The translations under genes and the position numbers were made by a program. Below, piece after piece: positions 1 through 64,000 of a stretch of DNA of 64,000 bases. This DNA comes from Kordia algicida OT-1 (GTDB lineage: Bacteria; Bacteroidota; Bacteroidia; Flavobacteriales; Flavobacteriaceae): contig NZ_DS544873.1 in assembly GCF_000154725.1 (NCBI RefSeq), positions 4,189,085-4,253,084 of the forward strand, written 5' to 3'. Position 1 is the first letter of the stretch, and each line of letters starts with the position of its first letter. The notes under the pieces are model-generated. The model ran no database searches. It was not told the DNA's origin and saw only the letters and a list, made by a program, of their open reading frames with translations.

Positions 1-836
1 CCTTTGCTATTTGTGACATCAAAATCATCACTTTCTGAAGAACCTGCAATGATAAAATTGTTATCATTCGTTTCTAAAGTTGCATACGATCTGTCATTAT
101 TTGTTCCACCAAAATAGCGACTCCACATAATGTTTCCACTGGCATCTAGTTTATGACACCAATATTCGCCAACACCATGTTCGGGATTAGCAAAACTTCC
201 GTTGGTGTTATTTGGTTTGCCAACACTTCCTTGTCCGCCAGAAGCGGTAATATCTAAAAACCCTGTCGTAAAGTAGCCGCCATCACTGGTTTGTATGATG
301 TCAAAAGCTTGATCGCTTCCAGAGTAACCAAAACTTTTTTCCCAAATTAAATTACCATTCGCGTCAAGTTTTACAATCCATTGATCGTAAAATCCACTAT
401 TTGTACTTACATCTTCATCTCCACTTCGGCTGTATCCTGTAATGATAAATCCGTCATCAGAAGTCGTTTTGATAGCTTCTCCACGATCGTCTGCAGTTCC
501 ACCATAGGTTTTGCTCCACAATAATGTGCCATCTGCATTTAAACGAGCAACCCAATAATCATTTTGTTCTGAAGTATGATCGGTAATGTCACCATTGATG
601 CTTTTCGTGTACCCAACAATTGCGTATCCGCCATCAGAAGTTAAAGTGATGTCTTGTGCGGTATCTTCTTCTGTGCCACCAAGTGTTTTTATCCAATCAA
701 TTTCGCCTTGAAAACCAACTATATTGTTATTGTCGTCGTTTGTGTCTGCCGCATTTCCATCATCAGAAGAACAACTGAGAATACTAATAGATAAGAGGAG
801 CAGGCAAAGTTTGGTTACAATTTTTTTCTTTTTCAT
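1..836 (-). CDS. Surface lipoprotein with internal repeats (partial, runs off the window)
   Basis: The reading frame is open from an ATG at 836 to the left edge, so the C-terminus is missing. Residues 1-22 form a lipoprotein signal peptide ending in ILSC; Cys22 is followed by SSDDG, an acidic stretch of the kind that marks surface-exposed lipoproteins in Bacteroidota. The visible part holds four copies of a roughly 55-75 aa repeat containing GG(T)xxD, TSDGGY or a variant, and GY/GS, which resembles beta-propeller or delta-60-like repeats of secreted Flavobacteriaceae proteins. It starts 9 nt after the stop of the choice-of-anchor B gene, so it is probably the last visible gene of that operon. 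Substrate and role are unknown. Confidence 0.75.
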   Translation of the reverse strand, partial: MKKKKIVTKLCLLLLSISILSCSSDDGNAADTNDDNNNIVGFQGEIDWIKTLGGTEEDTAQDITLTSDGGYAIVGYTKSINGDITDHTSEQNDYWVARLNADGTLLWSKTYGGTADDRGEAIKTTSDDGFIITGYSRSGDEDVSTNSGFYDQWIVKLDANGNLIWEKSFGYSGSDQAFDIIQTSDGGYFTTGFLDITASGGQGSVGKPNNTNGSFANPEHGVGEYWCHKLDASGNIMWSRYFGGTNNDRSYATLETNDNNFIIAGSSESDDFDVTNSK

Positions 837-845
837 GTAGCGTAT

Positions 846-2102
846 TTATTCATTATTTTTTCGAATGATAAATAATCCAGAGTTGATATCGCTGACGATA
901 ATATTTCCACTCTCAAAGTACGGATATATGTTCCACGCGCCACTAAAAACGGCATCGTCATTTTGTGGAAAAGTATCAAAAAAACCTTCTTCTTGCATTT
1001 GACCTGTGCCAATGTTTGAAATATCTATAACGCGAATTCCTGCGGTGTAGTTTGCTAAGTAAAATGTATTTCCTTTTACATATCCGTTATGATCTATGGC
1101 AGTTGTGGGTCCTGTATAGGTCATTTTTACGGAAGGGTTGTCTAAATCTGATAAGTCAAATACAATATTTCTTGTGTTGAATCCGAAGTTGAGTTCGTCT
1201 AATTCATCTCCTAAGATGAAGTATTGTTGATCTTCTGTAAACCAACCTTGATGTGTGTAGCCAATGTTTGTGTAAGCAATGGTTGATAATTGAATTGGAT
1301 TGTTTTTATCGGAAATGTCAATGATAACCACTTCATTTGTATTACTACCAATTAATATTTCTTTTCCAACGTGTTCTGTATCGGGTCCATTATAAGTTAC
1401 CACTTGTGCATCATGTGAATACGCATCGTTTGGATAACCACCAGCAGCTACAGGATTGGTAGGATTTTGAATGTTTACAAAATGTGGTCCGCCATCAAAG
1501 GAAAACGCAGCATCATTAAATGTTTTTGCGCCAACCGCATAGGCAAAACCGCTTTCTTCATTGATTACGATATTGTGCGCACTTCCAAAACCTTCATATC
1601 GGGCATCGGCTGTAAATGTTTGTGGCGGATTTGTAACATTGCGCAATCGTGTTAAATCAAATACTTGCATTCCATGACTTGTGGCTTCACTCACAATAAA
1701 TGCGTGATTGTTATAGACTTTTATATCTCTCCAATTACTGGCAGTACTTGCAGTAGGAAGTTTTCCAACATAAATAGGGTTTACCGGATCCGTAATATCT
1801 ACAAAGGAAGCATTTTCATTAGTAGCAATCAATGCATATTCTTTTCCTGTTTGTGGATCTGTCCAACCCCAAGAATCATTTCCTTGAGAAGCACCAAATA
1901 TACTTAAAGGAATGTGTGCCATTAAGTCATATCCATCACAAGGATATTGTCCTGCAAAACCATTTTCACAGATAGTTGCTCCAGGGAAAGCTGATGAATT
2001 TGGGACACTACCAGGCGTGATAGGAGCATTGTCGTCATCCGCGCATGCGGTTATACATACTACAACCGAAATTGTAAGTAGTAATAATTTGAAATTTTTC
2101 AT
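846..2102 (-). CDS. Choice-of-anchor B family lipoprotein (LVIVD repeats)
   Basis: The 418-aa protein has a signal peptide with lipobox ending at Cys20 (ITAC) followed by ADDDN, so it should be an outer-membrane, possibly surface, lipoprotein. The body contains repeated segments of the type FVDITDPVNPIYVG, VFDLTRLRN, VIIDISDKNNP and VIDISN, which are LVIVD-like beta-propeller blades, plus the conserved CHN/HDAQ-type sites typical of the choice-of-anchor B family (here SAHNIVIN and SHDAQVV). It is a clear paralogue of the next gene upstream, but anchored by lipidation instead of a T9SS domain. The gap to that gene is only 31 nt, so the two are likely co-transcribed. Family assignment is firm; the biological role is not known. 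Confidence 0.88.
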   Translation of the reverse strand: MKNFKLLLLTISVVVCITACADDDNAPITPGSVPNSSAFPGATICENGFAGQYPCDGYDLMAHIPLSIFGASQGNDSWGWTDPQTGKEYALIATNENASFVDITDPVNPIYVGKLPTASTASNWRDIKVYNNHAFIVSEATSHGMQVFDLTRLRNVTNPPQTFTADARYEGFGSAHNIVINEESGFAYAVGAKTFNDAAFSFDGGPHFVNIQNPTNPVAAGGYPNDAYSHDAQVVTYNGPDTEHVGKEILIGSNTNEVVIIDISDKNNPIQLSTIAYTNIGYTHQGWFTEDQQYFILGDELDELNFGFNTRNIVFDLSDLDNPSVKMTYTGPTTAIDHNGYVKGNTFYLANYTAGIRVIDISNIGTGQMQEEGFFDTFPQNDDAVFSGAWNIYPYFESGNIIVSDINSGLFIIRKNNE

Positions 2103-2133
2103 GCAATTTAGTTTTGGTTAATAATCGGTGTCC

Positions 2134-3564
2134 TTAATTTACGATTAATTTTTGAGATGTTGCCTCATTTATTTTTACAACATACATTCCTGAGGGTAAT
2201 TTTGTAACATGTAATTGAAATAGAATTTCATTTATGTTGGTATGTTCTAGTACTTTTTTGCCTAATATGTCAAAGACTTCTACTTTGTTGATAAGCATAT
2301 TTTCCCCAGCTCTAATCATGGTATTTTCTGTAGCAGGATTTGGATACATCATAAAGTCAAAAGCTCTTGATTCTTGTGTATTTAACGTTGTGCCACTTTC
2401 TTTTATTACAAAAAGCCCTCTGTCAATATCACTTATGATAATATTTCCACTTGCAAAGTATGGATATACGCTCCATGCACCGAAAAATGTGGTGTTATTT
2501 GATTCTGGATGCGTGTCAAAAAAACCAATTTCTGTCACATTTGAAGGATTGCTAATGTCTAAAATTCGTAAACCAGCAGTATAACTGGCTTGGTAGAGTT
2601 TGTTGCCTTTTGTGTAATAGTTATGATCGATTGCATTTGAGTTTCCTGTAAATGACGATAGAAAGCTTGGACTGTCTAAATTTGCAAAATCAAATACCAA
2701 ACCTCTGGTGTTAAAGCCAAAATCGATTTCATCTGTTTCATCGCCAAGATAAAAATAACGATGATCGTCAGAAAGCCAACCTTGATGTGTATATCCAACA
2801 TCTGTGTATGAAATGGCAGAAAGTTTAACGACAGCAGTTTTGTTTGAAACATCTAAGATCACAATTTCATTTTCATTGCTAGCAATCATAATTTCTTTTC
2901 CAACATGTTCTATGTCTGGACCGTTATAAATTACAATTTGCGCATCATGAGTGTAACCATCAGCAGCATATCCGCCAGCAGAAACAGGATTCGCAGGATC
3001 GGAAAGATCTACAAAATGTGGTCCGCCACTAAATGTATTACAACCTACTAAATAGGCAAAGCCAGTTGCCTCATTGATGGCAATATTGTGGCAACTTCCC
3101 ACATCAGTTAAAACATTATCCGCCGAAAATATTTGTGGAGGATTTGATACATTTCGCAATCGAGTTAAGTCAAAAACCTGCATTCCATGACTTCCCACAT
3201 TATCGGCAACAATATATGCGTGGTTATTGTATACTTTAATATCTCTCCAAAAATTTGAGCCTGCATTGCTGGGAAGTTCTCCTAAATATAACGGATTTAC
3301 AGGATCGGTAACGTCTACAAAACAGGTTTTATCTTCAAAAGTGATTAGTGCATATTCTTTATTCGTAGTAGTGTCTGTCCAGCCCCAAATATCACTTCCA
3401 TCTTCGTTGCTGAGTGTCGATTTTGGCAAGTTTGAAAGTAAGTCATATCCGTTACAAGGAAATGAACCTGCAAACCCTCCATTACAAGGAACAATTTGGG
3501 CAATTAAAGGGGAAATACTAAAAAGAGCAAGAACAAAGAGTAGGTTTCGTGCGATAGGTGTCAT
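2134..3564 (-). CDS. Choice-of-anchor B family protein with T9SS type A sorting domain
   Basis: The frame can start at 3618, but the ATG at 3564 (residue 19 of the longer form) begins directly with a good Sec signal peptide, MTPIARNLLFVLALFSISPL...AQ, so I prefer it. The body has the same LVIVD blades as its neighbour (FVDVTDPVNPLYLGE, HFVDLSDPANPV, ILDVSNK, ILDISNPSNV). The last ~75 residues are a type IX secretion C-terminal sorting domain: MYPNPATEN, VEVFDILGKKVLE, LPSGMYVVKI. The protein is therefore expected to cross the outer membrane through T9SS and be attached or released. It is the first gene of a three-gene minus-strand group of secreted proteins. Function beyond that is unknown. 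Confidence 0.88.
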   Translation of the reverse strand: MTPIARNLLFVLALFSISPLIAQIVPCNGGFAGSFPCNGYDLLSNLPKSTLSNEDGSDIWGWTDTTTNKEYALITFEDKTCFVDVTDPVNPLYLGELPSNAGSNFWRDIKVYNNHAYIVADNVGSHGMQVFDLTRLRNVSNPPQIFSADNVLTDVGSCHNIAINEATGFAYLVGCNTFSGGPHFVDLSDPANPVSAGGYAADGYTHDAQIVIYNGPDIEHVGKEIMIASNENEIVILDVSNKTAVVKLSAISYTDVGYTHQGWLSDDHRYFYLGDETDEIDFGFNTRGLVFDFANLDSPSFLSSFTGNSNAIDHNYYTKGNKLYQASYTAGLRILDISNPSNVTEIGFFDTHPESNNTTFFGAWSVYPYFASGNIIISDIDRGLFVIKESGTTLNTQESRAFDFMMYPNPATENTMIRAGENMLINKVEVFDILGKKVLEHTNINEILFQLHVTKLPSGMYVVKINEATSQKLIVN

Positions 3565-3656
3565 TTTTTTGGCTAATTTTGCGTTTTTAAGTGATCGAGG
3601 CTTAAAAAAACAGTCCATAAAAATACAATTTCTAACTTAATAAATACAACTGCAGC

Positions 3657-4712
3657 ATGTTAAAAGATAAAGATGAACAACGTACGTCATTAGCAAGTTT
3701 GGGAGAGTTTGGTTTGATAGATCATTTGACAGCAAATTTTAAGATTACACAAAGTTCTACCATAAAAGGAATTGGTGATGATGCCGCAGTTCTTGATTTT
3801 AAATCGAAAAAAGTAGTAGTTTCTACCGATTTACTTGTTGAAGGAGTTCATTTTGATTTGAGTTACATGCCGCTAAAACACTTGGGTTATAAAGCAGTTG
3901 TGGTAAATGTGTCTGATATTTATGCCATGAATGCAACAGCGACGCAAGTAACTGTATCCATTGCTGTTTCCAATAGATTTCCGCTAGAAGCTTTGGAAGA
4001 ATTGTATGCAGGAATTCAATTGGCTGCAAAAATATATAATGTAGATGTTGTTGGTGGTGACACAACTTCTTCTACGAAAGGTTTGCTGATTAGTGTAACA
4101 GCAATAGGCGAAATTGAAGAAGAAAAAATTACTTATAGAAACGGCGCAAAAGAGAACGATTTGTTAGTTGTAAGTGGCGATATTGGTGGCGCATTTTTAG
4201 GGTTGAAAGTATTGCAACGTGAAAAATCGGTATTTGAAGTAAATCCGAACAATCAGCCAGATTTGGATATGTATTCTTATATTATTGAACGTCAATTGAA
4301 ACCAGAAGCTCGAAAAGATATTCCTGTTTTGCTGAACGATTTAGATGTGAAACCTACTGCTATGATTGATATTAGCGATGGTTTGTCGTCTGAAATTATG
4401 CATTTGTGCAAGCAATCTGAAGTTGGTTGTAATTTGTATGAAGATAAAATTCCATTAGATCCGCAAGTGATTTCTACTTGTGAAGAATTCAATCTAGATA
4501 GTACAATGGTTGCTTTGAGTGGTGGCGAAGATTACGAATTGTTGTTTACCATCAGTCAGGAAGATTTTCCAAAAATTAAGGCAAATCCGAACTTAACCGT
4601 TATCGGACATATGACACAAGCAAGTGAAGGTATTCATTTGATTACAAGAGCAAATACTAAAATTCCATTGAAAGCACAAGGTTGGAATGCAATGGATGCT
4701 GATTCGGAATAA
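3657..4712 (+). CDS. thiL: Thiamine-monophosphate kinase
   Basis: ThiL phosphorylates thiamine monophosphate to the active cofactor thiamine pyrophosphate with ATP, the last step of thiamine synthesis, in the cytosol. The 351-aa product shows the AIR-synthase-related fold motifs of the family in order: GDDAAVLD (~41-48), STDLLVEGVHF (~58-68), VVGGDTTSS (~133-141), a glycine-rich VSGDIGGAFLGL loop, DISDGLSSE and SGGEDYELLF near the C-terminus. Length is slightly longer than the usual ~325 aa. It is divergent from the choice-of-anchor B operon. No thi-box riboswitch is visible in the short upstream gap. Confidence 0.95.
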   Translation: MLKDKDEQRTSLASLGEFGLIDHLTANFKITQSSTIKGIGDDAAVLDFKSKKVVVSTDLLVEGVHFDLSYMPLKHLGYKAVVVNVSDIYAMNATATQVTVSIAVSNRFPLEALEELYAGIQLAAKIYNVDVVGGDTTSSTKGLLISVTAIGEIEEEKITYRNGAKENDLLVVSGDIGGAFLGLKVLQREKSVFEVNPNNQPDLDMYSYIIERQLKPEARKDIPVLLNDLDVKPTAMIDISDGLSSEIMHLCKQSEVGCNLYEDKIPLDPQVISTCEEFNLDSTMVALSGGEDYELLFTISQEDFPKIKANPNLTVIGHMTQASEGIHLITRANTKIPLKAQGWNAMDADSE

Positions 4713-4849
4713 TAGGTTTTGAATATTGAATTTTAAATTAACCGTACACTAAGAAAACTTTGTAATTAACGTCAGTTCGCTTAAGAAATCACGTTAATTG
4801 TTTTTATTTAATAGTGTATTATCAAACACTTGAATAGCGCAAAGCGAAG

Positions 4850-5623
4850 CTAACAAACATATTTCTTGTAATACGCGTATAATTCTTCTGGTGAAGCACC
4901 TTTAGATTTTTTAATGTGAATAACTGCAAAATGATACTGTAATTTCCAAGTTCCTTGTTCACGATATTTTCTGGCAGAAGTCACAACACTTTTTGGAATT
5001 ACAGTAAATTCTTCTTGTTCATATAAACGATGAATAAATTCGCAATCTTCATAAATAGGATAACTTTCATTATAACCTTCTAATTCGTGAAACAACGATT
5101 TTCTCACAAATAATGATTGATCGCCACCGCGACACCAATTCACATTAAAACGTGTAAAAAATTGTGAAACGATTAGCACAGGATGTAAATAATCAAATTT
5201 CATTCGGAAGCAACCAGCTTGATATCCTTCGGTTACTTTTTTAAGAATAAATTCGTCAAAATGTTTTGGTGGAAATGTATCTGCATGCAAAAAATACAAG
5301 ATATTTCCAGTGGCTTTTTGTGCGCCAAAATTCATTTGCTTAGCTCGTCCTTTTTTGGAAGAAAATAATTGAATCGTAATATTTTCCTCTTTCATTTCAA
5401 ACAAACCGTCTACACATCTTTTTGCATTTGGATGATGCCATTTTTCAAAATTGACAATAAATTCGGAGATAATTTTTACGGTGTTATCTGTACTTCCGCC
5501 ATCAATCAACAGAATTTCATGATGTGTATATTTTACGCGCTCCAACAGCGTTTGTAAGAGTAAAGTAATATTCTCAGCTTCATTGAGAATTGGTACAATG
5601 ATAGAAATTTTATGGAGCTTCAT
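4850..5623 (-). CDS. Family 2 glycosyltransferase (TIGR04283-like)
   Basis: The 257-aa protein begins ISIIVPILNEAENI, the usual GT-A nucleotide-binding start, followed by DGGSTDNT and a FLHADT motif in place of the classic DxD, which is typical of the TIGR04283 group of GT2 enzymes. YNESYPIYEDCEF further on fits the acceptor/catalytic ED segment. No membrane segment is seen, so it should act at the cytosolic face. Donor and acceptor are unknown. A 138-bp AT-rich gap separates its stop from thiL, to which it is convergent. Confidence 0.85.
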   Translation of the reverse strand: MKLHKISIIVPILNEAENITLLLQTLLERVKYTHHEILLIDGGSTDNTVKIISEFIVNFEKWHHPNAKRCVDGLFEMKEENITIQLFSSKKGRAKQMNFGAQKATGNILYFLHADTFPPKHFDEFILKKVTEGYQAGCFRMKFDYLHPVLIVSQFFTRFNVNWCRGGDQSLFVRKSLFHELEGYNESYPIYEDCEFIHRLYEQEEFTVIPKSVVTSARKYREQGTWKLQYHFAVIHIKKSKGASPEELYAYYKKYVC

Positions 5624-5661
5624 TTCTTAATATACGTAAATAGGAGCGTGGCGGTTTTTGT

Positions 5662-6588
5662 TTATTCGTTTAACGTCCAATCGTAGTCTTTATAGTCAAT
5701 GTCAGCGTCTTCACTTATTTTAATAGTTGTATAGCTATTTAAAAAATCGATCAGCGAACCGTTTTGTTTGAAGTCTTTTGAGAACCACTTAAAGATTTTG
5801 GAAATTTCTGGATTGTCTTTTGTAATGGTATTTCGTTTGGAATCTGCCAAAAAAGCTTTCGTAACATTCGTTAATTGCATTTCTAGTTTTTTTGCAGTAA
5901 ATGCTTCGTTCAATAATGGCGGACAAGAAAAAGATGCACAATTAATTGCAAAGTGAATTCTTGGTTCGTCCATTTTACGCAGAATTTTATGTTCTATTTC
6001 GTCTAAATTATACCATTTTTTGCCTAATTTCCACAAACGTTGATCCCAAGGTTTACGAATATCTTTAATGCTTTCTAATGGGTAATTTCGCAGGATTAAA
6101 TCTACAGTCAGTGCATTATACGCATTAATCCAATACGCTAATTTTTCTTCTTTTGTCCAATTGTCGGTTGGTACATTTTTACCTAAAGAAGCAATGTAAG
6201 CACGCAATTTTGCCCAATCTTTTTTAAATCCTTTATAATTTACATTTCCAGTTGGCGAAACATGTTTTTTTAATAGAGAATTGAAAGATTCATGACTAAA
6301 AGCAGTTTCTTTTTTTGTACTTTTTACGGTGTTTTTACCATTGAAAACTACAGAATCTTTCGTGGTCGTAAACTTTACATTTTTTTTAAAAGCAACAGTG
6401 TCTCTCATTGTTTCACTTTCCATTTTATCGGTAACTGCAACTTTATCATGTTGCGCATTTACAGAATCAATAATGGCTGAATTGACAGTTTTGGTTGTTT
6501 CTTCCGAAGAATTTTTAACCGTTTTCTGATGCGTTCCACAAGCGATACATAGGAAAGAAACTAAAAATATATAGGTAGATCGAATCAT
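5662..6588 (-). CDS. DUF547 domain lipoprotein
   Basis: The 308-aa product has a lipoprotein signal with cysteine at residue 17 (LCIACG). A low-complexity Lys/Thr/Ser/Val linker occupies about residues 20-95. The DUF547 domain follows: FNSLLKKHV, the signature KLAYWINAYNALT, then HFAINCASFSCPPL near residue 215 with conserved Cys residues. DUF547 proteins are widespread and uncharacterised; the conserved Cys/His suggest catalysis, but this is inference. It ends 38 nt after the start of the downstream glycosyltransferase and starts 5 nt downstream of the hydroxylase stop, so an operon with both is likely. Confidence 0.88.
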   Translation of the reverse strand: MIRSTYIFLVSFLCIACGTHQKTVKNSSEETTKTVNSAIIDSVNAQHDKVAVTDKMESETMRDTVAFKKNVKFTTTKDSVVFNGKNTVKSTKKETAFSHESFNSLLKKHVSPTGNVNYKGFKKDWAKLRAYIASLGKNVPTDNWTKEEKLAYWINAYNALTVDLILRNYPLESIKDIRKPWDQRLWKLGKKWYNLDEIEHKILRKMDEPRIHFAINCASFSCPPLLNEAFTAKKLEMQLTNVTKAFLADSKRNTITKDNPEISKIFKWFSKDFKQNGSLIDFLNSYTTIKISEDADIDYKDYDWTLNE

Positions 6589-6593
6589 AAATA

Positions 6594-7475
6594 TTATTCT
6601 TTTTTAAGAGTTATAGGATAGATTTCTTGTTGAATGAAATCTTGCGGAAACGCTTCGTCATTGGTAAAACCTAGTTCTATATCGCGACCGTTTTTGGGAA
6701 TGTAATTTGTCTTAAAAATATAATCCCAAACACTTAAGGTTAGTCCAAAATTCACACCATACCTTACAGGAAGTTCTTTGCTATGATGCCAAATGTGCAT
6801 TTTCGGATTGTTGAAAATGTATTTTAAAAAACCATAATCCCAACCCAAATTAGCATGATTTAAGTGTCCGATAGCAATGGTAAAAAAGTATACAAAAACG
6901 ACATGATTCACGCTAAATCCGCCAATAATTGCCATCGGAATGTACAACATAGATTTGTACACAACGGTTTCCATCCAGTGAAAACGCAAATGTGCCGCAA
7001 AGCCCATTTCTTTTACCGAATGATGTACTTTGTGAAAATTCCACAAAAAGTCAACTCTGTGCAACATACGATGTGTATTCCACTGCACAAAATCTGCTAC
7101 AACAAAGAAAATCAGCAAACCTAACCACGTTGGAAGGTCGTCTACATCAAACAATTGAAAACTTTCAATAGACAAACCAACAACTCCTAAAATGTCATTA
7201 AAAAAAGTAGCAACTGTATTGGATAATGCTGCAAAAATGATGAGGTTAAAGATGAAAAAGTTGAAAAACATGTAGAACGTATCCAACCAAAAATCTTTAC
7301 GAAAGATCGATTGATTTTTTCGCCAAGGAAAAACAATTTCTAAAATCCAAACAATAAGTGAAATTGCAATTAAACCATAAAAATAATTCTCTAAATGTTC
7401 AAAAAAAACTTGTCCTTGGAAGTAATTCCAATAATCGCGATACGAGTTTTGAATGATTTCAAGATACTTTTCCAT
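6594..7475 (-). CDS. Sterol desaturase / fatty acid hydroxylase family membrane protein
   Basis: The frame could open at a TTG at 7493, but the ATG at 7475 gives a natural start MEKYLEIIQNS, and the bases just before it contain TATCTTTA, close to a flavobacterial -7 box. The 293-aa protein has several hydrophobic helices in its first 130 residues and the di-iron histidine clusters of the family: HRMLH, HKVHHS and HIWHHS. Such enzymes hydroxylate or desaturate lipids in the inner membrane. Substrate unknown. It lies just downstream of the TonB receptor and upstream of the DUF547 gene. Confidence 0.9.
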   Translation of the reverse strand: MEKYLEIIQNSYRDYWNYFQGQVFFEHLENYFYGLIAISLIVWILEIVFPWRKNQSIFRKDFWLDTFYMFFNFFIFNLIIFAALSNTVATFFNDILGVVGLSIESFQLFDVDDLPTWLGLLIFFVVADFVQWNTHRMLHRVDFLWNFHKVHHSVKEMGFAAHLRFHWMETVVYKSMLYIPMAIIGGFSVNHVVFVYFFTIAIGHLNHANLGWDYGFLKYIFNNPKMHIWHHSKELPVRYGVNFGLTLSVWDYIFKTNYIPKNGRDIELGFTNDEAFPQDFIQQEIYPITLKKE

Positions 7476-7494
7476 AGCGTTGTAAAGATACAAG

Positions 7495-10400
7495 TTAAAA
7501 ATGATATTTTATTCCAAATTGTGCTTTCCAACGCGAACTTTCCGTATCTACAACCCACGGTGTAGCGTCTTCAATTTGAAATTGATACGTTGGCTGATTG
7601 TTCTCAATTCTTTGAAAATTCAGCAAACTAAAACTAGAGTTTACCACATTGGGTACAAAAACGAGTTTTCCCCAATTTCTGTTCATCAAATTCAATACAT
7701 TAAAAATATCTAACGACAAACTGATGCGATGCGAACCTTTCAGTTTTAAACCGTACTCCAAACGTGCGTCAAATCGGTGATTCCAAGGTGTATTTGCACC
7801 ATTTCGTTCGGTATATTGTCCGCGACGAGAACGTAAATAATCGTTATTGTTGATGTAATTATTTAAATTTTCCCACTGTTGTTCGGCAGAAGTAATTACA
7901 GTTCCGTTGCTGTCTGTAATGTCTATCAAATTAATTTCACTTTGATCGTTTGGTACATACACCAAATCGTTTCGTGAAGAACCATCTCTATTAACGTCAC
8001 CTTGATTTACGAATGAAAATGGACTTCCCGAAGTTCCGTTGTACAACATGGAAACTAAGAAATCACTTTTGTTTGAAATGTTGAATTGATAACTGTGCGA
8101 CGACACAATTTTATGCCGTAAATCGAAGTTGGAAAACGACAATTCAGGATTGTTTGCATTTATGGACTGATTCCACTCAAAGTTAGCCGCAGGCGAATTG
8201 CGAACCGTACTCGAAATGTCTTTACTCTTTCCGTACGTATAGCCTAAAAATCCGTTGTATTGATCGGTTCTTTTTGTCAAACCAAGCGTTAAATTGTAGC
8301 GATAACCTTTGTTGGTATTCGTAAGTAAAAACACATTGGTAAAGTTTGGATTGATTTTGATTGCTTCGCCAGTTCCTGTAAAATACGAACGATTGTCAGC
8401 GCCAGAAAATGTCGCCGTTTCGTCTTTTCTGTTAATCGATTTGAAGAAGATTCCGTTAATGACATTGGTGTAACTTCCTTCAACGGTCACCCCAAAATTA
8501 TTTGGTAATTTAAAATCTACAGCAATATTACTTTTCCATTCGCGTGGTAAATCGAAATCATTATCAATCAAATTTATTTCGGTTAAACCAGGTTGCTGAC
8601 TCGCCAAATCTTCCACATTTTCCACAATTGGTGTTTCTCCTGTTGGGCGAATGTCTACGTTAAAATAGTCCGTTCCCGAGATGTATTCCGCGTAAGCGAA
8701 CCATAAATAGGGAATACGACCCGTAAATAATCCTGTACCACCACGAATTTGAATTTTTTTGTCGTCGTTGAGATAGTAATTGAAACCAATTCTCGGATTG
8801 ATTTGTGGCGTAGCATTGATGGTGTTTTCAAAACGACTGAATTCTGGTGTATTCTTTACTTCATCACTCACAGGCAATTCATCCAATAATACTTGATTGT
8901 CCAAACGAATTCCCGCAGAAACCGTTAAAAGATCATTGAAACGAATTCGATCTTGGGCATAAAATCCTGTCGTTAAAATATCTAACGTTGCCGAAGGTGT
9001 ATTGCTCACAAAGTCAAACGTATTGTTAGACGTTCTGTACACGCCACGAATTCGCGAAGGTCTGTCGTTGATAAAATTTTCTACAGAGTTGTATTGCCAG
9101 CGTCCATTCCAAGCAGATAAAAAGCCGTAATCAATATCGTTGTATTGCAATAATGCGCCAATTGTAAATGTATGTTTGTCTTTTATGTAATTAAATTTAT
9201 TGGTGATTTGAAATGTGTTTAAATCTGTATTATACACAGAACCTTCTCGATATGTTCCTGCAAATATTCTGTTGGAAGCATCTTGAATGAGTAAATGTGG
9301 AAACACACGACCTTCAAATTCTCTGTCTTCCGTTACTTTGTTGTACCCAATTGATAATACATTGGATGTGTTGTTGTTGAAATTTGCATTCCATTCTGCT
9401 GTCAGACTGTTGGCAATGCTATTGTGTCGATATCCTTGATTTCCAAAGTTAAAGATAGATTCATTCCATTCTAAATTGTCTGAAAAACTGTTCACATAAT
9501 TGTTGCGAAGTGTGAGTTTGTGTTTGTCTGAAATATTATAGTCTAAACGTGCAAAAATCTTCGTACTTACCGTTTTGAGTTCTGCATTGGTAAACGTTCC
9601 AGGATCGTAATTGTATCGTGATTGAAGCGTCTCGGAAATTAACTGTACTGTTTCAAAATCGATATTAGAAGTTGCACTTCCGGGCGCGTTTAATACAGGA
9701 AGGCTGCTCAGCGATTGTTCTACATTTATAAAGTAAAATAATTTGTCTTTCTTTAGCGCGCCGCCAATACTTGCACCTACTTGAATGTCGTAGAAATTAT
9801 TGACTTCTTGGCGCGTTCCATCAGCATATTTTCCTACCAAACTTTGATTGTTTCCAAAACCATAAATAGCCGTTTTCGTAGTATTGGTTCCGTTTTTGGT
9901 CACTAGATTGATATTTGCACCTGTAAAGTTTCCGATGCTAACATCAAAAGGAGTGGTTTTTACCGAAAGTTCTTTAATCGCGCCAAACGCAATAGGTTGT
10001 GTTTTGGATAAACTTCCTGGTGTTCCATTGGCGGAAGATCCAGCAGCGCCACTTGCAGGTTCTTGAAAACCCACAACATCATTGTTGGCAACTCCATCAA
10101 TATTTAGATTGTTAAAACGGTTACTCGCGCCTGCAAACGAGTTTAAATTTGCTTCTGGAAGCGTTCGTGTTAAATCTTGAATGCTTCTGCTAATGGTTGG
10201 CGTTTGTGCAATGGTTTTTCTTGAAATGAGCTTTTCGTTGTCCTTTTTAAAGTTTGTTCTATCAATAGTTAAAACAACAGCGTCAAGTGCTTCATCTTCA
10301 TCTTTTAAGATAAAATCTTTTGTCGTAGTTGCGCCCAAATTTATCGTGATATTTTCTAGCGTTTCCGTGTGATATCCTAAAAAACGGACTTCAATTTTAT

Positions 10401-10626
10401 AGGTGTTTCCTGGTGGAAGATTGTTTACGAGATAGTATCCAGATTCTTGCGAAATACTTCCATATTTAAAATTTGTTGAAGTGTCGGTTACAATTATATC
10501 AGCAAAGGCAATCGGTTGATTTTTAGTGTCATTTATTTTACCTTCTAGACGACCTGTAGTTTCTTGAGCGAATATTATTAAGGGGAAAAAACATAACAAG
10601 GTTATGCGTAACAATGAGTAGTTCAT
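7495..10626 (-). CDS. TonB-dependent receptor (Oar-like) with carboxypeptidase-regulatory domain
   Basis: The 1043-aa protein has a signal peptide ending at FAQ (~21). A CarboxypepD-regulatory-like domain covers about 25-110 (GRLEGKINDTKNQPIAFADI). Then comes a plug (~120-240, NNLNIDGVANNDVVGF) and a long beta-barrel ending in the aromatic terminus KYHF, as expected of an outer-membrane barrel. The architecture matches OmpA-related/Oar-type receptors rather than SusC, and no SusD neighbour exists. The ligand is unknown; such proteins may import large substrates or move proteins across the outer membrane. A small plus-strand gene starts about 100 bp upstream, so promoters are divergent here. 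Confidence 0.92.
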   Translation of the reverse strand: MNYSLLRITLLCFFPLIIFAQETTGRLEGKINDTKNQPIAFADIIVTDTSTNFKYGSISQESGYYLVNNLPPGNTYKIEVRFLGYHTETLENITINLGATTTKDFILKDEDEALDAVVLTIDRTNFKKDNEKLISRKTIAQTPTISRSIQDLTRTLPEANLNSFAGASNRFNNLNIDGVANNDVVGFQEPASGAAGSSANGTPGSLSKTQPIAFGAIKELSVKTTPFDVSIGNFTGANINLVTKNGTNTTKTAIYGFGNNQSLVGKYADGTRQEVNNFYDIQVGASIGGALKKDKLFYFINVEQSLSSLPVLNAPGSATSNIDFETVQLISETLQSRYNYDPGTFTNAELKTVSTKIFARLDYNISDKHKLTLRNNYVNSFSDNLEWNESIFNFGNQGYRHNSIANSLTAEWNANFNNNTSNVLSIGYNKVTEDREFEGRVFPHLLIQDASNRIFAGTYREGSVYNTDLNTFQITNKFNYIKDKHTFTIGALLQYNDIDYGFLSAWNGRWQYNSVENFINDRPSRIRGVYRTSNNTFDFVSNTPSATLDILTTGFYAQDRIRFNDLLTVSAGIRLDNQVLLDELPVSDEVKNTPEFSRFENTINATPQINPRIGFNYYLNDDKKIQIRGGTGLFTGRIPYLWFAYAEYISGTDYFNVDIRPTGETPIVENVEDLASQQPGLTEINLIDNDFDLPREWKSNIAVDFKLPNNFGVTVEGSYTNVINGIFFKSINRKDETATFSGADNRSYFTGTGEAIKINPNFTNVFLLTNTNKGYRYNLTLGLTKRTDQYNGFLGYTYGKSKDISSTVRNSPAANFEWNQSINANNPELSFSNFDLRHKIVSSHSYQFNISNKSDFLVSMLYNGTSGSPFSFVNQGDVNRDGSSRNDLVYVPNDQSEINLIDITDSNGTVITSAEQQWENLNNYINNNDYLRSRRGQYTERNGANTPWNHRFDARLEYGLKLKGSHRISLSLDIFNVLNLMNRNWGKLVFVPNVVNSSFSLLNFQRIENNQPTYQFQIEDATPWVVDTESSRWKAQFGIKYHF

Positions 10627-10712
10627 GTAATGGTTTGAAATTCAATTTGGGCAGGTTTAGTCTTAAAAATCATTTAAAACTTACAGTTTCCGCATTTTTT
10701 TTGAATTTTTCA

Positions 10713-10720
10713 TATTTTTG
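10713..10720 (+). promoter_or_regulatory. Flavobacterial -7 box (TATTTTTG)
   Basis: TATTTTTG is an exact match to the Bacteroidota sigma-A -7 consensus TAnnTTTG and lies 4 nt before the ATG at 10725. A start of transcription 5-7 nt downstream would fall at or near the ATG, so the mRNA could be leaderless or nearly so. No good -33 TTG at the proper spacing is visible. Confidence 0.4.
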
Positions 10721-10724
10721 GAAG

Positions 10725-10904
10725 ATGCTTAAAAAAATTTTTTTAGCCGTAGGTTCACTTCTGTTGGCTTTTGTTATTGTTACAGTGATTCCAATTACTT
10801 CTTTTGTAAAAGATGAAACCGCAAGTGACACAATTATCCTTGTCGGATCAATCTTAATTGCGCTGACTATTTACAAGCTTGTAAGCTCAAAATTTATCAA
10901 ATAA
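10725..10904 (+). CDS. Small two-helix membrane protein (59 aa)
   Basis: A longer frame opens at 10614, but it would overlap the TonB receptor start and the promoter box; the ATG at 10725 yields a compact protein with two hydrophobic helices, KKIFLAVGSLLLAFVIVTVI and DTIILVGSILIALTIYKLV, joined by a short polar loop. It has no recognisable domain. It is convergent with the VOC gene. Probably a real small inner-membrane protein, function unknown. Confidence 0.6.
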   Translation: MLKKIFLAVGSLLLAFVIVTVIPITSFVKDETASDTIILVGSILIALTIYKLVSSKFIK

Positions 10905-10922
10905 AGATTTTTTTCAGGATTG

Positions 10923-11321
10923 CTACAATTCATTTTGTGGCGTGTCATTATTAACTTCAATCCAATAGTTGTCAGGGTCTTGAAAGTATACTTGTTTGAT
11001 GCCATCTTTTCGGATATAGTCTTTTTTTGGAGTATTTCGCCAATCAGAATATGGAAGTTTTAATTCTTCTAGAAAGTTTACAAATGCATTAAAATTTGGA
11101 GTTGCGAGTGCAAAATGAACTGCTTTGTTGGTTTTTATTTCTGCATCTGGACGCGGAATGAGATGCAATTGTTTGCCATTGCCAATCGCCAACCATCTTG
11201 TTGTAGAATTAGATGCAGTATTTTCAATTTCTTTAAACTGAAATATTTTTTGATAGAAGACGACAGATTTGTCAACATCTTTTACAGAAAGCGCGATATG
11301 GTTGAATGAAAACGTGTGCAT
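10923..11321 (-). CDS. VOC (glyoxalase/bleomycin-resistance) family protein
   Basis: The 132-aa protein has the paired beta-alpha-beta-beta-beta layout of the vicinal oxygen chelate fold. It starts with FNHIALSVKDVDKSVVFYQ, which supplies the first metal-ligand His, and ends with VYFQDPDNYWIEV, which supplies the Glu. Candidate second-half ligand is the His in KAVHFALATPN. Members range from glyoxalase I to dioxygenases and resistance proteins, and the exact reaction cannot be read here. Confidence 0.88.
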   Translation of the reverse strand: MHTFSFNHIALSVKDVDKSVVFYQKIFQFKEIENTASNSTTRWLAIGNGKQLHLIPRPDAEIKTNKAVHFALATPNFNAFVNFLEELKLPYSDWRNTPKKDYIRKDGIKQVYFQDPDNYWIEVNNDTPQNEL

Positions 11322-11489
11322 TTATAAAGGTTTGATCGGTTTTAATATCAAATATCTTAATTTTAATAGTTATATTAATAAAATCAACATGATTTTTTTT
11401 TGACTAGTTCAAGATGTAAACTTTTATTATTTTAGAGTTTATTGCAAAACCTAAAACCTGTCACATCAAGCGTAGTCGAGACACAAAAC

Positions 11490-11909
11490 CTAACGCAACT
11501 CTGTTTCTATAAAGTTTTTACAAAAATCTTTTAGTTGCGCTCTTGCTTTTCGAAAAGCATTAAAAACCTGTTCTTCTGAGCCAATTACTTTTGAAGGATC
11601 AAAGAAGTTTTGATGAATGCGTTTGGCGTTTTTACTTGGAATATACGGGCAGTTTTCATATGCGTGATCGCAAACGGTGATGATAAAGTCAAAATCAATG
11701 TCTAGATATTCTGAAACATTGTTTGAAGTATTTTTTGAAATATCTACGTTGTCTAGTTTCATAATGGCAACCGCTTTCGGGTTTACGCCATGTGTTTCAA
11801 TTCCTGCACTATAAATGCTAGCTTTTTTTTGTGCAAAATGTTCCAGATATCCATGTGCCATTTGACTGCGACATGAGTTACCTGTACAAAGTACGAGTAC
11901 ATTTTTCAT
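11490..11909 (-). CDS. Low-molecular-weight phosphatase / thioredoxin-type arsenate reductase
   Basis: The 139-aa protein opens with the LMW-PTP P-loop CTGNSCRS, giving Cys8-X5-Arg14. It also has Cys80 and Cys87 (VCDHAYENCP) and a general-acid Asp in FFDPS (~104). The three cysteines match the S. aureus-type, thioredoxin-coupled arsenate reductase (Cys10/82/89) better than a plain tyrosine phosphatase, so reduction of arsenate to arsenite in the cytosol is the likely role. An ArsR-family gene lies 190 bp upstream on the same strand, which supports this. No arsenite exporter is visible in the window. Confidence 0.82.
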   Translation of the reverse strand: MKNVLVLCTGNSCRSQMAHGYLEHFAQKKASIYSAGIETHGVNPKAVAIMKLDNVDISKNTSNNVSEYLDIDFDFIITVCDHAYENCPYIPSKNAKRIHQNFFDPSKVIGSEEQVFNAFRKARAQLKDFCKNFIETELR

Positions 11910-12099
11910 AATTTTATGGTAGGTTTTATATGTAACTAAATCATGTCAGCATCAAAGAAAATGTACTTTGTCGATTTGGGAAATTCTTAGACAGCAAACA
12001 GTTTAGTTAATTGCAAATGTAAGAAGAAGAATGTATACGCTATTTATCTTTTAAGCAAAAAGATGTGATTTTAACATATGCAAGATTGAAATTACAGTC

Positions 12100-12432
12100 C
12101 TAACTTTTACTTTGACAGTTTACCTGAACTTTTACAAAAAAGTCATTGATTTTTCGTCGATATTGATTCCATAAATCTACATCAATGGCATAAAATGTAT
12201 TTTTCCCTTGATGTTTCTGTTTGAGTAAGTTGATTCTTTTAATTTCAGAAAGATGTTGTGAAACCGTTGGTTGCGCCAAACCTGTTGCTTTGACCAATTC
12301 GTTGCAATTACAATATTCGTTTTTACTAATATATTGTAAGATGGAAATTCTTGCAGGATGTCCAAGTACTTTAGTGATTAAAGCTGTTTCGTTTTGGTAA
12401 TCGTCAAAGATGTGATTTTTTGTAATACCCAT
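12100..12432 (-). CDS. ArsR-family HTH transcriptional regulator
   Basis: The 110-aa protein has the winged-helix core of ArsR/SmtB regulators: ALITKVLGHPARISILQYI, then CNELVKATGLAQPTVSQHL as recognition helix, then a wing ending GKNTFYAID. A CNC pair just before the recognition segment is a possible metal or metalloid site but does not match the classical ELCVCDL box. It lies upstream of the arsenate reductase-like gene on the same strand and probably controls it. Regulation by arsenite is inferred from the neighbour only. Confidence 0.85.
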   Translation of the reverse strand: MGITKNHIFDDYQNETALITKVLGHPARISILQYISKNEYCNCNELVKATGLAQPTVSQHLSEIKRINLLKQKHQGKNTFYAIDVDLWNQYRRKINDFFVKVQVNCQSKS

Positions 12433-12469
12433 AAAATAAGATTATAACGTAATATTACAATAAAGATAA

Positions 12470-12498
12470 AAAAAGCTGGAAATATTTTCCAGCTTTTT
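12470..12498 (-). terminator. Rho-independent terminator downstream of the EA-repeat gene
   Basis: A perfect 13-bp stem (AAAAAGCTGGAAA / TTTCCAGCTTTTT) with a 3-nt loop lies 8 bp past the stop of the minus-strand gene at 12507. A/T tails on both sides let it work in both directions. Confidence 0.75.
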
Positions 12499-12506
12499 CA
12501 ATATTT

Positions 12507-13079
12507 TTATTTTCCAAACAAGCGTTGGAAGAAGCTTTTCGTTTTCTTAGTCGTTTCTTCAATAACTTCACTTGCTTCTTCGGCAAATTCAGATGCTTTT
12601 TCTTTTACATCTTCATATACTTCTTTTGCTTCCTCAGAGAATTCAGCCGCCTTTTCTTTGGCAACTTCTTTATATTCTTCAAATTTTTCTTTGGCTTCAT
12701 CTGCAAACTCAGCCGCTTTTTCTTTGGCATCTCCGAATGCTTCTTTGGCTTCTTCGGCGAAGTCGGCAGCTTTTTCTTGTGCAGCTTCGGCAAATTCAGC
12801 AGCTTTCTCTTTTGCTTCGTCTGCAAACTCAGATGCTTTTTCTTTGGCATCTCCAAATGCTTCTTTCGCTTCTTCAGCGAAATCGGCAGCCTTTTCTTGA
12901 GCAGCTTCGGCAAATTCGGTAGCTTTTTCTTTGGCAGTACCAAAGGTATCTTTTACTTCATCTTTGATTTCTTCTGCTTTACTTTCTGTATTAGCTTTCG
13001 CTTCATTTTCTACTTCGGGAGCATTTTTTTCAGCGTCATCTATTATTTTTTTCTTTAAATCGTCATTTTGTTCACTCAT
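12507..13079 (-). CDS. Ala/Glu/Lys-rich amphipathic repeat protein (LEA-like)
   Basis: About 150 of the 190 residues are degenerate 11-mer repeats of the form EKAAEFAEEAK / FGDAKEKASEF, with two nearly identical ~45-aa blocks. The pattern predicts one long amphipathic helix or coiled coil, as in late-embryogenesis-abundant proteins and apolipoprotein-like stress proteins. There is no signal peptide or membrane segment; the C-terminus ends with a basic/aromatic SFFQRLFGK. A protective or membrane-surface-binding role is inference. Long antisense frames here (for example Phe-rich) are by-products of the codon repetition. Confidence 0.75.
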   Translation of the reverse strand: MSEQNDDLKKKIIDDAEKNAPEVENEAKANTESKAEEIKDEVKDTFGTAKEKATEFAEAAQEKAADFAEEAKEAFGDAKEKASEFADEAKEKAAEFAEAAQEKAADFAEEAKEAFGDAKEKAAEFADEAKEKFEEYKEVAKEKAAEFSEEAKEVYEDVKEKASEFAEEASEVIEETTKKTKSFFQRLFGK

Positions 13080-13233
13080 AATACTCTGTTTAGTTGGACA
13101 CTTAAATGTATAGCTTTTTTTCGAATTTTGTTATTTTCCTTAAAAAGCAAATATTGTTGTATTAAAATTAGTGATGAATGATGATTGTTTGTTACATAAT
13201 TCATTATCAAATTATTAAATTCACACAAGAAAA

Positions 13234-13620
13234 TTATTTAAAAGCATCGTCTTTAGGTTCCCAAAGTTCAATTTTATTACCTTCAGGATCTACAATCCAA
13301 CCAAATTTTCCGTATTCGTATTCTTCAATTTCACCGACAACCGTGACACCTTCTTCTTTTAAAACGGCTAACAATTCGACTAAATTTTCTACTCTAAAAT
13401 TCATCATAAATTGTTTTTCGCTTGGCTGAAAATACTTGGTGTCGTTTGGAAATGTGCTCCATTGCGTAGAACAGTCGTTTCCGTCTTTATCTTTCCACCA
13501 AAAAGTGCAACCATAATCATCTACAGGCAAACCTAAATGTTTTCCGTACCAATTTTTTAGTCCTTTTGGGTCTTCAGTTTTAAAGAAGAATCCGCCCAAA
13601 CCTGTAACTCTATTTTTCAT
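13234..13620 (-). CDS. VOC family protein
   Basis: The 128-aa protein starts RVTGLGGFFFKTEDPKGLKNWYGKHLGL and ends EYGKFGWIVDPEGNKIELWEP, the standard ends of a VOC-fold protein. The C-terminal Glu of KIELWEP is the typical metal ligand, but the N-terminal His is absent (GGFFFK), so metal binding may be altered. Similar proteins are common in flavobacteria without known function. It follows closely the DUF4199 gene (22 nt) on the same strand. Confidence 0.87.
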   Translation of the reverse strand: MKNRVTGLGGFFFKTEDPKGLKNWYGKHLGLPVDDYGCTFWWKDKDGNDCSTQWSTFPNDTKYFQPSEKQFMMNFRVENLVELLAVLKEEGVTVVGEIEEYEYGKFGWIVDPEGNKIELWEPKDDAFK

Positions 13621-13642
13621 CTGTTCGTTATTTAATTATTTT

Positions 13643-14158
13643 TTATTCTTTTTTTTGTAGAATTAAAGCTGAAAGTAATGAGATAATAACGCCAATCACA
13701 AGCACTGTCATTGACATTACCAAAAATACAATACCAGGACTTCCGTACGCTTCACTTTGTTTTAATAAAGCTAGTTTTTCTAGTTTTATTTCTTCTGGCG
13801 TAAGATTGGTTTTTGCATCAATAATACCGTTTTGATAGGTTAAGTATTGTTCGGTAAAATCTGGATTAATTTTGGTAATATAAATTGCATCTACAATTCC
13901 AAAACCTATCGCTGTACATATCGAAATTAATGCGCCGACAATAAAGGCAGTTTTAAAATCAATTGTTCCGTTAAGTTCATTGTTTTTATGATGTCTGATG
14001 CCAAAATAAACAAAACTTAACGCCATAAAAATAGAAAGAAAACCAAGAATTTCTTGAGTCGGGAAACTTAATCCTTGTCCGAAATAAAGCATACTAAAAA
14101 AGACGATCAACGCCGTTAGAAAGCCATATATTCCGTATTTGAAGATTGTGTTTTTCAT
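13643..14158 (-). CDS. DUF4199 family membrane protein
   Basis: The 171-aa protein has four predicted membrane helices: residues ~8-28, ~36-54, ~70-95 and ~140-165. The segment TIDFKTAFIVGALISICTA and the loop INPDFTEQYLTYQ are typical of DUF4199 proteins of Bacteroidota. Function unknown. It is upstream of the VOC gene in what looks like a two-gene unit. Confidence 0.85.
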   Translation of the reverse strand: MKNTIFKYGIYGFLTALIVFFSMLYFGQGLSFPTQEILGFLSIFMALSFVYFGIRHHKNNELNGTIDFKTAFIVGALISICTAIGFGIVDAIYITKINPDFTEQYLTYQNGIIDAKTNLTPEEIKLEKLALLKQSEAYGSPGIVFLVMSMTVLVIGVIISLLSALILQKKE

Positions 14159-14357
14159 AGTAGTATGATTTTATGTTGATGCTTCAAAAGTAGCATAGAC
14201 CTTGAAAATAGTACTCATACGAAAGTACCAATTCAGTCATACTAAGGTAGTAATTTTGAGAAATTCAGTGTATTTGAAATTATTTTAACCATCTTTTGAT
14301 ATCGCTAGCTTCACTCCAAGTACCACAAAAAGTGTTTTTACTGAGGGAAGTACATTT

Positions 14358-14798
14358 TTAATTAGGTAAAATTTGCAACTGTTTTGCTTTTTGAATGGCT
14401 TGTGTACGTCGCTTTACATCAAGTTTGGTGTACACATTAGAAACATGTGTTTTTATCGTACTTTCTGAGACAGATAGGAGCGAAGCAATTTCTTTATTGG
14501 AATGTCCTTCGGCAAGAAGGCATAATACTTCGTATTCACGTTTGCTCAATCCTAAAGTTTCAATTTGTGCATAATTGATTATTGGTGCGCTTGCTTCTAT
14601 TGAGGAAAATTTTGAATCATCTTCCGTGCGTTTTCCTTTTTTATTGATATAGATTCCGATGAATAAAAAAACAATGGCAACAATGACGATGACCAATTCT
14701 ATGATGGATTCGCCTCGTATAATCGAGAATTTACTCAGTTGGAATAGTACGAGTATTGAAATGATTAAGATAGAGAAAATGAAAATAGTTTTTTTCAT
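14358..14798 (-). CDS. Membrane-anchored LuxR-type HTH regulator
   Basis: The 146-aa product starts with two hydrophobic helices (about 4-22 and 31-50) and then a linker. The C-terminal half is a GerE/LuxR HTH: LSKREYEVLCLLAEGHSNKEIASLL followed by VSESTIKTHVSNVYTKL. No receiver domain is present, so it is a membrane-tethered HTH protein, a format common in flavobacteria. Its ATG lies 1 nt beyond the stop of the dehydrogenase gene, so it is translated as part of that operon. The target is unknown. Confidence 0.88.
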   Translation of the reverse strand: MKKTIFIFSILIISILVLFQLSKFSIIRGESIIELVIVIVAIVFLFIGIYINKKGKRTEDDSKFSSIEASAPIINYAQIETLGLSKREYEVLCLLAEGHSNKEIASLLSVSESTIKTHVSNVYTKLDVKRRTQAIQKAKQLQILPN

Positions 14799-14799
14799 T

Positions 14800-15738
14800 C
14801 TAGTGAAAGTGAGCTTTGAATTTATCTACAATTGTCTGTGCAAGTTTTTCTTTGCTTTCTTTGGTCCAGCCTGCAACATGTGGTGAAAGCAATACATTTT
14901 CTGCATGAATTAAATAGTTGAATGCTTCTGGCATTTGATCGTCATTAAATAGATTTTCAAACGAACTTTTTTCGTATTCTAATACGTCCAATCCTGCGCC
15001 TAAAATTTTTCCTGATCGCAATGCTGTTACCAAATCTTCTGTCACAACACTTTTTCCGCGTGCTGTATTGATAAACCAGAAGTTATGTCGAAATGCTTCT
15101 ATAAATTGTGTATTTACCATATTTAGCGTAAGCGGAGTTTGCGGTGTGTGTAAGCTCAGTATTGTTGCACGTTTTTGCAATTCGTTAAGTGAAACTTGGG
15201 TAGCATTTTCGTCACCAATAGCATCTTTTAAGTCATAAAAAATGACTTCGACATCAAATCCACGTAATTTTTTGGCAAAGGCTTTCCCCATGTTTCCATA
15301 TCCAATAATTCCAACAGTTTGTCCGTCGAGTTCTACACCACGATTGGCTTCGCGTAACCATTTGCCTTCACGCACTTCACGATCGGCTTTGTTAAGTTTG
15401 TTGAATAATGACAAAATCATTCCCAATGCATGTTCACCAACAGCGTTTCGATTGCCTTCTGGGGCAGAAATCAATTTGATTCCTTTTGTTTCAGCAAATT
15501 CACAATCTATATTTTCCAAACCTGCACCGACGCGTCCAATGAATTTTAAATTGGTCGCTTTGGCTAGAAATTTTGCATCAATTTTAAACCTACTACGAAT
15601 GATAAAACCGTCATACTCGTGAATTTTTGCTTCAATTTCAGCTTTAGAAGATGTGTAATCTTCATGATTGGTATGTCCTAATGCTGCTAGTTGCGACATG
15701 AGCAACGGATGATTTCTGTCAAGATGTAATATGTTCAC
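14800..15738 (-). CDS. D-2-hydroxyacid dehydrogenase (NAD-dependent)
   Basis: The 312-aa protein has the split catalytic/nucleotide-binding fold of the family: GRVGAGLENIDCEFAET, then VGIIGYGNMGKAF (Rossmann GxGxxG, ~144-156), the substrate Arg in INTARGKSVV, the acidic partner in AGLDVLE, and the catalytic His in LLSPHVAGW. The closest described relatives are phosphoglycerate or hydroxypyruvate dehydrogenases, but there is no ACT domain and the substrate cannot be told. It sits 5 nt after the cupin gene. Confidence 0.9.
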   Translation of the reverse strand: MNILHLDRNHPLLMSQLAALGHTNHEDYTSSKAEIEAKIHEYDGFIIRSRFKIDAKFLAKATNLKFIGRVGAGLENIDCEFAETKGIKLISAPEGNRNAVGEHALGMILSLFNKLNKADREVREGKWLREANRGVELDGQTVGIIGYGNMGKAFAKKLRGFDVEVIFYDLKDAIGDENATQVSLNELQKRATILSLHTPQTPLTLNMVNTQFIEAFRHNFWFINTARGKSVVTEDLVTALRSGKILGAGLDVLEYEKSSFENLFNDDQMPEAFNYLIHAENVLLSPHVAGWTKESKEKLAQTIVDKFKAHFH

Positions 15739-15743
15739 AGGAG

Positions 15744-16109
15744 TTAGATTTTAGGATATTCGCTTTGTGTTTTTTCATGTACAACATTGCCTGTGTGTGC
15801 CGTAGATAGTTTTTCAAAAAGTAAAAGATGTACTTCTTCATCATCTTTGGTTGCAGGGCAATGTTCTACACCTTTGGGCACAACAATCAATTCGCCTTCG
15901 TTAACTGTCACAGTTTTGTCACGAAATTTCATGTATAGGGTTCCTTTGATGACTTGAAATAATTCGTCTTCGTCATCATGTTTGTGCCAAACGAATTCGC
16001 CTTGAATTTTTGCCAAGATGACTTGCATATCGTCAACCGTAGCAATTTGGTGTGGATGCCATTGTCCGTTGACTTTTTGAAATTTTTCTCTGATGTTGAT
16101 TGCGTTCAT
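15744..16109 (-). CDS. Cupin domain protein
   Basis: The 121-aa product is a single cupin: FVWHKHDDEDELFQVIKG gives the first motif with two His and Glu, and PKGVEHCPAT gives the second His. These residues bind a metal. The family includes isomerases, dioxygenases and small-molecule sensors. It is in a tight operon between the GNAT (19 nt) and dehydrogenase (5 nt) genes; no specific function can be assigned. Confidence 0.88.
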   Translation of the reverse strand: MNAINIREKFQKVNGQWHPHQIATVDDMQVILAKIQGEFVWHKHDDEDELFQVIKGTLYMKFRDKTVTVNEGELIVVPKGVEHCPATKDDEEVHLLLFEKLSTAHTGNVVHEKTQSEYPKI

Positions 16110-16128
16110 GCGACTAAATTACAAGATT

Positions 16129-16650
16129 TTAGAATGTTTTCATCATAATATTAAATACAAAATCTTCTTTTCCGATGCTGAAACTGTACGAATCATATTT
16201 ATGAAAATCATGTTTGCGATAAAAACCAATAGCACGTTCATTGGTATGTAACACAGATAACCAAAGTTGTGCGACTTGTAATGTTTGCACTTCTTTAAAA
16301 AGTGCGTCTTGTAGTTTTGTGCCAATTTTATGTGCTAAATAATCTTTGAGAACGTATATTTTTTGCAATTGAGCCGCTTCATGAAAGGAACTATTTGGTA
16401 CTGGTGATCGTTTTTTGAGTTTGGCATATCCTACAGGAAGTTCATCCGCGTAAGCGATCCAAAATACATTTTCTTCTTTTTTGAGCGAAGACGTAATTTT
16501 TTCTAAGGAAAAGGTTTTTTCTAGATAAGCACGCAAGTCACTTTTGTCACGAAATAGATTGCCAAAGGTTTCGGAAAATGTAATTTTTGCTAATAGTGAT
16601 ATAAATTTTGCATCTGCGACAACCGCTTTTCTAATTGTATGATTTTCCAT
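16129..16650 (-). CDS. GNAT family N-acetyltransferase
   Basis: The 173-aa protein carries the Gcn5-type acetyl-CoA binding region: LQKIYVLKDYLAHKIGTKL (motif A, with R/Q-x-x-G-x-G/A replaced by AHKIGT) and HTNERAIGFYRKHDF (motif B). The substrate is unknown. It belongs to the same minus-strand operon as mgtE and the cupin gene, though 86 bp separate it from mgtE. Confidence 0.88.
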   Translation of the reverse strand: MENHTIRKAVVADAKFISLLAKITFSETFGNLFRDKSDLRAYLEKTFSLEKITSSLKKEENVFWIAYADELPVGYAKLKKRSPVPNSSFHEAAQLQKIYVLKDYLAHKIGTKLQDALFKEVQTLQVAQLWLSVLHTNERAIGFYRKHDFHKYDSYSFSIGKEDFVFNIMMKTF

Positions 16651-16736
16651 TGCTTTTTGAACCTTTGTGTCAAATAGTTATAAAGACGCAATTGTAACGC
16701 TTGTTAATAGTGAATTAGTATAGAGCGTAGCTCTTT

Positions 16737-18089
16737 TTATATACCAATAATCAGTTTTGCAATGAGGAAATAAATTAAAATTCCAAAAATATCATTGCTT
16801 GTCGTAATAAATGGTCCTGTAGCAATTGCTGGATCAATTCCGCGTTTGTCCAAGAATAATGGAATAAAAGTCCCTATAATTCCTGCAACAATAATTACTA
16901 CAACTAACGACGCAGAAATTGCCAATGCAGCTATTGGATCGTTTTTCCAAATTGCCACCACTATAAATAGAATGATTGCCAATGCAATGCCGTTGAGCAT
17001 TGCCAATAGCATTTCTTTCCATAAACGATTGTTAATACTTCCTTTAATGTCGTCATTTGCCAAACCTTGCACAATAATAGCGCTCGATTGTACACCAACA
17101 TTTCCAGCCATCGCGGCAATTAATGGAGTAAAGAAGAAAAGAATTGAATAACTTTCCAACATTTTATCGAAACCTTCCATGATGGCAGCAGCGCCAATTC
17201 CACCAAGTAATCCTAAAAATAGCCAAGGTAAACGTGCGCGTGTGAGTTGCCAAATACTATCATCGGCTTCGACATCTTGTGTAATACCTGCGGCAAGTTG
17301 GTAATCTTTTTCGGCTTCTTCTCGAATGACATCTACAATATCATCAATAGTAATACGACCAACCAAACGCTTCATTTCGTCTACTACAGGAATGGCTTCC
17401 AAATCGTATTTAGACATGACTTTGGCAACATCTTCTGCTTTGTCGCCTACATTTACATAGTCTACTTTCGGAATGTAAACATCACTAATATTGGTTCTAG
17501 TAGAAGTTGTCAGTAAGTCTTTTAATGAAAGTCTTCCCTTTAAAATATCGTCATCATCCACTACATAAATTGAATGTACACGCGTTACTTCTTCCGCTTG
17601 TTTGCGCATTTCTTTCACACAAGTAAGCACATTCCAGTTTTCGTTGACTTTTACGAGTTCTTTCGCCATCAATCCACCAGCAGAATCTTCATCATACCGA
17701 AGTAATTCTACAATTTCTTTGGCGTGTTCTTTGTCTTCTAATTCTGAAATTACTTCTTGCTTTCGTTCTTCAGGAAGTTCAGAAATAATATCGGCAGCAT
17801 CATCTGTATCGAGTTCGTCAATTTCTTCTGCAATTTCTTTGGCAGAAAGATTTTCAAGAATTTTTTCACGAATATCATCATCAACTTCCGTAAGAATGTC
17901 GGACGTTTTTTCACTGTCTAGCAGTTTGATGATGTAGGTTGCTTCATCAAGATTGAGTTCGTCAATAATTTCTGCAAGATCCGCATAGTGAAGTTCTTCT
18001 AGCAATTCTAGAAGTACAGTATCTTTTTTTTCTTCAATGAGCTGTTCTACTTGCGCAATGAGTTCTTCGCTGAGTTTAAATGGAATCAT
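16737..18089 (-). CDS. mgtE: Magnesium transporter MgtE
   Basis: The 450-aa protein has the full MgtE layout: an acidic superhelical N domain (~20-130, with repeated DEL/EEI and [11 protein letters not shown] motifs), a CBS pair (~135-255) ending [11 protein letters not shown], and five transmembrane helices (~315-450). The pore signatures [17 protein letters not shown] and [14 protein letters not shown] are present. MgtE is a Mg2+-gated channel in the inner membrane. Its start overlaps the end of rsmA by 14 nt, so the two are translationally linked. Confidence 0.95.
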
Positions 18090-18858
18090 TTGCTATCTTG
18101 ATGGTTAAATCTACAAATCCTTGAACGCTTACTTGTTCAGGACGTAGCCCAAAGATAGTATCTTCTTTTAAATTATCGGAAAGATTGAATGTTTTTAAAC
18201 TGTTACGTAGTGTTTTTCTTCGTTGTTGAAATGCAGTTTTTACGACTCTAAAGAATAATTTTTCTTCACAAGGAAGTGTGTAGTTTTCTTTTCGGATGAG
18301 TCGCATCACGCCAGAATCTACTTTTGGTGGCGGCTTGAAAACATTTGGTGGCACGGTAAATAAGTATTCTGCATCGTAAAAAGCTTGCGTGAGTACAGAA
18401 AGAATTCCGTAAGTTTTGTTTCCGTGTGGTGCGCAAATACGTTGTGCGACTTCTTTTTGAAACATGCCGCTGAATTCTGGAATTTGATCGCGCATTTCTA
18501 AGGTTTTGAATACGATTTGCGTAGAAATGTTGTACGGAAAGTTTCCAATAATGGCAAAAGGTTCGTCTTTGAATGTTTTTTTAAGATCGTATTTTAAGAA
18601 ATCTTCTTCTAATATTTTGTTCGAAAGTTGTAAATAATGCGCTTTTAAATAGGCAACCGATTCTGTGTCAATTTCACAAACATACGTAGTTACAGGTTTT
18701 TCGAGCAAATATTTAGTCAAAACGCCCATTCCAGGACCAATTTCTAATACATTTTTATAGTGATTCAGCGTAAGCGTATCTGCAATGCGTTGCGCTACTT
18801 CTTCATCTTTGAGAAAATGCTGTCCTAAATGTTTTTTTGCTCTTACCTTGTCTGACAT
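18076..18858 (-). CDS. rsmA: 16S rRNA (adenine1518/1519-N6)-dimethyltransferase
   Basis: RsmA (KsgA) dimethylates two adjacent adenines in the 3' hairpin of 16S rRNA with S-adenosylmethionine. The 260-aa protein shows [12 protein letters not shown] at the N-terminus, the SAM loop [10 protein letters not shown], the acidic CEID, and NFPYNIST, the catalytic N-F/L-P-Y motif of N6-adenine methylases. The C-terminal [15 protein letters not shown] is typical too. It lies in the dense operon between the membrane protein at 18873 and mgtE. Confidence 0.96.
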
Positions 18859-18872
18859 GTTGCTTTTTAAGT

Positions 18873-19313
18873 TTAGTTAGCAGCTTTTATTTGATTGATG
18901 ATGAATGCTTCAATTTCGTTACGATCTTTTTTAGAAAACCAAGATAATTCAATGTCAAATTGTTTTCCGTCATGTGAAATGACATACGGTTCGCTTCCAC
19001 CTCTGCCTTTATGATAGGATTTTAGTTCTGAAAAATCTCTTTTAAAACGATTCGTTCTTAAGGTTGTATCGTTGATGGAAATTTGTGGTTTTCCTCTGAG
19101 TAAAATTACCAAGATTGAAAGAAAGGCAATGATTCCAACAATTGCGTTAATTGTATATTCAATTACAACCAAGTCTTTACGCAGTTTGATGCTTAATTCA
19201 GTAGCTATTTTGTGTGAAACTTGTGTAGCAATGTAAAAGCCAACGCCAATAACCACAATGATTAATACAGCTTTTAATAAATACGCAACTTGCGAATAAT
19301 ATCTTTTTTCCAT
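18873..19313 (-). CDS. Hypothetical membrane protein (PH-like C-terminus)
   Basis: The 146-aa protein has two N-terminal membrane helices (~9-30 and ~48-68) with a short basic loop, then a soluble domain ([19 protein letters not shown]...[18 protein letters not shown]) that resembles the small PH-like domains placed after membrane helices in Bacteroidota proteins. That resemblance is weak. It starts 2 nt after the DUF4286 stop and precedes rsmA by 14 nt, clearly one operon. Confidence 0.8.
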
Positions 19314-19315
19314 CG

Positions 19316-19630
19316 CTATGCTTTAAAGTCTTCTATGATTCGTAATTCAGTACGGAAACCTAACATTTTGTCTGCAAATTTTTTCATGCCTTCTTCACGT
19401 AATCTTGGCGCGTCTTCTTCGTAATATGCTTCTAAATCTGCTTTCGATTTTGCGGTGTATTGTACGGCATAAGTTGTTCCGCCCATTTCTTCTTCTACTA
19501 AAACTTCTACCAATCGCGCCGCCGTAAATTTTCCCGTTGCTAGTACGTCTGGAATGTGCGATCTGATCCACGTTTTGAATTCTTCGTGAATGCTTTCGTC
19601 AATGTTTATGGTTACGTTGTAAATGTACAT
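19316..19630 (-). CDS. DUF4286 family protein
   Basis: The 104-aa protein begins MYIYNVTINIDESIHEEF and contains MGGTTYAVQY, which are recognisable DUF4286 features; the fold is a ferredoxin-like dimeric alpha/beta barrel. These small cytosolic proteins are nearly universal in flavobacteria, often next to rsmA and a TPR gene as here. Function unknown. Confidence 0.88.
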   Translation of the reverse strand: MYIYNVTINIDESIHEEFKTWIRSHIPDVLATGKFTAARLVEVLVEEEMGGTTYAVQYTAKSKADLEAYYEEDAPRLREEGMKKFADKMLGFRTELRIIEDFKA

Positions 19631-19706
19631 CTCTCTCTTTTGATAATATAGTGCAAAATTACGGTTTTAAGCTGAATTACACCTTATCGAGAAAGGGTTT
19701 AATCTT

Positions 19707-21491
19707 TTAATTTACCGAATCACCACGCAACTTTCTGTACGCTTTTTGCGCTTCTACATAGTGAATGCTGTCTTGATGATTGAAAATGATTTCTTCAAAG
19801 AAGTCTTTTGCTTTTTCAGGATCGTCAAATTGATGGAGATAGAGTTGTGCCATGGCAAAATACGCGTCATCCACCAATATATCATCTTTAAAAAACTCAA
19901 TGATTTTTTTATAATTTAAGCGTGCTTTGTCATATTCGCCACGTTTTTCGTAGAGTTTGGCTTGCATGAGTAAGGCTTCGTCTTCAATTTTTTCTCCTTT
20001 GTGATTTTGCAGAATATCTTCTAACGTAGCAATGGCTTCCGTTTCTTTTTTCTGATATTTTAATAAATCTGCTTTTGCATATTTTTTCAACGCTGTTTGT
20101 GTGGAATCTTCTAAAGAATTATCAGAAATAATTAGTTTGAGTTGTAACGCATCATTCGCAATTAATTGAGATACAGACGATTTTAATACTTTGAGTTGCG
20201 TTTCTGCCCATTCAAAATCACCTTTGTAATAGCTTGTGCGCGCTACACGAAAACGTGCTTCTTGTCCTGTAATGTCGTTTTTTAAAGCTTTTTGTACTTG
20301 CGAAAAGTAGATTAATGCCTGATTGAATTGCTCTTGATACACCAAAATATCACCCAAAGCAAGTTTGACAGCAGCTTGTTGACGTAGGGTTAGTTTTTGT
20401 TGTAAGGTTTCTTTTAGATAGGCAATTCCGGCTTTAGGATCATTTTTTTGAAATGCTAAGAAGTTTGCGTAATCACGTTGTAGTAATACCGTTCGGTAAT
20501 TCCGTTGATAGTTTGTGAATAGTTCATCAAAACGTTCTTGTATTGCATCATAATTACCATCTGTTACGGCTTCAATGTCAATTTGAATCAAGTTTTGAGA
20601 CGCACGAATTTTTGTGGAATCTTGTGTAGATTTGTCAATAATATAGGTCAAGATTTCGCGTGCAATTTCCATTTCACCATCTTCAATACTTAAACTTGCA
20701 AGTTCAAAAATACGCTGCAACGAATAATCGCCTTGCATGTAAATTGCTTTTTCTTGAATGAACGCTCTTTTGTATTGTTTTTGCTGAATGAATAACCAAC
20801 TTAATAGTTCATTCCACAACAAATTTGGTTCTTCCTGATTGCGCTTCAAGAGTAATTTTCGGAATAAGGTATTGTTTTCGTCATTTGGATCGTTACGTAA
20901 AAACTGACTGATGATTCGCTGTGCATATCCTTTTTGTTCTACACGATCTTTGATGAGGTCTAAATAGCTAGAAAACATTTTTTCAATGTCCCCTTTTTCA
21001 CCATAAATACGTGCAATGTTGTTTAAGAAATTGTAGTTCGGGTTTTGAATCATCGCATCTTTGTACACTCGCAAAGCATAGTCTAACAAGGATTTTTTCT
21101 CAAATGAACGACCAACAATATAAGAAGCCGATACTTTTTGCTTTGTATATGCAACTGCTTTTTCGTAATAAATATTGGCGTTAACAGTATCTTTTTTTAA
21201 TTCATAATTAAAGCCAGTTTCTACTAATAACAACGGATTTAGTCTTGGTTTTTGAATGGCTTCTAAGAGTAATTTTTCAGCAGTTTCAAAATCTTCCAAT
21301 TGTTGATGACTGCTTATTATACCAATAAAATAATTGATTTTACGTGGCGATTTTTTGTAGAGTTTTTCAAAAGCAACAATTGCTTTTTTGTATTCTCCTT
21401 TCTCGTAATATTGCTGCGCTAATGCATCACTTTGCGCAATTGTTTGTGAATACATTGCCAAACTGAAAATGATGAAAAGTAGATAACGCAT
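19707..21491 (-). CDS. TPR-repeat secreted/periplasmic protein
   Basis: An in-frame ATG exists at 21518, but the ATG at 21491 starts a clean signal peptide (MRYLLFIIFSLAMYSQTIAQ), and the upstream stretch carries the promoter box TATCTTTG, so I take 21491. The 594-aa protein consists of about 12 tetratricopeptide repeats, e.g. YYEKGEYKKAIVAFEKLY near the start and EDEALLMQAKLYEKRGEYDKA near residue 510. It should be a periplasmic or outer-membrane-associated scaffold. It heads the minus-strand operon that runs through DUF4286 and rsmA to mgtE. Confidence 0.85.
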   Translation of the reverse strand: MRYLLFIIFSLAMYSQTIAQSDALAQQYYEKGEYKKAIVAFEKLYKKSPRKINYFIGIISSHQQLEDFETAEKLLLEAIQKPRLNPLLLVETGFNYELKKDTVNANIYYEKAVAYTKQKVSASYIVGRSFEKKSLLDYALRVYKDAMIQNPNYNFLNNIARIYGEKGDIEKMFSSYLDLIKDRVEQKGYAQRIISQFLRNDPNDENNTLFRKLLLKRNQEEPNLLWNELLSWLFIQQKQYKRAFIQEKAIYMQGDYSLQRIFELASLSIEDGEMEIAREILTYIIDKSTQDSTKIRASQNLIQIDIEAVTDGNYDAIQERFDELFTNYQRNYRTVLLQRDYANFLAFQKNDPKAGIAYLKETLQQKLTLRQQAAVKLALGDILVYQEQFNQALIYFSQVQKALKNDITGQEARFRVARTSYYKGDFEWAETQLKVLKSSVSQLIANDALQLKLIISDNSLEDSTQTALKKYAKADLLKYQKKETEAIATLEDILQNHKGEKIEDEALLMQAKLYEKRGEYDKARLNYKKIIEFFKDDILVDDAYFAMAQLYLHQFDDPEKAKDFFEEIIFNHQDSIHYVEAQKAYRKLRGDSVN

Positions 21492-21506
21492 ATAAAAGCT
21501 TTTGTT

Positions 21507-21514
21507 CAAAGATA
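21507..21514 (-). promoter_or_regulatory. -7 box TATCTTTG upstream of the TPR operon
   Basis: An exact TAnnTTTG match lies 15 bp upstream of the ATG at 21491 on the minus strand. It supports the shorter start for the TPR protein and puts an operon promoter at this end. Confidence 0.5.
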
Positions 21515-21544
21515 ACATATTTTTTAGAGGATGATCGTGCTTTC

Positions 21545-22614
21545 AGCACTTTTAGATGTTAGATCGCTCCGCTTTTAGATCGCTATAGCTGTTAGAAGTA
21601 AGATCGCTTTGCTTTTAGATCGCACTTCGTGCTTTTAGACTTCTTACTCGGATGTTTTGCTTTGCCTTTTTTAAAGATCTCTCACTTTTATGGGAAATTG
21701 AATCGAGTTCAGTTTGACGTAGTTTTCTATAAAACATCCTGAATCTAGATTCTTGATTTACATACTAGATCGCTATCGCTGTTAGAAGTAAGATCGCTTT
21801 GCTTTTAGATCGCACTTCGTGCTTTTAGACTTCTTACTCGGATGTTTTTTTGCTTCGCCTTTTTAAAAATCTCTCACTCTTATGGGAAACTGAATCGAGT
21901 TCAGTTTGATGTAGTTTTCTATAAAACATCCTGAATCCTGACTCTAGATTCTTGATTCATATACTAGATCGCTTTGCTTTTGGATCGCGCTTTTGCGCTG
22001 TTAGAAGTAAGATCGCTTTGCTTTTAGATCGCACTTCGTGCTTTTAGACTTCTTACTCGGATGTTTTGCTTTGCCTTTTTTAAAGATCTCTCACTCTTAT
22101 GGGAAACTGAATCGAGTTCAGTTTGACGTAGTTTTCTATAAAACATCCTGAATCCTGACTCTAGATTCTTGATTCATATACTAGATCGCTTTGCTTTTGG
22201 ATCGCGCTTTTGCGCTGTTAGAAGTAAGATCGCTTTGCTTTTAGATCGCACTTCGTGCTTTTAGACTTCTTACTCGGATGTTTTTTTGCTTCACCTTTTT
22301 TAAAAATCTCTCACTCTTATGGGAAACTGAATCGAGTTCAGTTTGACGTAGTTTTCTATAAAAACATCCTGAATCCTGACTCTAGATTCTTGATTTAGAT
22401 ACTAGATCGCTATCGCTGTTAGAAGTAAGGTCGCTTTGCTTTTAGATCGCACTTCGTGCTTTTAGACTTCTTACTCGGATGTTTTTTTGCTTCACCTTTT
22501 TTAAAAATCTCACACTCTTATGGGAAATTGAATCGAGTTCAGTTTGACGTAGTTTTCTATAAAACATCCTGAATCCTGACTCTAGATTCTTGATTTAGAT
22601 ACTAGATCGGCTTC
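21545..22614. repeat. Five-copy intergenic tandem repeat (units 190-219 bp)
   Basis: The block GTTAGAAGTAAGRTCGC begins copies at 21591, 21781, 22000, 22217 and 22418, giving periods of 190, 219, 217 and 201 bp. Each unit contains GATCGC motifs, the small hairpin GCAC-TTC-GTGC, and a perfect palindrome AAACTGAA-TCGAG-TTCAGTTT (22104-22124 in copy 3; copies 1 and 5 have AAATTGAA). Each ends with CTAGATTCTTGATT. Two units also carry an inserted GCGC-TTTT-GCGC hairpin, which explains the length steps. No ORF runs through it. Copies are about 90% or more identical by eye, so recent amplification or gene conversion is likely. Confidence 0.9.
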
Positions 22615-22659
22615 ATTTTGGCAAGCTCAATGTTCACACTTGTGGAAACGCATTATACT

Positions 22660-22833
22660 ATAAAGTCAAAATGCCCGAACAATTGCTCAGGCATTTCTAT
22701 CAGCTATAAATTCCATAGATTAAAACTATTTAAAACTAGGTTTGGGTGTATAGCATTTCTGTTAAGTTCTTATATGGTACGTACTAGCTATTAATCTATG
22801 GATTACGTAACACATAATTTTGTATTAAATTGG
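22660..22833 (-). ncRNA. Candidate structured small RNA with own promoter and terminator
   Basis: On the minus strand a promoter (TTG at 22869-22867, 20-nt spacer, TACGTTTG at 22846-22839) is followed by a region closed by a perfect 12-bp inverted repeat: TTAATCTATGGA (22791-22802) with TCCATAGATTAA (22712-22723). It ends in a 12-bp stem (22665-22696 region, AAATGCC...GGCATTT). The terminator stem and loop pair fully only on the minus strand, where two A-C mismatches become G-U pairs, which fixes the orientation. There is no ORF. The size (~175 nt) and the long closed hairpin are reminiscent of 6S RNA, which flavobacteria should have, but identity is not proven. Confidence 0.55.
22665..22697 (-). 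terminator. Terminator of the candidate small RNA
   Basis: AAATGCC (22669-22675) pairs with GGCATTT (22690-22696). On the minus strand the inner bases continue the stem through G-U pairs to a 4-nt AATT loop, followed by TTGACTTTAT. Confidence 0.6.
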
Positions 22834-22838
22834 GATGA

Positions 22839-22869
22839 CAAACGTAATTAAATTATCGCCAAAAAGCAA
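22839..22869 (-). promoter_or_regulatory. Flavobacterial promoter TTG-N20-TACGTTTG
   Basis: TTG at 22869-22867 and TACGTTTG at 22846-22839 on the minus strand are separated by 20 nt, inside the 17-23 nt range of the Bacteroidota sigma-A consensus. It would drive the candidate small RNA and sits between it and the serS terminator. Confidence 0.55.
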
Positions 22870-22901
22870 AAAACATCGATAAAATACATTATCGATGTTT
22901 T
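22870..22901 (-). terminator. Rho-independent terminator of serS
   Basis: A perfect 13-bp stem AAAACATCGATAA / TTATCGATGTTTT with a 6-nt loop stands 28 bp after the serS stop, followed on the minus strand by a T-rich tract. Confidence 0.85.
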
Positions 22902-22929
22902 AATTTAGTTCTTATGTATAATTTTTAAC

Positions 22930-24201
22930 TTACGATATGATATCGAAACCTGTGTATTTTTGCAATACTTCAGGAATTTCAATTCCGTTTTCGGTTTGAT
23001 AGTTTTCTAAAATTCCAGCTAAGACTCTTGGTAAAGCCAACGCACTTCCGTTTAACGTATGTGCCAATTGTTTTTTGCCATCTTTGTCTTTGATTCTGAG
23101 TTTTAAACGATTCGCTTGAAATGTTTCAAAGTTAGAAACCGAACTGATTTCTAACCAGCGATCTTGCGCAGTAGAAAATACTTCAAAGTCATAGGTTAAT
23201 GCCGCCGTAAATCCTAAATCGCCACCGCACAAACGTAAAATTCGGTAAGGAAGCTTTAATTCTTCCAAAATTTCTTTGACGTGATTTACCATTCCATCCA
23301 ATGCTTTATACGAATCTTCTGGACGTTCAATACGAACAATTTCTACTTTATCAAATTGGTGCAAACGATTCAATCCGCGAACATGCGCACCATAACTTCC
23401 TGCTTCACGACGAAAACATGGTGTGTAACCTGTACAGCAAATCGGTAAATCGTCAGCTTTTAGCAAATCGCCACGAAACATATTTGTCACAGGAACTTCC
23501 GCTGTAGGAATTAAATACAAATCATCTGCCGTTACATGATACATTTGTCCTTCCTTATCTGGCAACTGTCCTGTTCCATAACCAGAAGCTTCATTGACCA
23601 AATGTGGCACTTGATATTCTGTGTATCCTGCATCTGTGTTTTTATCTAAGAAATACTGAATCAATGCACGTTGCAAACGCGCACCTTTTCCTTTATATAC
23701 AGGAAATCCTGCACCTGTGATTTTATTTCCTAGTTCAAAATCGATGATATCGTACTTTTTTGCCAATTCCCAGTGTGGTTGTGCGTTTTCATGCAATGTA
23801 GGAATGTCACCTTTGCGAAAAACTTCTTCGTTATCGTCTTCACTATTTCCCGCAGGAACCAATTCGTTTGGTACATTTGGAATGGTGTATAAAAGTTCAG
23901 CAACCGAAGTTTCTTTCTCTTTTAAGTCTGCTTTTAAACTTTCTGCTTGCGATTTTAACTGCGTACTTTTTTCGCGTAAAATTTCTGCTTTTTGACGTTC
24001 TCCACTTTTAAACAACTGTCCAATTTCTTTGGATAATTTATTAGAGGAAGCTAATGTGTTGTCTAACTCAACTTGCAAACTTCTACGCGCTTCGTCAAGC
24101 GAAACTACTTCGTTTACAACTTCAGTGGCATCAAAATTTCGTTTCTTCAAAGCCTCAATAATTTCAGCTTTATTCTCTCTAATAAATTGTAATTGTAACA
24201 T
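22930..24201 (-). CDS. serS: Seryl-tRNA synthetase
   Basis: SerRS charges tRNA-Ser with serine. The 423-aa product has the N-terminal antiparallel coiled coil (~30-105), class II motif 2 CFRREAGSYGAHVRGLNR with HQFDKVEI, and motif 3 NGSALALPRVLAGILENYQ. Length is standard (~425). It is transcribed from the minus strand and ended by the stem-loop at 22870-22901; a dispersed palindromic element sits upstream. Confidence 0.97.
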   Translation of the reverse strand: MLQLQFIRENKAEIIEALKKRNFDATEVVNEVVSLDEARRSLQVELDNTLASSNKLSKEIGQLFKSGERQKAEILREKSTQLKSQAESLKADLKEKETSVAELLYTIPNVPNELVPAGNSEDDNEEVFRKGDIPTLHENAQPHWELAKKYDIIDFELGNKITGAGFPVYKGKGARLQRALIQYFLDKNTDAGYTEYQVPHLVNEASGYGTGQLPDKEGQMYHVTADDLYLIPTAEVPVTNMFRGDLLKADDLPICCTGYTPCFRREAGSYGAHVRGLNRLHQFDKVEIVRIERPEDSYKALDGMVNHVKEILEELKLPYRILRLCGGDLGFTAALTYDFEVFSTAQDRWLEISSVSNFETFQANRLKLRIKDKDGKKQLAHTLNGSALALPRVLAGILENYQTENGIEIPEVLQKYTGFDIIS

Positions 24202-24227
24202 TTTGTTATGTTTATGGCGTTTCCTTC

Positions 24228-24269
24228 GTACACTTTCGCATTTCGACTGCGCTCAATGTGACAGTGTAC
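24228..24269. repeat. Dispersed TTTCGACTGCGCTCA-type palindromic element
   Basis: GTACACT (24228-24234) pairs with AGTGTAC (24263-24269), enclosing TTTCGACTGCGCTCAATG. The core belongs to a repeat type scattered through flavobacterial intergenic regions; relatives occur in this window at 38649-38722 and, as a short fragment (CGTAGTCGAGAC), at 11470-11481. Confidence 0.6.
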
Positions 24270-24417
24270 TTCGGTCAGGCTTTCGGCAGTCGCTCTCTAC
24301 GAGGAGCTTCAACAAATGCCTTAATCCTTAACGCATTAATTAATTGAAGGCACAAAAATAATCAAATTAACAGAATTGACGTACTTTTTTTAGCTTGCTT
24401 GAAAAGGAATTTGAAAA

Positions 24418-25764
24418 TCAATTCTTTTTGGTAGTATCGTTGGTGTCATATTTACTTTTAAAAGGCAATAACCAATGATGATGTGAGAAATGTGACCATT
24501 CTTCATCAGCCAAATTCACCGTAGGATCAAAGAGTTTTTGGTACGGATGATTGTTGACACGTACACGACCTTCAGCGTAAATTTCGACATCAGTGCCTTT
24601 TTTGGCATAGTCTTTCTTTAAAAACTGTACAAATTGCCATAACATGTCTGGTTTTGTAGCAACTCTGCTGGCTTGTTTTGCTGTTACATAATTGGCAGGT
24701 TTTACATACGTAATATCGCCTGTTTTTTTATCTACAACTTTCAATTGAATGTAACCTGTTTTGGAGCGCAACATCATACGCCAACTTAAGCGATGTCCTT
24801 CCTCTGTCCAAAGCACATCATCTTCAAAAGTCCAATGACGTAAAGGTAAGAGAATTTGCGAAATGAAATAAATTGTAAATATAGGAATGGCAATTTTTCG
24901 AAATGGTGGCAAAATGACTTCGTTTCCTGTATACAAAGGTTTGTTTTTTAGAAATAGATTTCGAATGGTTTTTGGTTCGAAAAAGAAAAGACAAAGAGCC
25001 AAGGACATATACGGGAAAATTCCGATGTGTAATACAAACGAGTTGAACAAGTGAAACACGATAGAACACACAAAGAAAAATACGCGTGTACGTTTCCATA
25101 ACAATCCAGGAACTACGAGCAAATCAAAACCAATTCCGACATAGGTTAACATCGTGTGAATCCATTTTTGTTGTAGAAATTTACCAATGATTGGCAATTC
25201 TTTTCGTCCAGCCATTAAATTTGTTGTTACTTCTCCCGAAAGCCAATCAGGATACATTTTGGCAACCGAAGCATACGTATACACAATGAATAATTGTAAA
25301 ATAAAAATTACCAAAACCCAATTGGGCATGTGAATCTTTTTTAGTTTCGGATTTTGTTTTGCATCTACCGAAAGGTAATGATGTGCAGGAACAATCCACA
25401 TAAAAATGCACAACAAAACCAATAAATAATAATGGTTGTTGTATGATGTTTTTTGCATCAAATAGGCACACGTCCAAAGAATGGTAAAAATTCCCATACT
25501 CCAGCGATATTTATACCCAATCATGACTAGAAAACCACAAATTCCCATCAGCATAAAATAAAAATACATGCCAACTCCTGGAAGTGGTTGCAACCATTCA
25601 AAACCTATAAATGTAAATGTAAAATCAGGATCAATAAATGTGCGTTTTACCCAACCTGTGAGAATAGCGCCAAATCCTTCCAAACAAATAAGCAAACCAA
25701 AAAACACTCGAAAAACCACGAGCGAAGTATTGTCTACTTGTTTGAAAAGAAGTTTATTCAGCAT
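24418..25764 (-). CDS. HTTM domain (vitamin K-dependent carboxylase-like) membrane protein
   Basis: The 448-aa protein contains about 8 membrane helices in residues 10-320 and the family signatures VVFRVFFGLLICLEG, QKTSYNNHYYLLVLL and YTYASVAKMYPDWLSGE. The C-terminal ~130 residues form a soluble domain. These match bacterial homologues of vitamin K-dependent gamma-carboxylase (HTTM). Bacterial members are largely uncharacterised. Its start overlaps the ribF stop by 11 nt. Confidence 0.88.
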   Translation of the reverse strand: MLNKLLFKQVDNTSLVVFRVFFGLLICLEGFGAILTGWVKRTFIDPDFTFTFIGFEWLQPLPGVGMYFYFMLMGICGFLVMIGYKYRWSMGIFTILWTCAYLMQKTSYNNHYYLLVLLCIFMWIVPAHHYLSVDAKQNPKLKKIHMPNWVLVIFILQLFIVYTYASVAKMYPDWLSGEVTTNLMAGRKELPIIGKFLQQKWIHTMLTYVGIGFDLLVVPGLLWKRTRVFFFVCSIVFHLFNSFVLHIGIFPYMSLALCLFFFEPKTIRNLFLKNKPLYTGNEVILPPFRKIAIPIFTIYFISQILLPLRHWTFEDDVLWTEEGHRLSWRMMLRSKTGYIQLKVVDKKTGDITYVKPANYVTAKQASRVATKPDMLWQFVQFLKKDYAKKGTDVEIYAEGRVRVNNHPYQKLFDPTVNLADEEWSHFSHHHWLLPFKSKYDTNDTTKKN

Positions 25765-26686
25765 GATAGTTCTGTATTAGTTGTAAAGAGGTTTGTTTGT
25801 CTTTCTGCAATTGAGCTTGCAGTTGCGTTACAGAATCAAATTTTTGCTCATCGCGCAAACGTTCAATGAGTCGCACTTGAATCTTTTCATTATAAATATC
25901 ACGATCAAAATCAAAAAAATGAACTTCAATTGTCTGTTTTTTTCCTGCTACGGTAGGGTTTGTGCCAATATTCATCATTCCAAAAACAGTTTTTTCATCT
26001 ATCATACTTTTAACAAAATACACACCTTGTTTTGGAATCAGTTTGTAATCTTCTTTGATATGAATGTTTGCCGTTGGAAAATTGATCGTATTTCCCAAGC
26101 CTTTTCCAGAAATTACAGTTCCTGTCAGCATAAATTCATAACCAAGATACGCGTTTGCTGTTGCAATATCTCCTTCGTTTAATGCTTTTCTGATTTTGGT
26201 TGAACTGATCGTAACGTCATCAATTTCTTTGGCTTGAATTTCTTCTACTTTAAAGTCAAAAGCTTCTCCAAATTCACGTAAATCGTCAATATTTGCCGTT
26301 CTGTTTCTACCAAAACGATGATCGTAACCAATGATGATTTTTTTTAAATTTAGATGAGCTATTAAAAAATCGCGCACAAAATCGCTTGCTTTTAAGCGTG
26401 AAAACTTTCTGTTAAATGGGTAAATAATGAGCGTATTGAGTCCGGTAGCTTCTAGTAGTTGAATACGTTCATCAATTGTGTTAATCAATTTTATATTGGC
26501 ATCTTGTTGCAAGACCATTCGCGGATGCGGGAAAAAAGTAAGTAACATAGTGTCTAGACCTTCTGATTTTGCAATGAGATTTTCTATAATTTTTTTATGT
26601 CCCACATGAACACCATCAAAAGTACCAATGGTTATTGCAGATGGATTTTTTGCTTTGTATGCTTCAAAAAAATCTATGGTATTCAC
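25754..26686 (-). CDS. ribF: Bifunctional riboflavin kinase / FAD synthetase
   Basis: RibF phosphorylates riboflavin to FMN and adenylates it to FAD. The N-terminal adenylyltransferase part has TIGTFDGVHVGHKKII and GYDHRFGRNR, and the C-terminal flavokinase part has GKGLGNTINFPTANI and GVYFVK. The 310-aa length is normal. It is the first gene of a two-gene operon with the HTTM protein. Confidence 0.96.
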   Translation of the reverse strand: MNTIDFFEAYKAKNPSAITIGTFDGVHVGHKKIIENLIAKSEGLDTMLLTFFPHPRMVLQQDANIKLINTIDERIQLLEATGLNTLIIYPFNRKFSRLKASDFVRDFLIAHLNLKKIIIGYDHRFGRNRTANIDDLREFGEAFDFKVEEIQAKEIDDVTISSTKIRKALNEGDIATANAYLGYEFMLTGTVISGKGLGNTINFPTANIHIKEDYKLIPKQGVYFVKSMIDEKTVFGMMNIGTNPTVAGKKQTIEVHFFDFDRDIYNEKIQVRLIERLRDEQKFDSVTQLQAQLQKDKQTSLQLIQNYHAE

Positions 26687-26858
26687 TATGCGTCTTTTTT
26701 ACAAAACTATTTAATTCTTTTACAAAAAGTAAATAATCTGATTTTAATCTTTGTTTTTTTAAAAAAGATACTCACGGAAGAAAATAAATGCTTCGTCGCT
26801 CGATTTGCTTTATTAATCGAAAAAACAGTCGAAATTTATGTAAATATGTAAAATGCGC

Positions 26859-26866
26859 TAATTTTG
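26859..26866 (+). promoter_or_regulatory. -7 box TAATTTTG upstream of the metalloprotease
   Basis: An exact TAnnTTTG match 36 bp upstream of the ATG at 26903. A convincing -33 element is not visible. Confidence 0.4.
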
Positions 26867-26902
26867 GAAATCAAAAAAGAAACCCCTAAATCTTAAAAAC
26901 CT

Positions 26903-29900
26903 ATGAAGCATATTACTCGCTTCGGTTTACTTGTGTGTATACTTTTACTCTCAAACTTCGCATTTTCGCAAAGCAACGACTGGAAGAAGCAAGAAACCGC
27001 TACAAGTGCTGAAACTGTATCAAAGTTTAACCTTTCTGCACAAAAAGTTCATTTTTTTGAACTCAATTTCGAAAATTTTAAACAACAACTTGTCAATGTT
27101 CCTTTAAGAGGAATAGGAATGAATTCTAGTACAATTGTAAAAGTACCTGGAATTAATGGAACTATAGAATCTTTTAGATTGTATGAAGCGTCAGTTTTTG
27201 CGCCAGAACTTGCGGCCAATTTTCCAAATATCAAATCATACGTTGGTTATAGTCAAGATAACTACGGAGCGCAATTGCGTATGAGTGTTTCTCATAAAGG
27301 TGTGCAAACTATGATTTCTTATGCAAATCAACCTACCGTCTTTATGCATCCTTCTAGTAGTAATGCAGAAAATTATGTGCTCTATACTAGAGATGCAAGA
27401 ACAAGTTCTGTGAATAATTTTAAATGTTCAACGATTGATGAAGTTCAAGATAGATTTACAAACATAGATTTTTCACCAGAAGATGCAGACGATCAAAGAT
27501 TACGAAGATTTCGTATCGCAATTTCTGTTACGGGTGAGTATACTCAGTATCATGGAGGAACTGTTGCAGATGCCATGGCAGCGATCAACGCAACAATGCT
27601 TCGTGTAAATGCAATTTTTGAAGTAGATATGGCAGTTACCTTTGAAGTGATTGCAAATAATGATGATCTTATTTACACCAATGCAAACACAGATCCGTAT
27701 TCTGATGCAAATGTAGGAACTGCTTCGTCAAATAGTAACAATACCAATGGTTGGGGAGTTCAAGTACAGAATGTTTTGACAAATACTGCTACTGTTGGAA
27801 ATGCAGCTTATGACATTGGACACTTATTCGGAGCTACTGGCGGCGGTGGAAATGCAGGTTGTATTGGTTGTGTTTGTAGAGACGATACCGCAAATAATAC
27901 AGATAAAAATAAAGGAAGCGCATATACTTCTCCAGCAGATGGAATTCCAGAAGGAGACACGTTTGATGTAGATTATGTAGCACACGAAATTGGTCACCAA
28001 ATGGGCGCTAACCATACTTGGGCTTTTAGTACTGAAGGAACAGGTGTAAATGCAGAGCCAGGAAGTGGATCTACAGTAATGGGTTATGCAGGAATTACAG
28101 GTGCAAATAACGTACAGCAAAACAGTGATCCATATTTTCACTATCACAGTATCAAACAAGTATTGGATAACTTAGAAGTGCGTACGTGTTGGAATGCGAA
28201 TAACTCACCAGTGTTGGCAAATAATCCACCAAACACAAATGCGGGAAGCGATTTTACCATTCCACAAGGAACGGCATATGTGCTAAGAGGAAGCGCTACA
28301 GATGCTGATGGCGGAGACGCATTGACCTATTGCTGGGAACAAACAGATAGCGGACAGGTAACAAATACGTCATTTGGACCAACAGTAACAAATGGTTCTA
28401 TGAACAGATCGTTGCCACCAACAAATTCACCAAATAGATATATTCCTAAGTTGAGTAGAGTAGCTTCTGGGAATTTAACACAAACAAATCCAACAATAAA
28501 TTCTGCTTGGGAAACTGTTGCCACAGTAAACAGAACCATGAATTGGGCATTAACGGTGCGTGATAGAGAGCCAACTGCGACTGGACTTGGAGGACAATCT
28601 AGCTTTGATTTAACTTCTATCCAAGTAACTACTGCCGCAGGACCTTTTACGGTAAGTTCACAAACTTCTAACGTAAGTTGGGAAATGGGAACAAGTCAAA
28701 CAATTACGTGGAATGTTGCAAATACTGATGTTGCGCCAGTAAATTCGTCAAACGTCAATATTTTATTATCTACAGATGGCGGACAAACATTTCCAACAAC
28801 ATTAGCTTCAAATGTAGCAAATGATGGTTCGCATACGATTACTGTTCCTGTAACAACGCCAACTTCACAAGCGAGAATTATTGTAGAAGGAGCTGGACAC
28901 ATTTTTTATGCGATGAACTCTAGCAATTTCACTTTAGTAGAACCAGATTTTGCATTGGTTTTTACCGATAATGACGAAACAGCATGTCAGCCAGCAGATG
29001 CAGTGTATACTTTTGAGTACAATACTTTTAACGGATTTAGTGGTACAACAACATTTTCAACAGTAAACCTTCCAGCAGGAGCTAATGCTACATTCAACCC
29101 TACAAGCGCTTCCGCAGATGGAACTATGGTAACATTGACAATTTCTAATACGGCAGGTACTACAGCAGGAAATTACACGTTTTCGGCACGAGGAACATCT
29201 GGAGCCACTTCAAGATCGGCAGATGTATTATTGAGCGTTTTGCCAGGAAGTTTATCGCCTGTAACGTTAGTTTCTCCAAGTGATGCGGCAACCAATGTGC
29301 CAACCAATACAAGTTTAACTTGGTCGGAAGAAACATTGGCAGATAATTATCAGGTACAAATTGCAACCGATGCAGGATTCTCTAATATTGTAGAATCGGC
29401 AACAGTGACTACAGAAAGTTATATGCCTTCGTCATTGAGCCAATCAACAACCTATTACTGGAGAGTCGGTATTGCGAATGATTGTGTATCTACTGTATAT
29501 TCTAGTGTATATTCTTTTACGACACAAAGTTGTAGTGTATGTGCTTCGGTAGCCAATACGCAATTTGAAACAAGTACGACATTGGTAATGTTTGAAAGTA
29601 TTAATAGAACTTCAGGAAAACCTTCAGGTTACAGTGATTATACAGCGACAGATATTGCAAATGTTACTAAAGAAGCTTCGTATCCAATTACCGTAAATGC
29701 GAATACGGATGGAAATTATAGAACACAGACGAAAGTTTGGATTGATTGGAATCAGAACTGTAGTTTTGACGATCCTGGAGAAGAATATGACTTAGGAGAA
29801 GCGGATAATGTAGCCAATGGAGCTACAGCAAATTCAGGAATGATGATTGTGGTGCCAAGTACAGCATTGACAGGAAGTACAACAATGCGAGTTTCAACAA

Positions 29901-30265
29901 AATATACCTCAAGAAATACAATTGTATTCCCAACTTCTTGTGAGAATGGTGCGGATGCGGAAGTGGAAGATTATCGAGTGAATGTTCAGAATACACTATC
30001 AACTGTAGAAGATGAACTGGAAAACTTCGCCATTTGGCCAAATCCAACAAGAGGGAAATTTACAGTAAACTTTACATCAACTTCTTCTGAAGATATAACG
30101 ATTGATATTTTTGATGTTCGTGGACGTGCAATTTTTTCAAAGAAATACAATAATTCATCCAATTTTAGACAAGAGTTGAATATAACTTCTGCACAAGCAG
30201 GATTGTATATGGTACGTGTAAATGATGGAGAAAAAGTGAGTATTAAAAAACTAATTGTACAATAG
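26903..30265 (+). CDS. Secreted reprolysin-type zinc metalloprotease with T9SS sorting domain
   Basis: The 1120-aa protein begins with a signal peptide (ends FAFSQ, ~23) and a ~170-aa propeptide. The M12B/reprolysin-like catalytic domain spans ~195-430, with the zinc motif HEIGHQMGANH at about residue 361 and a Met-turn GSTVMGYAG some 30 residues later. Then come Ig/PKD-like modules (NAGSDFTIPQGTAYVLRG and following), an FN3-like repeat (~790-880), a GEVED-type domain (FDDPGEEYDLGE ... CENGADAEVEDYRV), and a T9SS type A sorting domain (NFAIWPNPTRGKF ... AGLYMVRVNDGEK). It is an exported protease, probably for extracellular protein degradation. It is monocistronic, ended by the stem-loop at 30303. 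Confidence 0.93.
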   Translation: MKHITRFGLLVCILLLSNFAFSQSNDWKKQETATSAETVSKFNLSAQKVHFFELNFENFKQQLVNVPLRGIGMNSSTIVKVPGINGTIESFRLYEASVFAPELAANFPNIKSYVGYSQDNYGAQLRMSVSHKGVQTMISYANQPTVFMHPSSSNAENYVLYTRDARTSSVNNFKCSTIDEVQDRFTNIDFSPEDADDQRLRRFRIAISVTGEYTQYHGGTVADAMAAINATMLRVNAIFEVDMAVTFEVIANNDDLIYTNANTDPYSDANVGTASSNSNNTNGWGVQVQNVLTNTATVGNAAYDIGHLFGATGGGGNAGCIGCVCRDDTANNTDKNKGSAYTSPADGIPEGDTFDVDYVAHEIGHQMGANHTWAFSTEGTGVNAEPGSGSTVMGYAGITGANNVQQNSDPYFHYHSIKQVLDNLEVRTCWNANNSPVLANNPPNTNAGSDFTIPQGTAYVLRGSATDADGGDALTYCWEQTDSGQVTNTSFGPTVTNGSMNRSLPPTNSPNRYIPKLSRVASGNLTQTNPTINSAWETVATVNRTMNWALTVRDREPTATGLGGQSSFDLTSIQVTTAAGPFTVSSQTSNVSWEMGTSQTITWNVANTDVAPVNSSNVNILLSTDGGQTFPTTLASNVANDGSHTITVPVTTPTSQARIIVEGAGHIFYAMNSSNFTLVEPDFALVFTDNDETACQPADAVYTFEYNTFNGFSGTTTFSTVNLPAGANATFNPTSASADGTMVTLTISNTAGTTAGNYTFSARGTSGATSRSADVLLSVLPGSLSPVTLVSPSDAATNVPTNTSLTWSEETLADNYQVQIATDAGFSNIVESATVTTESYMPSSLSQSTTYYWRVGIANDCVSTVYSSVYSFTTQSCSVCASVANTQFETSTTLVMFESINRTSGKPSGYSDYTATDIANVTKEASYPITVNANTDGNYRTQTKVWIDWNQNCSFDDPGEEYDLGEADNVANGATANSGMMIVVPSTALTGSTTMRVSTKYTSRNTIVFPTSCENGADAEVEDYRVNVQNTLSTVEDELENFAIWPNPTRGKFTVNFTSTSSEDITIDIFDVRGRAIFSKKYNNSSNFRQELNITSAQAGLYMVRVNDGEKVSIKKLIVQ

Positions 30266-30302
30266 TAGATTTGGTATAATACCTAACTAAACTAAATACT
30301 AT

Positions 30303-30332
30303 AAAAAGAGTGGCAAACGTGCCACTCTTTTT
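30303..30332. terminator. Bidirectional terminator between the metalloprotease and pth
   Basis: A perfect 13-bp stem (AAAAAGAGTGGCA / TGCCACTCTTTTT) with a 4-nt AACG loop lies between two converging genes, with A/T runs on both sides. Confidence 0.9.
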
Positions 30333-30973
30333 TATTTTCCATTAAAATTATTCATTGTGTTTGAAACGCCAGCCGTTCCAAAGGATTTGATGAGTTCTAC
30401 GCTTTTTTCGAGTCGCTCAGGTAGTTTTGCTTCTTCTTCTGCATTCCATTCTCCTAATACATAATTGACTTGTCTTCCTTTGCCAAAATCGGCACTGATT
30501 CCAAAACGAAATCGTGGATATTTTGTCGTGTTTAATAATGCTTGAATACTTTTTAATCCGTTGTGTCCGCCGTCGCTTCCTTTGGTTTTTACACGAATTG
30601 TTCCGAATTCAAGATTTAAATCGTCTGTAATAATTAGGATATTTTCAACAGGAATTTTCTCTTTCGTCATCCAATAACGCACAGCTTTTCCGCTGAGGTT
30701 CATATATGTGCTAGGTTTCAAGAAGATAAATGTTCTTCCTTTGAATTTGTACGTACAAAGATCGCCTAGCTTATCTGTTTTAAACGTAAGTTCTTCTTTC
30801 TTGGCAAAAAAGTCTACTATTTTAAACCCGATATTGTGTCGCGTATTTTCGTATTCACTTCCAATATTTCCTAAACCTACAATGAGAAATTTTTTCATAG
30901 GATCTGTTTCTTCTATTTTTTGTGATGATTCTAGTTGAGTTGGACTAAATATTTTTTTTAAAAACTGAAACAT
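30332..30973 (-). CDS. pth: Peptidyl-tRNA hydrolase
   Basis: Pth releases peptides from stalled peptidyl-tRNA. The core begins FLIVGLGNIGSEYENTRHNIGF with the catalytic His and has KPSTYMNLSGKAV and DDLNLEFG, then GGHNGLKSI. The ATG at 30973 adds 25 residues (MFQFLKKIFSPTQLE...) before the canonical start MKKFLIVGLGN at 30898. Such short extensions occur in flavobacterial Pth proteins, so I keep the longer form, but the shorter one is possible. It follows rplY and prs in the same direction. Confidence 0.93.
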   Translation of the reverse strand: MFQFLKKIFSPTQLESSQKIEETDPMKKFLIVGLGNIGSEYENTRHNIGFKIVDFFAKKEELTFKTDKLGDLCTYKFKGRTFIFLKPSTYMNLSGKAVRYWMTKEKIPVENILIITDDLNLEFGTIRVKTKGSDGGHNGLKSIQALLNTTKYPRFRFGISADFGKGRQVNYVLGEWNAEEEAKLPERLEKSVELIKSFGTAGVSNTMNNFNGK

Positions 30974-31101
30974 GTTTTTATAAATTTATGTAAAAGTAAA
31001 GTGTATTATCACTTATGACAAACTTAAACTATCAAAATTAGTTCAACATACAGCTTTCAATACATCCTACGGATTTTTGAAAGTTGAGTTTCACTAAAAT
31101 A

Positions 31102-31130
31102 AAAAAGCATTCCATATCGGAATGCTTTTT
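31102..31130 (-). terminator. Terminator of rplY
   Basis: A perfect 12-bp stem AAAAAGCATTCC / GGAATGCTTTTT with a 5-nt loop, 24 bp after the rplY stop on the minus strand. Confidence 0.85.
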
Positions 31131-31153
31131 ATAGATTGTAAGATCAACTATTT

Positions 31154-31753
31154 TTAAGCTTCTCCTTCTTTTTCTGCTTTGGCAGCATCTTGAGCAGCTT
31201 TCATTGCAGCACGTGAAATTCTTACTTGACATACTACAGTGTTATCAGCATGTAACAATTTGTAGTTTTCATTTTGTAAAGCTGTCACATATAATTTATT
31301 TCCAATTTTTAATTCAGAAATATCAGCTTCAATAAAATCAGGTAAGTTAGCTGGAATAGCTTTTACTCTTAATTTACGCTTGTTTAAACGTAAAACACCA
31401 CCATTCATTACACCTGGAGATTTTCCAACAACTTTTACAGGAATATCCATAGTTACTTCTTTGTCGTCAAATAAACGGTAGAAGTCTATGTGTAAAATTT
31501 TGTCAGTTACAGGGTGAAATTGAATATCCTGTAAAATCGCATTGTGTGTAGAGCCGTCTTCTAATGCAATCACAACTGTGTGCGCATTTGGAGTATACAC
31601 TAATTTAGAAAATGATAATTCTTCTGCTGAAAAGTGTAATGGATTGTCTCCTCCGTATAATACGCAAGGAACCTTTCCAGCATTACGTAAGGCTTTCGTT
31701 GCTACTTTACCTACGCTTTCTCTTTGAGATCCGTTGATTGTAATTGATTTCAT
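31154..31753 (-). CDS. rplY: 50S ribosomal protein L25 (Ctc type)
   Basis: The protein binds 5S rRNA. The 199-aa length fits the TL5/Ctc form with an N-terminal L25 domain ([32 protein letters not shown]) and a C-terminal beta domain ([22 protein letters not shown]). The end is the common Ala/Glu-rich tail ([10 protein letters not shown]). It lies 25 bp downstream of prs, the usual prs-rplY-pth order. Confidence 0.95.
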
Positions 31754-31778
31754 TTTTTGTGTTTATATTAATAATTAA

Positions 31779-32720
31779 TTACATTAAAAACTTTGAGCTT
31801 ATAGAAGTATTGTTTTGTACTCTTTGCATTACATCTGCGAATAAATTGGCACAGCTTACTACTTTTATTTTGCTCGATTCTTTGCGTAATGGAATAGAAT
31901 CGGTTACGATTAACTCCTCTAATTTTGAGTTTTCTATTCGTTCATACGCTTGTCCTGATAAAATTGGGTGTGTACAAATTGCTCGTACAGATAATGCACC
32001 TTTTTCCATCATTACTTCTGCAGCTTTTGTTAATGTTCCGGCAGTGTCTACCATATCATCTACTAATACCACATTTTTTCCAGTTACATCACCAATCAAT
32101 TCCATATGAGAAATCACATTGGCTTTTTTACGTTGTTTGTAACAGATAACAACGTCGCTTTCTAAAAATTTAGAATACGCATATGCTCTTTTTGATCCTC
32201 CCATATCTGGAGAAGCTACTGTGAGTTTATCTAAGTTCAGATTTCTTAAGTATGGTAAAAACACGGTAGAAGCAAATAAATGATCTACGGGTTTTTCAAA
32301 GAAACCTTGAATTTGGTCTGCATGTAAATCCATAGTAATGATGCGTGTTGCTCCAGCTACTTCAAGCATTTTTGCTATCAGTTTTGCACCAATTGGAACT
32401 CTTGGTTTGTCTTTACGGTCTTGTCTTGCCCAACCGAAGTAGGGAAGAACGGCAGTAATATGACGTGCAGAGGCTCTTTTTGCGGCATCAAGCATTAAAA
32501 GCATTTGCATTAAATGATCTGAGTTTGGAAACGTAGATCCTATGATAAATACTCTTGCTCCACGAACTGACTCTTCGAATGAAGGTTGAAATTCGCCATC
32601 ACTATAGGTTGAGAACGTTACTTTTCCTAATTCTGCTCCATACTCTTTTGCAATCTTTCTTGCGAGTTCATCACTTTGCGTACACGCAAAAATCTTTGGT
32701 ACTGGGACAGTGTAGGCCAT
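31779..32720 (-). CDS. prs: Ribose-phosphate pyrophosphokinase
   Basis: Prs makes PRPP from ribose 5-phosphate and ATP for nucleotide, His and Trp synthesis. The 313-aa protein has the flexible loop and ATP site (PYFGWARQDRKDKPR), the metal site DLHADQIQGFF and the PRPP-binding loop VVLVDDMVDTAGTL. A -7 box TAAATTTG (32774-32781, minus) lies about 54 bp upstream of the start. Confidence 0.97.
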   Translation of the reverse strand: MAYTVPVPKIFACTQSDELARKIAKEYGAELGKVTFSTYSDGEFQPSFEESVRGARVFIIGSTFPNSDHLMQMLLMLDAAKRASARHITAVLPYFGWARQDRKDKPRVPIGAKLIAKMLEVAGATRIITMDLHADQIQGFFEKPVDHLFASTVFLPYLRNLNLDKLTVASPDMGGSKRAYAYSKFLESDVVICYKQRKKANVISHMELIGDVTGKNVVLVDDMVDTAGTLTKAAEVMMEKGALSVRAICTHPILSGQAYERIENSKLEELIVTDSIPLRKESSKIKVVSCANLFADVMQRVQNNTSISSKFLM

Positions 32721-32773
32721 TTTAAAATTCTGTTTAGTAGTTAGTTAATTGTTGTGTTGTGTCAAATGAGGTG

Positions 32774-32781
32774 CAAATTTA
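32774..32781 (-). promoter_or_regulatory. -7 box TAAATTTG of the prs operon
   Basis: Exact TAnnTTTG match 53 bp upstream of the prs ATG on the minus strand. It is back-to-back with the tRNA promoter box on the plus strand at 32845. Confidence 0.45.
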
Positions 32782-32844
32782 GAAATTTATTACAACTCTA
32801 AAAGCTTTTATTTCTTTTTTTAGGGGAGAATTAAAAATATTTTC

Positions 32845-32852
32845 TAAATTTG
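32845..32852 (+). promoter_or_regulatory. -7 box TAAATTTG of tRNA-Leu
   Basis: Exact TAnnTTTG match ending 22 bp before the mature tRNA 5' end, a sensible distance for a short leader. Confidence 0.45.
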
Positions 32853-32874
32853 CACTCCTTTTGAAACAAAAGAA

Positions 32875-32956
32875 GCTCGAGTGGCGGAATTGGTAGACGC
32901 GCTGGATTCAAAATCCAGTTCTTTCGGGAGTGTGGGTTCGATTCCCACCTCGAGTA
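32875..32956 (+). tRNA. tRNA-Leu(CAA)
   Basis: An 82-nt class II tRNA. The acceptor arms GCTCGAG / CTCGAGT pair over 7 bp with a terminal G-U. The anticodon arm is CTGGA-TTCAAAA-TCCAG, giving anticodon CAA. A long variable arm follows, then the T arm GTGGG-TTCGATT-CCCAC and discriminator A. CCA is not encoded. Confidence 0.95.
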
Positions 32957-33035
32957 CTTCAAACAAAAACCTAACAGCAATGTTGGGTTTTTTTATAAAG
33001 ATGAGCAAAGACACATTAAAGGAAGTGATAGTTTA

Positions 33036-33143
33036 ATGTGTATTATTATGTGCGAACCTGGCGATGGAAACGTTTCCATTTATGATAACAATCCAGATTT
33101 GCCAGAAATGTTACAAGAAGAAGTAGGATGCTTTTGTGTCTAA
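33036..33143 (+). CDS. Possible small Cys-containing peptide (35 aa)
   Basis: An ORF just downstream of tRNA-Leu encodes a 35-aa acidic peptide starting MCIIMCEPGDGNVSIYDNN and ending VGCFCV, with four cysteines. No ribosome-binding site or family is recognised, and the frame is open further upstream without a start. It might be a real small gene, the tail of a decayed one, or chance. Confidence 0.2.
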   Translation: MCIIMCEPGDGNVSIYDNNPDLPEMLQEEVGCFCV

Positions 33144-33166
33144 TTTTTTAGTTTCTAGCTTTCGTT

Positions 33167-34486
33167 TTAGCGGATAGATGTTTTAAAAACCGTGTAACGA
33201 TCTCTCAAATCATTCATGTCAGTTTCTAATAAAAATGATTTTTTGCCTGTCTGCATTACAATTTCTGCATATTCTTCCAAGGTTTTTGTATGCTTTTGAG
33301 AAGTATCAAACTCTAAAATAACGGTTAGCGCTTCCATCAATCTAATAATAATGTAAGGACTTGTTTTCCCGTATTGGCGAATCAAATTAAAAGCAGCTTC
33401 CAAAAAACCTTCAAAAGAATCATTAACCACAATAACGCGCGTCATATCGTCATCGTCTTTCATGGCGCTATCAGGCATGTCAATACGAACCAATTTACAC
33501 AAAACGGAAGTCAAATTGTCAATACAAATCACTGCTGTATACGGATTGTTTACACCTGGCGAAAGTGCTTTGGAAGCAATCTCCACAATTTGATGAATCC
33601 CAAACTCTACATCTTGAAAAAAGGTTTTTTTCGTAGCAATTTTAAATGATTCTTTCAGTGAAAAATCATCATCAAGTTGTGTGTTTTCTGAGTTAGATTG
33701 CTGGAAAATATCAAAAACTGCCTGTTCTTTCACGACATATTTTCCTGGTTTTAGTAATACCTTAATTATAACTTCATGTTCACGAGCTTTCTTTACTAAC
33801 AAATCCAAATCAAAATACTGAACATATCCGCTAGAAGTTACTTTAATTTGCTTAATTCTTGTCAAATTTGAAGTATAATCTTTTTCTTCTGTTGCTAAAA
33901 TCACATCTTTTTCCACTTGTTGTGGATACATGGTTTCTATATTTCCTTCAATGCGAATTCGCAGTTCATTAATAATTTTGCTTGGTTGAATGCTCATGCT
34001 AATACTGTGAATAAAAATCACTAGCAAAAACACATTAAAAATCGCCAGAAGCAACGCAAAAAGAATCGACAAATTCGGAATAAAAGCGTAACTATCGTTA
34101 TCTCGCGTGGCATTAATCACAATAATGCAATACAAAAACACACCAACATATTGTCCCAACACAACTTGATTGAGGCGTTTATACATAAAATTTTGCAACA
34201 ATCGTGGACCAAACTGTGAAGACGCAAGTTGTAGTACTACAATAGTAATTGAAAAAACGGTTCCTGCAATTCCCACCATCGAACCAGCAATAACCGTCAA
34301 TACATTTCTGCCAGATTCTGAGTTTTCAGAAAAAATAATCTTAAAAATCCCTTCAGGTGTAAACGGATACGTTTTGTCCATATATAAAAGGAAAATCGCC
34401 ATCAAAATGCTCATAAAAATAATAAGCGTAGGCACAAACCAGAAGCTGTCACGTACTTTTCTAAATAAATATTCTAGATTGAGCAT
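33167..34486 (-). CDS. DUF2254 family membrane protein
   Basis: The 439-aa protein has four membrane helices in its first ~170 residues (including FWFVPTLIIFMSILMAIFLL, the segment GSMVGIAGTVFSITIVVLQLA and FLYCIIVI). A soluble C-terminal region then contains HQIVEIASKALSPGVNNPYTA, a DUF2254 signature. Function is unknown; a channel-like or signalling role has been guessed for such proteins. It stands alone. Confidence 0.88.
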   Translation of the reverse strand: MLNLEYLFRKVRDSFWFVPTLIIFMSILMAIFLLYMDKTYPFTPEGIFKIIFSENSESGRNVLTVIAGSMVGIAGTVFSITIVVLQLASSQFGPRLLQNFMYKRLNQVVLGQYVGVFLYCIIVINATRDNDSYAFIPNLSILFALLLAIFNVFLLVIFIHSISMSIQPSKIINELRIRIEGNIETMYPQQVEKDVILATEEKDYTSNLTRIKQIKVTSSGYVQYFDLDLLVKKAREHEVIIKVLLKPGKYVVKEQAVFDIFQQSNSENTQLDDDFSLKESFKIATKKTFFQDVEFGIHQIVEIASKALSPGVNNPYTAVICIDNLTSVLCKLVRIDMPDSAMKDDDDMTRVIVVNDSFEGFLEAAFNLIRQYGKTSPYIIIRLMEALTVILEFDTSQKHTKTLEEYAEIVMQTGKKSFLLETDMNDLRDRYTVFKTSIR

Positions 34487-34592
34487 GTAGATTGTTTTTT
34501 TTAATCTCTTACAAGATATTACTAAAAATGTGTTTTATTAAATGAATTGAAAAATAAACCAAGATTTATCACGAATTATAAATTTATTTTAA

Positions 34593-34736
34593 AATAAAAA
34601 CTCAAACCCTAAAGAAAAGAAGTCTAAAATTGTAAAAGGTGTCAAGAAAACTATCGCGAATCCTAAGGCGCAAAAAATTAAAGATGAACGAAGAATTTTT
34701 CATTGTACAGCACCTACAGTAAGCGGATGTTGGTAA
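34593..34736 (+). pseudogene. Lanthipeptide-precursor-like reading frame without a start codon
   Basis: In the 387-bp gap after the DUF2254 gene, the frame 34593-34736 (bounded by stops) encodes a Lys-rich leader-like part containing KKTIANPKAQKIKD and a short tail RRIFHCTAPTVSGCW. This resembles class I lanthipeptide precursors of Bacteroidota, whose leaders have KKTIxNL motifs and whose cores mix Thr/Ser with Cys. There is no ATG, GTG or TTG in frame and no leader-peptidase GG site, and no lanthionine synthetase is nearby. If real it is decayed. The rest of the gap shows nothing else. Confidence 0.25.
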
Positions 34737-34874
34737 AAAATGAATTCGATGTAAAAAACCGAAAACTATTCAAACAATTTATGTTGAACTCGAATGTATT
34801 AAAATATTGTTAATCATAAACAAATTAAATCTATTGAGCACTTATTACGCCAACTATTTCCCTAACTTCGTATC

Positions 34875-35225
34875 ATGCTAAAAAATCACAAGCACATTGA
34901 AGAACTATTGGTTGAAGCAACGCAGGAAGCATTGTATGAAAAACTCATTGCGCAACTCAACAAAGATTTTTTAATGGCAAATATTGAAGAATCGTTTTCG
35001 GAAGGAATTTCACCAGAACAGCTCAAAAAAGAATTACATGCAATCATCTATCAACTTATTCAAGAAAAATTTGCCGAATATCTCAATCTGCTTTACATCA
35101 TGGATGTTTCTGAAGCAAAAATAAAAGCGCTAGATGGTTCAGACGTTGTAGAACTCTCTGCGCAAGTTGCATTCCTAATCTTAAAACGCGAATGGCAAAA
35201 AGTATGGTTTAAAAATAAACTCTAA
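34875..35225 (+). CDS. Hypothetical all-helical protein (116 aa)
   Basis: The protein is predicted almost fully helical, with no signal peptide, membrane segment or Cys; it begins MLKNHKHIEELLVEATQEA and ends REWQKVWFKNKL. No family is recognised. Its last 17 nt overlap the convergent outer-membrane gene at 35209. Confidence 0.65.
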   Translation: MLKNHKHIEELLVEATQEALYEKLIAQLNKDFLMANIEESFSEGISPEQLKKELHAIIYQLIQEKFAEYLNLLYIMDVSEAKIKALDGSDVVELSAQVAFLILKREWQKVWFKNKL

Positions 35226-35751
35226 AAAACGGAACGAGCGCATCTGCATAAATACTCTTATCATCATCATGCAGTACATTATAACGCACGCCAACAGTAA
35301 TATTATTCGTTGTATAACCCACACCAAAAAATACGGCAGGTTGCCAATAATTATCATCTTCAAAAATGGGATCTTCAAAATTTCGGCTCACATGCAAATA
35401 CTCAAACTCGCTTGAAAGCTGAATCTCAGGCAACGGATTAAATAATCCAATAAAACTTCCACCAACAATGGTTGACTTAAAAAAATCGTCATCATTAAAA
35501 TAAGTGTAGTTCAGTGAAACTCCTGCAGCAAACTGAGAATTAAAATCGTAAATAGCACTTGGTGCAACAGTGGCACTAAAAACACCATTGGCAAAACCTA
35601 AGCCCAATCCACCACCAAAACGGACATTTCGCCAAAAATCACTTCCTTGTGAAGTTGGCATAGTATTCTGAGAAAATGCTGAAAATGAAATTAAACACAA
35701 AAAAATTGTCAAAATCTCAATTTTAGGGCGATAAAAAATAGAATTTTTCAT
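35209..35751 (-). CDS. Small outer-membrane beta-barrel protein
   Basis: The frame opens at 35793, but the ATG at 35751 gives a signal peptide (MKNSIFYRPKIEILTIFLCL...SFSAFSQ) and is preferred. The mature part alternates hydrophobic and polar residues (VRFGGGLGLGFANGVFS, AAGVSLNYTYF, GVRYNVLHDD) and ends in an aromatic residue (FFRVYF), as outer-membrane barrels do. Flavobacterial homologues beside sucA are often labelled alpha-ketoglutarate decarboxylase; that label comes from position, not from sequence. It is divergent from sucA. Confidence 0.78.
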   Translation of the reverse strand: MKNSIFYRPKIEILTIFLCLISFSAFSQNTMPTSQGSDFWRNVRFGGGLGLGFANGVFSATVAPSAIYDFNSQFAAGVSLNYTYFNDDDFFKSTIVGGSFIGLFNPLPEIQLSSEFEYLHVSRNFEDPIFEDDNYWQPAVFFGVGYTTNNITVGVRYNVLHDDDKSIYADALVPFFRVYF

Positions 35752-35822
35752 TTCTTGGAAAAGCTTACATATTAATCCTATAAATATATGCAAAACATAT
35801 GATGTGTTTTTGCCAAAAGTTG

Positions 35823-35830
35823 TATTTTTG
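35823..35830 (+). promoter_or_regulatory. -7 box TATTTTTG upstream of sucA
   Basis: Exact TAnnTTTG match 37 bp before the sucA start. No -33 TTG at 17-23 nt is clear. Confidence 0.4.
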
Positions 35831-35867
35831 ATAAAATTTTGTCAAAACAAGACAGGAAGTAAAAAAC

Positions 35868-38639
35868 ATGGATAGATTTTCCTTTTTAAATGCAGCGCAT
35901 ACAGCATACTTTGCTGAATTATACGATCAATACTTACAAAACCCAGATAGCATAGAGCCAAGTTGGCGTGCTTTCTTTCAAGGATACGACTTTGGAACAG
36001 AAACCTACGGAGAAGAACAAGAAGCTTCCCAAACGGTGTCACAAGTAGTCGTTCCAGAAAATGTAAAGAAAGAATTTCAAGTGGTAAAACTCATTGATGG
36101 CTATCGTACTCGTGGACACTTATTCACCAGAACAAATCCTGTACGAGAAAGAAGAAAGTACGAGCCAACATTAGCTTTAGAAAACTTTGGACTAAGTGAA
36201 AGTGACTTAGACAAATCTTTTGAAGCTGGCGAAATTATCGGTCTTGGAAAAACAACACTGCAAAACATCATCACACATTTAGAGCGCATTTATTGCGAAT
36301 CTATAGGTGTGGAATATATGTACATAAGAAAACCAGAGCAGATTGAGTGGATTCAGCAACAGCTGAACAAAAACGACAATCATCCAAAGTTTTCAACCGA
36401 TCAGAAAAAACACATTCTCAAAAAGTTGAACGAAGCAGTTTCGTTTGAAAACTTCTTGCATACCAAATATGTAGGGCAAAAACGTTTCTCACTAGAAGGT
36501 GGCGAATCCTTAATTCCTGCATTAGATGCGGTTGTTGAAAAAGCTGCAGAAAAAGGTGTGGAAGAATTTATTCTTGGAATGGCACACAGAGGTCGTCTCA
36601 ATGTGCTAACAAATATCTTTGGAAAATCAGCCAAAAACATCTTTAGTGAGTTTGATGGAAAAGACTACGAAGAAGCAATCTTTGATGGTGATGTAAAATA
36701 TCACTTAGGATTAACAGCTGATAGAACTACCGATTCTGGAAAGAAAATAAGCATGAATATTGCGCCAAATCCTTCGCATTTAGAAACGGTTGGAGCAGTT
36801 GTGGAAGGAATCGCTAGAGCAAAACAAGACAGACATCATGCAGACAATTTTTCAGAAGTATTGCCAATTGTAATTCACGGTGATGCCGCAATTGCGGGAC
36901 AAGGCTTGGTATATGAAATTGTACAAATGTCGCAACTAGACGGTTACAAAACTGGTGGAACCATTCATATTGTCATTAACAATCAGGTTGGATTTACCAC
37001 AAACTATCTAGACGCACGTTCTTCTACCTATTGTACAGATGTTGGAAAAGTAACACTTTCTCCAGTATTACACGTAAATGCAGATGCTGCAGAAGCTGTT
37101 GTGCATGCCGCCTTATTTGCGTTAGAATACAGAATGACATTCCAACGTGACGTATTTATTGACTTATTAGGATATCGTAAATACGGACACAACGAAGGTG
37201 ACGAGCCGCGTTTTACGCAACCAAAATTATACAAAGCCATCTCAAAACACAGCAATCCGAGAGACATCTATGCGGAAAAACTCCGCAATCAAGGTGTCAT
37301 TGATGAAAACTATGTACGAGAACTAGAAAAAAAATACAAAGACTCGCTAGAAGAAAAACTAGAAGATTCTCGTAAAGAAGAAAAAACAGTCATCACACCA
37401 TTCATGCAAGATATCTGGAAAGACGTAGGTTTGGAAAGAGTAGACGAAAATGAAATGGCAAAAGAGGTCGATACAACCTATCCAGAAGAAAAACTAGCAC
37501 AAATTGCCAAAGCGGTTTCCAAATTGCCAGAAGACAAAAAGTTTTTGCGTAAAATCAATAAGATTATTTCTGATCGTAACAAGATGTTCTTTGAAAGAAA
37601 TGAAATCGATTGGGGAATGGGAGAAACCTTAGCATACGGTTCTTTACTTGAAGAAGGATTTGACGTGCGTATCACAGGGCAAGACGTAGAAAGAGGAACG
37701 TTCTCGCACCGTCATGCGGTTGTAAAAGTTGAAGACTCAGAAGAAGAAATCAAATTACTCGATCACGTAGCAGAAAATCAAGGAAAATTCTACATATATA
37801 ACTCTTTACTATCAGAGTATGGAGTTGTAGGTTTTGATTACGGATATGCCATGGCGAGTCCAAACACGTTAACCATTTGGGAAGCGCAATTTGGAGATTT
37901 TAGCAATGGAGCGCAAATTATGATTGACCAATACATTTCTTCGGCAGAAGACAAATGGAAAACACAAAACGGATTGGTCATGTTACTGCCACATGGATAT
38001 GAAGGTCAGGGAGCAGAGCATTCATCAGCACGTATGGAACGCTACTTGCAACTATGTGCAAAAGACAATATGTATGTAGCCGATTGTACAACGCCAGCAA
38101 ACTTTTATCACCTGTTGCGTCGTCAAATGAAGGCAAGTTTCAGAAAACCATTAATCGTATTTACACCAAAAAGTTTATTGCGTTTACCAGCAGCAGTTTC
38201 ACAAATAGATGACTTTGTCAATGGAAGTTTCCAAACGTTAATTGATGATGTAGATGCAAAACCTGAAAAGGTAAAAACATTGGTATTCTGTACAGGGAAA
38301 TTCTATTATGACTTATTAGAAGAACGTGAAAAACAAGGTAGAAAAGAAGATGTTGCTTTGGTTCGATTAGAACAATTATTCCCATTGCCAAAAACAAAAA
38401 TTAGAGAAATATTAGCAAAATATACAAACGCAGACGATATTGTTTGGGCGCAAGAAGAACCTAGAAACATGGGAGCGTACAGTCACTTATTAATGCACAT
38501 GGATGAAGTAAGAAACTTTAGAGTTGCCTCTAGAAGATTCTACGGAGCGCCAGCGGCAGGAAGTGCAGTACGATCAAAACGTCGTCATGCGGAAGTAATT
38601 GCATATGTTTTTGATAAAACTAAAAATAACATGCGTTAA
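35868..38639 (+). CDS. sucA: 2-oxoglutarate dehydrogenase E1 component
   Basis: E1 decarboxylates 2-oxoglutarate with thiamine diphosphate and passes the succinyl group to E2-lipoate in the TCA cycle. The 923-aa protein begins with the conserved E1o start FLNAAHTAYFAELYDQYLQ, then has GMAHRGRLNVLTN and HGDAAIAGQGLVYE (ThDP/Mg site) with NNQVGFTT, and the transketolase-like half with EAQFGDFSNGAQIM and LPHGYEGQGAEHSSAR. Length is normal. It forms an operon with odhB 129 bp downstream. Confidence 0.97.
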   Translation: MDRFSFLNAAHTAYFAELYDQYLQNPDSIEPSWRAFFQGYDFGTETYGEEQEASQTVSQVVVPENVKKEFQVVKLIDGYRTRGHLFTRTNPVRERRKYEPTLALENFGLSESDLDKSFEAGEIIGLGKTTLQNIITHLERIYCESIGVEYMYIRKPEQIEWIQQQLNKNDNHPKFSTDQKKHILKKLNEAVSFENFLHTKYVGQKRFSLEGGESLIPALDAVVEKAAEKGVEEFILGMAHRGRLNVLTNIFGKSAKNIFSEFDGKDYEEAIFDGDVKYHLGLTADRTTDSGKKISMNIAPNPSHLETVGAVVEGIARAKQDRHHADNFSEVLPIVIHGDAAIAGQGLVYEIVQMSQLDGYKTGGTIHIVINNQVGFTTNYLDARSSTYCTDVGKVTLSPVLHVNADAAEAVVHAALFALEYRMTFQRDVFIDLLGYRKYGHNEGDEPRFTQPKLYKAISKHSNPRDIYAEKLRNQGVIDENYVRELEKKYKDSLEEKLEDSRKEEKTVITPFMQDIWKDVGLERVDENEMAKEVDTTYPEEKLAQIAKAVSKLPEDKKFLRKINKIISDRNKMFFERNEIDWGMGETLAYGSLLEEGFDVRITGQDVERGTFSHRHAVVKVEDSEEEIKLLDHVAENQGKFYIYNSLLSEYGVVGFDYGYAMASPNTLTIWEAQFGDFSNGAQIMIDQYISSAEDKWKTQNGLVMLLPHGYEGQGAEHSSARMERYLQLCAKDNMYVADCTTPANFYHLLRRQMKASFRKPLIVFTPKSLLRLPAAVSQIDDFVNGSFQTLIDDVDAKPEKVKTLVFCTGKFYYDLLEEREKQGRKEDVALVRLEQLFPLPKTKIREILAKYTNADDIVWAQEEPRNMGAYSHLLMHMDEVRNFRVASRRFYGAPAAGSAVRSKRRHAEVIAYVFDKTKNNMR

Positions 38640-38648
38640 GGATTGTAT

Positions 38649-38722
38649 TTCGACTTAGCTCAATAAGCAGTGCAGTCTTTTACAATACAAAAACTCAAAC
38701 AAAGGTTGCTGAGCTTGTCGAA
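38649..38722. repeat. Dispersed TTCGAC...GTCGAA inverted repeat between sucA and odhB
   Basis: TTCGACTTAGCTCAATAAGC near 38649 and its imperfect reverse complement GTTGCTGAGCTTGTCGAAG near 38704 form a ~17-bp stem across ~35 bp. It is the same family as the element upstream of serS. Confidence 0.6.
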
Positions 38723-38768
38723 GCAAACGCCCAAAAAAAGTAAAATAAAAACTAAAATATAGAACACG

Positions 38769-39992
38769 ATGATTTTAGAAATGAAAGTTCCTTCGCCAGG
38801 AGAATCCATCACTGAAGTAGAAATTGCAGAATGGTTAGTACAAGACGGCGATTACGTAGAAAAAGACCAAGCAATTGCTGAGGTTGATTCTGATAAAGCA
38901 ACCTTAGAGTTGCCAGCAGAAGCGAGTGGAACAATCACCTTAAAAGCCGAAGAAGGCGACGCGGTAGAAGTTGGACAAGTAGTTTGTCTAATTGACACAA
39001 GTGCAGAAGCACCAAGTGGCGACGCTCCAAAGGAAGAAAAGAAAGAAGAAGCGCCAAAAGCGGAAGCTCCTAAAAAGGAAGAAACGCCAAAAGCAGCAGA
39101 ACCTGCTAAAACATATGCTACAGGGAGTGCATCTCCAGCAGCTAAAAAAGTATTGGCTGAAAAAGGAATGAGCGCCAATGAAGTAAAAGGAACTGGAAAA
39201 GACGGTCGTGTTACTAAAGATGACGCTGTAAAAGCACAACCAAGCATGGGAACACCAACAGGTGGAACGCGCGGAAGTGAACGTAAAAAGCTATCAATGT
39301 TGCGTAGAAAAGTTGCGGAACGTTTGGTGTCTGCAAAAAATGAAACGGCTATGTTAACAACGTTCAACGAAGTTGATATGTCGCCAATTTTTGCATTGCG
39401 TAAACAATACAAAGAAACATTCAAAGCAAAACATGGTGTAAGTTTAGGATTTATGTCTTTCTTCACACTAGCAGTTGTTCGTGCGCTTAAATTATATCCT
39501 GCTGTAAACTCAATGATTGATGGAAAAGAAATGATAAGCTATGATTTCTGTGACATTAGTATTGCAGTTTCTGGACCTAAAGGATTAATGGTTCCTGTGA
39601 TTAGAAATGCAGAAAACTTATCATTCAGAGGTGTAGAATCGGAAGTAAAAAGATTGGCAATTCGTGCGCGTGACGGACAAATTACAGTTGATGAAATGAC
39701 AGGAGGAACATTCACAATCTCAAACGGTGGTGTTTTTGGAAGTATGTTATCAACACCAATCATCAATCCGCCACAATCAGGAATCTTAGGAATGCACAAC
39801 ATTGTAGAAAGACCAGTTGCTATTGATGGACAAGTGGTAATTCGCCCAATCATGTATGTAGCATTATCATACGATCACCGAATTATTGACGGAAAAGAAT
39901 CTGTAGGTTTCTTAGTAGCAGTCAAAGAAGCATTAGAAAATCCAGAAGAATTATTAATGGACAACAATGTTCTAAGAGCATTAGAATTGTAA
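38769..39992 (+). CDS. odhB: 2-oxoglutarate dehydrogenase E2 (dihydrolipoyl succinyltransferase)
   Basis: The 407-aa protein has a lipoyl domain with the modified lysine in [11 protein letters not shown] (~43), an Ala/Pro/Lys/Glu-rich linker, the E3-binding domain [19 protein letters not shown]...[10 protein letters not shown] (~120-155), and the catalytic acyltransferase domain ending [16 protein letters not shown] with the active-site His and Asp. It follows sucA and completes the core of the complex; E3 is not in the window. Confidence 0.96.
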
Positions 39993-40014
39993 ACAGTAAT
40001 TCTATAAATAAATC

Positions 40015-40046
40015 AAAGCCATTGCCGAAAAGCAGTGGCTTTTTTG
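40015..40046 (+). terminator. Terminator of the sucA-odhB operon
   Basis: An 11-bp stem AAAGCCATTGC / GCAGTGGCTTT, with one T-G pair that favours the plus strand, a 6-nt loop and a run of T. Confidence 0.85.
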
Positions 40047-40155
40047 TTGGAAATAATCTGCAATTTTACTCAAAAGAAATTAACTTTTTTTAAGAATCTA
40101 TATATTGTCTTATGTGTTGATTTTTAGTATCTTATACAGTCAAAATCAATCCGCC

Positions 40156-42168
40156 ATGAAAAAGATCATTTTTATACTTTTTTTGCTCATCACAACTGTA
40201 GTTTCTGCGCAATATCAAATTACTATAGATGCATATTTGCTTGATAGGGATACCAAAGAGCCAATTCCGTATGTAAATGTGCAATGTATAGACAAAGATT
40301 TGCAGGCAGTTACAGATACTTCTGGGAAGTTTACGCTGACGTTTGATGAAGACAGCATTTTAGATGAAGATCGTTTTCAATTTAAAACCAAAGGATATGA
40401 TTTGATTACCGTAGAAATGTCAAAGTTGAGTAAATACTTAAGGGTTTCTAACAAAATATATCTTCATCCCAAAAAAGAAATTTCGAAAGTAAGTACCATC
40501 AAAGGAAATGTATTTACCGAAAAAAATATGTCTATTCAAAATGCTTCTGTACGTGTCAAAAACACTTTTACGGAAGTGCAAACTTCATTTGATGGTTCGT
40601 TCGAAATTCCTGCAAAAATAGGAGATACACTTGTTGTAGAATATCTTGGAATGAGCGAAAAAGAAGTAGTGGTTACAGATACAATCATGATGGATGTAAA
40701 ATTAAAACCAAATGCAGAACTTTTAAAAACAGTAATGCTAAAAGGAAAAAAACAGGAAAAGAAAAAACGTTATTTTGATTCTGGATTCGGTCCTGTAAAT
40801 CTTGAAAATTACGGAATTGGTCAAGTATTGACTTCCGAAGATATTGGACCACAACACATTTATACTTCCGATATTTTGCGTGGAAGCGTAGCAGGTTTAT
40901 TTGTGTACAACGGCGGCGCAAACACACGACCAAAATTTGCTATTTCTCCACGACAAAGTTTACGAGGAATGAAAGCAACTCCAATACAATCATTCTCACA
41001 AACTTTAATGCTTATCAGAGGAGAACAAGTGCAAGTATATTATGATGGTTTTCCATTCCGCGGAAGCGTGGACGATATTGAAATTCGTACCATTGATAAT
41101 ATTGTCGTTCTAAAATCGATCAGTTCTACCATATTATATGGCGGTGTACCAACAATTTTAATTACTTCCAAAAACAGATTCCAGAAAAGAGATGAAGAAG
41201 GAAAAATTATCGACAGCGCATTGCTTACCAATAATAACTATAACGAAACAGTTCCGTTACTCGCAAATAATACGGAAAAACCAGCATACATTACAGCACT
41301 AGAAAATGCAAAAACGTATGAAAGTGCACTGAAAATTTACAATACGCAACAACAAAGTAGCAGTAATAAAACCATCCCTTATTATATTGATACAGCAGCA
41401 TATTTTAAAAAGTGGAATGACGAAAAAGCTGTGGAAGTATTGCAAAATATTGAAACATTAGCGTACAACAATCCTAAAGCACTAAAAGTGTTGGCGTATA
41501 AACTTGAAGAATTGGAACGCTTTGAAGAAGCAAAATTGATCTATCAGCGTATTGCAATCTTATTGCCAAATGCAGCGCAATCGTATCGCGATTTAGCATT
41601 GATTTACAAACGTTCAGGATATTACCAACAATCTCTAGATTTATATGTAAAAATGCTTACGGATTCTTTTGAAAATGTCAGTTTTGTAGGATTGGAAAAA
41701 ACACTTGTCAGCGAAATGCAACATTTATTGCGTAGACACAGAAGTGAAGTAGATTATAAAAATATTCCATCAAACTTACTCACAACAACCTTTAAATATG
41801 ATGTTCGTGTTGTTTTTGAATGGAACAAACCTGAAGCTGAATTTGAATTGCAATTTGTAAGTCCAGAAAACAAAGAGTACACATGGAAACATTCGGTAGC
41901 TGAAAACAAAGACCGTTTATTTGATGAAGTAAAAAATGGATATCACACAGAAGAATTCATCATTGACGAAGCTTTAACGACTGGCGAATGGATGATAAAT
42001 GTAAAAAATTTAAAAGAAGAAAAAGCGTTCAATCCAGCTTACCTAAAATATACGATCTACAAAAATTACGGAACACCCAATGAAGAACGTTCAATAAAAG
42101 TGGTGAAACTCTACAAGCAACTGCAAAAAGTAACCTTAGATAAAATAACATATCAGTTAGATCAGTAA
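40156..42168 (+). CDS. Exported carboxypeptidase-regulatory / TonB plug-like / TPR protein
   Basis: An upstream TTG at 40105 extends the frame, but the ATG at 40156 starts a signal peptide (MKKIIFILFLLITTVVSAQ) and is preferred. The 670-aa protein has two CarboxypepD_reg-like domains (early, DRDTKEPIPYVNVQ; and GNVFTEKNMSIQNASV), a plug-like region (SEDIGPQHIYTSDILRGSVAGLFV) without a barrel, TPR-like repeats (~430-540, ERFEEAKLIYQRIAILLPNAAQSYRDLALIYKRSG) and a C-terminal DUF2135-like domain (VFEWNKPEAEFELQFV). The mixture suggests a periplasmic outer-membrane assembly or maintenance role, but this is inference. Confidence 0.85.
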   Translation: MKKIIFILFLLITTVVSAQYQITIDAYLLDRDTKEPIPYVNVQCIDKDLQAVTDTSGKFTLTFDEDSILDEDRFQFKTKGYDLITVEMSKLSKYLRVSNKIYLHPKKEISKVSTIKGNVFTEKNMSIQNASVRVKNTFTEVQTSFDGSFEIPAKIGDTLVVEYLGMSEKEVVVTDTIMMDVKLKPNAELLKTVMLKGKKQEKKKRYFDSGFGPVNLENYGIGQVLTSEDIGPQHIYTSDILRGSVAGLFVYNGGANTRPKFAISPRQSLRGMKATPIQSFSQTLMLIRGEQVQVYYDGFPFRGSVDDIEIRTIDNIVVLKSISSTILYGGVPTILITSKNRFQKRDEEGKIIDSALLTNNNYNETVPLLANNTEKPAYITALENAKTYESALKIYNTQQQSSSNKTIPYYIDTAAYFKKWNDEKAVEVLQNIETLAYNNPKALKVLAYKLEELERFEEAKLIYQRIAILLPNAAQSYRDLALIYKRSGYYQQSLDLYVKMLTDSFENVSFVGLEKTLVSEMQHLLRRHRSEVDYKNIPSNLLTTTFKYDVRVVFEWNKPEAEFELQFVSPENKEYTWKHSVAENKDRLFDEVKNGYHTEEFIIDEALTTGEWMINVKNLKEEKAFNPAYLKYTIYKNYGTPNEERSIKVVKLYKQLQKVTLDKITYQLDQ

Positions 42169-42836
42169 AATGAACTTTTAAATCACTTCAATCTAAAAAA
42201 CGAAATAAAGTGCAAAAATTGAGTTTACAATAGCATATATAAATTCAAACACAAACCTATAATTAACAAGATGGTTTGTATGGCAAATAAAATAGTAACT
42301 CGTTTATTGTTTTGATTAAGGGAAGTCATCACAAATATAGTTTGGTTTTTCAATGCTGTAAAATTCATCAAAAGAAACGTGCCAAACAATACGTAAAATT
42401 ACCTGTTTTAGTGAAACTCAGTATTGAAAAGCCAAAATGCGCATTCAATACTGTTAGTTAAACTAACTCCGTCGCAGGACGGAGTCTTAAACTAACGTGA
42501 GTTTGACGTAAGAATTTTAGTTTGAAACTCTTCTTTTCCGCAGTATAGCAGGAGTTTTTCGTTAAAAATTTTCGAAGCCACAACATTCCGAAATCTAAGT
42601 TTTCTATCAAAGATATTATAGTTTTTGGGGAGTACTTGGAAAATAATTCTGAATTATTAGAAGTAAGCTGAGATGTATGACCTTAGCAGAAAAATTTTAT
42701 AATTATACTAAATAAAAATGAAATTAATCACTTTTCAACGTTCATACATTATTAATGACGCTTATTAACAATTTTAAAAAGTAGAATTAAAACTTCCGTA
42801 TATTTCTCCTATTTGGAATAATAACAGGAAGTTTTA
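42169..42836. other. 668-bp gene-free gap ahead of the recombinase
   Basis: No ORF is visible. It holds a run of hairpins at 42419-42505: CAGTATTGAA / TTCAATACTG (10 bp), GTTAGTT-A-AACTAAC (42453-42467) and ACTCCGTC-GCAG-GACGGAGT (42466-42485). A second inverted repeat reaches the recombinase start codon (separate entry). It marks the border between conserved chromosome and the cassette array. Confidence 0.7.
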
Positions 42837-42837
42837 A
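42787..42837 (+). promoter_or_regulatory. 11-bp inverted repeat overlapping the recombinase start codon
   Basis: TTAAAACTTCC (42787-42797) is the exact reverse complement of GGAAGTTTTAA (42827-42837), which includes the AGGAAG ribosome-binding site and the A of the ATG. In mRNA a hairpin with a 29-nt loop would sequester the start; as DNA it could be an operator. Confidence 0.5.
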
Positions 42838-44123
42838 TGAAAGTAACAGCAGTTTTTTATAGAAATAAGTATTGGTATGAAGTTGAAATTCATCGAACGG
42901 ACAAGAGAATTGAGCTTATCAAGACTTATGCTAATTCAAAATGGTCTCAAAAGAATAAAAAATGGCTGTTTCCTAAAAATGAAGCTTCAAGAACATTTCT
43001 AAAATCTATTGCAAGGCAATCAAAAAAAGAAGTTACATTTATTATTCTCAAAGGAAATAGACTCCGCATCACTTGTCATCCTACACAAAAAGGAATTAAG
43101 TTTATTAAATCCCTTAGCTATTATTACTATAATTCAGCATATAAACATTGGACAATTCCCTATACAGAAATCAATACTGACACATTGGAATCGATACTTG
43201 AAAACAACTATAAAATCAATTACATTGACAAAAGAGAAAAAAGAGCTAAAAAGTCCTGTAAAACCAAAGTATTAAGAGAACATCAAAGAGATTGTCCTAA
43301 CATTGTAATTGATAAATTAAAAGCATTGCGTTACAGTGAATCAACCATCAAAATTTACAAAAGTTTTCTATCAATTTTTTTTACATATCACTATGCTTAT
43401 GAACCTCAAGAAATTACCAATGAAATGATTAGGACGTACATGCGCTATTTGGTTCAAGAAAGAGAGATAAGTGAATCCTATCAAAATCAAATGATTAATG
43501 CCATAAAATTCTATTATGAAAAAGTTTTAGGAGGAAAACAGCAAACCTATTTTATAGACCGTCCAAAGAGAAGCAAGCCATTACCTATTGTACTTTCACA
43601 AAAAGAAACTATTCAATTACTCAAATCTATTCCCAATTTAAAACATAAGACTATTTTAACTGTAATTTATAGTTGTGGTCTGAGAGTTAGTGAACTCATT
43701 GATTTAAAATTATCATCTATTTATTTAGAAGAAAATAAAATACATATTGTAGCTGGTAAAGGAAAGAAAGACCGTTACGTGACTTTAGCGGTTAGAACTA
43801 AGAAACTCATAAAAATTTATATAAAAAAATATGCTCCAGAACACTATCTAATCGAAGGGCAAAAAGGAGGGAAATATGCAACATCAAGTATTCAAAAATT
43901 TATAAAGAAATATAGTAACGAAGCAGGTCTTACAAAAAATGTAACTCCTCATACACTCAGACATAGTTTTGCAACTCATTTATTAGAAAAAGGAATCAGC
44001 CTACGATATATACAATACATATTAGGACATCAAAATTCAAAAACTACAGAAATCTATACACATATTACACAAACGGGTATTGAAAACATTAAAAATCCGT
44101 TGGATGATTTTGACTTTAAGTAA
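42837..44123 (+). CDS. Tyrosine recombinase with IntI-like tail and N-terminal tandem domain
   Basis: The 428-aa protein has the full tyrosine-recombinase catalytic set: Arg283 (SCGLRVSELI), Lys308 (GKGKKDR), His372-x-x-Arg375 (PHTLRHSFATHLL), His398 (LGHQNSKTT) and Tyr407 (IYTH). It ends GIENIKNPLDDFDF, similar to the SPLD tail of integron integrases, but the IntI-specific insertion before the HxxR motif is absent. A SAM-like core-binding domain covers ~150-240. The first ~125 residues are two related ~55-aa repeats, each with IELIK/IKFIK and a K.W.(F/I)P motif (KKWLFPKN, KHWTIPYT), which I do not recognise from other integrases. It lies directly before the first cassette in the same direction. 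Confidence 0.9.
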   Translation: MKVTAVFYRNKYWYEVEIHRTDKRIELIKTYANSKWSQKNKKWLFPKNEASRTFLKSIARQSKKEVTFIILKGNRLRITCHPTQKGIKFIKSLSYYYYNSAYKHWTIPYTEINTDTLESILENNYKINYIDKREKRAKKSCKTKVLREHQRDCPNIVIDKLKALRYSESTIKIYKSFLSIFFTYHYAYEPQEITNEMIRTYMRYLVQEREISESYQNQMINAIKFYYEKVLGGKQQTYFIDRPKRSKPLPIVLSQKETIQLLKSIPNLKHKTILTVIYSCGLRVSELIDLKLSSIYLEENKIHIVAGKGKKDRYVTLAVRTKKLIKIYIKKYAPEHYLIEGQKGGKYATSSIQKFIKKYSNEAGLTKNVTPHTLRHSFATHLLEKGISLRYIQYILGHQNSKTTEIYTHITQTGIENIKNPLDDFDFK

Positions 44124-44184
44124 GAAAATTGTAGTTTTAAAATAACTAAATTCTTAAATAAAAATAGGTTTGGTTATAGTAGAA

Positions 44185-44217
44185 ATATACCGAATTCGGT
44201 ATATACGTACGTTGCCC
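44185..44217 (+). other. attI-like site: 20-bp palindrome next to the first cassette core
   Basis: ATATACCGAATTCGGTATAT (44185-44204) is a perfect 20-bp palindrome, 6 bp before the core GTTGCCC (44211-44217) where the first cassette begins. Unlike the sites between cassettes there is no left arm or long stem, as expected for the primary insertion site (attI) of an integron. The role is inferred from position and symmetry. Confidence 0.5.
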
Positions 44218-44268
44218 ACAATTAAAAAAAACGCCTGTGAATACTAATACACTAAAAAAAGACACATT

Positions 44269-44853
44269 ATGTTTATGATTCCTTTAGGGTTTGTGATGTT
44301 CGCCATCATAATATATATTTTAGTTTCAAATAAACGTGCTGAACGTAAATTGATAAGTGAAGCACGTTCGAAAAAACCAGTAAGAAGAGTTACAGTAGAT
44401 AGTTTGCCAAATAATCAATTTCCAAAACAAAATAGTAGTTCATATGTAATAAATGAAATTTTCAATACAGAACAAAAATTGGCAGTAACTGCTTGTTTAG
44501 AAATGATTTCATCTGTTGGAAGTAATAATGTAAATACTGCTAAAAGACAATCTCAAAAAATTCTGATTGCTAAAATTTTAAGCAAAGATTTTAATTTAGA
44601 CCAAGAGCGTTGGAATAGTTATTCAAATGATTTAACACCTTCTTCTGTTCAAGCAACAATGCATTCCCTCGATTCAAAAGGAAAAAGATTTTTCTTCTCA
44701 TTCGTTTTTGATTTATTGGCTAAAGGTGGTATTCCTTCTCAAAAAGAGATTATGGTAGCGGAAAATATTTGTGAAAAAGTCGCAGGAATATCAAATTATA
44801 CATTTGAAAAATTTATGGACGAAACAGATAATATGTTAAATTCATTTAATTAA
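44269..44853 (+). CDS. Cassette 1 gene A: single-pass membrane protein
   Basis: The 194-aa protein begins with one hydrophobic helix (MIPLGFVMFAIIIYILVSN), then a basic stretch and a helical domain of ~120 residues (e.g. EQKLAVTACLEMISSVGSN, FFFSFVFDLLAKGG) that vaguely recalls TerB-like helical bundles. No family is certain. It is the first ORF after the presumed attI site and so closest to any array promoter. The next gene follows after 8 nt. Confidence 0.7.
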   Translation: MFMIPLGFVMFAIIIYILVSNKRAERKLISEARSKKPVRRVTVDSLPNNQFPKQNSSSYVINEIFNTEQKLAVTACLEMISSVGSNNVNTAKRQSQKILIAKILSKDFNLDQERWNSYSNDLTPSSVQATMHSLDSKGKRFFFSFVFDLLAKGGIPSQKEIMVAENICEKVAGISNYTFEKFMDETDNMLNSFN

Positions 44854-44861
44854 AAATAAAT

Positions 44862-45128
44862 ATGTTCAAAGAAAGATTAAATATAAAGTTCAAAGAGTTT
44901 TACGAAGCGAAAGACATTGTTTCAGCGAAAGAACTTTCGAGTGAAATACTAAATATGCTAAATGAAAAGGGACTTATTGTTTACGAAAAAATAGCTGGAT
45001 ATGATAGTTTGTATATTCAAGTATTTGACAAATATCTTTCTAAATTCGGACTTGAACCAAATCCATTTTATAAGGAATTAGATTTTATTCGTTTTGGTTT
45101 AATTTCTCAATTCAAACACGACAAATGA
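44862..45128 (+). CDS. Cassette 1 gene B: hypothetical 88-aa protein
   Basis: A small, mostly helical cytosolic protein (FKERLNIKFKEFYEAKDI ... DFIRFGLISQFKHDK) with no recognised family. It begins 8 nt after gene A, so the two are co-translated and form a two-gene cassette. Partner proteins or an immunity-type pair are possible, but there is no direct evidence. Confidence 0.6.
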   Translation: MFKERLNIKFKEFYEAKDIVSAKELSSEILNMLNEKGLIVYEKIAGYDSLYIQVFDKYLSKFGLEPNPFYKELDFIRFGLISQFKHDK

Positions 45129-45159
45129 TTGAAAAAATCGTTTGACGGAATATAACTGT

Positions 45160-45291
45160 GGGCAACACCGTATAAAATTAATTGCTGGTTTTAGCCTACT
45201 TACGAAAGTCCTCGCGGACTTTCTATCTGTGATTTATTTGCTAAATTAGGTTCTTAAAACACGCAACTAATCTTATACAACAACGTTAGCC
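45160..45291 (+). other. attC-like site 1 (132 bp)
   Basis: Runs from GGGCAAC to GTTAGCC. Arms GTATAAAATTAATTGC and GCAACTAATCTTATAC pair at 14 of 16 positions; both mismatches are A-C on the top strand and T-G on the bottom strand. The tip carries a perfect 8-bp hairpin GAAAGTCC-TCGC-GGACTTTC. Confidence 0.8.
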
Positions 45292-45316
45292 ACAATAAAA
45301 ACCAACCATTCAAAAT

Positions 45317-46993
45317 ATGTCATTTGAAAGAACAATTAAAGTAGCTTTTGACAAAATATCAGGTGAAATTCTTGAAGCAAATGAGGTTTTTGAAACTGCG
45401 AAAAGCGGATTTGAAGTCCGAAAACAATTTCATAAAGACGAAGTTGAATTATACTGTTGTGAATGCACACAGAAACTTAATGTTTCAACAAGTAAGAATG
45501 ACCGACTTCATTTTAAACATCAGCCAAAAGCAAAATATTGCCTTTTAAAAGATTCAAAGTTTTCACCAAAAGAAACAGACGAATTAACGAAAATTTATAA
45601 ATCCAAAGAAAGCGACAGACACAAAGAATTAAAAAACAAAATTGCACAAAGAATATCAAAAATAAAAGGTGTTTCTTCAATAAACGTAGATGATAAATTT
45701 ATTATAAACGATAATGAAAAAAGAAAGCCAGATGTCTTTTGTGAATACAAAGGCAAAAAATTAGTTTTTGAAATTCAGCTTTCAGATTTATCGTTAAGAT
45801 ATATAATTAGTCGTTACGAGTTTTATAAACGTAATGGAATGTATCTAATATGGATACTTGACAATTTTGATGTTCAAGGTCAAAATCAAACAGAAAGAGA
45901 TATAAAGTATTTAACAGAATATCAAAACTTCTATAAATTAGACGAAAACACGAATGATTTTAGACTTCTTTGCACATATAAATTTCCTTTTTTAGTTGAA
46001 AATAACAAGTTACTGACCAAATGGATTGAAAAATCAATTAGCCTTTCACAATTAAAATTTGATAAAGAATTATATCAAGCCTATTATTTCGACTTCAAGA
46101 AAAAATTAGAACTTAAAGAAAAGGAAAGACTAAACAACATTAAGAAAGAAGGAAAAGCTGAAGCCGAAAGAAAAAAAGCAAGAAAATTAAACAAGGCAAA
46201 AGAAAAAGCTGAAGAAATTATTGATGATTTAAGGTATTTATGGAAAACTGAATCATTTTATTTTAAACCAATAAAAGATAGAATTTTTGAATTAAACGAA
46301 TTTGAGTTAAAGATACTTAACGAATCAAAAGCATTTAAAGAAGAAGAAAATCAGCCTAAAATTCATAAATGGTTTTCTATAGCAAAAAGAAACAATTACC
46401 ACTTTTTAGAATTTATGCTTGACTGTCAATATCTTGACATTGATGTGAATAAAAAATCCAAAGAGCAAAAAAGTCTATTTCAAACATTGTTTGAAAATAA
46501 AGAATTAGAACACGGAAAGTATTTATCAAGATTAATATTAAAAAGAGGTTATGTTTTTACAAAAACTGACGAGCCAATTATTCAAAATTGGTACTCAACA
46601 GAAAAAGAAAAACAATCTGAACTATTATTACATTATCTATCTAATAAACTAAATAGCAAATATTTAATAGACAAGTTATTTGAACATCGAAATTTAATTT
46701 GTACAATTGAGAGTGCAAAGAGAAATGAAATTATTGGTTTTGGTTTTAAACCAAATCAATGGATTGCTTTTGCAAATAATGCAGTCCATTCATATAAAGA
46801 ATATTGGGATTACATAGAAATAGCATTTAAACATTACGGAATTTGGGATAAACTAATCGAATTAGATAAGAAAGGAACTTTTAATAAAAAAGTAACTGCA
46901 TTTTATGAAGAAAGACCAAAAGCAAAATTTGATTGTGATTTGCTTTTTCAAATTTTATATCCCGAATTGAATAATGAAAATTACTGTGGCTAA
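45317..46993 (+). CDS. Cassette 2: CoiA-like / DUF6035-type PD-(D/E)XK nuclease
   Basis: The 558-aa protein opens with a zinc-ribbon-like cluster, Cys47-x-x-Cys50 ... His65-x-x-His68 ... Cys75, followed by a nuclease core with KPDVFCEY (Asp139) and KLVFEIQLSDL (Glu152-x-Gln154), the layout of competence protein CoiA and the DUF6035 family. YRSRYEFY-like residues (ISRYEFYKRNGMYLIWIL) continue the fold. The C-terminal ~250 residues are helical and Lys/Glu-rich and unknown. CoiA-type nucleases act on DNA in competence or defence; a defence role is inferred from the cassette setting. It ends inside the border of attC 2 (the stop is within GGCTAAC). Confidence 0.75.
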   Translation: MSFERTIKVAFDKISGEILEANEVFETAKSGFEVRKQFHKDEVELYCCECTQKLNVSTSKNDRLHFKHQPKAKYCLLKDSKFSPKETDELTKIYKSKESDRHKELKNKIAQRISKIKGVSSINVDDKFIINDNEKRKPDVFCEYKGKKLVFEIQLSDLSLRYIISRYEFYKRNGMYLIWILDNFDVQGQNQTERDIKYLTEYQNFYKLDENTNDFRLLCTYKFPFLVENNKLLTKWIEKSISLSQLKFDKELYQAYYFDFKKKLELKEKERLNNIKKEGKAEAERKKARKLNKAKEKAEEIIDDLRYLWKTESFYFKPIKDRIFELNEFELKILNESKAFKEEENQPKIHKWFSIAKRNNYHFLEFMLDCQYLDIDVNKKSKEQKSLFQTLFENKELEHGKYLSRLILKRGYVFTKTDEPIIQNWYSTEKEKQSELLLHYLSNKLNSKYLIDKLFEHRNLICTIESAKRNEIIGFGFKPNQWIAFANNAVHSYKEYWDYIEIAFKHYGIWDKLIELDKKGTFNKKVTAFYEERPKAKFDCDLLFQILYPELNNENYCG

Positions 46994-47116
46994 CAACGTG
47001 TATAGTTAATTGCTACTAAGTGCGTACTTTTGAATTCCTGCGGAATTCAAACTATTTGTGTACTTGATATTTAATCGCTAAATTTACGCAACTAACCATA
47101 CACAAACTCGTTGCCT
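46988..47116 (+). other. attC-like site 2 (129 bp)
   Basis: Runs from GGCTAAC to GTTGCCT. Arms GTGTATAGTTAATTGC and GCAACTAACCATACAC match at 14 of 16 positions with the same two A-C mismatches. The tip is a perfect 10-bp hairpin TTTGAATTCC-TGC-GGAATTCAAA (47029-47051). The stop codon of cassette 2 overlaps its first bases. Confidence 0.85.
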
Positions 47117-47520
47117 TTCATTAAAAAAGACAAACTTAAAATTGAGTGAAAAAGACGCTTAAACTGCTGATTTCTCACGCTGAACTCAAAAAAATAAGTT
47201 AAAATCAAATTAGAATACAGAATTAGACACGTGATTTTTTTTGCGATTTATGAGTACGATTTTGAATTGAAAAATAGAAGGCTGATTTCGACTATTAAAC
47301 GCGGATTAAAAATGAGTGACGATTCTAAAAAATACGCTGATTTGAAAGCTAACCATGAATAGTGGAGACGATTTTTTTTATGGATTTTTACAGTCTGAAA
47401 TGAAATTTGAACTTTAAGAATTTAAAGGGCAAAAGAAAATCCACTCAGAACGCAAAGGAGATTTTTAGCAAGTGTATGGAATTAAACGATGAATTTACAG
47501 AAACGTGAATAATAAACGAA
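47117..47520. other. Cassette 3 body: no gene (ORF-less cassette)
   Basis: About 400 bp between two attC-like sites has no ORF longer than 16 codons on the plus strand and none of note on the minus strand. The start GTTGCCTTT (47110) and end AAAGGCAAC (47528) still pair, so it is a formally intact cassette. It could be a decayed gene, carry a promoter or encode an RNA. Confidence 0.6.
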
Positions 47521-47521
47521 A

Positions 47522-47716
47522 AGGCAACACTGTGTATAAAACATAGCTGGTAATTGAGAAACTAGATGTTTGTGCTTATTTATTAAGTCCACCAAATCTT
47601 TGATTTGGTTCTTTATTGTTGACAAAATAATGTCCAAATCAAAGATTTGGCTAATTGATTAACTAAAAAATTTTTATATATTTATACGCTACGATTTATA
47701 CACGGAAACGTTGGCT
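47522..47716 (+). other. attC-like site 3 (195 bp)
   Basis: Runs from AGGCAAC to GTTGGCT. Arms GTGTATAAAACATAGC and GCTACGATTTATACAC match at 14 of 16. The longer tip contains CCAAATCTTTGATTTGG (~47591) and its exact reverse complement CCAAATCAAAGATTTGG (~47634), a nested 17-bp inverted repeat. Confidence 0.75.
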
Positions 47717-47750
47717 GTAATGTAAAACGACATTTGCGAAAACAAAGAAA

Positions 47751-48218
47751 ATGACTCAATCTGAACTTATAATTTTAAATTTTACAGAAATAAGGAGAAG
47801 AAGTATAAAACTTTGGAATGGACTACCTGAGAAATATTATAATTGGAAACCTGACGAAAAAGCAATGAGTGCGTCAGAAATGATAAGACACGTTTTGGAG
47901 GCTGATTATGGATGGAATATTATTATTAATCAAGGTGATATGACAAATTATAAAACACCTTGGGAAAACCGACCATTCATTAACGTAACTGACGAACTTG
48001 AATTTGCGGAACCTTATAGAAAAACATTTATAGAAAGTGTATGGCAATTTTCGGATACGGAATTAAACGAAGCCGAAATCATTCATCCAGGGAACGGAGA
48101 AAAGAAAATACTTGGAAAATATTTATTGCGGATTGGATATCACGAATCAGTTCACGCAGGACAATTTTTGTCGTATTTAAGAGCAATGAAAATTGATAGA
48201 CCAAAAATATGGGATTGA
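47751..48218 (+). CDS. Cassette 4: DinB family metal-binding protein
   Basis: The 155-aa protein has the four-helix DinB fold with the His triad His47 (MIRHVLEAD) and His131/His135 (GYHESVHAGQF) for a divalent metal. Members include damage-inducible proteins and thiol-S-transferases such as BacA-like enzymes; the substrate here is unknown. It is the only gene of its cassette, 35 bp from the core GTT. Confidence 0.82.
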   Translation: MTQSELIILNFTEIRRRSIKLWNGLPEKYYNWKPDEKAMSASEMIRHVLEADYGWNIIINQGDMTNYKTPWENRPFINVTDELEFAEPYRKTFIESVWQFSDTELNEAEIIHPGNGEKKILGKYLLRIGYHESVHAGQFLSYLRAMKIDRPKIWD

Positions 48219-48229
48219 AAAAACACTAC

Positions 48230-48361
48230 AGCCAACACTGGCTATAAGTAATTGCTTAGGCTTGGGCTACATCTGAAAATTTCTGCGAAATTTTCAGTTT
48301 GGTGTGTACTTGCAAAAGTTGTACCTTAGTCACGCAACTACTCATAGCCTAACCGTTACCC
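48230..48361 (+). other. attC-like site 4 (132 bp)
   Basis: Runs from AGCCAAC to GTTACCC. Arms GGCTATAAGTAATTGC and GCAACTACTCATAGCC match at 14 of 16 with the two conserved A-C mismatches. The tip is a perfect 11-bp hairpin CTGAAAATTTC-TGC-GAAATTTTCAG (48273-48297). Confidence 0.85.
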
Positions 48362-48377
48362 AACATTTGACCAAAAA

Positions 48378-49385
48378 ATGAGAATAAGCCAATTTCAAAA
48401 ATATTCGCAAAAAGAAAATACCGTCACAAATAATGTCTTGTTGATGCTATCAAGATTAAATGACCTAAACATTGGCTATTACAAATCAATAATCGAACGA
48501 CTAAACGAAGGCAATATCCAGCAATATTATTATCCTCAACCAATTTTCACTCAACAAATCGGAATGAAAAAGGGGATAATAGACGGACATATTGAAGTAA
48601 AACCCTCAAAAATAGTTATTGAAACAAAGTTAAATAGTACTGAATTTATCGATAAATTAATTAAGTACGGCAAAGTATTTAATGAGAATAGTCAAAATCA
48701 ACTTTGGCATTTAAGTTCGGTTAAATTTAATGACAGTGAGGTAACAGAAATTAACACTAGACTTAAGCAGTCATATCCAAAACTGAATATTCAATTCAAT
48801 AATTTACTATTCAATGATTTGCTTGAAAATTTAGAAGGCATTTATGAAGAGAATACTCACGATATGGAATTGCGACTACTTCTTGACGATTTTAGCAATT
48901 ATTGTATTGAAAGTAATTTAATATCTGACGAGGAATATAAATTGTTGTTTGTGCCAACAGGCTTTTCATACAATTGGAACAAAAAGCATAAAATATATTA
49001 TTGTCCAACTCATTGGCACAGTCAAAAATTTAAGTTCTTTGGTCTTTATAATTGGAAATCTGTTAGGACAATTTCTGAGATTGAAACAACAATTATTGCG
49101 GACTATGATGCTGATACAAACAAATTAACTCTTCATAGCAAAGGTCATACGGATGACCAAATAAGTCGATTGAAAAAAGGACTTACGGAATTGGATGAAA
49201 ACCATTATGGATTAAAATATTATATTTTACCTGAACGAAATACATTTGATACTGACTTTAAGAAAATTTCTCGTGGAGGAATTCAAGGGTATAGATATAA
49301 AGACCTGCGAGACTTTTTGACACTCGGTGAATATACTGACGTTGAACGCATTGCAGAGGAATTAAGAAAAGTAAGATGGAAATAA
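48378..49385 (+). CDS. Cassette 5: predicted PD-(D/E)XK nuclease-fold protein
   Basis: The 335-aa protein shows a restriction-endonuclease-like core: KKGIIDGHIEV with Asp69 and KIVIETKLN with Glu82-x-Lys84, followed by a helix. Residues 150-335 form an unrecognised domain containing a CPTHWHS segment and a C-terminal YKDLRDFLTLGEYTDVERI. It may be a single-protein defence nuclease, but no family is known to me. It starts 16 bp after the core GTTACCC and ends 8 bp before the next. Confidence 0.65.
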   Translation: MRISQFQKYSQKENTVTNNVLLMLSRLNDLNIGYYKSIIERLNEGNIQQYYYPQPIFTQQIGMKKGIIDGHIEVKPSKIVIETKLNSTEFIDKLIKYGKVFNENSQNQLWHLSSVKFNDSEVTEINTRLKQSYPKLNIQFNNLLFNDLLENLEGIYEENTHDMELRLLLDDFSNYCIESNLISDEEYKLLFVPTGFSYNWNKKHKIYYCPTHWHSQKFKFFGLYNWKSVRTISEIETTIIADYDADTNKLTLHSKGHTDDQISRLKKGLTELDENHYGLKYYILPERNTFDTDFKKISRGGIQGYRYKDLRDFLTLGEYTDVERIAEELRKVRWK

Positions 49386-49392
49386 AAACGTT

Positions 49393-49580
49393 GGGTAACA
49401 ACGTATATAGCTCATAGCTAATTAGTTGCTTATTCGAAGTTAAGGCATATTTGCAAGTCCGCCAAATTTTTTAATTTGGCTTATTGAGAAAAAAGATAAT
49501 AAGAAAATTAAAAAATTCGGCTCGTGCTTAACCGAAAATTTATCGCTAATTTGCACGCTACGAGCCATATACAAGACCGT
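49393..49580 (+). other. attC-like site 5, interrupted by an IS at its right core
   Basis: Begins with GGGTAAC. Arms GTATATAGCTCATAGC and GCTACGAGCCATATAC match at 14 of 16. The right core GTTGTGC is split: GT ends at 49580 and GTTGTGC is restored at 51230 after the IS and its CCGT duplication. The tip includes GCCAAATTTTTTAATTTGGC and a Glu/Ala-free AT-rich stretch. Confidence 0.8.
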
Positions 49581-51227
49581 CAGACTGTCTCAAAACTCGC
49601 ATATTATTTTCTATTAATATTAAATATTCCGATATTTAAGTATGGAATATTTAAAAGGTGATTCGAGAACACAACTTACATTATACACTACTTGTCTTGA
49701 AGATATGATACCTCAAGATAATTCTGTACGATTTATAGATAAATTTGTAAACTCACTTAATTTACAAGAATTAGGTTTTGACGCCATAGCTTCTCAAGGA
49801 AGACCGTCTTATGATCCTGCTGATTTACTAAAATTATACATTTACGGGTATATGAATCGTACACGATCTTCACGAGTTTTAGAAAAAGAATGCTCCCGAA
49901 ATATTGAAGTGATATGGCTTTTGAAAAATCTTAAACCAGACCATAATACGATAGCGCGTTTTAGAAAAGAAAACTCAAAAGCTATCAAACGAGTTTTCAG
50001 ACAAAGTGTAACCATTGCTAAGAATTTTAACCTGATTGGTGGAGTTCTTATCGCTGGTGATTCCACCAAATTAAGAGCGCAGAATAGCAAGAAAAACAAT
50101 TATAATAAGAAAAAGATTGAACGTCATTTAGCGTATATTGATAAAAAACTATCGCAATACAATACTGAATTGGCTACTGCTGATAATGATAGTAAAGTTA
50201 AAATTCAGAAAAACATTGAAAAACACAAACGACATCAAGTTAAGTACACGCAGATAAAGCAAGAATTAGAAGCTGATACTACTACTGAAAACCCTCAATT
50301 ATCTACTAGCGATCCAGATAGCAGACATCAAATAGTAAGAGGAATGATAACAGAAGTTTGCTATACGGCACAAACTACTGTTGACGAAAAACACAACATA
50401 CTTATTGATTATAAAATCACCAATCAAAACGATAAGAAAGCCATGGGAATGATGCTCAGAAGAGCTAAATCTATTTTAAGACATCATCAGTTTACTGCCC
50501 TTTATGACAAAGGATATCATACAGGTAGTGAATTTGATATTGCACATTCGTTAGGTATCGAAACATTAGTTGCTATCCCTAATATTGGCAGAGCCAGTCA
50601 AGCCCCTGACCCTAAATATAATGTAGAATATTTTAAATATGATAAACACAAAGATTGTTATATATGCCCACAAAAACAAGAACTAACAAGTAATCAAAAT
50701 TGGTATAAGGCACGTAACTATAAGTTCAAACAATACAAAACCAAGGCGTGTAAAACTTGTCCTGTTAGAAACTTATGTACAACAGCTAAAGTAAATGGAA
50801 AGATCGTGCAACGAAGTGAATATGCGCATGCTATTGAAGGCAATGCAGAACGTATAAAAGTTAATGAAGATACCTACAAAAAGCGACAAGCTATCGTAGA
50901 ACATCCCTTTGGAACCATCAAAAGACAATGGGGATTTGATTATATCATTACTAAACGGACAATTGAATCGGCTTCAGCTGATTTTGGATTAGTTGCTTTA
51001 GCCTACAATTTGAAAAGAATCATCAATATTGGCAAAGCTTCAAAGAGTACCAAAAAACTTTGTTTGTGTCATTTTAGGAGGGTAAATCGCTTATATAAGC
51101 CCAAAAAGAGCATTATTAGCGTGTTAAAATCATTATTTTACAAAAGACAAGAAGTCTTTAAAATAGCTACGTAATTTTAAAATTTAATGTAAATTAGAAA
51201 CCTAATAGGTAGTTTTGAGACAGACTG
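49581..51227 (+). mobile_element. IS1182-family insertion sequence with 4-bp target duplication
   Basis: Ends are the inverted repeats CAGACTGTCTCAAAAC (49581-49596) and GTTTTGAGACAGACTG (51212-51227), 15 of 16 matching. CCGT is duplicated on both sides (49577-49580 and 51228-51231). The element is 1647 bp with one intact transposase gene, so the insertion looks recent. Confidence 0.9.
49642..51174 (+). CDS. IS1182 family transposase
   Basis: The 510-aa protein begins with the N-terminal DUF772-type domain (YLKGDSRTQLTLYTTCLEDMIP ... PADLLKLYIYGYMNRTRSSRVLEKECSRN). It has a DDE catalytic domain with LIAGDSTKLRA, ALYDKGYHTGSEFD and VEHPFGTIKRQWGF (the E), and a Cys cluster ACKTCPVRNLC. Length and layout are complete, so it should be active. 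Confidence 0.93.
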   Translation: MEYLKGDSRTQLTLYTTCLEDMIPQDNSVRFIDKFVNSLNLQELGFDAIASQGRPSYDPADLLKLYIYGYMNRTRSSRVLEKECSRNIEVIWLLKNLKPDHNTIARFRKENSKAIKRVFRQSVTIAKNFNLIGGVLIAGDSTKLRAQNSKKNNYNKKKIERHLAYIDKKLSQYNTELATADNDSKVKIQKNIEKHKRHQVKYTQIKQELEADTTTENPQLSTSDPDSRHQIVRGMITEVCYTAQTTVDEKHNILIDYKITNQNDKKAMGMMLRRAKSILRHHQFTALYDKGYHTGSEFDIAHSLGIETLVAIPNIGRASQAPDPKYNVEYFKYDKHKDCYICPQKQELTSNQNWYKARNYKFKQYKTKACKTCPVRNLCTTAKVNGKIVQRSEYAHAIEGNAERIKVNEDTYKKRQAIVEHPFGTIKRQWGFDYIITKRTIESASADFGLVALAYNLKRIINIGKASKSTKKLCLCHFRRVNRLYKPKKSIISVLKSLFYKRQEVFKIAT

Positions 51228-51264
51228 CCGTTGTGCGTCACTCAGAAAAACGACCAAAAGATAA

Positions 51265-52080
51265 ATGGACTATCAAACATTTGAACCACATTCTAACCTA
51301 AAATCACTTGTTAGTTGCTATTGGACTTTGGAAGTGCCCAAACAGTCTGAACCGCAAAAACAACGAATAGTACCTGATGGTTGTATTGAAATGGCGTTTA
51401 TTCTCGGAGATGATATAAAGCGGTACACTTCCAAAAATGAATTTATACTTCAACCTCGCGCAATGGTACTCGGACAAACAATTGAACCTTTTTACATTGA
51501 GCCAACGGGATATGTTAAAACATTTGCTGTCCGATTTTATCCATATGGATTTGCAAACTTTGTTTCTGAACCAATCAGCAATTTGGTAAATAAAGAAACA
51601 CCTTCAAGCAAACTTTTTAAAAAGGAAATCGCAGATAATTTAGAACAAAAAATTGTTAAAGCTGAAAACACGGAACAACGGATAAGCATTATCGAAAAAT
51701 TTCTTTTGGAAAGACTTAATGATGAAAAAACGATAAATAAAATCGTAAAAAACACTGTAGATTCCCTTTTATCCACAAGCGGAAGTGTTTCAATAAATTC
51801 AATCCTCAAAGACAATTTGTCAAAACGGAGACAACTTGAAAGAAACTTCAAAAAGCAAATTGGAGTAAGTCCTAAACAATTGGGAAAAGTAATTCGATTA
51901 CAAACCGCTTTAAAAATGTTGCTTAACAAAAAGTCAGAGAATCTGACAGATATAGCCTACGAAAGTGAATATTTTGACCAAGCACATTTTATAAAAGACT
52001 TTAGAGAATTTACAGGAATAAACCCCAAAGAGTTTATCAATCACGAAAATTTAGCTCTTTCCGCACTTTTTTACAAATAG
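51265..52080 (+). CDS. Cassette 6 gene A: AraC-family transcriptional regulator
   Basis: The 271-aa protein has a DUF6597-like N-terminal domain (LVSCYWTLEVPKQSEPQKQRIVPDGCIEMAFILG) and two C-terminal AraC HTH motifs (ILKDNLSKRRQLERNFKKQIGVSPKQL and LTDIAYESEYFDQAHFIKDFREFTGINPKEF). Effector and target are not known. It lies just after the IS and shares the cassette with the VOC gene 75 bp downstream, which it may control. Confidence 0.88.
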   Translation: MDYQTFEPHSNLKSLVSCYWTLEVPKQSEPQKQRIVPDGCIEMAFILGDDIKRYTSKNEFILQPRAMVLGQTIEPFYIEPTGYVKTFAVRFYPYGFANFVSEPISNLVNKETPSSKLFKKEIADNLEQKIVKAENTEQRISIIEKFLLERLNDEKTINKIVKNTVDSLLSTSGSVSINSILKDNLSKRRQLERNFKKQIGVSPKQLGKVIRLQTALKMLLNKKSENLTDIAYESEYFDQAHFIKDFREFTGINPKEFINHENLALSALFYK

Positions 52081-52155
52081 TTTAAGGGTGTCGCATTTTT
52101 ACAATTTCAAGCGACTTTCTACCGCTAATTTTGTTCCGTCAACAACGGACATAAA

Positions 52156-52650
52156 ATGAAAGGAAAAATATTTATCACAATTATGGCTTTGACCCTTGGT
52201 ATTGTATCCTGCAAAAACAAAGGAACTTCTGATATGGAATCAAATCCTACTAAAGAGACAACAATAAAAAACGACAAGAATATGAACAGTTTTATATCAA
52301 TATTTGAGATTCCAGCAACGGACATTTCACGAGCCATTAGTTTTTACAAAAAGATTTTAGGAGTAGAAATTGAAAGATTAGATTTCCCGGGAATAGAAAT
52401 GGGCTTATTCCCATACCAAGACCAAATGGTAACAGGAGTTATTATGAAAGGAGAAGGTCACGAACCTTCTGCCAAAGGAGTTACTATTTATCTGAATGGC
52501 GGAGACAACTTGCAAACGATTCTTGATAAAGTAGAAGGAAATGGCGGAAAGATTATTATTCCTAAAACACCACACGCAGACGAAAATGGATTTTTTGCTA
52601 TTTTCCACGACTCAGAAGGAAACAAAATCGGACTTCATTCGCCAAATTAG
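52156..52650 (+). CDS. Cassette 6 gene B: VOC-fold lipoprotein
   Basis: The 164-aa product has a lipoprotein signal with Cys19 (LGIVSCK) and a ~25-aa linker. A VOC domain starting MNSFISIFEIPATDISRAISFYKK follows, ending FFAIFHDSEGNKIGLHSPN. The internal Met at ~43 could start a cytosolic form, but the signal peptide makes the longer start likely. The usual metal ligands are not all obvious. Binding or modification of a small molecule is inferred from the family. Confidence 0.82.
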   Translation: MKGKIFITIMALTLGIVSCKNKGTSDMESNPTKETTIKNDKNMNSFISIFEIPATDISRAISFYKKILGVEIERLDFPGIEMGLFPYQDQMVTGVIMKGEGHEPSAKGVTIYLNGGDNLQTILDKVEGNGGKIIIPKTPHADENGFFAIFHDSEGNKIGLHSPN

Positions 52651-52664
52651 GAAAAAGAGCGAAC

Positions 52665-52794
52665 GCATAACATTGTGTATAAGCAATAGCGGTTTAAGTG
52701 CAAACTTGAACCGTTTTTGCGTTTATTTAAGTATATTGCTTACCTAAAAGTAGTAGCTATATATCCGCTACTGCTCATACACTCAACGTTGGCA
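52665..52794 (+). other. attC-like site 6 (130 bp)
   Basis: Runs from GCATAAC to GTTGGCA. Arms GTGTATAAGCAATAGC and GCTACTGCTCATACAC match at 14 of 16 with the two conserved A-C mismatches. The tip stem CGGTTTAAGT-GCAA-ACTTGAACCG pairs with one G-T. Confidence 0.8.
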
Positions 52795-52847
52795 GCAAGT
52801 GCAACAACCAAGTACCCGAATATCAACAATAGGATAATTATCAAAAA

Positions 52848-55800
52848 ATGAATTGGAAAATTTTTGGTTTAAAATACGACAATCAAGAAACTTGGGCATT
52901 TGAACAAATGTCTTATCTACTTTTCTGTGCAGAATTTGATATTAGAATTGGATTATTTCGTTACAAAAATCAAACTGGAATTGAGACAGAGCCAATTGAA
53001 AAAGGTGGAAAATATTATGGTTTTCAATCTAAATATTATACAACCTCAATCGCTGTCAACAAAGACGACATTATTGATTCAATCAAAAAAGCTAAATCCA
53101 AAAACAAACAATTAGACGAGTTACTTTTCTACATCAACCAAGAACTTTCAGAGAGCACTACTAAAACCAAAAAGAAACCGCAGTATCAATTAGATATTGA
53201 GAAAGCCGCTAAGGCAGAAGGAATTAATATTCAATGGCGAGTTCCAAGTCATTTTGAATTACAATTGTCTTTGCCAGACAACAAATATATTAATGACATT
53301 TTTTTTAGCCTTGACCCAAATGAAGGAGATTTGCTTGATGAAATTTCTAAACACAACGAGAATATTTTACAAGCAATTCAAACAGAAATATCATTCGGGG
53401 ACAAACAAATTAAAATTGATCGAAGTTCGGTTGTTGAAGCAATAGCAAATACTTCTCAATCGAAAAAAAACATAATTATTTCAGGTGAAGGTGGTTGTGG
53501 TAAAACCGCAATTTTCAAGGAATATTATAATTCTTATTTTAACAAAATACCAATTTGTGTTTTTAAAGCAAATGAACTTAATGTAAATCACATTAACGAC
53601 ATATTTCATTTTGACAACAAATTTACATTTGCACAGTTTCTCAATACCTACAAAGATGAACCACTTAAAATATTTGTAATTGATTCCGCAGAAAAACTCG
53701 CAGAGATTTCTAACAACGATATTCTCTCTAAATTAATACAAAAGTTAAAAGAGAATGCTTGGAATATCATATTTACAACACGCTACGCTTATCTTAATGA
53801 TTTAACTTTTCACATCAAGGAGAATTATCAGTTGCCATTTGACGTGAATAATGTTTCTTTGATTAGTGCTGATGAATTAAAATCAATAGCAGATGAATTC
53901 AAATTCTCACTTCCCGACAATCAAAAATTCTTAGGACGCCTTAGAAACTTGTTTTATTTAAGGGAGTATGTTCAACAATATTCAAACATTGACAGACAAG
54001 GAAACTATAATGGATTTATTGATTTGCTTTGGAAAAAGAAAATACAAAACACTGTTCAAAAAGACAACCTGCATCTTGAAAGAGAAAGGTGTATTATCAG
54101 CATTGCCAAACAAAGATGTGAAACAGGAAGATTTTATATCAATGCAGACAGTTTACCACAAACAGCATTATTTCAATTAAAACAAGACGAAATACTTGGA
54201 TATGACGACGCACATAATGGATATTTCATTACTCATGACATTTATGAAGAATGGACGTTGGATAAAATAGTTTCCCGTAGTTTTTCAAATTATTTAAACA
54301 TAAAAGATTTTTTTAACGACTTAGGAAATTCATTACCTATTCGCAGAGCATTTAGATTATGGTTATCTGACCATTTATATGCAAAAAGTAAAGAAATAGA
54401 AAGTTTTATTCAAGGTGCATTTACCAACGTTGAGGTAACACAATTTTGGAAAGATGAAATTTTAGTTTCTGTTTTATTGTCGGATTATTCTGAGACGTTT
54501 TTTAATTTTTTCGAGAAGGAAATCATTGCAAATGATTTTAAAATACTAAAACGTATTTTGTTCCTGCTAAGAATCGCCTGTACTGATATTTCAGAAATTC
54601 AAAATTTTGAAATTATAAAACCTAAAGGCAAAGGTTGGGAAGAAGTAATTACGCTTATTTACAAACATAAAATTGATTTTTTTGATAGTAATTTAAAACT
54701 TGTTTTACCAATATTAACTGATTGGTGCGACTTCAACAAAACAGGACAAACAACAAAATACGCAGGCTTGTTAGCATTGAGTATAGTTCAAAAAACTGAA
54801 ACTGAAGAAAACTTCTATATGCACGAAGTTGCAGAAGAAAATATTTTGAAAGTGGTTTTCAATGCTGCCAATGAATTAAAACCAGAATTAAAAGAAATTT
54901 TTGACAAAGTAGTTTCTAATATATGGACTGAACACAGACACCCATATGCAGGACTTTGCTCTAAAATTATAGAGAAACCATACATAGCAACTGAATTAAT
55001 TAAAACACTTCCGCAATCTATTATTCAATTGTGTGATTTATTTTGGCAAAAACAGCCGAAAAAGCAAGACAGATTTGGATATGATAGAGACACAATGGAA
55101 AGTAGATATGGATTAGCAGGAAAACACCAATTCAATTATTTTCCTTCAAGTGCTAATCAAACACCAATAAAATGGTTATTACAAATAGAATTCTACAAAA
55201 CAATTGATTTTATCATAGATTTTACGAGTAGAGCCGTTGAATCTTTCAGTAAATCTGATTATGGCAAAGAAGGTGTCACAAAAGTTATAATACATATAAA
55301 TGAAACGGAAATAACCCAGTATTCAAGTGGTGCTATATGGAGTATGTATCGTGGCAATGGAAGCCCTGTTGTTCCAAACCTATTGCAGTCAATACATATG
55401 GCATTAGAAAAAACTCTTTTAGAATTTTCTCAAATCTTAAAGTCAGAAATAATTCAGAAAATACTTCTAAGAATTCTTACTCAATCAAAATCTGCTTCTC
55501 TTACTTCGATTGTTTGTAGTGTTGTACTTGCAAATCCTGATAAATTCTACGATATAGCTTTAATTTTATTTAAAACAATTGAATTATTTCATTTAGACAC
55601 ATTTAGATGCACAAATGAGTTTCAAGCTAAATCTCTGTATTCAATAGGATATGGAATGGATAAAATGAAAGATATTTTATATGCAGATGAAAGATTGAAG
55701 ACTTGTGAGGATAAACATAGAAGTTCAAATTTGGAATCATTGTTTTTAAATTATCAGCTTTTTGGTGTAAAAGGATTTACAGAAGAACAAAATTCTGAAT

Positions 55801-57539
55801 TCATTGAGAAATTGTATAAAATAATTGACCAACACAAGGCCAACGTTTTAACAAAAAAAGCATTTGGAATATTGTTGGCGAGAATGGATAGACGAAACCT
55901 TATTTCCAAAGTATCAAAACATGACGACAATAATTTACTAATAGAATTTAGTCCCAAAGAACTTTCTGATGAACATAGAAAGGAAAGTGAGCAAGCACAT
56001 AGTCAATACGAAGAAATGTTCAAGTATACATCCCTTAGATTATGGGCTGACTTTCAAGTAGGAAAGAGTAGCCAAACAAAAACAGAAAAACATCAGGACT
56101 ATGATAAGAATCCTATTTTAGCATTATCGGAAACCAAACAACTTATTGAAGAGCTAAAAACTGGACGAAATGGAATCGGAATTTTTGACTATTCCATACC
56201 TGCGTTTTCGTGTTCTAAATTATTAATTGAGCATAAAGACAAACTATCAGAAGAAGATAAGGATTTTTGCAAAGAAATAATTCATTCTTCTCTATCTAAT
56301 CTTTTTGCCGATAATTACGACTATCAAATAAGTGACGGGGTTGAAGTATCTGTCCATGCCATTCCAGTTCTAATAAATGAATATTCGGAAGAAACAGAAA
56401 ATTATATTTCGATCATGGTTTTGGCTCTTTTGGATAAAACATCTATCGGAGCCTATAAAAGAATATGTGATTACGTCATTGAATCAATTCACAAATCAAA
56501 ATTGTGGGAACAAAATCCAAAAATTGCTCAATCAATTTTATTTGGATATATAAAATTCCAACCTATTTACAAAGATATTATTGCGGAAATAAGGAAAAAA
56601 CAAGGTTGGGGGCGAATTTCTAAAAGCTCGATTTTAGAAGAATTGGAAAAGACAAATTCTGATTTTATTTTTGAGAATATCTCATTTGATATAAACGATA
56701 TTTCTTCACTTGACATTCATGGTTTGGAAATAGTTCTTCAATTAATTCCTTCCAACACTAAAGATAAAACTCACTTAGATATCTATTCTAAATCTTTGCC
56801 CTTTTTGGCACCACAGTTGCTCAAAGATAGGAGAAGTTACAAAGATGATTCGGGAGATGATTCCAACATTTATTCTTTACGGTTACATATTTTCAAGAGG
56901 TTCGCATATTTCATTTTAGAAAGAGATAAAAGCGAAATTGACATATATCTTAAACCATTTGTTGATTCGTTTTCTTCAACAGAAGAAACAGCGTCATTTA
57001 TTTCAGAATTAGTAAGTGCAGAAGATTACATAAACAAGTATGAACAATTTTGGCACATATGGAACAATCTATATCCTAAAATAATCGAACTATGTTCAAA
57101 TCCACTTGGCTATCATTTAAAAGAAATTATAATTAATTACTTGTTCGCATGGCGTTGGTGGCGTGAAGGAATTGAAGAGTGGCGTAGCTTAAAAAAGGAA
57201 AATTTATCACTTTATACAAACGCTTCAAAAGAAATAGGGAACATTCCCGCTGTATTGTATTCTGTTGTCAAAGTTTTAAATTCAATCGGGAAAAACTTTG
57301 AAGACGAAGGTGTTGATTGGATTTATACAATTGTGTCAAACAACAAATCATTAAATCTTGACGATTTAGAATCAAACACTTTATACTACTTGGAAAAGTT
57401 TTTAAGAAAGTTTGTTTTCCTTAACAGACAAAAAATAAAAGAAGAAATAAAATTGAAAAACAAAATAATCCCAATACTTGATTTTATGATTGAACGAGGT
57501 TCTATTCATGGTTATTTATTACGAGAAAGTATTCTATAA
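52848..57539 (+). CDS. Cassette 7: nuclease-STAND NTPase (Avs-like antiviral protein)
   Basis: The 1563-aa protein begins with a PD-(D/E)XK/Mrr-like effector domain (~10-130: GIETEPIEKGGKYYGFQSKYY, with Glu46/48 and Gln60-x-Lys62). A STAND/NACHT-type ATPase (~195-470) follows with Walker A GEGGCGKT (213-220), Walker B KIFVIDSAEK (Asp279) and sensor IIFTTRY. The ~1050-residue C-terminal part is helical and repeat-like (LEQ, ARMDRR, RWWREGIEEW), as in sensor domains. This matches antiviral STAND (Avs) proteins, where binding of a phage protein triggers oligomerisation and nuclease activity. The phage trigger is unknown. It fills a 4.8-kb cassette, very large for an integron. Confidence 0.82.
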   Translation: MNWKIFGLKYDNQETWAFEQMSYLLFCAEFDIRIGLFRYKNQTGIETEPIEKGGKYYGFQSKYYTTSIAVNKDDIIDSIKKAKSKNKQLDELLFYINQELSESTTKTKKKPQYQLDIEKAAKAEGINIQWRVPSHFELQLSLPDNKYINDIFFSLDPNEGDLLDEISKHNENILQAIQTEISFGDKQIKIDRSSVVEAIANTSQSKKNIIISGEGGCGKTAIFKEYYNSYFNKIPICVFKANELNVNHINDIFHFDNKFTFAQFLNTYKDEPLKIFVIDSAEKLAEISNNDILSKLIQKLKENAWNIIFTTRYAYLNDLTFHIKENYQLPFDVNNVSLISADELKSIADEFKFSLPDNQKFLGRLRNLFYLREYVQQYSNIDRQGNYNGFIDLLWKKKIQNTVQKDNLHLERERCIISIAKQRCETGRFYINADSLPQTALFQLKQDEILGYDDAHNGYFITHDIYEEWTLDKIVSRSFSNYLNIKDFFNDLGNSLPIRRAFRLWLSDHLYAKSKEIESFIQGAFTNVEVTQFWKDEILVSVLLSDYSETFFNFFEKEIIANDFKILKRILFLLRIACTDISEIQNFEIIKPKGKGWEEVITLIYKHKIDFFDSNLKLVLPILTDWCDFNKTGQTTKYAGLLALSIVQKTETEENFYMHEVAEENILKVVFNAANELKPELKEIFDKVVSNIWTEHRHPYAGLCSKIIEKPYIATELIKTLPQSIIQLCDLFWQKQPKKQDRFGYDRDTMESRYGLAGKHQFNYFPSSANQTPIKWLLQIEFYKTIDFIIDFTSRAVESFSKSDYGKEGVTKVIIHINETEITQYSSGAIWSMYRGNGSPVVPNLLQSIHMALEKTLLEFSQILKSEIIQKILLRILTQSKSASLTSIVCSVVLANPDKFYDIALILFKTIELFHLDTFRCTNEFQAKSLYSIGYGMDKMKDILYADERLKTCEDKHRSSNLESLFLNYQLFGVKGFTEEQNSEFIEKLYKIIDQHKANVLTKKAFGILLARMDRRNLISKVSKHDDNNLLIEFSPKELSDEHRKESEQAHSQYEEMFKYTSLRLWADFQVGKSSQTKTEKHQDYDKNPILALSETKQLIEELKTGRNGIGIFDYSIPAFSCSKLLIEHKDKLSEEDKDFCKEIIHSSLSNLFADNYDYQISDGVEVSVHAIPVLINEYSEETENYISIMVLALLDKTSIGAYKRICDYVIESIHKSKLWEQNPKIAQSILFGYIKFQPIYKDIIAEIRKKQGWGRISKSSILEELEKTNSDFIFENISFDINDISSLDIHGLEIVLQLIPSNTKDKTHLDIYSKSLPFLAPQLLKDRRSYKDDSGDDSNIYSLRLHIFKRFAYFILERDKSEIDIYLKPFVDSFSSTEETASFISELVSAEDYINKYEQFWHIWNNLYPKIIELCSNPLGYHLKEIIINYLFAWRWWREGIEEWRSLKKENLSLYTNASKEIGNIPAVLYSVVKVLNSIGKNFEDEGVDWIYTIVSNNKSLNLDDLESNTLYYLEKFLRKFVFLNRQKIKEEIKLKNKIIPILDFMIERGSIHGYLLRESIL

Positions 57540-57572
57540 TGAAAAACGAAACAAAAAACAAGAAACACCAGC

Positions 57573-57596
57573 TGCCAACAACGGTAACCGTTGCAC
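57573..57596 (+). other. Collapsed attC-like site 7 (24 bp)
   Basis: TGCCAAC (57573-57579) and the core GTTGCAC (57590-57596) are separated by only ACGGTAACC-type spacer. CAACGGT-A-ACCGTTG is a perfect 7-bp palindrome. The 16-bp arms are missing. It is the end of the array and was either deleted or acquired as a short site; a transposase remnant follows. Confidence 0.65.
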
Positions 57597-57664
57597 AACC
57601 CAATAATTTTATAAAAAACAACTGATTTACATCTCTTTTAAGAGTGCTTTTCTTTTGAGTTTTC

Positions 57665-58372
57665 CTATGAAACCCTAAAATGAGCACGGCTTAAAATCAA
57701 GCTATAGTTGCCAAATAGTGTCTTTACTTTAAAAATGACCAACCCAAGCGATCTTGCTCCACTTTTTGCAGTTTTTGTAATGAATTTTAGGTATTTCTTC
57801 AAGTTATAAGCAATGCCAGCCATGTGCATGACTTTGTTTGCTTGTTTAATTCCTAAGGTGTTGATTTTCCGAAGTCCCATATATTCCTTTAGTGTTCCAA
57901 AGACAGGCTCTACCGTACTTTGCCGTTTTTTCTTCATATAACGACCTTGTTTGCTGTTGACTCTGGCAATAGCACGTTCATATTCCTCTCGGTAATAGGT
58001 AACGGAAAACTTCTTCTCTTTGGCTGTTTTTCTTAAACATTGTGAAGCCAATGGACAGCCTTTACATTGTCTGGATGAACTACGATATTCTTTCTTTTTG
58101 GTTTTGGTTCGATAATCTAAAAACACTTTCTTAAAAGGAATAATCTTTCCTTCTGGACATAGATAATGATCGTTTTCTTTATCATAAATAAAGTCATCTG
58201 GACCGCCTTTGTATGTTCCATGTGGTGGAATATAACTTGTAAGTCCCTGTGATTCTAAAAAAGCATAGTTCTCTCCGCTACTATAACCTGTATCGGCTAC
58301 TAAATGCTCCCATAACAATCCTGTTTTACGCAAACGTCGTTGTAATCGAATCGTAATATCTTGCGTTCAAAA
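57665..58372 (-). pseudogene. Truncated IS1182-family transposase (C-terminal part)
   Basis: About 230 C-terminal residues of a DDE transposase different from the complete one at 49642: ADTGYSSGENYAFLES, CKGCPLASQCLRKTA and VEPVFGTLKEYMGLRK, and the frame continues upstream to ~58370 before it is lost. No N-terminal half or left terminal repeat is seen, so this is a remnant. It abuts the end of the cassette array and may have caused its truncation. Confidence 0.8.
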
Positions 58373-58407
58373 CAGCAACAAAACTGCAACAATCCGCAAC
58401 AAAACAA

Positions 58408-58438
58408 GAAAGCCTCAATCATTACGATTGAGACTTTC
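58408..58438 (-). terminator. Terminator downstream of the small membrane-protein gene
   Basis: A 13-bp stem GAAAGCCTCAATC / GATTGAGACTTTC with a 5-nt loop; the single mismatch is a G-T pair on the minus strand, which is followed by TTGTTTTG. Confidence 0.7.
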
Positions 58439-58479
58439 AAGAATTGTGGGGAATTTTAGGTAAGGGTAAAATTGTTAAC

Positions 58480-58599
58480 TCATAGAACTTCTTCCAGATT
58501 ATAATACAATGCTACAATTACAAAAGCTATGATAAAGATGATTGCAGTTAGAAATCCTGTAATAAAACCTTTAAGAAATTGTAGTTTGTCAGCATTCAT
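58480..58599 (-). CDS. Small membrane protein (39 aa)
   Basis: MNADKLQFLKGFITGFLTAI begins a 39-aa peptide with one long hydrophobic helix (residues ~11-33) and an acidic end (YYNLEEVL). It starts 4 nt beyond the stop of the lipoprotein gene upstream and is closed by the terminator at 58408, so co-expression with that gene is likely. No family recognised. Confidence 0.6.
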   Translation of the reverse strand: MNADKLQFLKGFITGFLTAIIFIIAFVIVALYYNLEEVL

Positions 58600-58603
58600 G
58601 TTT

Positions 58604-59092
58604 TTATCGCTTATTCTCAGGTATTAATGATTCTGTTTTGATACACGTGTCATCATGTGTTATATCACATGGTGTACAATAGCCTTCATTATTGGTTAAT
58701 CGTTTTGGTAAGCAACCAACAGTACAGCCTTCACATACCAAAATTGTGTTTTCGATATCTAAAAGAAATACATTCTGCTCTTTTCTTAATACATATGAAA
58801 TCTGTGTCGAACGTATTTTATTGCTTCCAATGAGTTGAATAATAGTCGAAGCTTGGTTATCTACAGCTTTGCTAAAATCAATGTGTATTTCGTTTATTTT
58901 AATGCTTCTTTGCTTAGTAGTCAATAAATCGTTTTCTAACTTTTCAATTAGTTTGTCTTTGTCAATAAAGACAATTTCATCATCAATTGTCTTAGCAATC
59001 TCTAATGTATTAGATTTTGGAGTGCTTTCACAACTACACAAGAGAAGCAAAAAAAGTAAAATTGTAATTTCTACTATTTTGGTACTATTCAT
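58604..59092 (-). CDS. Hypothetical Cys-rich lipoprotein
   Basis: The frame opens at 59140, but the ATG at 59092 starts MNSTKIVEITILLFLLLLCSC, a lipoprotein signal with the cysteine at about 19-21, and is preferred. The 162-aa protein has a C-terminal cluster of six or more cysteines (CEGCTVGCLPKRL ... CTPCDITHDDTC), possibly metal-binding or disulphide-linked. No known domain. Confidence 0.7.
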   Translation of the reverse strand: MNSTKIVEITILLFLLLLCSCESTPKSNTLEIAKTIDDEIVFIDKDKLIEKLENDLLTTKQRSIKINEIHIDFSKAVDNQASTIIQLIGSNKIRSTQISYVLRKEQNVFLLDIENTILVCEGCTVGCLPKRLTNNEGYCTPCDITHDDTCIKTESLIPENKR

Positions 59093-59174
59093 TGGTAATT
59101 CTTTTTTAAGTTTTAAAAGTTTATTTGAAAATAGTAGCATAGCCTTACCCTCATAAGACTACGCTACCTCCAGC

Positions 59175-59309
59175 TTAAATCACAACCTTACACCAAATCA
59201 AAAACCTGAAATTTATTTTGATATCCACCATACATACATAAATATCTACTTCTTTTGATCTTTGAAAAGAGTTCACAGCTTCCCCAAACTGATACATCGA
59301 TTTAAACAT
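59175..59309 (-). CDS. Possible small protein (44 aa)
   Basis: MFKSMYQFGEAVNSFQRSKE begins a 44-aa ORF preceded by AAAGGAAACAAAAT, a weak A-rich ribosome-binding region. The C-terminal half is hydrophobic (CMVDIKINFRFLIWCKVVI). It is too short to be sure. Confidence 0.25.
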   Translation of the reverse strand: MFKSMYQFGEAVNSFQRSKEVDIYVCMVDIKINFRFLIWCKVVI

Positions 59310-59349
59310 ATTTTGTTTCCTTTCATTCCAAATATTTTTATCCTAATTT

Positions 59350-60520
59350 TATGATAACAAGGCGGTCTGACTAACCATCGTAAGAACCGCCCTGTCTGCC
59401 TAACTAATAGTTAAATTAGACACAGGTTATTACTCTAACCCGATCATAACATACTGACAAAACTATTATCAATCCCAAATCGATAAATAGTCTTTTACCA
59501 TAAACTTTTGAAAAGTAAAATCAGTATGTTTTATTTTTAGTGGCAAAGCGACAGAACCTTATCATACATAATTGTCGCTTTGCACTAAAAGAGTAAGCAA
59601 CTGTAAAACTCACTCTAAACACCTCTTGAATGTTGACACTTGTATTGCAAAAAGTGCCTTTTTGCTGTTAGGGAATAGAAAAAGAACATTCCAAGCGTGT
59701 TATTTAATTTCTTTAAGCAAAGCGACAACGATTTAGCTATCGCTTTGCCAGAGTTATTACCCTAAAACTCCATTTTTAACACACCTTCAAACACTACCAA
59801 AAGTGCCTGATGAAAAACTTGAAAAAAAAATGTGTTAATTTTTATTTCTAGGTTGGCAAGGCGACTGATTTTGAAACTACCTATTGTCGCCTTACTTGTT
59901 TAAAGAGTATTTAAACATGAGTTTAGTTAAAAAAACCAACCCAACCTATAAAATACTTAATGAGTTCTTTATGAACTAGCTAGGGGTATTTACGTTCTTT
60001 ATTTGTTAATTCCTTTTCGATTTCTTCATCCACTTTATTTTTTGTTTTCTTCCTTCCTTTGTTTTTTACATAGAAGTATCTTGCGATAATTAATAGTATG
60101 ATAGCTTCCATTACATAAAAACCTACTAGAAACTGTGTCTCACTAACCATGAATCTTTATGTTATGTTAAAAGGCTATCAATAACAATTGGTTAGGTTCA
60201 GTGGAACACGCTACAATAGATACACGTGATTTAAGATGAATTCAATAATTTGAATGGTCATTCAAATTATTTTAGTAAATTCAACTTTTCTGTTAAAAGA
60301 ACAAAGTGGCATTTTTGATTCCCGAATTAAACTTTCGTTTAAAAATCAAAATAGTCATGCATATTAAACAAAATAGCCACTTTGTTACATGTTTAAAAAA
60401 CAGTCAATTGAGAATTATTAAGCCTACTCGCTTGACTAAAATTAAAGCTTTCAATCCCCGAAAATGAGAAGTATTTTTCGGATTATTCTAAAAACGGGGA
60501 TTTCGAAAGCTTTGCTTATT
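59350..60520 (-). repeat. Array of repeated hairpin modules
   Basis: Four related modules each start with a short stem built on GGCAARGCGAC: 59361-59391 (GGCGGT), 59543-59583 (GCAAAGCGACA, 11 bp), 59717-59748 (GCAAAGCGA, 9 bp) and 59858-59893 (AAGGCGAC, 8 bp). The first three are followed by a wider inverted repeat: AACATACTGA 59448/59521, AACACCTCTTG 59618/59687, TTAACACA 59776/59831. Further on are AATAATTTGAAT (60244-60271, 12 bp), AACAAAGTGGC (60300/60376, 11 bp) and AAAGCTTTC..CGGGGATT (60444-60513). Module spacing is ~140-180 bp. Around 59.4-60 kb nothing else codes except the small ORF at 59980. Confidence 0.65.
59980..60150 (-). CDS. Small membrane protein (56 aa)
   Basis: The peptide starts MVSETQFLVGFYVMEAIILL, has one membrane helix (~6-27), then a strongly basic/acidic tail (VKNKGRKKTKNKVDEEIEKE). 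It lies within the hairpin array and no family is known, but the pattern (helix plus charged tail) looks coding. Confidence 0.5.
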   Translation of the reverse strand: MVSETQFLVGFYVMEAIILLIIARYFYVKNKGRKKTKNKVDEEIEKELTNKERKYP

Positions 60521-60525
60521 AAAAA

Positions 60526-60792
60526 CTATTTTTCTTTAGAACTTTTCATAATTCCTTTAACTAATTGAGTAGAAATAACAGTATGCATGCCATTGATTTT
60601 TTGTTCAATTTTACTAAGTAAATCATCCTTACCAATTGCTAATTCTTTCATCCTTTCTAACTCAATACTGTTAATACTGATTATAGTATGTATTTTTTTC
60701 ATTTTGGTGTATACCTTATAAATTAAAATTGTAAATAATAAGGCTACAATTAATATCAAAGTTTCAATTATTACCATAAATATTTCAATCAT
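60526..60792 (-). CDS. Hypothetical membrane protein with coiled-coil (88 aa)
   Basis: One N-terminal helix (MIEIFMVIIETLILIVALLF) is followed by a Lys-rich and then coiled-coil stretch (SIELERMKELAIGKDDLLSKIEQ). It is about 190 bp from the divergent repressor gene. No family recognised. Confidence 0.55.
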   Translation of the reverse strand: MIEIFMVIIETLILIVALLFTILIYKVYTKMKKIHTIISINSIELERMKELAIGKDDLLSKIEQKINGMHTVISTQLVKGIMKSSKEK

Positions 60793-60985
60793 TTCATAAA
60801 TTTTAAATTAAAAAAAACAGCTATTTTCAACTTTATTAATCTATTTCAGGTAATAGGTTGTTATTTCAAAATTGTATGTAATTATTTTGGATTATATTTT
60901 AATACCTTTGAGTATTAAAAACAATGCAATATACTAAAAGTTTTTATAAATATATAATAAGTTTTACAAAATTAAATACATTAGA

Positions 60986-61423
60986 ATGGTTGATCGCATA
61001 ATAAAAGTTCTCAAGGAGAAAAATATTTCGGGTTATCAGATCAGAGAGAAATCAAATGGTTTAATTTCTCAAGTATCTGCGGATAAAATTAAAAATGGAA
61101 AAACTCAGAATCCTAGAAAAAGCACCCTTGAACTTTTAGTTAAGATTTTATGTACGCATTATAATGTTTCCAAAGATTGGCTTATTAATGGGAAGGGCGA
61201 AATATATCTTGATAACGACGATAGTTTTTTTCTTGAAAAACATGGAGTAAGGTTTGAAGCTATTGAAATTATCGACCATTTTGTGCAAAACAAAGATGAA
61301 TACTTCAAACGATCAGAATATTTAAAACTATTTGTAAAAGACCTTGTTGAAAAGGGTGTCACTGAACGATTAAATGAGTTAAAAGAATACCTCAATATGA
61401 TTAATATCAATTCAAAGAATTAA
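60986..61423 (+). CDS. XRE-like / phage-repressor-type HTH regulator
   Basis: The 145-aa protein begins DRIIKVLKEKNISGYQIREKS and continues with ADKIKNGKTQNPRKSTLELLVKILCTHYNVSKDWLINGKG, the Bacteroidota version of the CI/XRE-repressor HTH with its typical YNVSxDWLxxGxG end. The C-terminal part is helical. It probably regulates a neighbouring mobile element, but no phage genes are in view. Its stop overlaps the convergent gene at 61407 by 17 nt. Confidence 0.8.
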   Translation: MVDRIIKVLKEKNISGYQIREKSNGLISQVSADKIKNGKTQNPRKSTLELLVKILCTHYNVSKDWLINGKGEIYLDNDDSFFLEKHGVRFEAIEIIDHFVQNKDEYFKRSEYLKLFVKDLVEKGVTERLNELKEYLNMININSKN

Positions 61424-61622
61424 CTAAGAAAAGTAAGTCGTTTACTGTGAAATTTTGTGTCGTAAAATCAAGGTTCCAATCTTGTTGATCTCTTACCGAT
61501 TTTTTGAGACTTTCTTTTCTTTTTATAATCTCATGGAGTTTTTTAATTAAGTCTTCATCTTTTAGAAACCCTTCATCGTATAGACGTTTGAGTTTTTCTA
61601 ATTCATCTTCAAACTCTCTCAT
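61407..61622 (-). CDS. Hypothetical coiled-coil protein (71 aa)
   Basis: MREFEDELEKLKRLYDEGFL begins a short-helical protein resembling the SHOCT-like (short C-terminal) motif RLYDEGFLKDEDLIKKL. Its start overlaps the end of the upstream membrane gene by 14 nt, so they are coupled. Function unknown. Confidence 0.65.
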   Translation of the reverse strand: MREFEDELEKLKRLYDEGFLKDEDLIKKLHEIIKRKESLKKSVRDQQDWNLDFTTQNFTVNDLLFLVNSLN

Positions 61623-62292
61623 GCTTAATCTTTTTTAGGACTTCCCACATATCGTGTTCACTTTCTGGCTTGGTATTGTTAAGTATAAAACCTATCAAAT
61701 CTTGATGATTTAGTTGATAAGATTTATTTTGAATATATCTTTTAAGTAAAATTAAATGTACACTAATTGCAATTGCAAATGAAGTTATGATAGAAAATAC
61801 GAGATAAGTTATTTTTTCAAAATCTTGGTACTTATATAATGCCCAATAAATAAAATATAATGATATAACTAAAAGCGTAACATGAAGTATCAATTTACCT
61901 TTTCTAGCTCTATTGGGTTCTCGATAAGTATTTACAAAGTTGAAAAGTGAATAGATAAATAATCCAAAAGACCAACCAAATTCTCCGAGAAACTGTTGAA
62001 AATCTTCAAAACCAAGAAAGCTAATTTCTTCAACAACATTTTCAAATTTATTAAAAGCTTCATCAGATATAATCTTCTGTTTGTTGTATGCTTTATATTC
62101 AGGAGATTGTTTATAAGCTTCTTTAAAATCTTTCAATAAGGCTGATTTCTTATTTTTTTCTTTATGAAAGCTTTCCATTGCTTCGATGTAGGATTCTGGA
62201 ACTTCAGGAACTATTTCATGTATAAAGAAAGCGGTGGCGCATACCACCGCTAAAAAAATATGAGAATATTTATAAATTAAATTATTCTTCAT
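61609..62292 (-). CDS. Hypothetical four-helix membrane protein
   Basis: The frame opens at 62373 but that would overlap most of the upstream lipoprotein gene; ATGs at 62295 and 62292 (MMKNNLIYKYSHIFLAVVCA) fit better, with the start overlapping the lipoprotein stop by about 11 nt. The ~227-aa protein has hydrophobic segments near residues 12-26, 113-125, 142-162 and 170-190 and a helical extracellular or cytosolic part (PESYIEAMESFHKEKNKK). No family. Confidence 0.65.
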   Translation of the reverse strand: MKNNLIYKYSHIFLAVVCATAFFIHEIVPEVPESYIEAMESFHKEKNKKSALLKDFKEAYKQSPEYKAYNKQKIISDEAFNKFENVVEEISFLGFEDFQQFLGEFGWSFGLFIYSLFNFVNTYREPNRARKGKLILHVTLLVISLYFIYWALYKYQDFEKITYLVFSIITSFAIAISVHLILLKRYIQNKSYQLNHQDLIGFILNNTKPESEHDMWEVLKKIKHERV

Positions 62293-62452
62293 CATTATTG
62301 ACTGGCGGATTTGTTCCTCCACCTGAATTGACGCTATCTTTTTTGTCGGTAGAATGAAATTCAATATCTTCATCAGCTAAATTTGTTGGTTCACAATTTG
62401 CAAATAAAAGCATTCCCATTATCGACAACATGAATATTATTCCTTTTTTCAT
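62282..62452 (-). CDS. Small lipoprotein (56 aa)
   Basis: MKKGIIFMLSIMGMLLFANC is a lipoprotein signal with Cys20, followed by a short polar tail (EPTNLADEDIEFHSTDKKD, then SGGGTNPPVNNDEE). It is the first gene of a three-gene unit with 61609 and 61407, coupled by overlap. Confidence 0.6.
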   Translation of the reverse strand: MKKGIIFMLSIMGMLLFANCEPTNLADEDIEFHSTDKKDSVNSGGGTNPPVNNDEE

Positions 62453-62643
62453 AATATTTAAAGATTAGAGTTATACATTAATCTCAAATGTATATCAAAA
62501 ATCAATTAGTAAGAAATATATCTATTGACTAATAAGAAATGTTATTGCTAAAGTAAACAAAGTAATATGAAATTAAAAATTACCACTTATTTTTAATAAT
62601 AATTATGTTTTTAACGTAGATAAGTTATGGTTAAAACGTAAAT

Positions 62644-62685
62644 AAAAACTAAAAGTTTTATATAAATATAAAACTTTTAGTTTTT
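62644..62685 (-). terminator. 19-bp stem-loop terminator
   Basis: A perfect 19-bp stem AAAAACTAAAAGTTTTATA / TATAAAACTTTTAGTTTTT with a 4-nt loop, downstream of the lipoprotein gene at 62784 on the minus strand. Very AT-rich, so it may also be a binding site. Confidence 0.6.
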
Positions 62686-62694
62686 ATATTAGAA

Positions 62695-62728
62695 AAGCTA
62701 GCGATTTTTTAGACACTAGCTTTTGTTT
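62695..62728 (-). terminator. Second stem-loop (AAAAGCTAG)
   Basis: AAAAGCTAG and CTAGCTTTT pair over 9 bp around a ~14-nt loop; with the 19-bp stem it forms a tandem terminator. Confidence 0.45.
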
Positions 62729-62783
62729 ATAGAAAGATTATACATTCCAATATAAACCGTACATTGGAAGCTATATTTCTAAT

Positions 62784-63356
62784 TTAATGATTCAATAAAA
62801 TATAAATTAGTGGAATTCTAAAAATAATATCTTGGAATTGATCGTTACTGATATTATTTATCATACCATTTATTAATTCATTCTTATCTGGATTTTCATC
62901 ATAAAAGATTTTTTTTAAGAAATTTTGTCTAATTGACAAATCTTTTAAGTAATCACTAGAATTATCATTTTGTGATAAGATGTGTTCAGGACAAGTAAAT
63001 AATATAAACCTTTGAATTCCTAAGTTAATAGTTTCGTTATCTGATGTTAGTTTTTCTCCGAGTGCTATTTTAATATCATTTTCAATGCTAGAATCCTTAA
63101 AGAAGTTTTCGAACAATTCTTTGTAAGACTCTTTATCGTTGCTTTGTAATAATTTATTTTCTTTGAGTTTATTCTCTACATTTCTAAAAAAATCATAAAC
63201 TTCATCATAACTTTTGAAGTAAGAACCGAAAATAGGTGATTGACTTTGTATGTTGTAATCTAGGCATTCATTAAGTTCACTCCTAACATTTTGATTTACT
63301 GATTTACAAGAACCTAATACAACTATAATTAGTAATAGTATTTTAATTTTTTTCAT
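62784..63356 (-). CDS. Hypothetical lipoprotein (190 aa)
   Basis: MKKIKILLLIIVVLGSC is a lipoprotein signal (Cys17). The mature part is helical with conserved-looking Cys (~32 and ~121: NECLDYN, LFTCPEHIL). No family recognised. Starts with ATG preceded by GAAAATAAC. Confidence 0.65.
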   Translation of the reverse strand: MKKIKILLLIIVVLGSCKSVNQNVRSELNECLDYNIQSQSPIFGSYFKSYDEVYDFFRNVENKLKENKLLQSNDKESYKELFENFFKDSSIENDIKIALGEKLTSDNETINLGIQRFILFTCPEHILSQNDNSSDYLKDLSIRQNFLKKIFYDENPDKNELINGMINNISNDQFQDIIFRIPLIYILLNH

Positions 63357-63747
63357 GTTATTTTCCTATTATTTTTAAGGATTTAAAAATCTTTTTTAAT
63401 TGACTTTCATTTTTTGAATGAGTAGTTAATCTTTTTCAAAAACGAAATCCTAAACCTAAATCTTAAAATACACAATCAACAAAATACATATAGAACTCAT
63501 CTTGACTTTTTATTTTTAACCGAAAATGAGTTAAAATTTGTTCAGATAAAGCTATTTTTAAAAGGCATAGCATCGCTAAGGATAAGAAAATAGCTGAAAT
63601 ATGGGCGAATTTTAGTCGCTTTTCAAGAAACAAAAAAAGTCAAAATGAGTTCATATTAATAAATCTACACTATCTAAAAAACTCTAATCTTCTCATTTTA
63701 GAATAATCTTTGTTTTGTGTTGATCTTTTTTTGATTAAGGTAAATTA
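63357..63747. other. 390-bp gap with a long inverted repeat
   Basis: No ORF. AACTCATCTTGACTTTTT (~63496) pairs with AAAAAGTCAAAATGAGTT (~63635) over 18 bp with one mismatch. An inner AGCTATTTTT / AAAATAGCT pair sits inside, similar in plan to the modules at 60.3-60.5 kb. Confidence 0.55.
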
Positions 63748-64000
63748 TTACTGAGATATCATTGAATAAAAAACAAGAGAAAATATAACTCTGTATTGGA
63801 AAATCTTGATGTCATCAGCATCATAATTATTAATAAAGTTTTCAAATTGATCTAAGTCATAACCTTCCATATCTATCGAGTTTAAGAAACTTGTAGACAA
63901 ATGAAGTGTAGAATACAATTCTACCTTATTTTGAATTAAAATAACATTTAGACACTCTTTATATCTGTAAATATTATTATTTAAATCAAAGTCATATTTT
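63748..64000 (-). CDS. C-terminal part of an unknown protein (partial)
   Basis: A frame open from the right edge to the stop at 63748 gives the last ~84 residues: KYDFDLNNNIYRYKECLNVI..., then SFLNSIDMEGYDLDQFENFI and the ending IFSLVFYSMISQ. The N-terminus is outside the window. No family recognised. Confidence 0.5.
   Translation of the reverse strand, partial: KYDFDLNNNIYRYKECLNVILIQNKVELYSTLHLSTSFLNSIDMEGYDLDQFENFINNYDADDIKIFQYRVIFSLVFYSMISQ

Follow-up and report, generated by a model that had tools for sequence, protein, structure and literature searches.

Why should a cassette array carry genes for enzymes that cut nucleic acids? The stretch of Kordia algicida OT-1 DNA analysed here (64,000 nucleotides of contig NZ_DS544873.1, hereafter the window) contains an integron-like array in which two cassettes, numbers 2 and 5, very probably encode such enzymes. 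The explanation that we favour, with a probability of roughly 0.55, is that both cassettes are integron-type cargo, that the product of cassette 5 is a type IV-like restriction enzyme, dependent on DNA modification and belonging to a new sequence family, and that cassette 2 encodes a predicted defence nuclease.

The array and its integrase extend from 42837 to about 57600, with all features on the forward strand, and include seven cassettes, six of them gene-bearing. The integrase (42837..44123; 428 aa) is a tyrosine recombinase extended at its N-terminus by ~150 aa. Beyond it lies the first core site on the attI side, GTTGCCCACAATT (44211..44223), where cassette 1 starts; this site pairs at 9/10 positions with the cassette's own end. 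Cassette 1 (44269..45128) holds two short ORFs, of 194 and 88 aa, which profile searches assign to no family, cassette 4 (47751..48218) encodes a DinB-superfamily protein of 155 aa (DinB_2, 1.3e-9), and cassette 6 (51265..52650) encodes an AraC-type regulator (271 aa) and a glyoxalase-superfamily protein (164 aa); cassette 3 is the only one of the seven to lack an ORF. Both putative nuclease ORFs that a preliminary description had placed in the array are present, in cassette 2 at 45317..46993 and in cassette 5 at 48378..49385. The STAND protein reported in the same description is Avs4 (cassette 7, 52848..57539, 1563 aa): it matches the NCBIfam Avs4 equivalog end to end (1-1579/1579), scoring 2189 bits where 1500 are required, and is also called Avs4 by PADLOC. 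Compared with other AVAST type 4 proteins, it is unusual only in being found in an integron-type cassette.

Attachment (attC-like) sites 1 to 4 (45154..45297, 46982..47122, 47516..47722 and 48224..48367) score 128.1, 121.5, 98.7 and 115.3 bits respectively with our R1 model, site 3 closing the ORF-less cassette, and site 6 (52659..52800) scores 112.1 bits. Site 5 (49387..49591, 75.5 bits) is split by an inserted IS1182-like element, which is flanked by CCGT and carries a transposase gene at 49642..51174; the end of the site resumes at about 51226. The Avs4 cassette closes with a truncated last attC half-site, AGCTGCCAAC (57570..57600), which agrees with its own cassette start at 8/10 positions. 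As cassette leaders are only 22-59 nt long, transcription probably comes mostly from upstream; the 22-nt leader of cassette 5 leaves little space for a promoter of its own.

Its matched R boxes and covarying attC-like hairpins mark this as a genuine cassette array. Each cassette opens with a G^TT core box and closes with its own attC-like hairpin. Comparison of each cassette start with its own R box gave 9, 9, 7, 9, 9, 5 and 8 matches in the window, and 2-6 for other pairs; for the 40 cassettes of a relative's array, the corresponding means are 8.3/10 and 3.8/10. Ends that match within a cassette, and not with its neighbours, are expected of units with a circular intermediate stage. Because a generic hairpin score did not distinguish the attC-like sites from shuffled sequence, we built a covariance model. 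Among the aligned hairpins 96.5% of cells were paired, and 94 double changes were observed against 25.5 in shuffles; the pairing signal was lost once the alignment was slid, and an unfitted alignment also supported the covariation.

The window array thus shares with integrons an integrase adjoining an oriented array, self-matched R boxes, attC-like hairpins and defence cargo. However, its R boxes (GTTAGCC, GTTGCCT, GTTGGCT and GTTACCC) deviate from GTTRRRY, and its integrase is not of the IntI type. The latter exceeds the cut-off of NF040815 (XerA-type) but reaches only 194.9 bits with TIGR02249 (IntI; cut-off 265); its alignment skips positions 180-239 of that model, and the IntI-specific insertion of ~30 residues, present in a Shewanella IntI, is missing. 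Attachment sites of the array type were found in 86/100 Flavobacteriaceae genera. The non-IntI integrase, together with this wide spread of sites, is the most unusual feature of the locus.

Cassette 5 encodes a protein of 335 aa that had been described as having a D69/E82-x-K84 core and no known family, and both statements were borne out. Nothing exceeded the cut-offs of Pfam, NCBIfam, PADLOC or PHROGs; 33 family members scanned singly against Pfam gave no match above cut-off, EVE, ASCH, YTH and SRA being absent from all their matches, and sequence searches of the PDB yielded no supporting match. PDB profile matches to a designed repeat protein and a plexin look spurious. More than 40 homologues were recovered, and E13, Q60, D69, E82 and K84 are invariant in all homologues examined, with 47/47 usable rows in one comparison and 35/35 in another. 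Purifying selection on the family is strong (dN/dS 0.05-0.07, where dS was measurable).

In the full-length structural model (pLDDT 85.5) the N-terminal half (residues ~4-165) has the element order a-a-b-b-b-a-b-a-b-a, which contains the a-b-b-b-a-b core of PD-(D/E)XK enzymes with the active site on strands 2-3; D69 and E82/K84 lie on consecutive strands. The best structural match of this half is the small subunit of R.BspD6I (Z 8.8, rmsd 3.6, 127 aligned), followed at lower Z by Nt.BspD6I (8.1), AF1548 (8.0), Can2 (7.3), FokI (7.1), MspJI (5.9) and Avs4 (5.8). Fold prediction and the invariance of the active site agree in making the N-terminal half a predicted PD-(D/E)XK nuclease domain. The C-terminal half (~181-335), modelled alone with a pLDDT of 94.4, most resembles PUA-superfamily domains on structure alone, with Z below 8. 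All 50/50 listed matches belong to that superfamily (ASCH, EVE, YTH; Z <=6.9), with no sequence-profile support from Pfam or the PDB, and SRA is absent among the matches listed. The highest-scoring is ZmASCH (Z 6.9, rmsd 4.2, 124 aligned); others are MJECL36 (6.8), the EVE domain of VcaM4I (6.7), YTH domains (5.3-6.1) and the McrB reader of T. gammatolerans (5.7). Foldseek ranks VcaM4I among its top rows, together with the 5hmC enzyme PD-T4-3, although with E only 0.1-0.8 and low TM-scores. Many PUA-superfamily domains recognise modified bases.

Nuclease-reader architectures have precedents (PMC7897488, PMC7641849). NTP-independent restriction enzymes that combine PD-(D/E)XK and PUA-superfamily domains occur in the PvuRts1I/AbaSI order and, reversed, in the MspJI order (PMC7897488). 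Like PvuRts1I, the cassette 5 protein is a two-domain product of a single gene, with a PD-(D/E)XK site in a leading nuclease domain and a reader-like domain last; as in enzymes of the PvuRts1I, AbaSI and MspJI kind, there is no methyltransferase in its cassette. It has, however, no detectable sequence similarity to them, and its C-terminal domain is instead nearest to ASCH, EVE and YTH folds among the matches listed. VcaM4I (EVE-HNH) has a similar reader fold but places it first and pairs it with an HNH nuclease, whereas in the YTH-McrB of Thermococcus gammatolerans a similar reader is joined to the McrB motor.

In the mechanism that we propose, the C-terminal domain of the cassette 5 protein would recognise phage or plasmid DNA entering the cell by binding a modified base, be it 5mC, 5hmC, 6mA or another. 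Cleavage close by would fall to the N-terminal domain, which would probably act as a dimer. A single gene would then encode a modification-dependent restriction enzyme, nucleotide-independent and with no need of a partner methyltransferase, an arrangement that suits both a one-gene cassette and the frequent siting of homologues in or beside type I restriction-modification operons. In Aequorivita a homologue lies within HsdM-HsdS-[family 5]-HsdR, and HsdR is also found near homologues in Lacrimispora, Clostridium sp., Anaerovorax and a Clostridiales MAG. HsdR occurs in 5/28 family loci against an expectation of 0.1, although one arrangement is common to three of the four clostridial loci, which leaves about three independent cases. 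Other neighbours are HsdM (Aquimarina), GmrSD_N (Saprospiraceae) and SEFIR (Acetivibrio); in many of the loci examined no defence gene could be recognised nearby, and several lie on phage-like or mobile contigs. The targets are probably phages, if the modelled reader is correctly interpreted. The gene was not found among INPHARED phage records; IMG/VR contigs carry the family, and phage protein A0A8S5N646 matches the cassette 5 protein in fold (E 1.4e-10).

Siting in type I operons is compatible with any role in defence against DNA, and the same protein could be a defence nuclease that ignores modification, its PUA-like fold binding RNA, some small ligand or a triggering protein, and its action being abortive infection or plasmid exclusion. 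PUA-superfamily domains do bind RNA and other ligands, and the ligand-activated Can2 and Card1 are among the structural neighbours of the nuclease half. We nevertheless consider this less likely, as the PUA-nuclease fusions studied to date behave as modification-dependent restriction enzymes (PMC7897488) and the family loci show no constant partner gene.

The 558-aa protein of cassette 2 differs from that of cassette 5, and the two are distinct PD-(D/E)XK proteins, as had been proposed. Matches above gathering thresholds to DUF6035 (1.5e-84), DUF7829 (6.8e-77), DUF7830 (1.5e-17) and CoiA_nuc (1.2e-10) make it a member of these families by curated thresholds, and its active site is invariant. 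In an alignment of the window protein with five homologues (20-39% identical to it), the zinc ligands C47, C50, H68 and C75 are kept in 6/6 sequences, as are E98 and the D139/E152-x-Q154 core, which agrees with the zinc ribbon and core originally read from the sequence. Loss of catalytic residues was looked for among the homologues of both families and none was seen. We infer that cassette 2 encodes a defence nuclease, with a zinc ribbon (DUF7830), a PD-(D/E)XQ nuclease (CoiA_nuc/DUF6035) and a C-terminal DUF7829 region; we found no tested defence role for these four families in the literature searched, in which one paper mentions DUF6035. One homologue, in a relative, is part of a Hachiman-Shedu operon, where it adjoins HamA-HamB-SduA, and others adjoin AbiEii, or SIR2, EVE and DUF4365 genes. 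For both nuclease families, then, the neighbourhoods include defence-like contexts and not housekeeping operons.

Members of both families occur on plasmids, in integrons and on phage or phage-like contigs, all of them mobile DNA, and the nucleases might therefore serve the cassettes or a mobile element, by processing single-stranded cassette DNA or in competition between elements, rather than the host. Such an array-maintenance role is improbable: the cassette 5 family occurs in 4/395 other genomes of the order and the cassette 2 family in 1/295 other genomes, yet array sites are near-universal in Flavobacteriaceae, so that neither family can be required for cassette movement. Homologues also lie mostly outside integrons; the cassette 2 homologue of a relative, G163, is outside any cassette, and the cassette 2 family is thus not integron-specific. 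No close relative of cassette 2 was found in IMG/VR. Chance capture of housekeeping or repair nucleases, which for cassette 2 would mean the CoiA-like competence function that its CoiA_nuc match brings to mind, is likewise improbable, since CoiA_N is below its cut-off (12.7 vs 26.3 bits), the cassette 2 homologues examined are sited in defence islands, on plasmids or on a phage and none in competence operons, and both families are sporadically distributed.

Cassettes 2, 5 and 7 do give PD-(D/E)XK cores in three of six gene-bearing cassettes, as the preliminary description counted. Its portrayal of the array as a store of defence functions is overstated: in the relative's 40-cassette array about 5/40 have recognisable defence or nuclease genes, and the rest encode mostly small proteins without a known role. 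The remaining window cassettes are likewise the small proteins without family, the DinB-like protein and the regulator-glyoxalase pair. The view of Vibrio chromosomal integrons as biobanks of defence genes has already been published (Darracq et al. 2025, as cited in PMC12409362).

In a Shewanella genome, a gene 80% identical to that of cassette 5 is located between classical-looking attC sites. We regard it as an even proposition that Bacteroidota, and Flavobacteriaceae above all, have widespread non-IntI integrons that IntI-based surveys have missed, and that these hold defence nucleases, including a new modification-dependent restriction family present also in classical gammaproteobacterial integrons, so that two recombination systems exchange defence cassettes across phylum boundaries. 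IntegronFinder 2.0 reported complete integrons in Bacteroidetes proper only in Salinibacter (PMC9024848). If our reading is correct, cassette 5 would represent a new single-gene restriction family directed against modified phage DNA, with uses in the study of phages and as a DNA-modification tool, and its occurrence in a Bacteroidota array and in an attC-like setting in Shewanella would show single defence genes crossing phyla as cassettes. The array itself suggests that Bacteroidota, a phylum thought to be nearly free of complete integrons, may commonly capture genes in an integron-like way without IntI.

The window (G000:C1:4189085-4253084) is chromosomal, and relatives assign that chromosome to a single family, whose named members are Flavobacteriaceae. 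Downstream of the tyrosine recombinase gene at 42837-44123 (+ strand; the array integrase) come seven units arranged head to tail and sharing its strand; most of them close with an attC-like site of 141-207 nt. Cassette 1 holds two small ORFs of no identified family, cassette 2 a 558-aa protein (45317-46993), cassette 3 (47112-47520) no ORF reaching 70 aa, cassette 4 a DinB-like protein, cassette 5 a 335-aa protein (48378-49385), cassette 6 an AraC regulator and a glyoxalase, and cassette 7 Avs4. An IS1182-like element (49586-51229), with near-identical inverted ends CAGACTGTCTC and CAGTCTGTCTC and a CCGT repeat on either side, splits the attC-like site of cassette 5. A second IS1182-like transposase, truncated or degenerate (57665-58333, - strand), adjoins the broken last attC 3' of Avs4 and probably marks the array end. 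Further attC-like sites are dispersed in the host genome (G000:C1) far from the integrase, at 1086405-1097358 (- strand), 1269785, 1732872, 2120175-2124365 and 2767280-2772528, and resemble integrase-less cassette clusters.

When a mobile cassette circularises, its start is joined to its end and the recombination site is re-formed; the start is therefore expected to match the end of the same cassette and not that of a neighbour. In the window, own-end matches are 9, 9, 7, 9, 9, 5 and 8 of 10 bases, and neighbour pairs match at 2-6. Across 40 consecutive cassettes (41 sites) in a relative's genome, G163, own ends match at 8.3 of 10 bases, versus 3.8 for all other pairs. A covariance model (R1) built from nine sites, whose E-values are rough because calibration was shortened, found 47 sites at E < 1e-6 across the window and the G163 array, on a single strand throughout. 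In an alignment fitted to this model, and hence biased towards it, 96.5% of stem cells are paired and double changes number 94, compared with 25.5 after shuffling; pairing collapses once partners are slid, and eight pairs with double changes are already present in the nine-sequence MAFFT alignment. The attC-like stem is supported by covariation, and these sequence comparisons identify the window units as cassettes.

The preliminary description had taken the cassette 2 product for a CoiA/DUF6035-like protein with a zinc ribbon and a D139/E152-x-Q154 core. Pfam agrees, as DUF7830, CoiA_nuc/DUF6035 and DUF7829 each exceed their thresholds, and C47, C50, H68, C75, E98, D139, E152 and Q154 are invariant when the window protein is aligned with five homologues of 20-39% identity to it; these residues are predicted to form the zinc ribbon and a PD-(D/E)XQ site. 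G163 carries the closest homologue (40%), outside its array and adjoining the Hachiman and Shedu systems, in an operon (locus L108, G163:C1:4441000-4455000) that reads HamA-HamB-SduA, the cassette 2 homologue (DUF6035) and a 593-aa protein without a PADLOC match. On plasmids, the homologue precedes an AbiEii-type pair and an ATP-dependent endonuclease (Pontibacter), is grouped with SIR2, ASCH, EVE and DUF4365 genes (Rhizobium) or has mostly hypothetical neighbours (Variovorax). Given these defence-type neighbourhoods, a defence role for cassette 2 is likely.

The cassette 5 protein, described earlier as lacking a known family and having a D69/E82-x-K84 core, indeed has no match in curated families. 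Relatives were found in four of the 395 other genomes (one weakly) of a 396-genome sample of the order, on two Macrococcus plasmids, at 34 loci in a species collection and on 10 IMG/VR contigs; they span Bacteroidota, Firmicutes, Shewanella, a Spirochaetaceae MAG and a Melainabacteria MAG. All homologues aligned keep E13, Q60, D69, E82 and K84. The loss of catalytic residues named in advance as counter-evidence was seen for neither cassette 5 nor cassette 2. Structure prediction (pLDDT 85.5) gives the PD-(D/E)XK element order across residues 13-158, and the top structural matches of this half are BspD6I subunits, AF1548, Can2 and FokI. When the C-terminal domain was modelled separately (pLDDT 94.4), all 50 structural matches listed belonged to the PUA superfamily, among them ASCH, MJECL36, PH1033, the VcaM4I EVE domain, YTH domains and the T. 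gammatolerans McrB reader. As no single match exceeds a middling Z-score of 6.9 and sequence support for this assignment is absent, PUA membership is probable, not proven. NTP-independent modification-dependent restriction enzymes are built in this way, with a PD-(D/E)XK nuclease fused to a reader of the PUA superfamily, and PvuRts1I has the same domain order as cassette 5 (PMC7897488), and YTH-like or EVE-like domains joined to PD(D/E)XK nucleases are predicted to restrict modified DNA (PMC7641849). Codons are under strong purifying selection (dN/dS 0.05-0.07 in the comparisons with measurable dS; synonymous sites are saturated in most of the others examined).

Neighbourhood analysis, proposed earlier as a check, placed HamA-HamB-SduA, AbiEii and SIR2 genes by cassette 2 homologues and type I RM, GmrSD_N and SEFIR genes by those of cassette 5. 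The Aequorivita aquimaris homologue of cassette 5 sits inside a type I RM operon, flanked by hsdS and hsdR. Four further loci (Lacrimispora, Clostridium sp., Anaerovorax and a Clostridiales MAG) have hsdR close by; neighbours elsewhere are hsdM (an Aquimarina MAG), GmrSD_N (a Saprospiraceae MAG), SEFIR (Acetivibrio) and, at two more loci, PDDEXK_4 proteins. HsdR occurs at five of 28 loci, in about three independent arrangements, against an expectation of 0.1 given a background of 29 strong HsdR genes over 95.5 Mb. On five IMG/VR contigs (L042, L045, L046, L049 and L050), an unnamed gene of ~320-340 aa lies immediately upstream of the homologue and is a possible partner; some mobile contigs with this gene also carry serine recombinases.

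Cassette 5 homologues also occur as cassettes elsewhere. One (61% identity) is among the 40 cassettes of G163, another (39%) lies among eight sites in Confluentibacter, and a third (84%), in a Bacteroidales MAG, has an R1 site upstream and core boxes at its two ends (R boxes) matching at 9/10. An attC-like site lies 3' of the homologue in a Saprospiraceae MAG (39%) and Zeaxanthinibacter (25%); at Firmicutes loci the R1 model gave no matches. At locus L011 (about 270-1350), a homologue (83%) has matched R boxes and no attC-like site found upstream; this cassette may have integrated into the genome at a position other than an attC. Shewanella aestuarii carries an 80% identical gene flanked on both sides by classical Vibrio/Shewanella-type attC (TATAAC...GTTATAC, judged by eye), with a GC content of ~30% versus 39% locally, and its genome encodes a true IntI (347 bits), on a reported contig whose length differs from that of the cassette's contig. 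The simplest reading is exchange of a single cassette between phyla, in one direction or the other.

That three of the six gene-bearing window cassettes (2, 5 and 7) carry PD-(D/E)XK nucleases holds, one being an established defence family. The suggestion that the array is a defence store stands only in part: six cassettes are too few for a claim of enrichment, and in G163 about five of 40 are recognisable as defence or nuclease genes (KAP NTPase with GmrSD; a DUF4365 protein; an N6-methylase with specificity subunit; a helicase with PIN-domain protein, matching Mokosh MkoA/MkoC in PADLOC; and the cassette 5 homologue). Vibrio integrons have previously been presented as antiphage-gene banks (Darracq et al. 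2025, cited in PMC12409362).

The array integrase passes the NF040815 (XerA-type) cut-off and fails that of TIGR02249, the model of classical integron integrases (IntI). It aligns as two pieces to TIGR02249, skipping positions 180-239, and to VchIntIA, and alignment with a Shewanella IntI shows that the IntI insertion of ~30 residues is absent from all array integrases shown. These split from resident XerC/XerD with full support in a tree where the lone IntI is a long branch of unsure placement. No IntI match above cut-off was found in 21 relatives' genomes, and complete integrons in Bacteroidetes proper were confined to Salinibacter in IntegronFinder 2.0 (PMC9024848). Related integrases start the array wherever both share a contig (genomes G407, G455, G469, G417 and G109). 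Phylum-wide, R1 sites are sparser: 24 of 80 genomes have them, including one genome from outside the class with 15. Our literature search, thin on subscription journals, found no paper on such arrays, so priority is uncertain. Within the Flavobacteriaceae, 86 of 100 genera have R1 sites, about 60 of them ten or more; together with the non-IntI integrase lineage, these sites possibly represent a large overlooked class of integrons.
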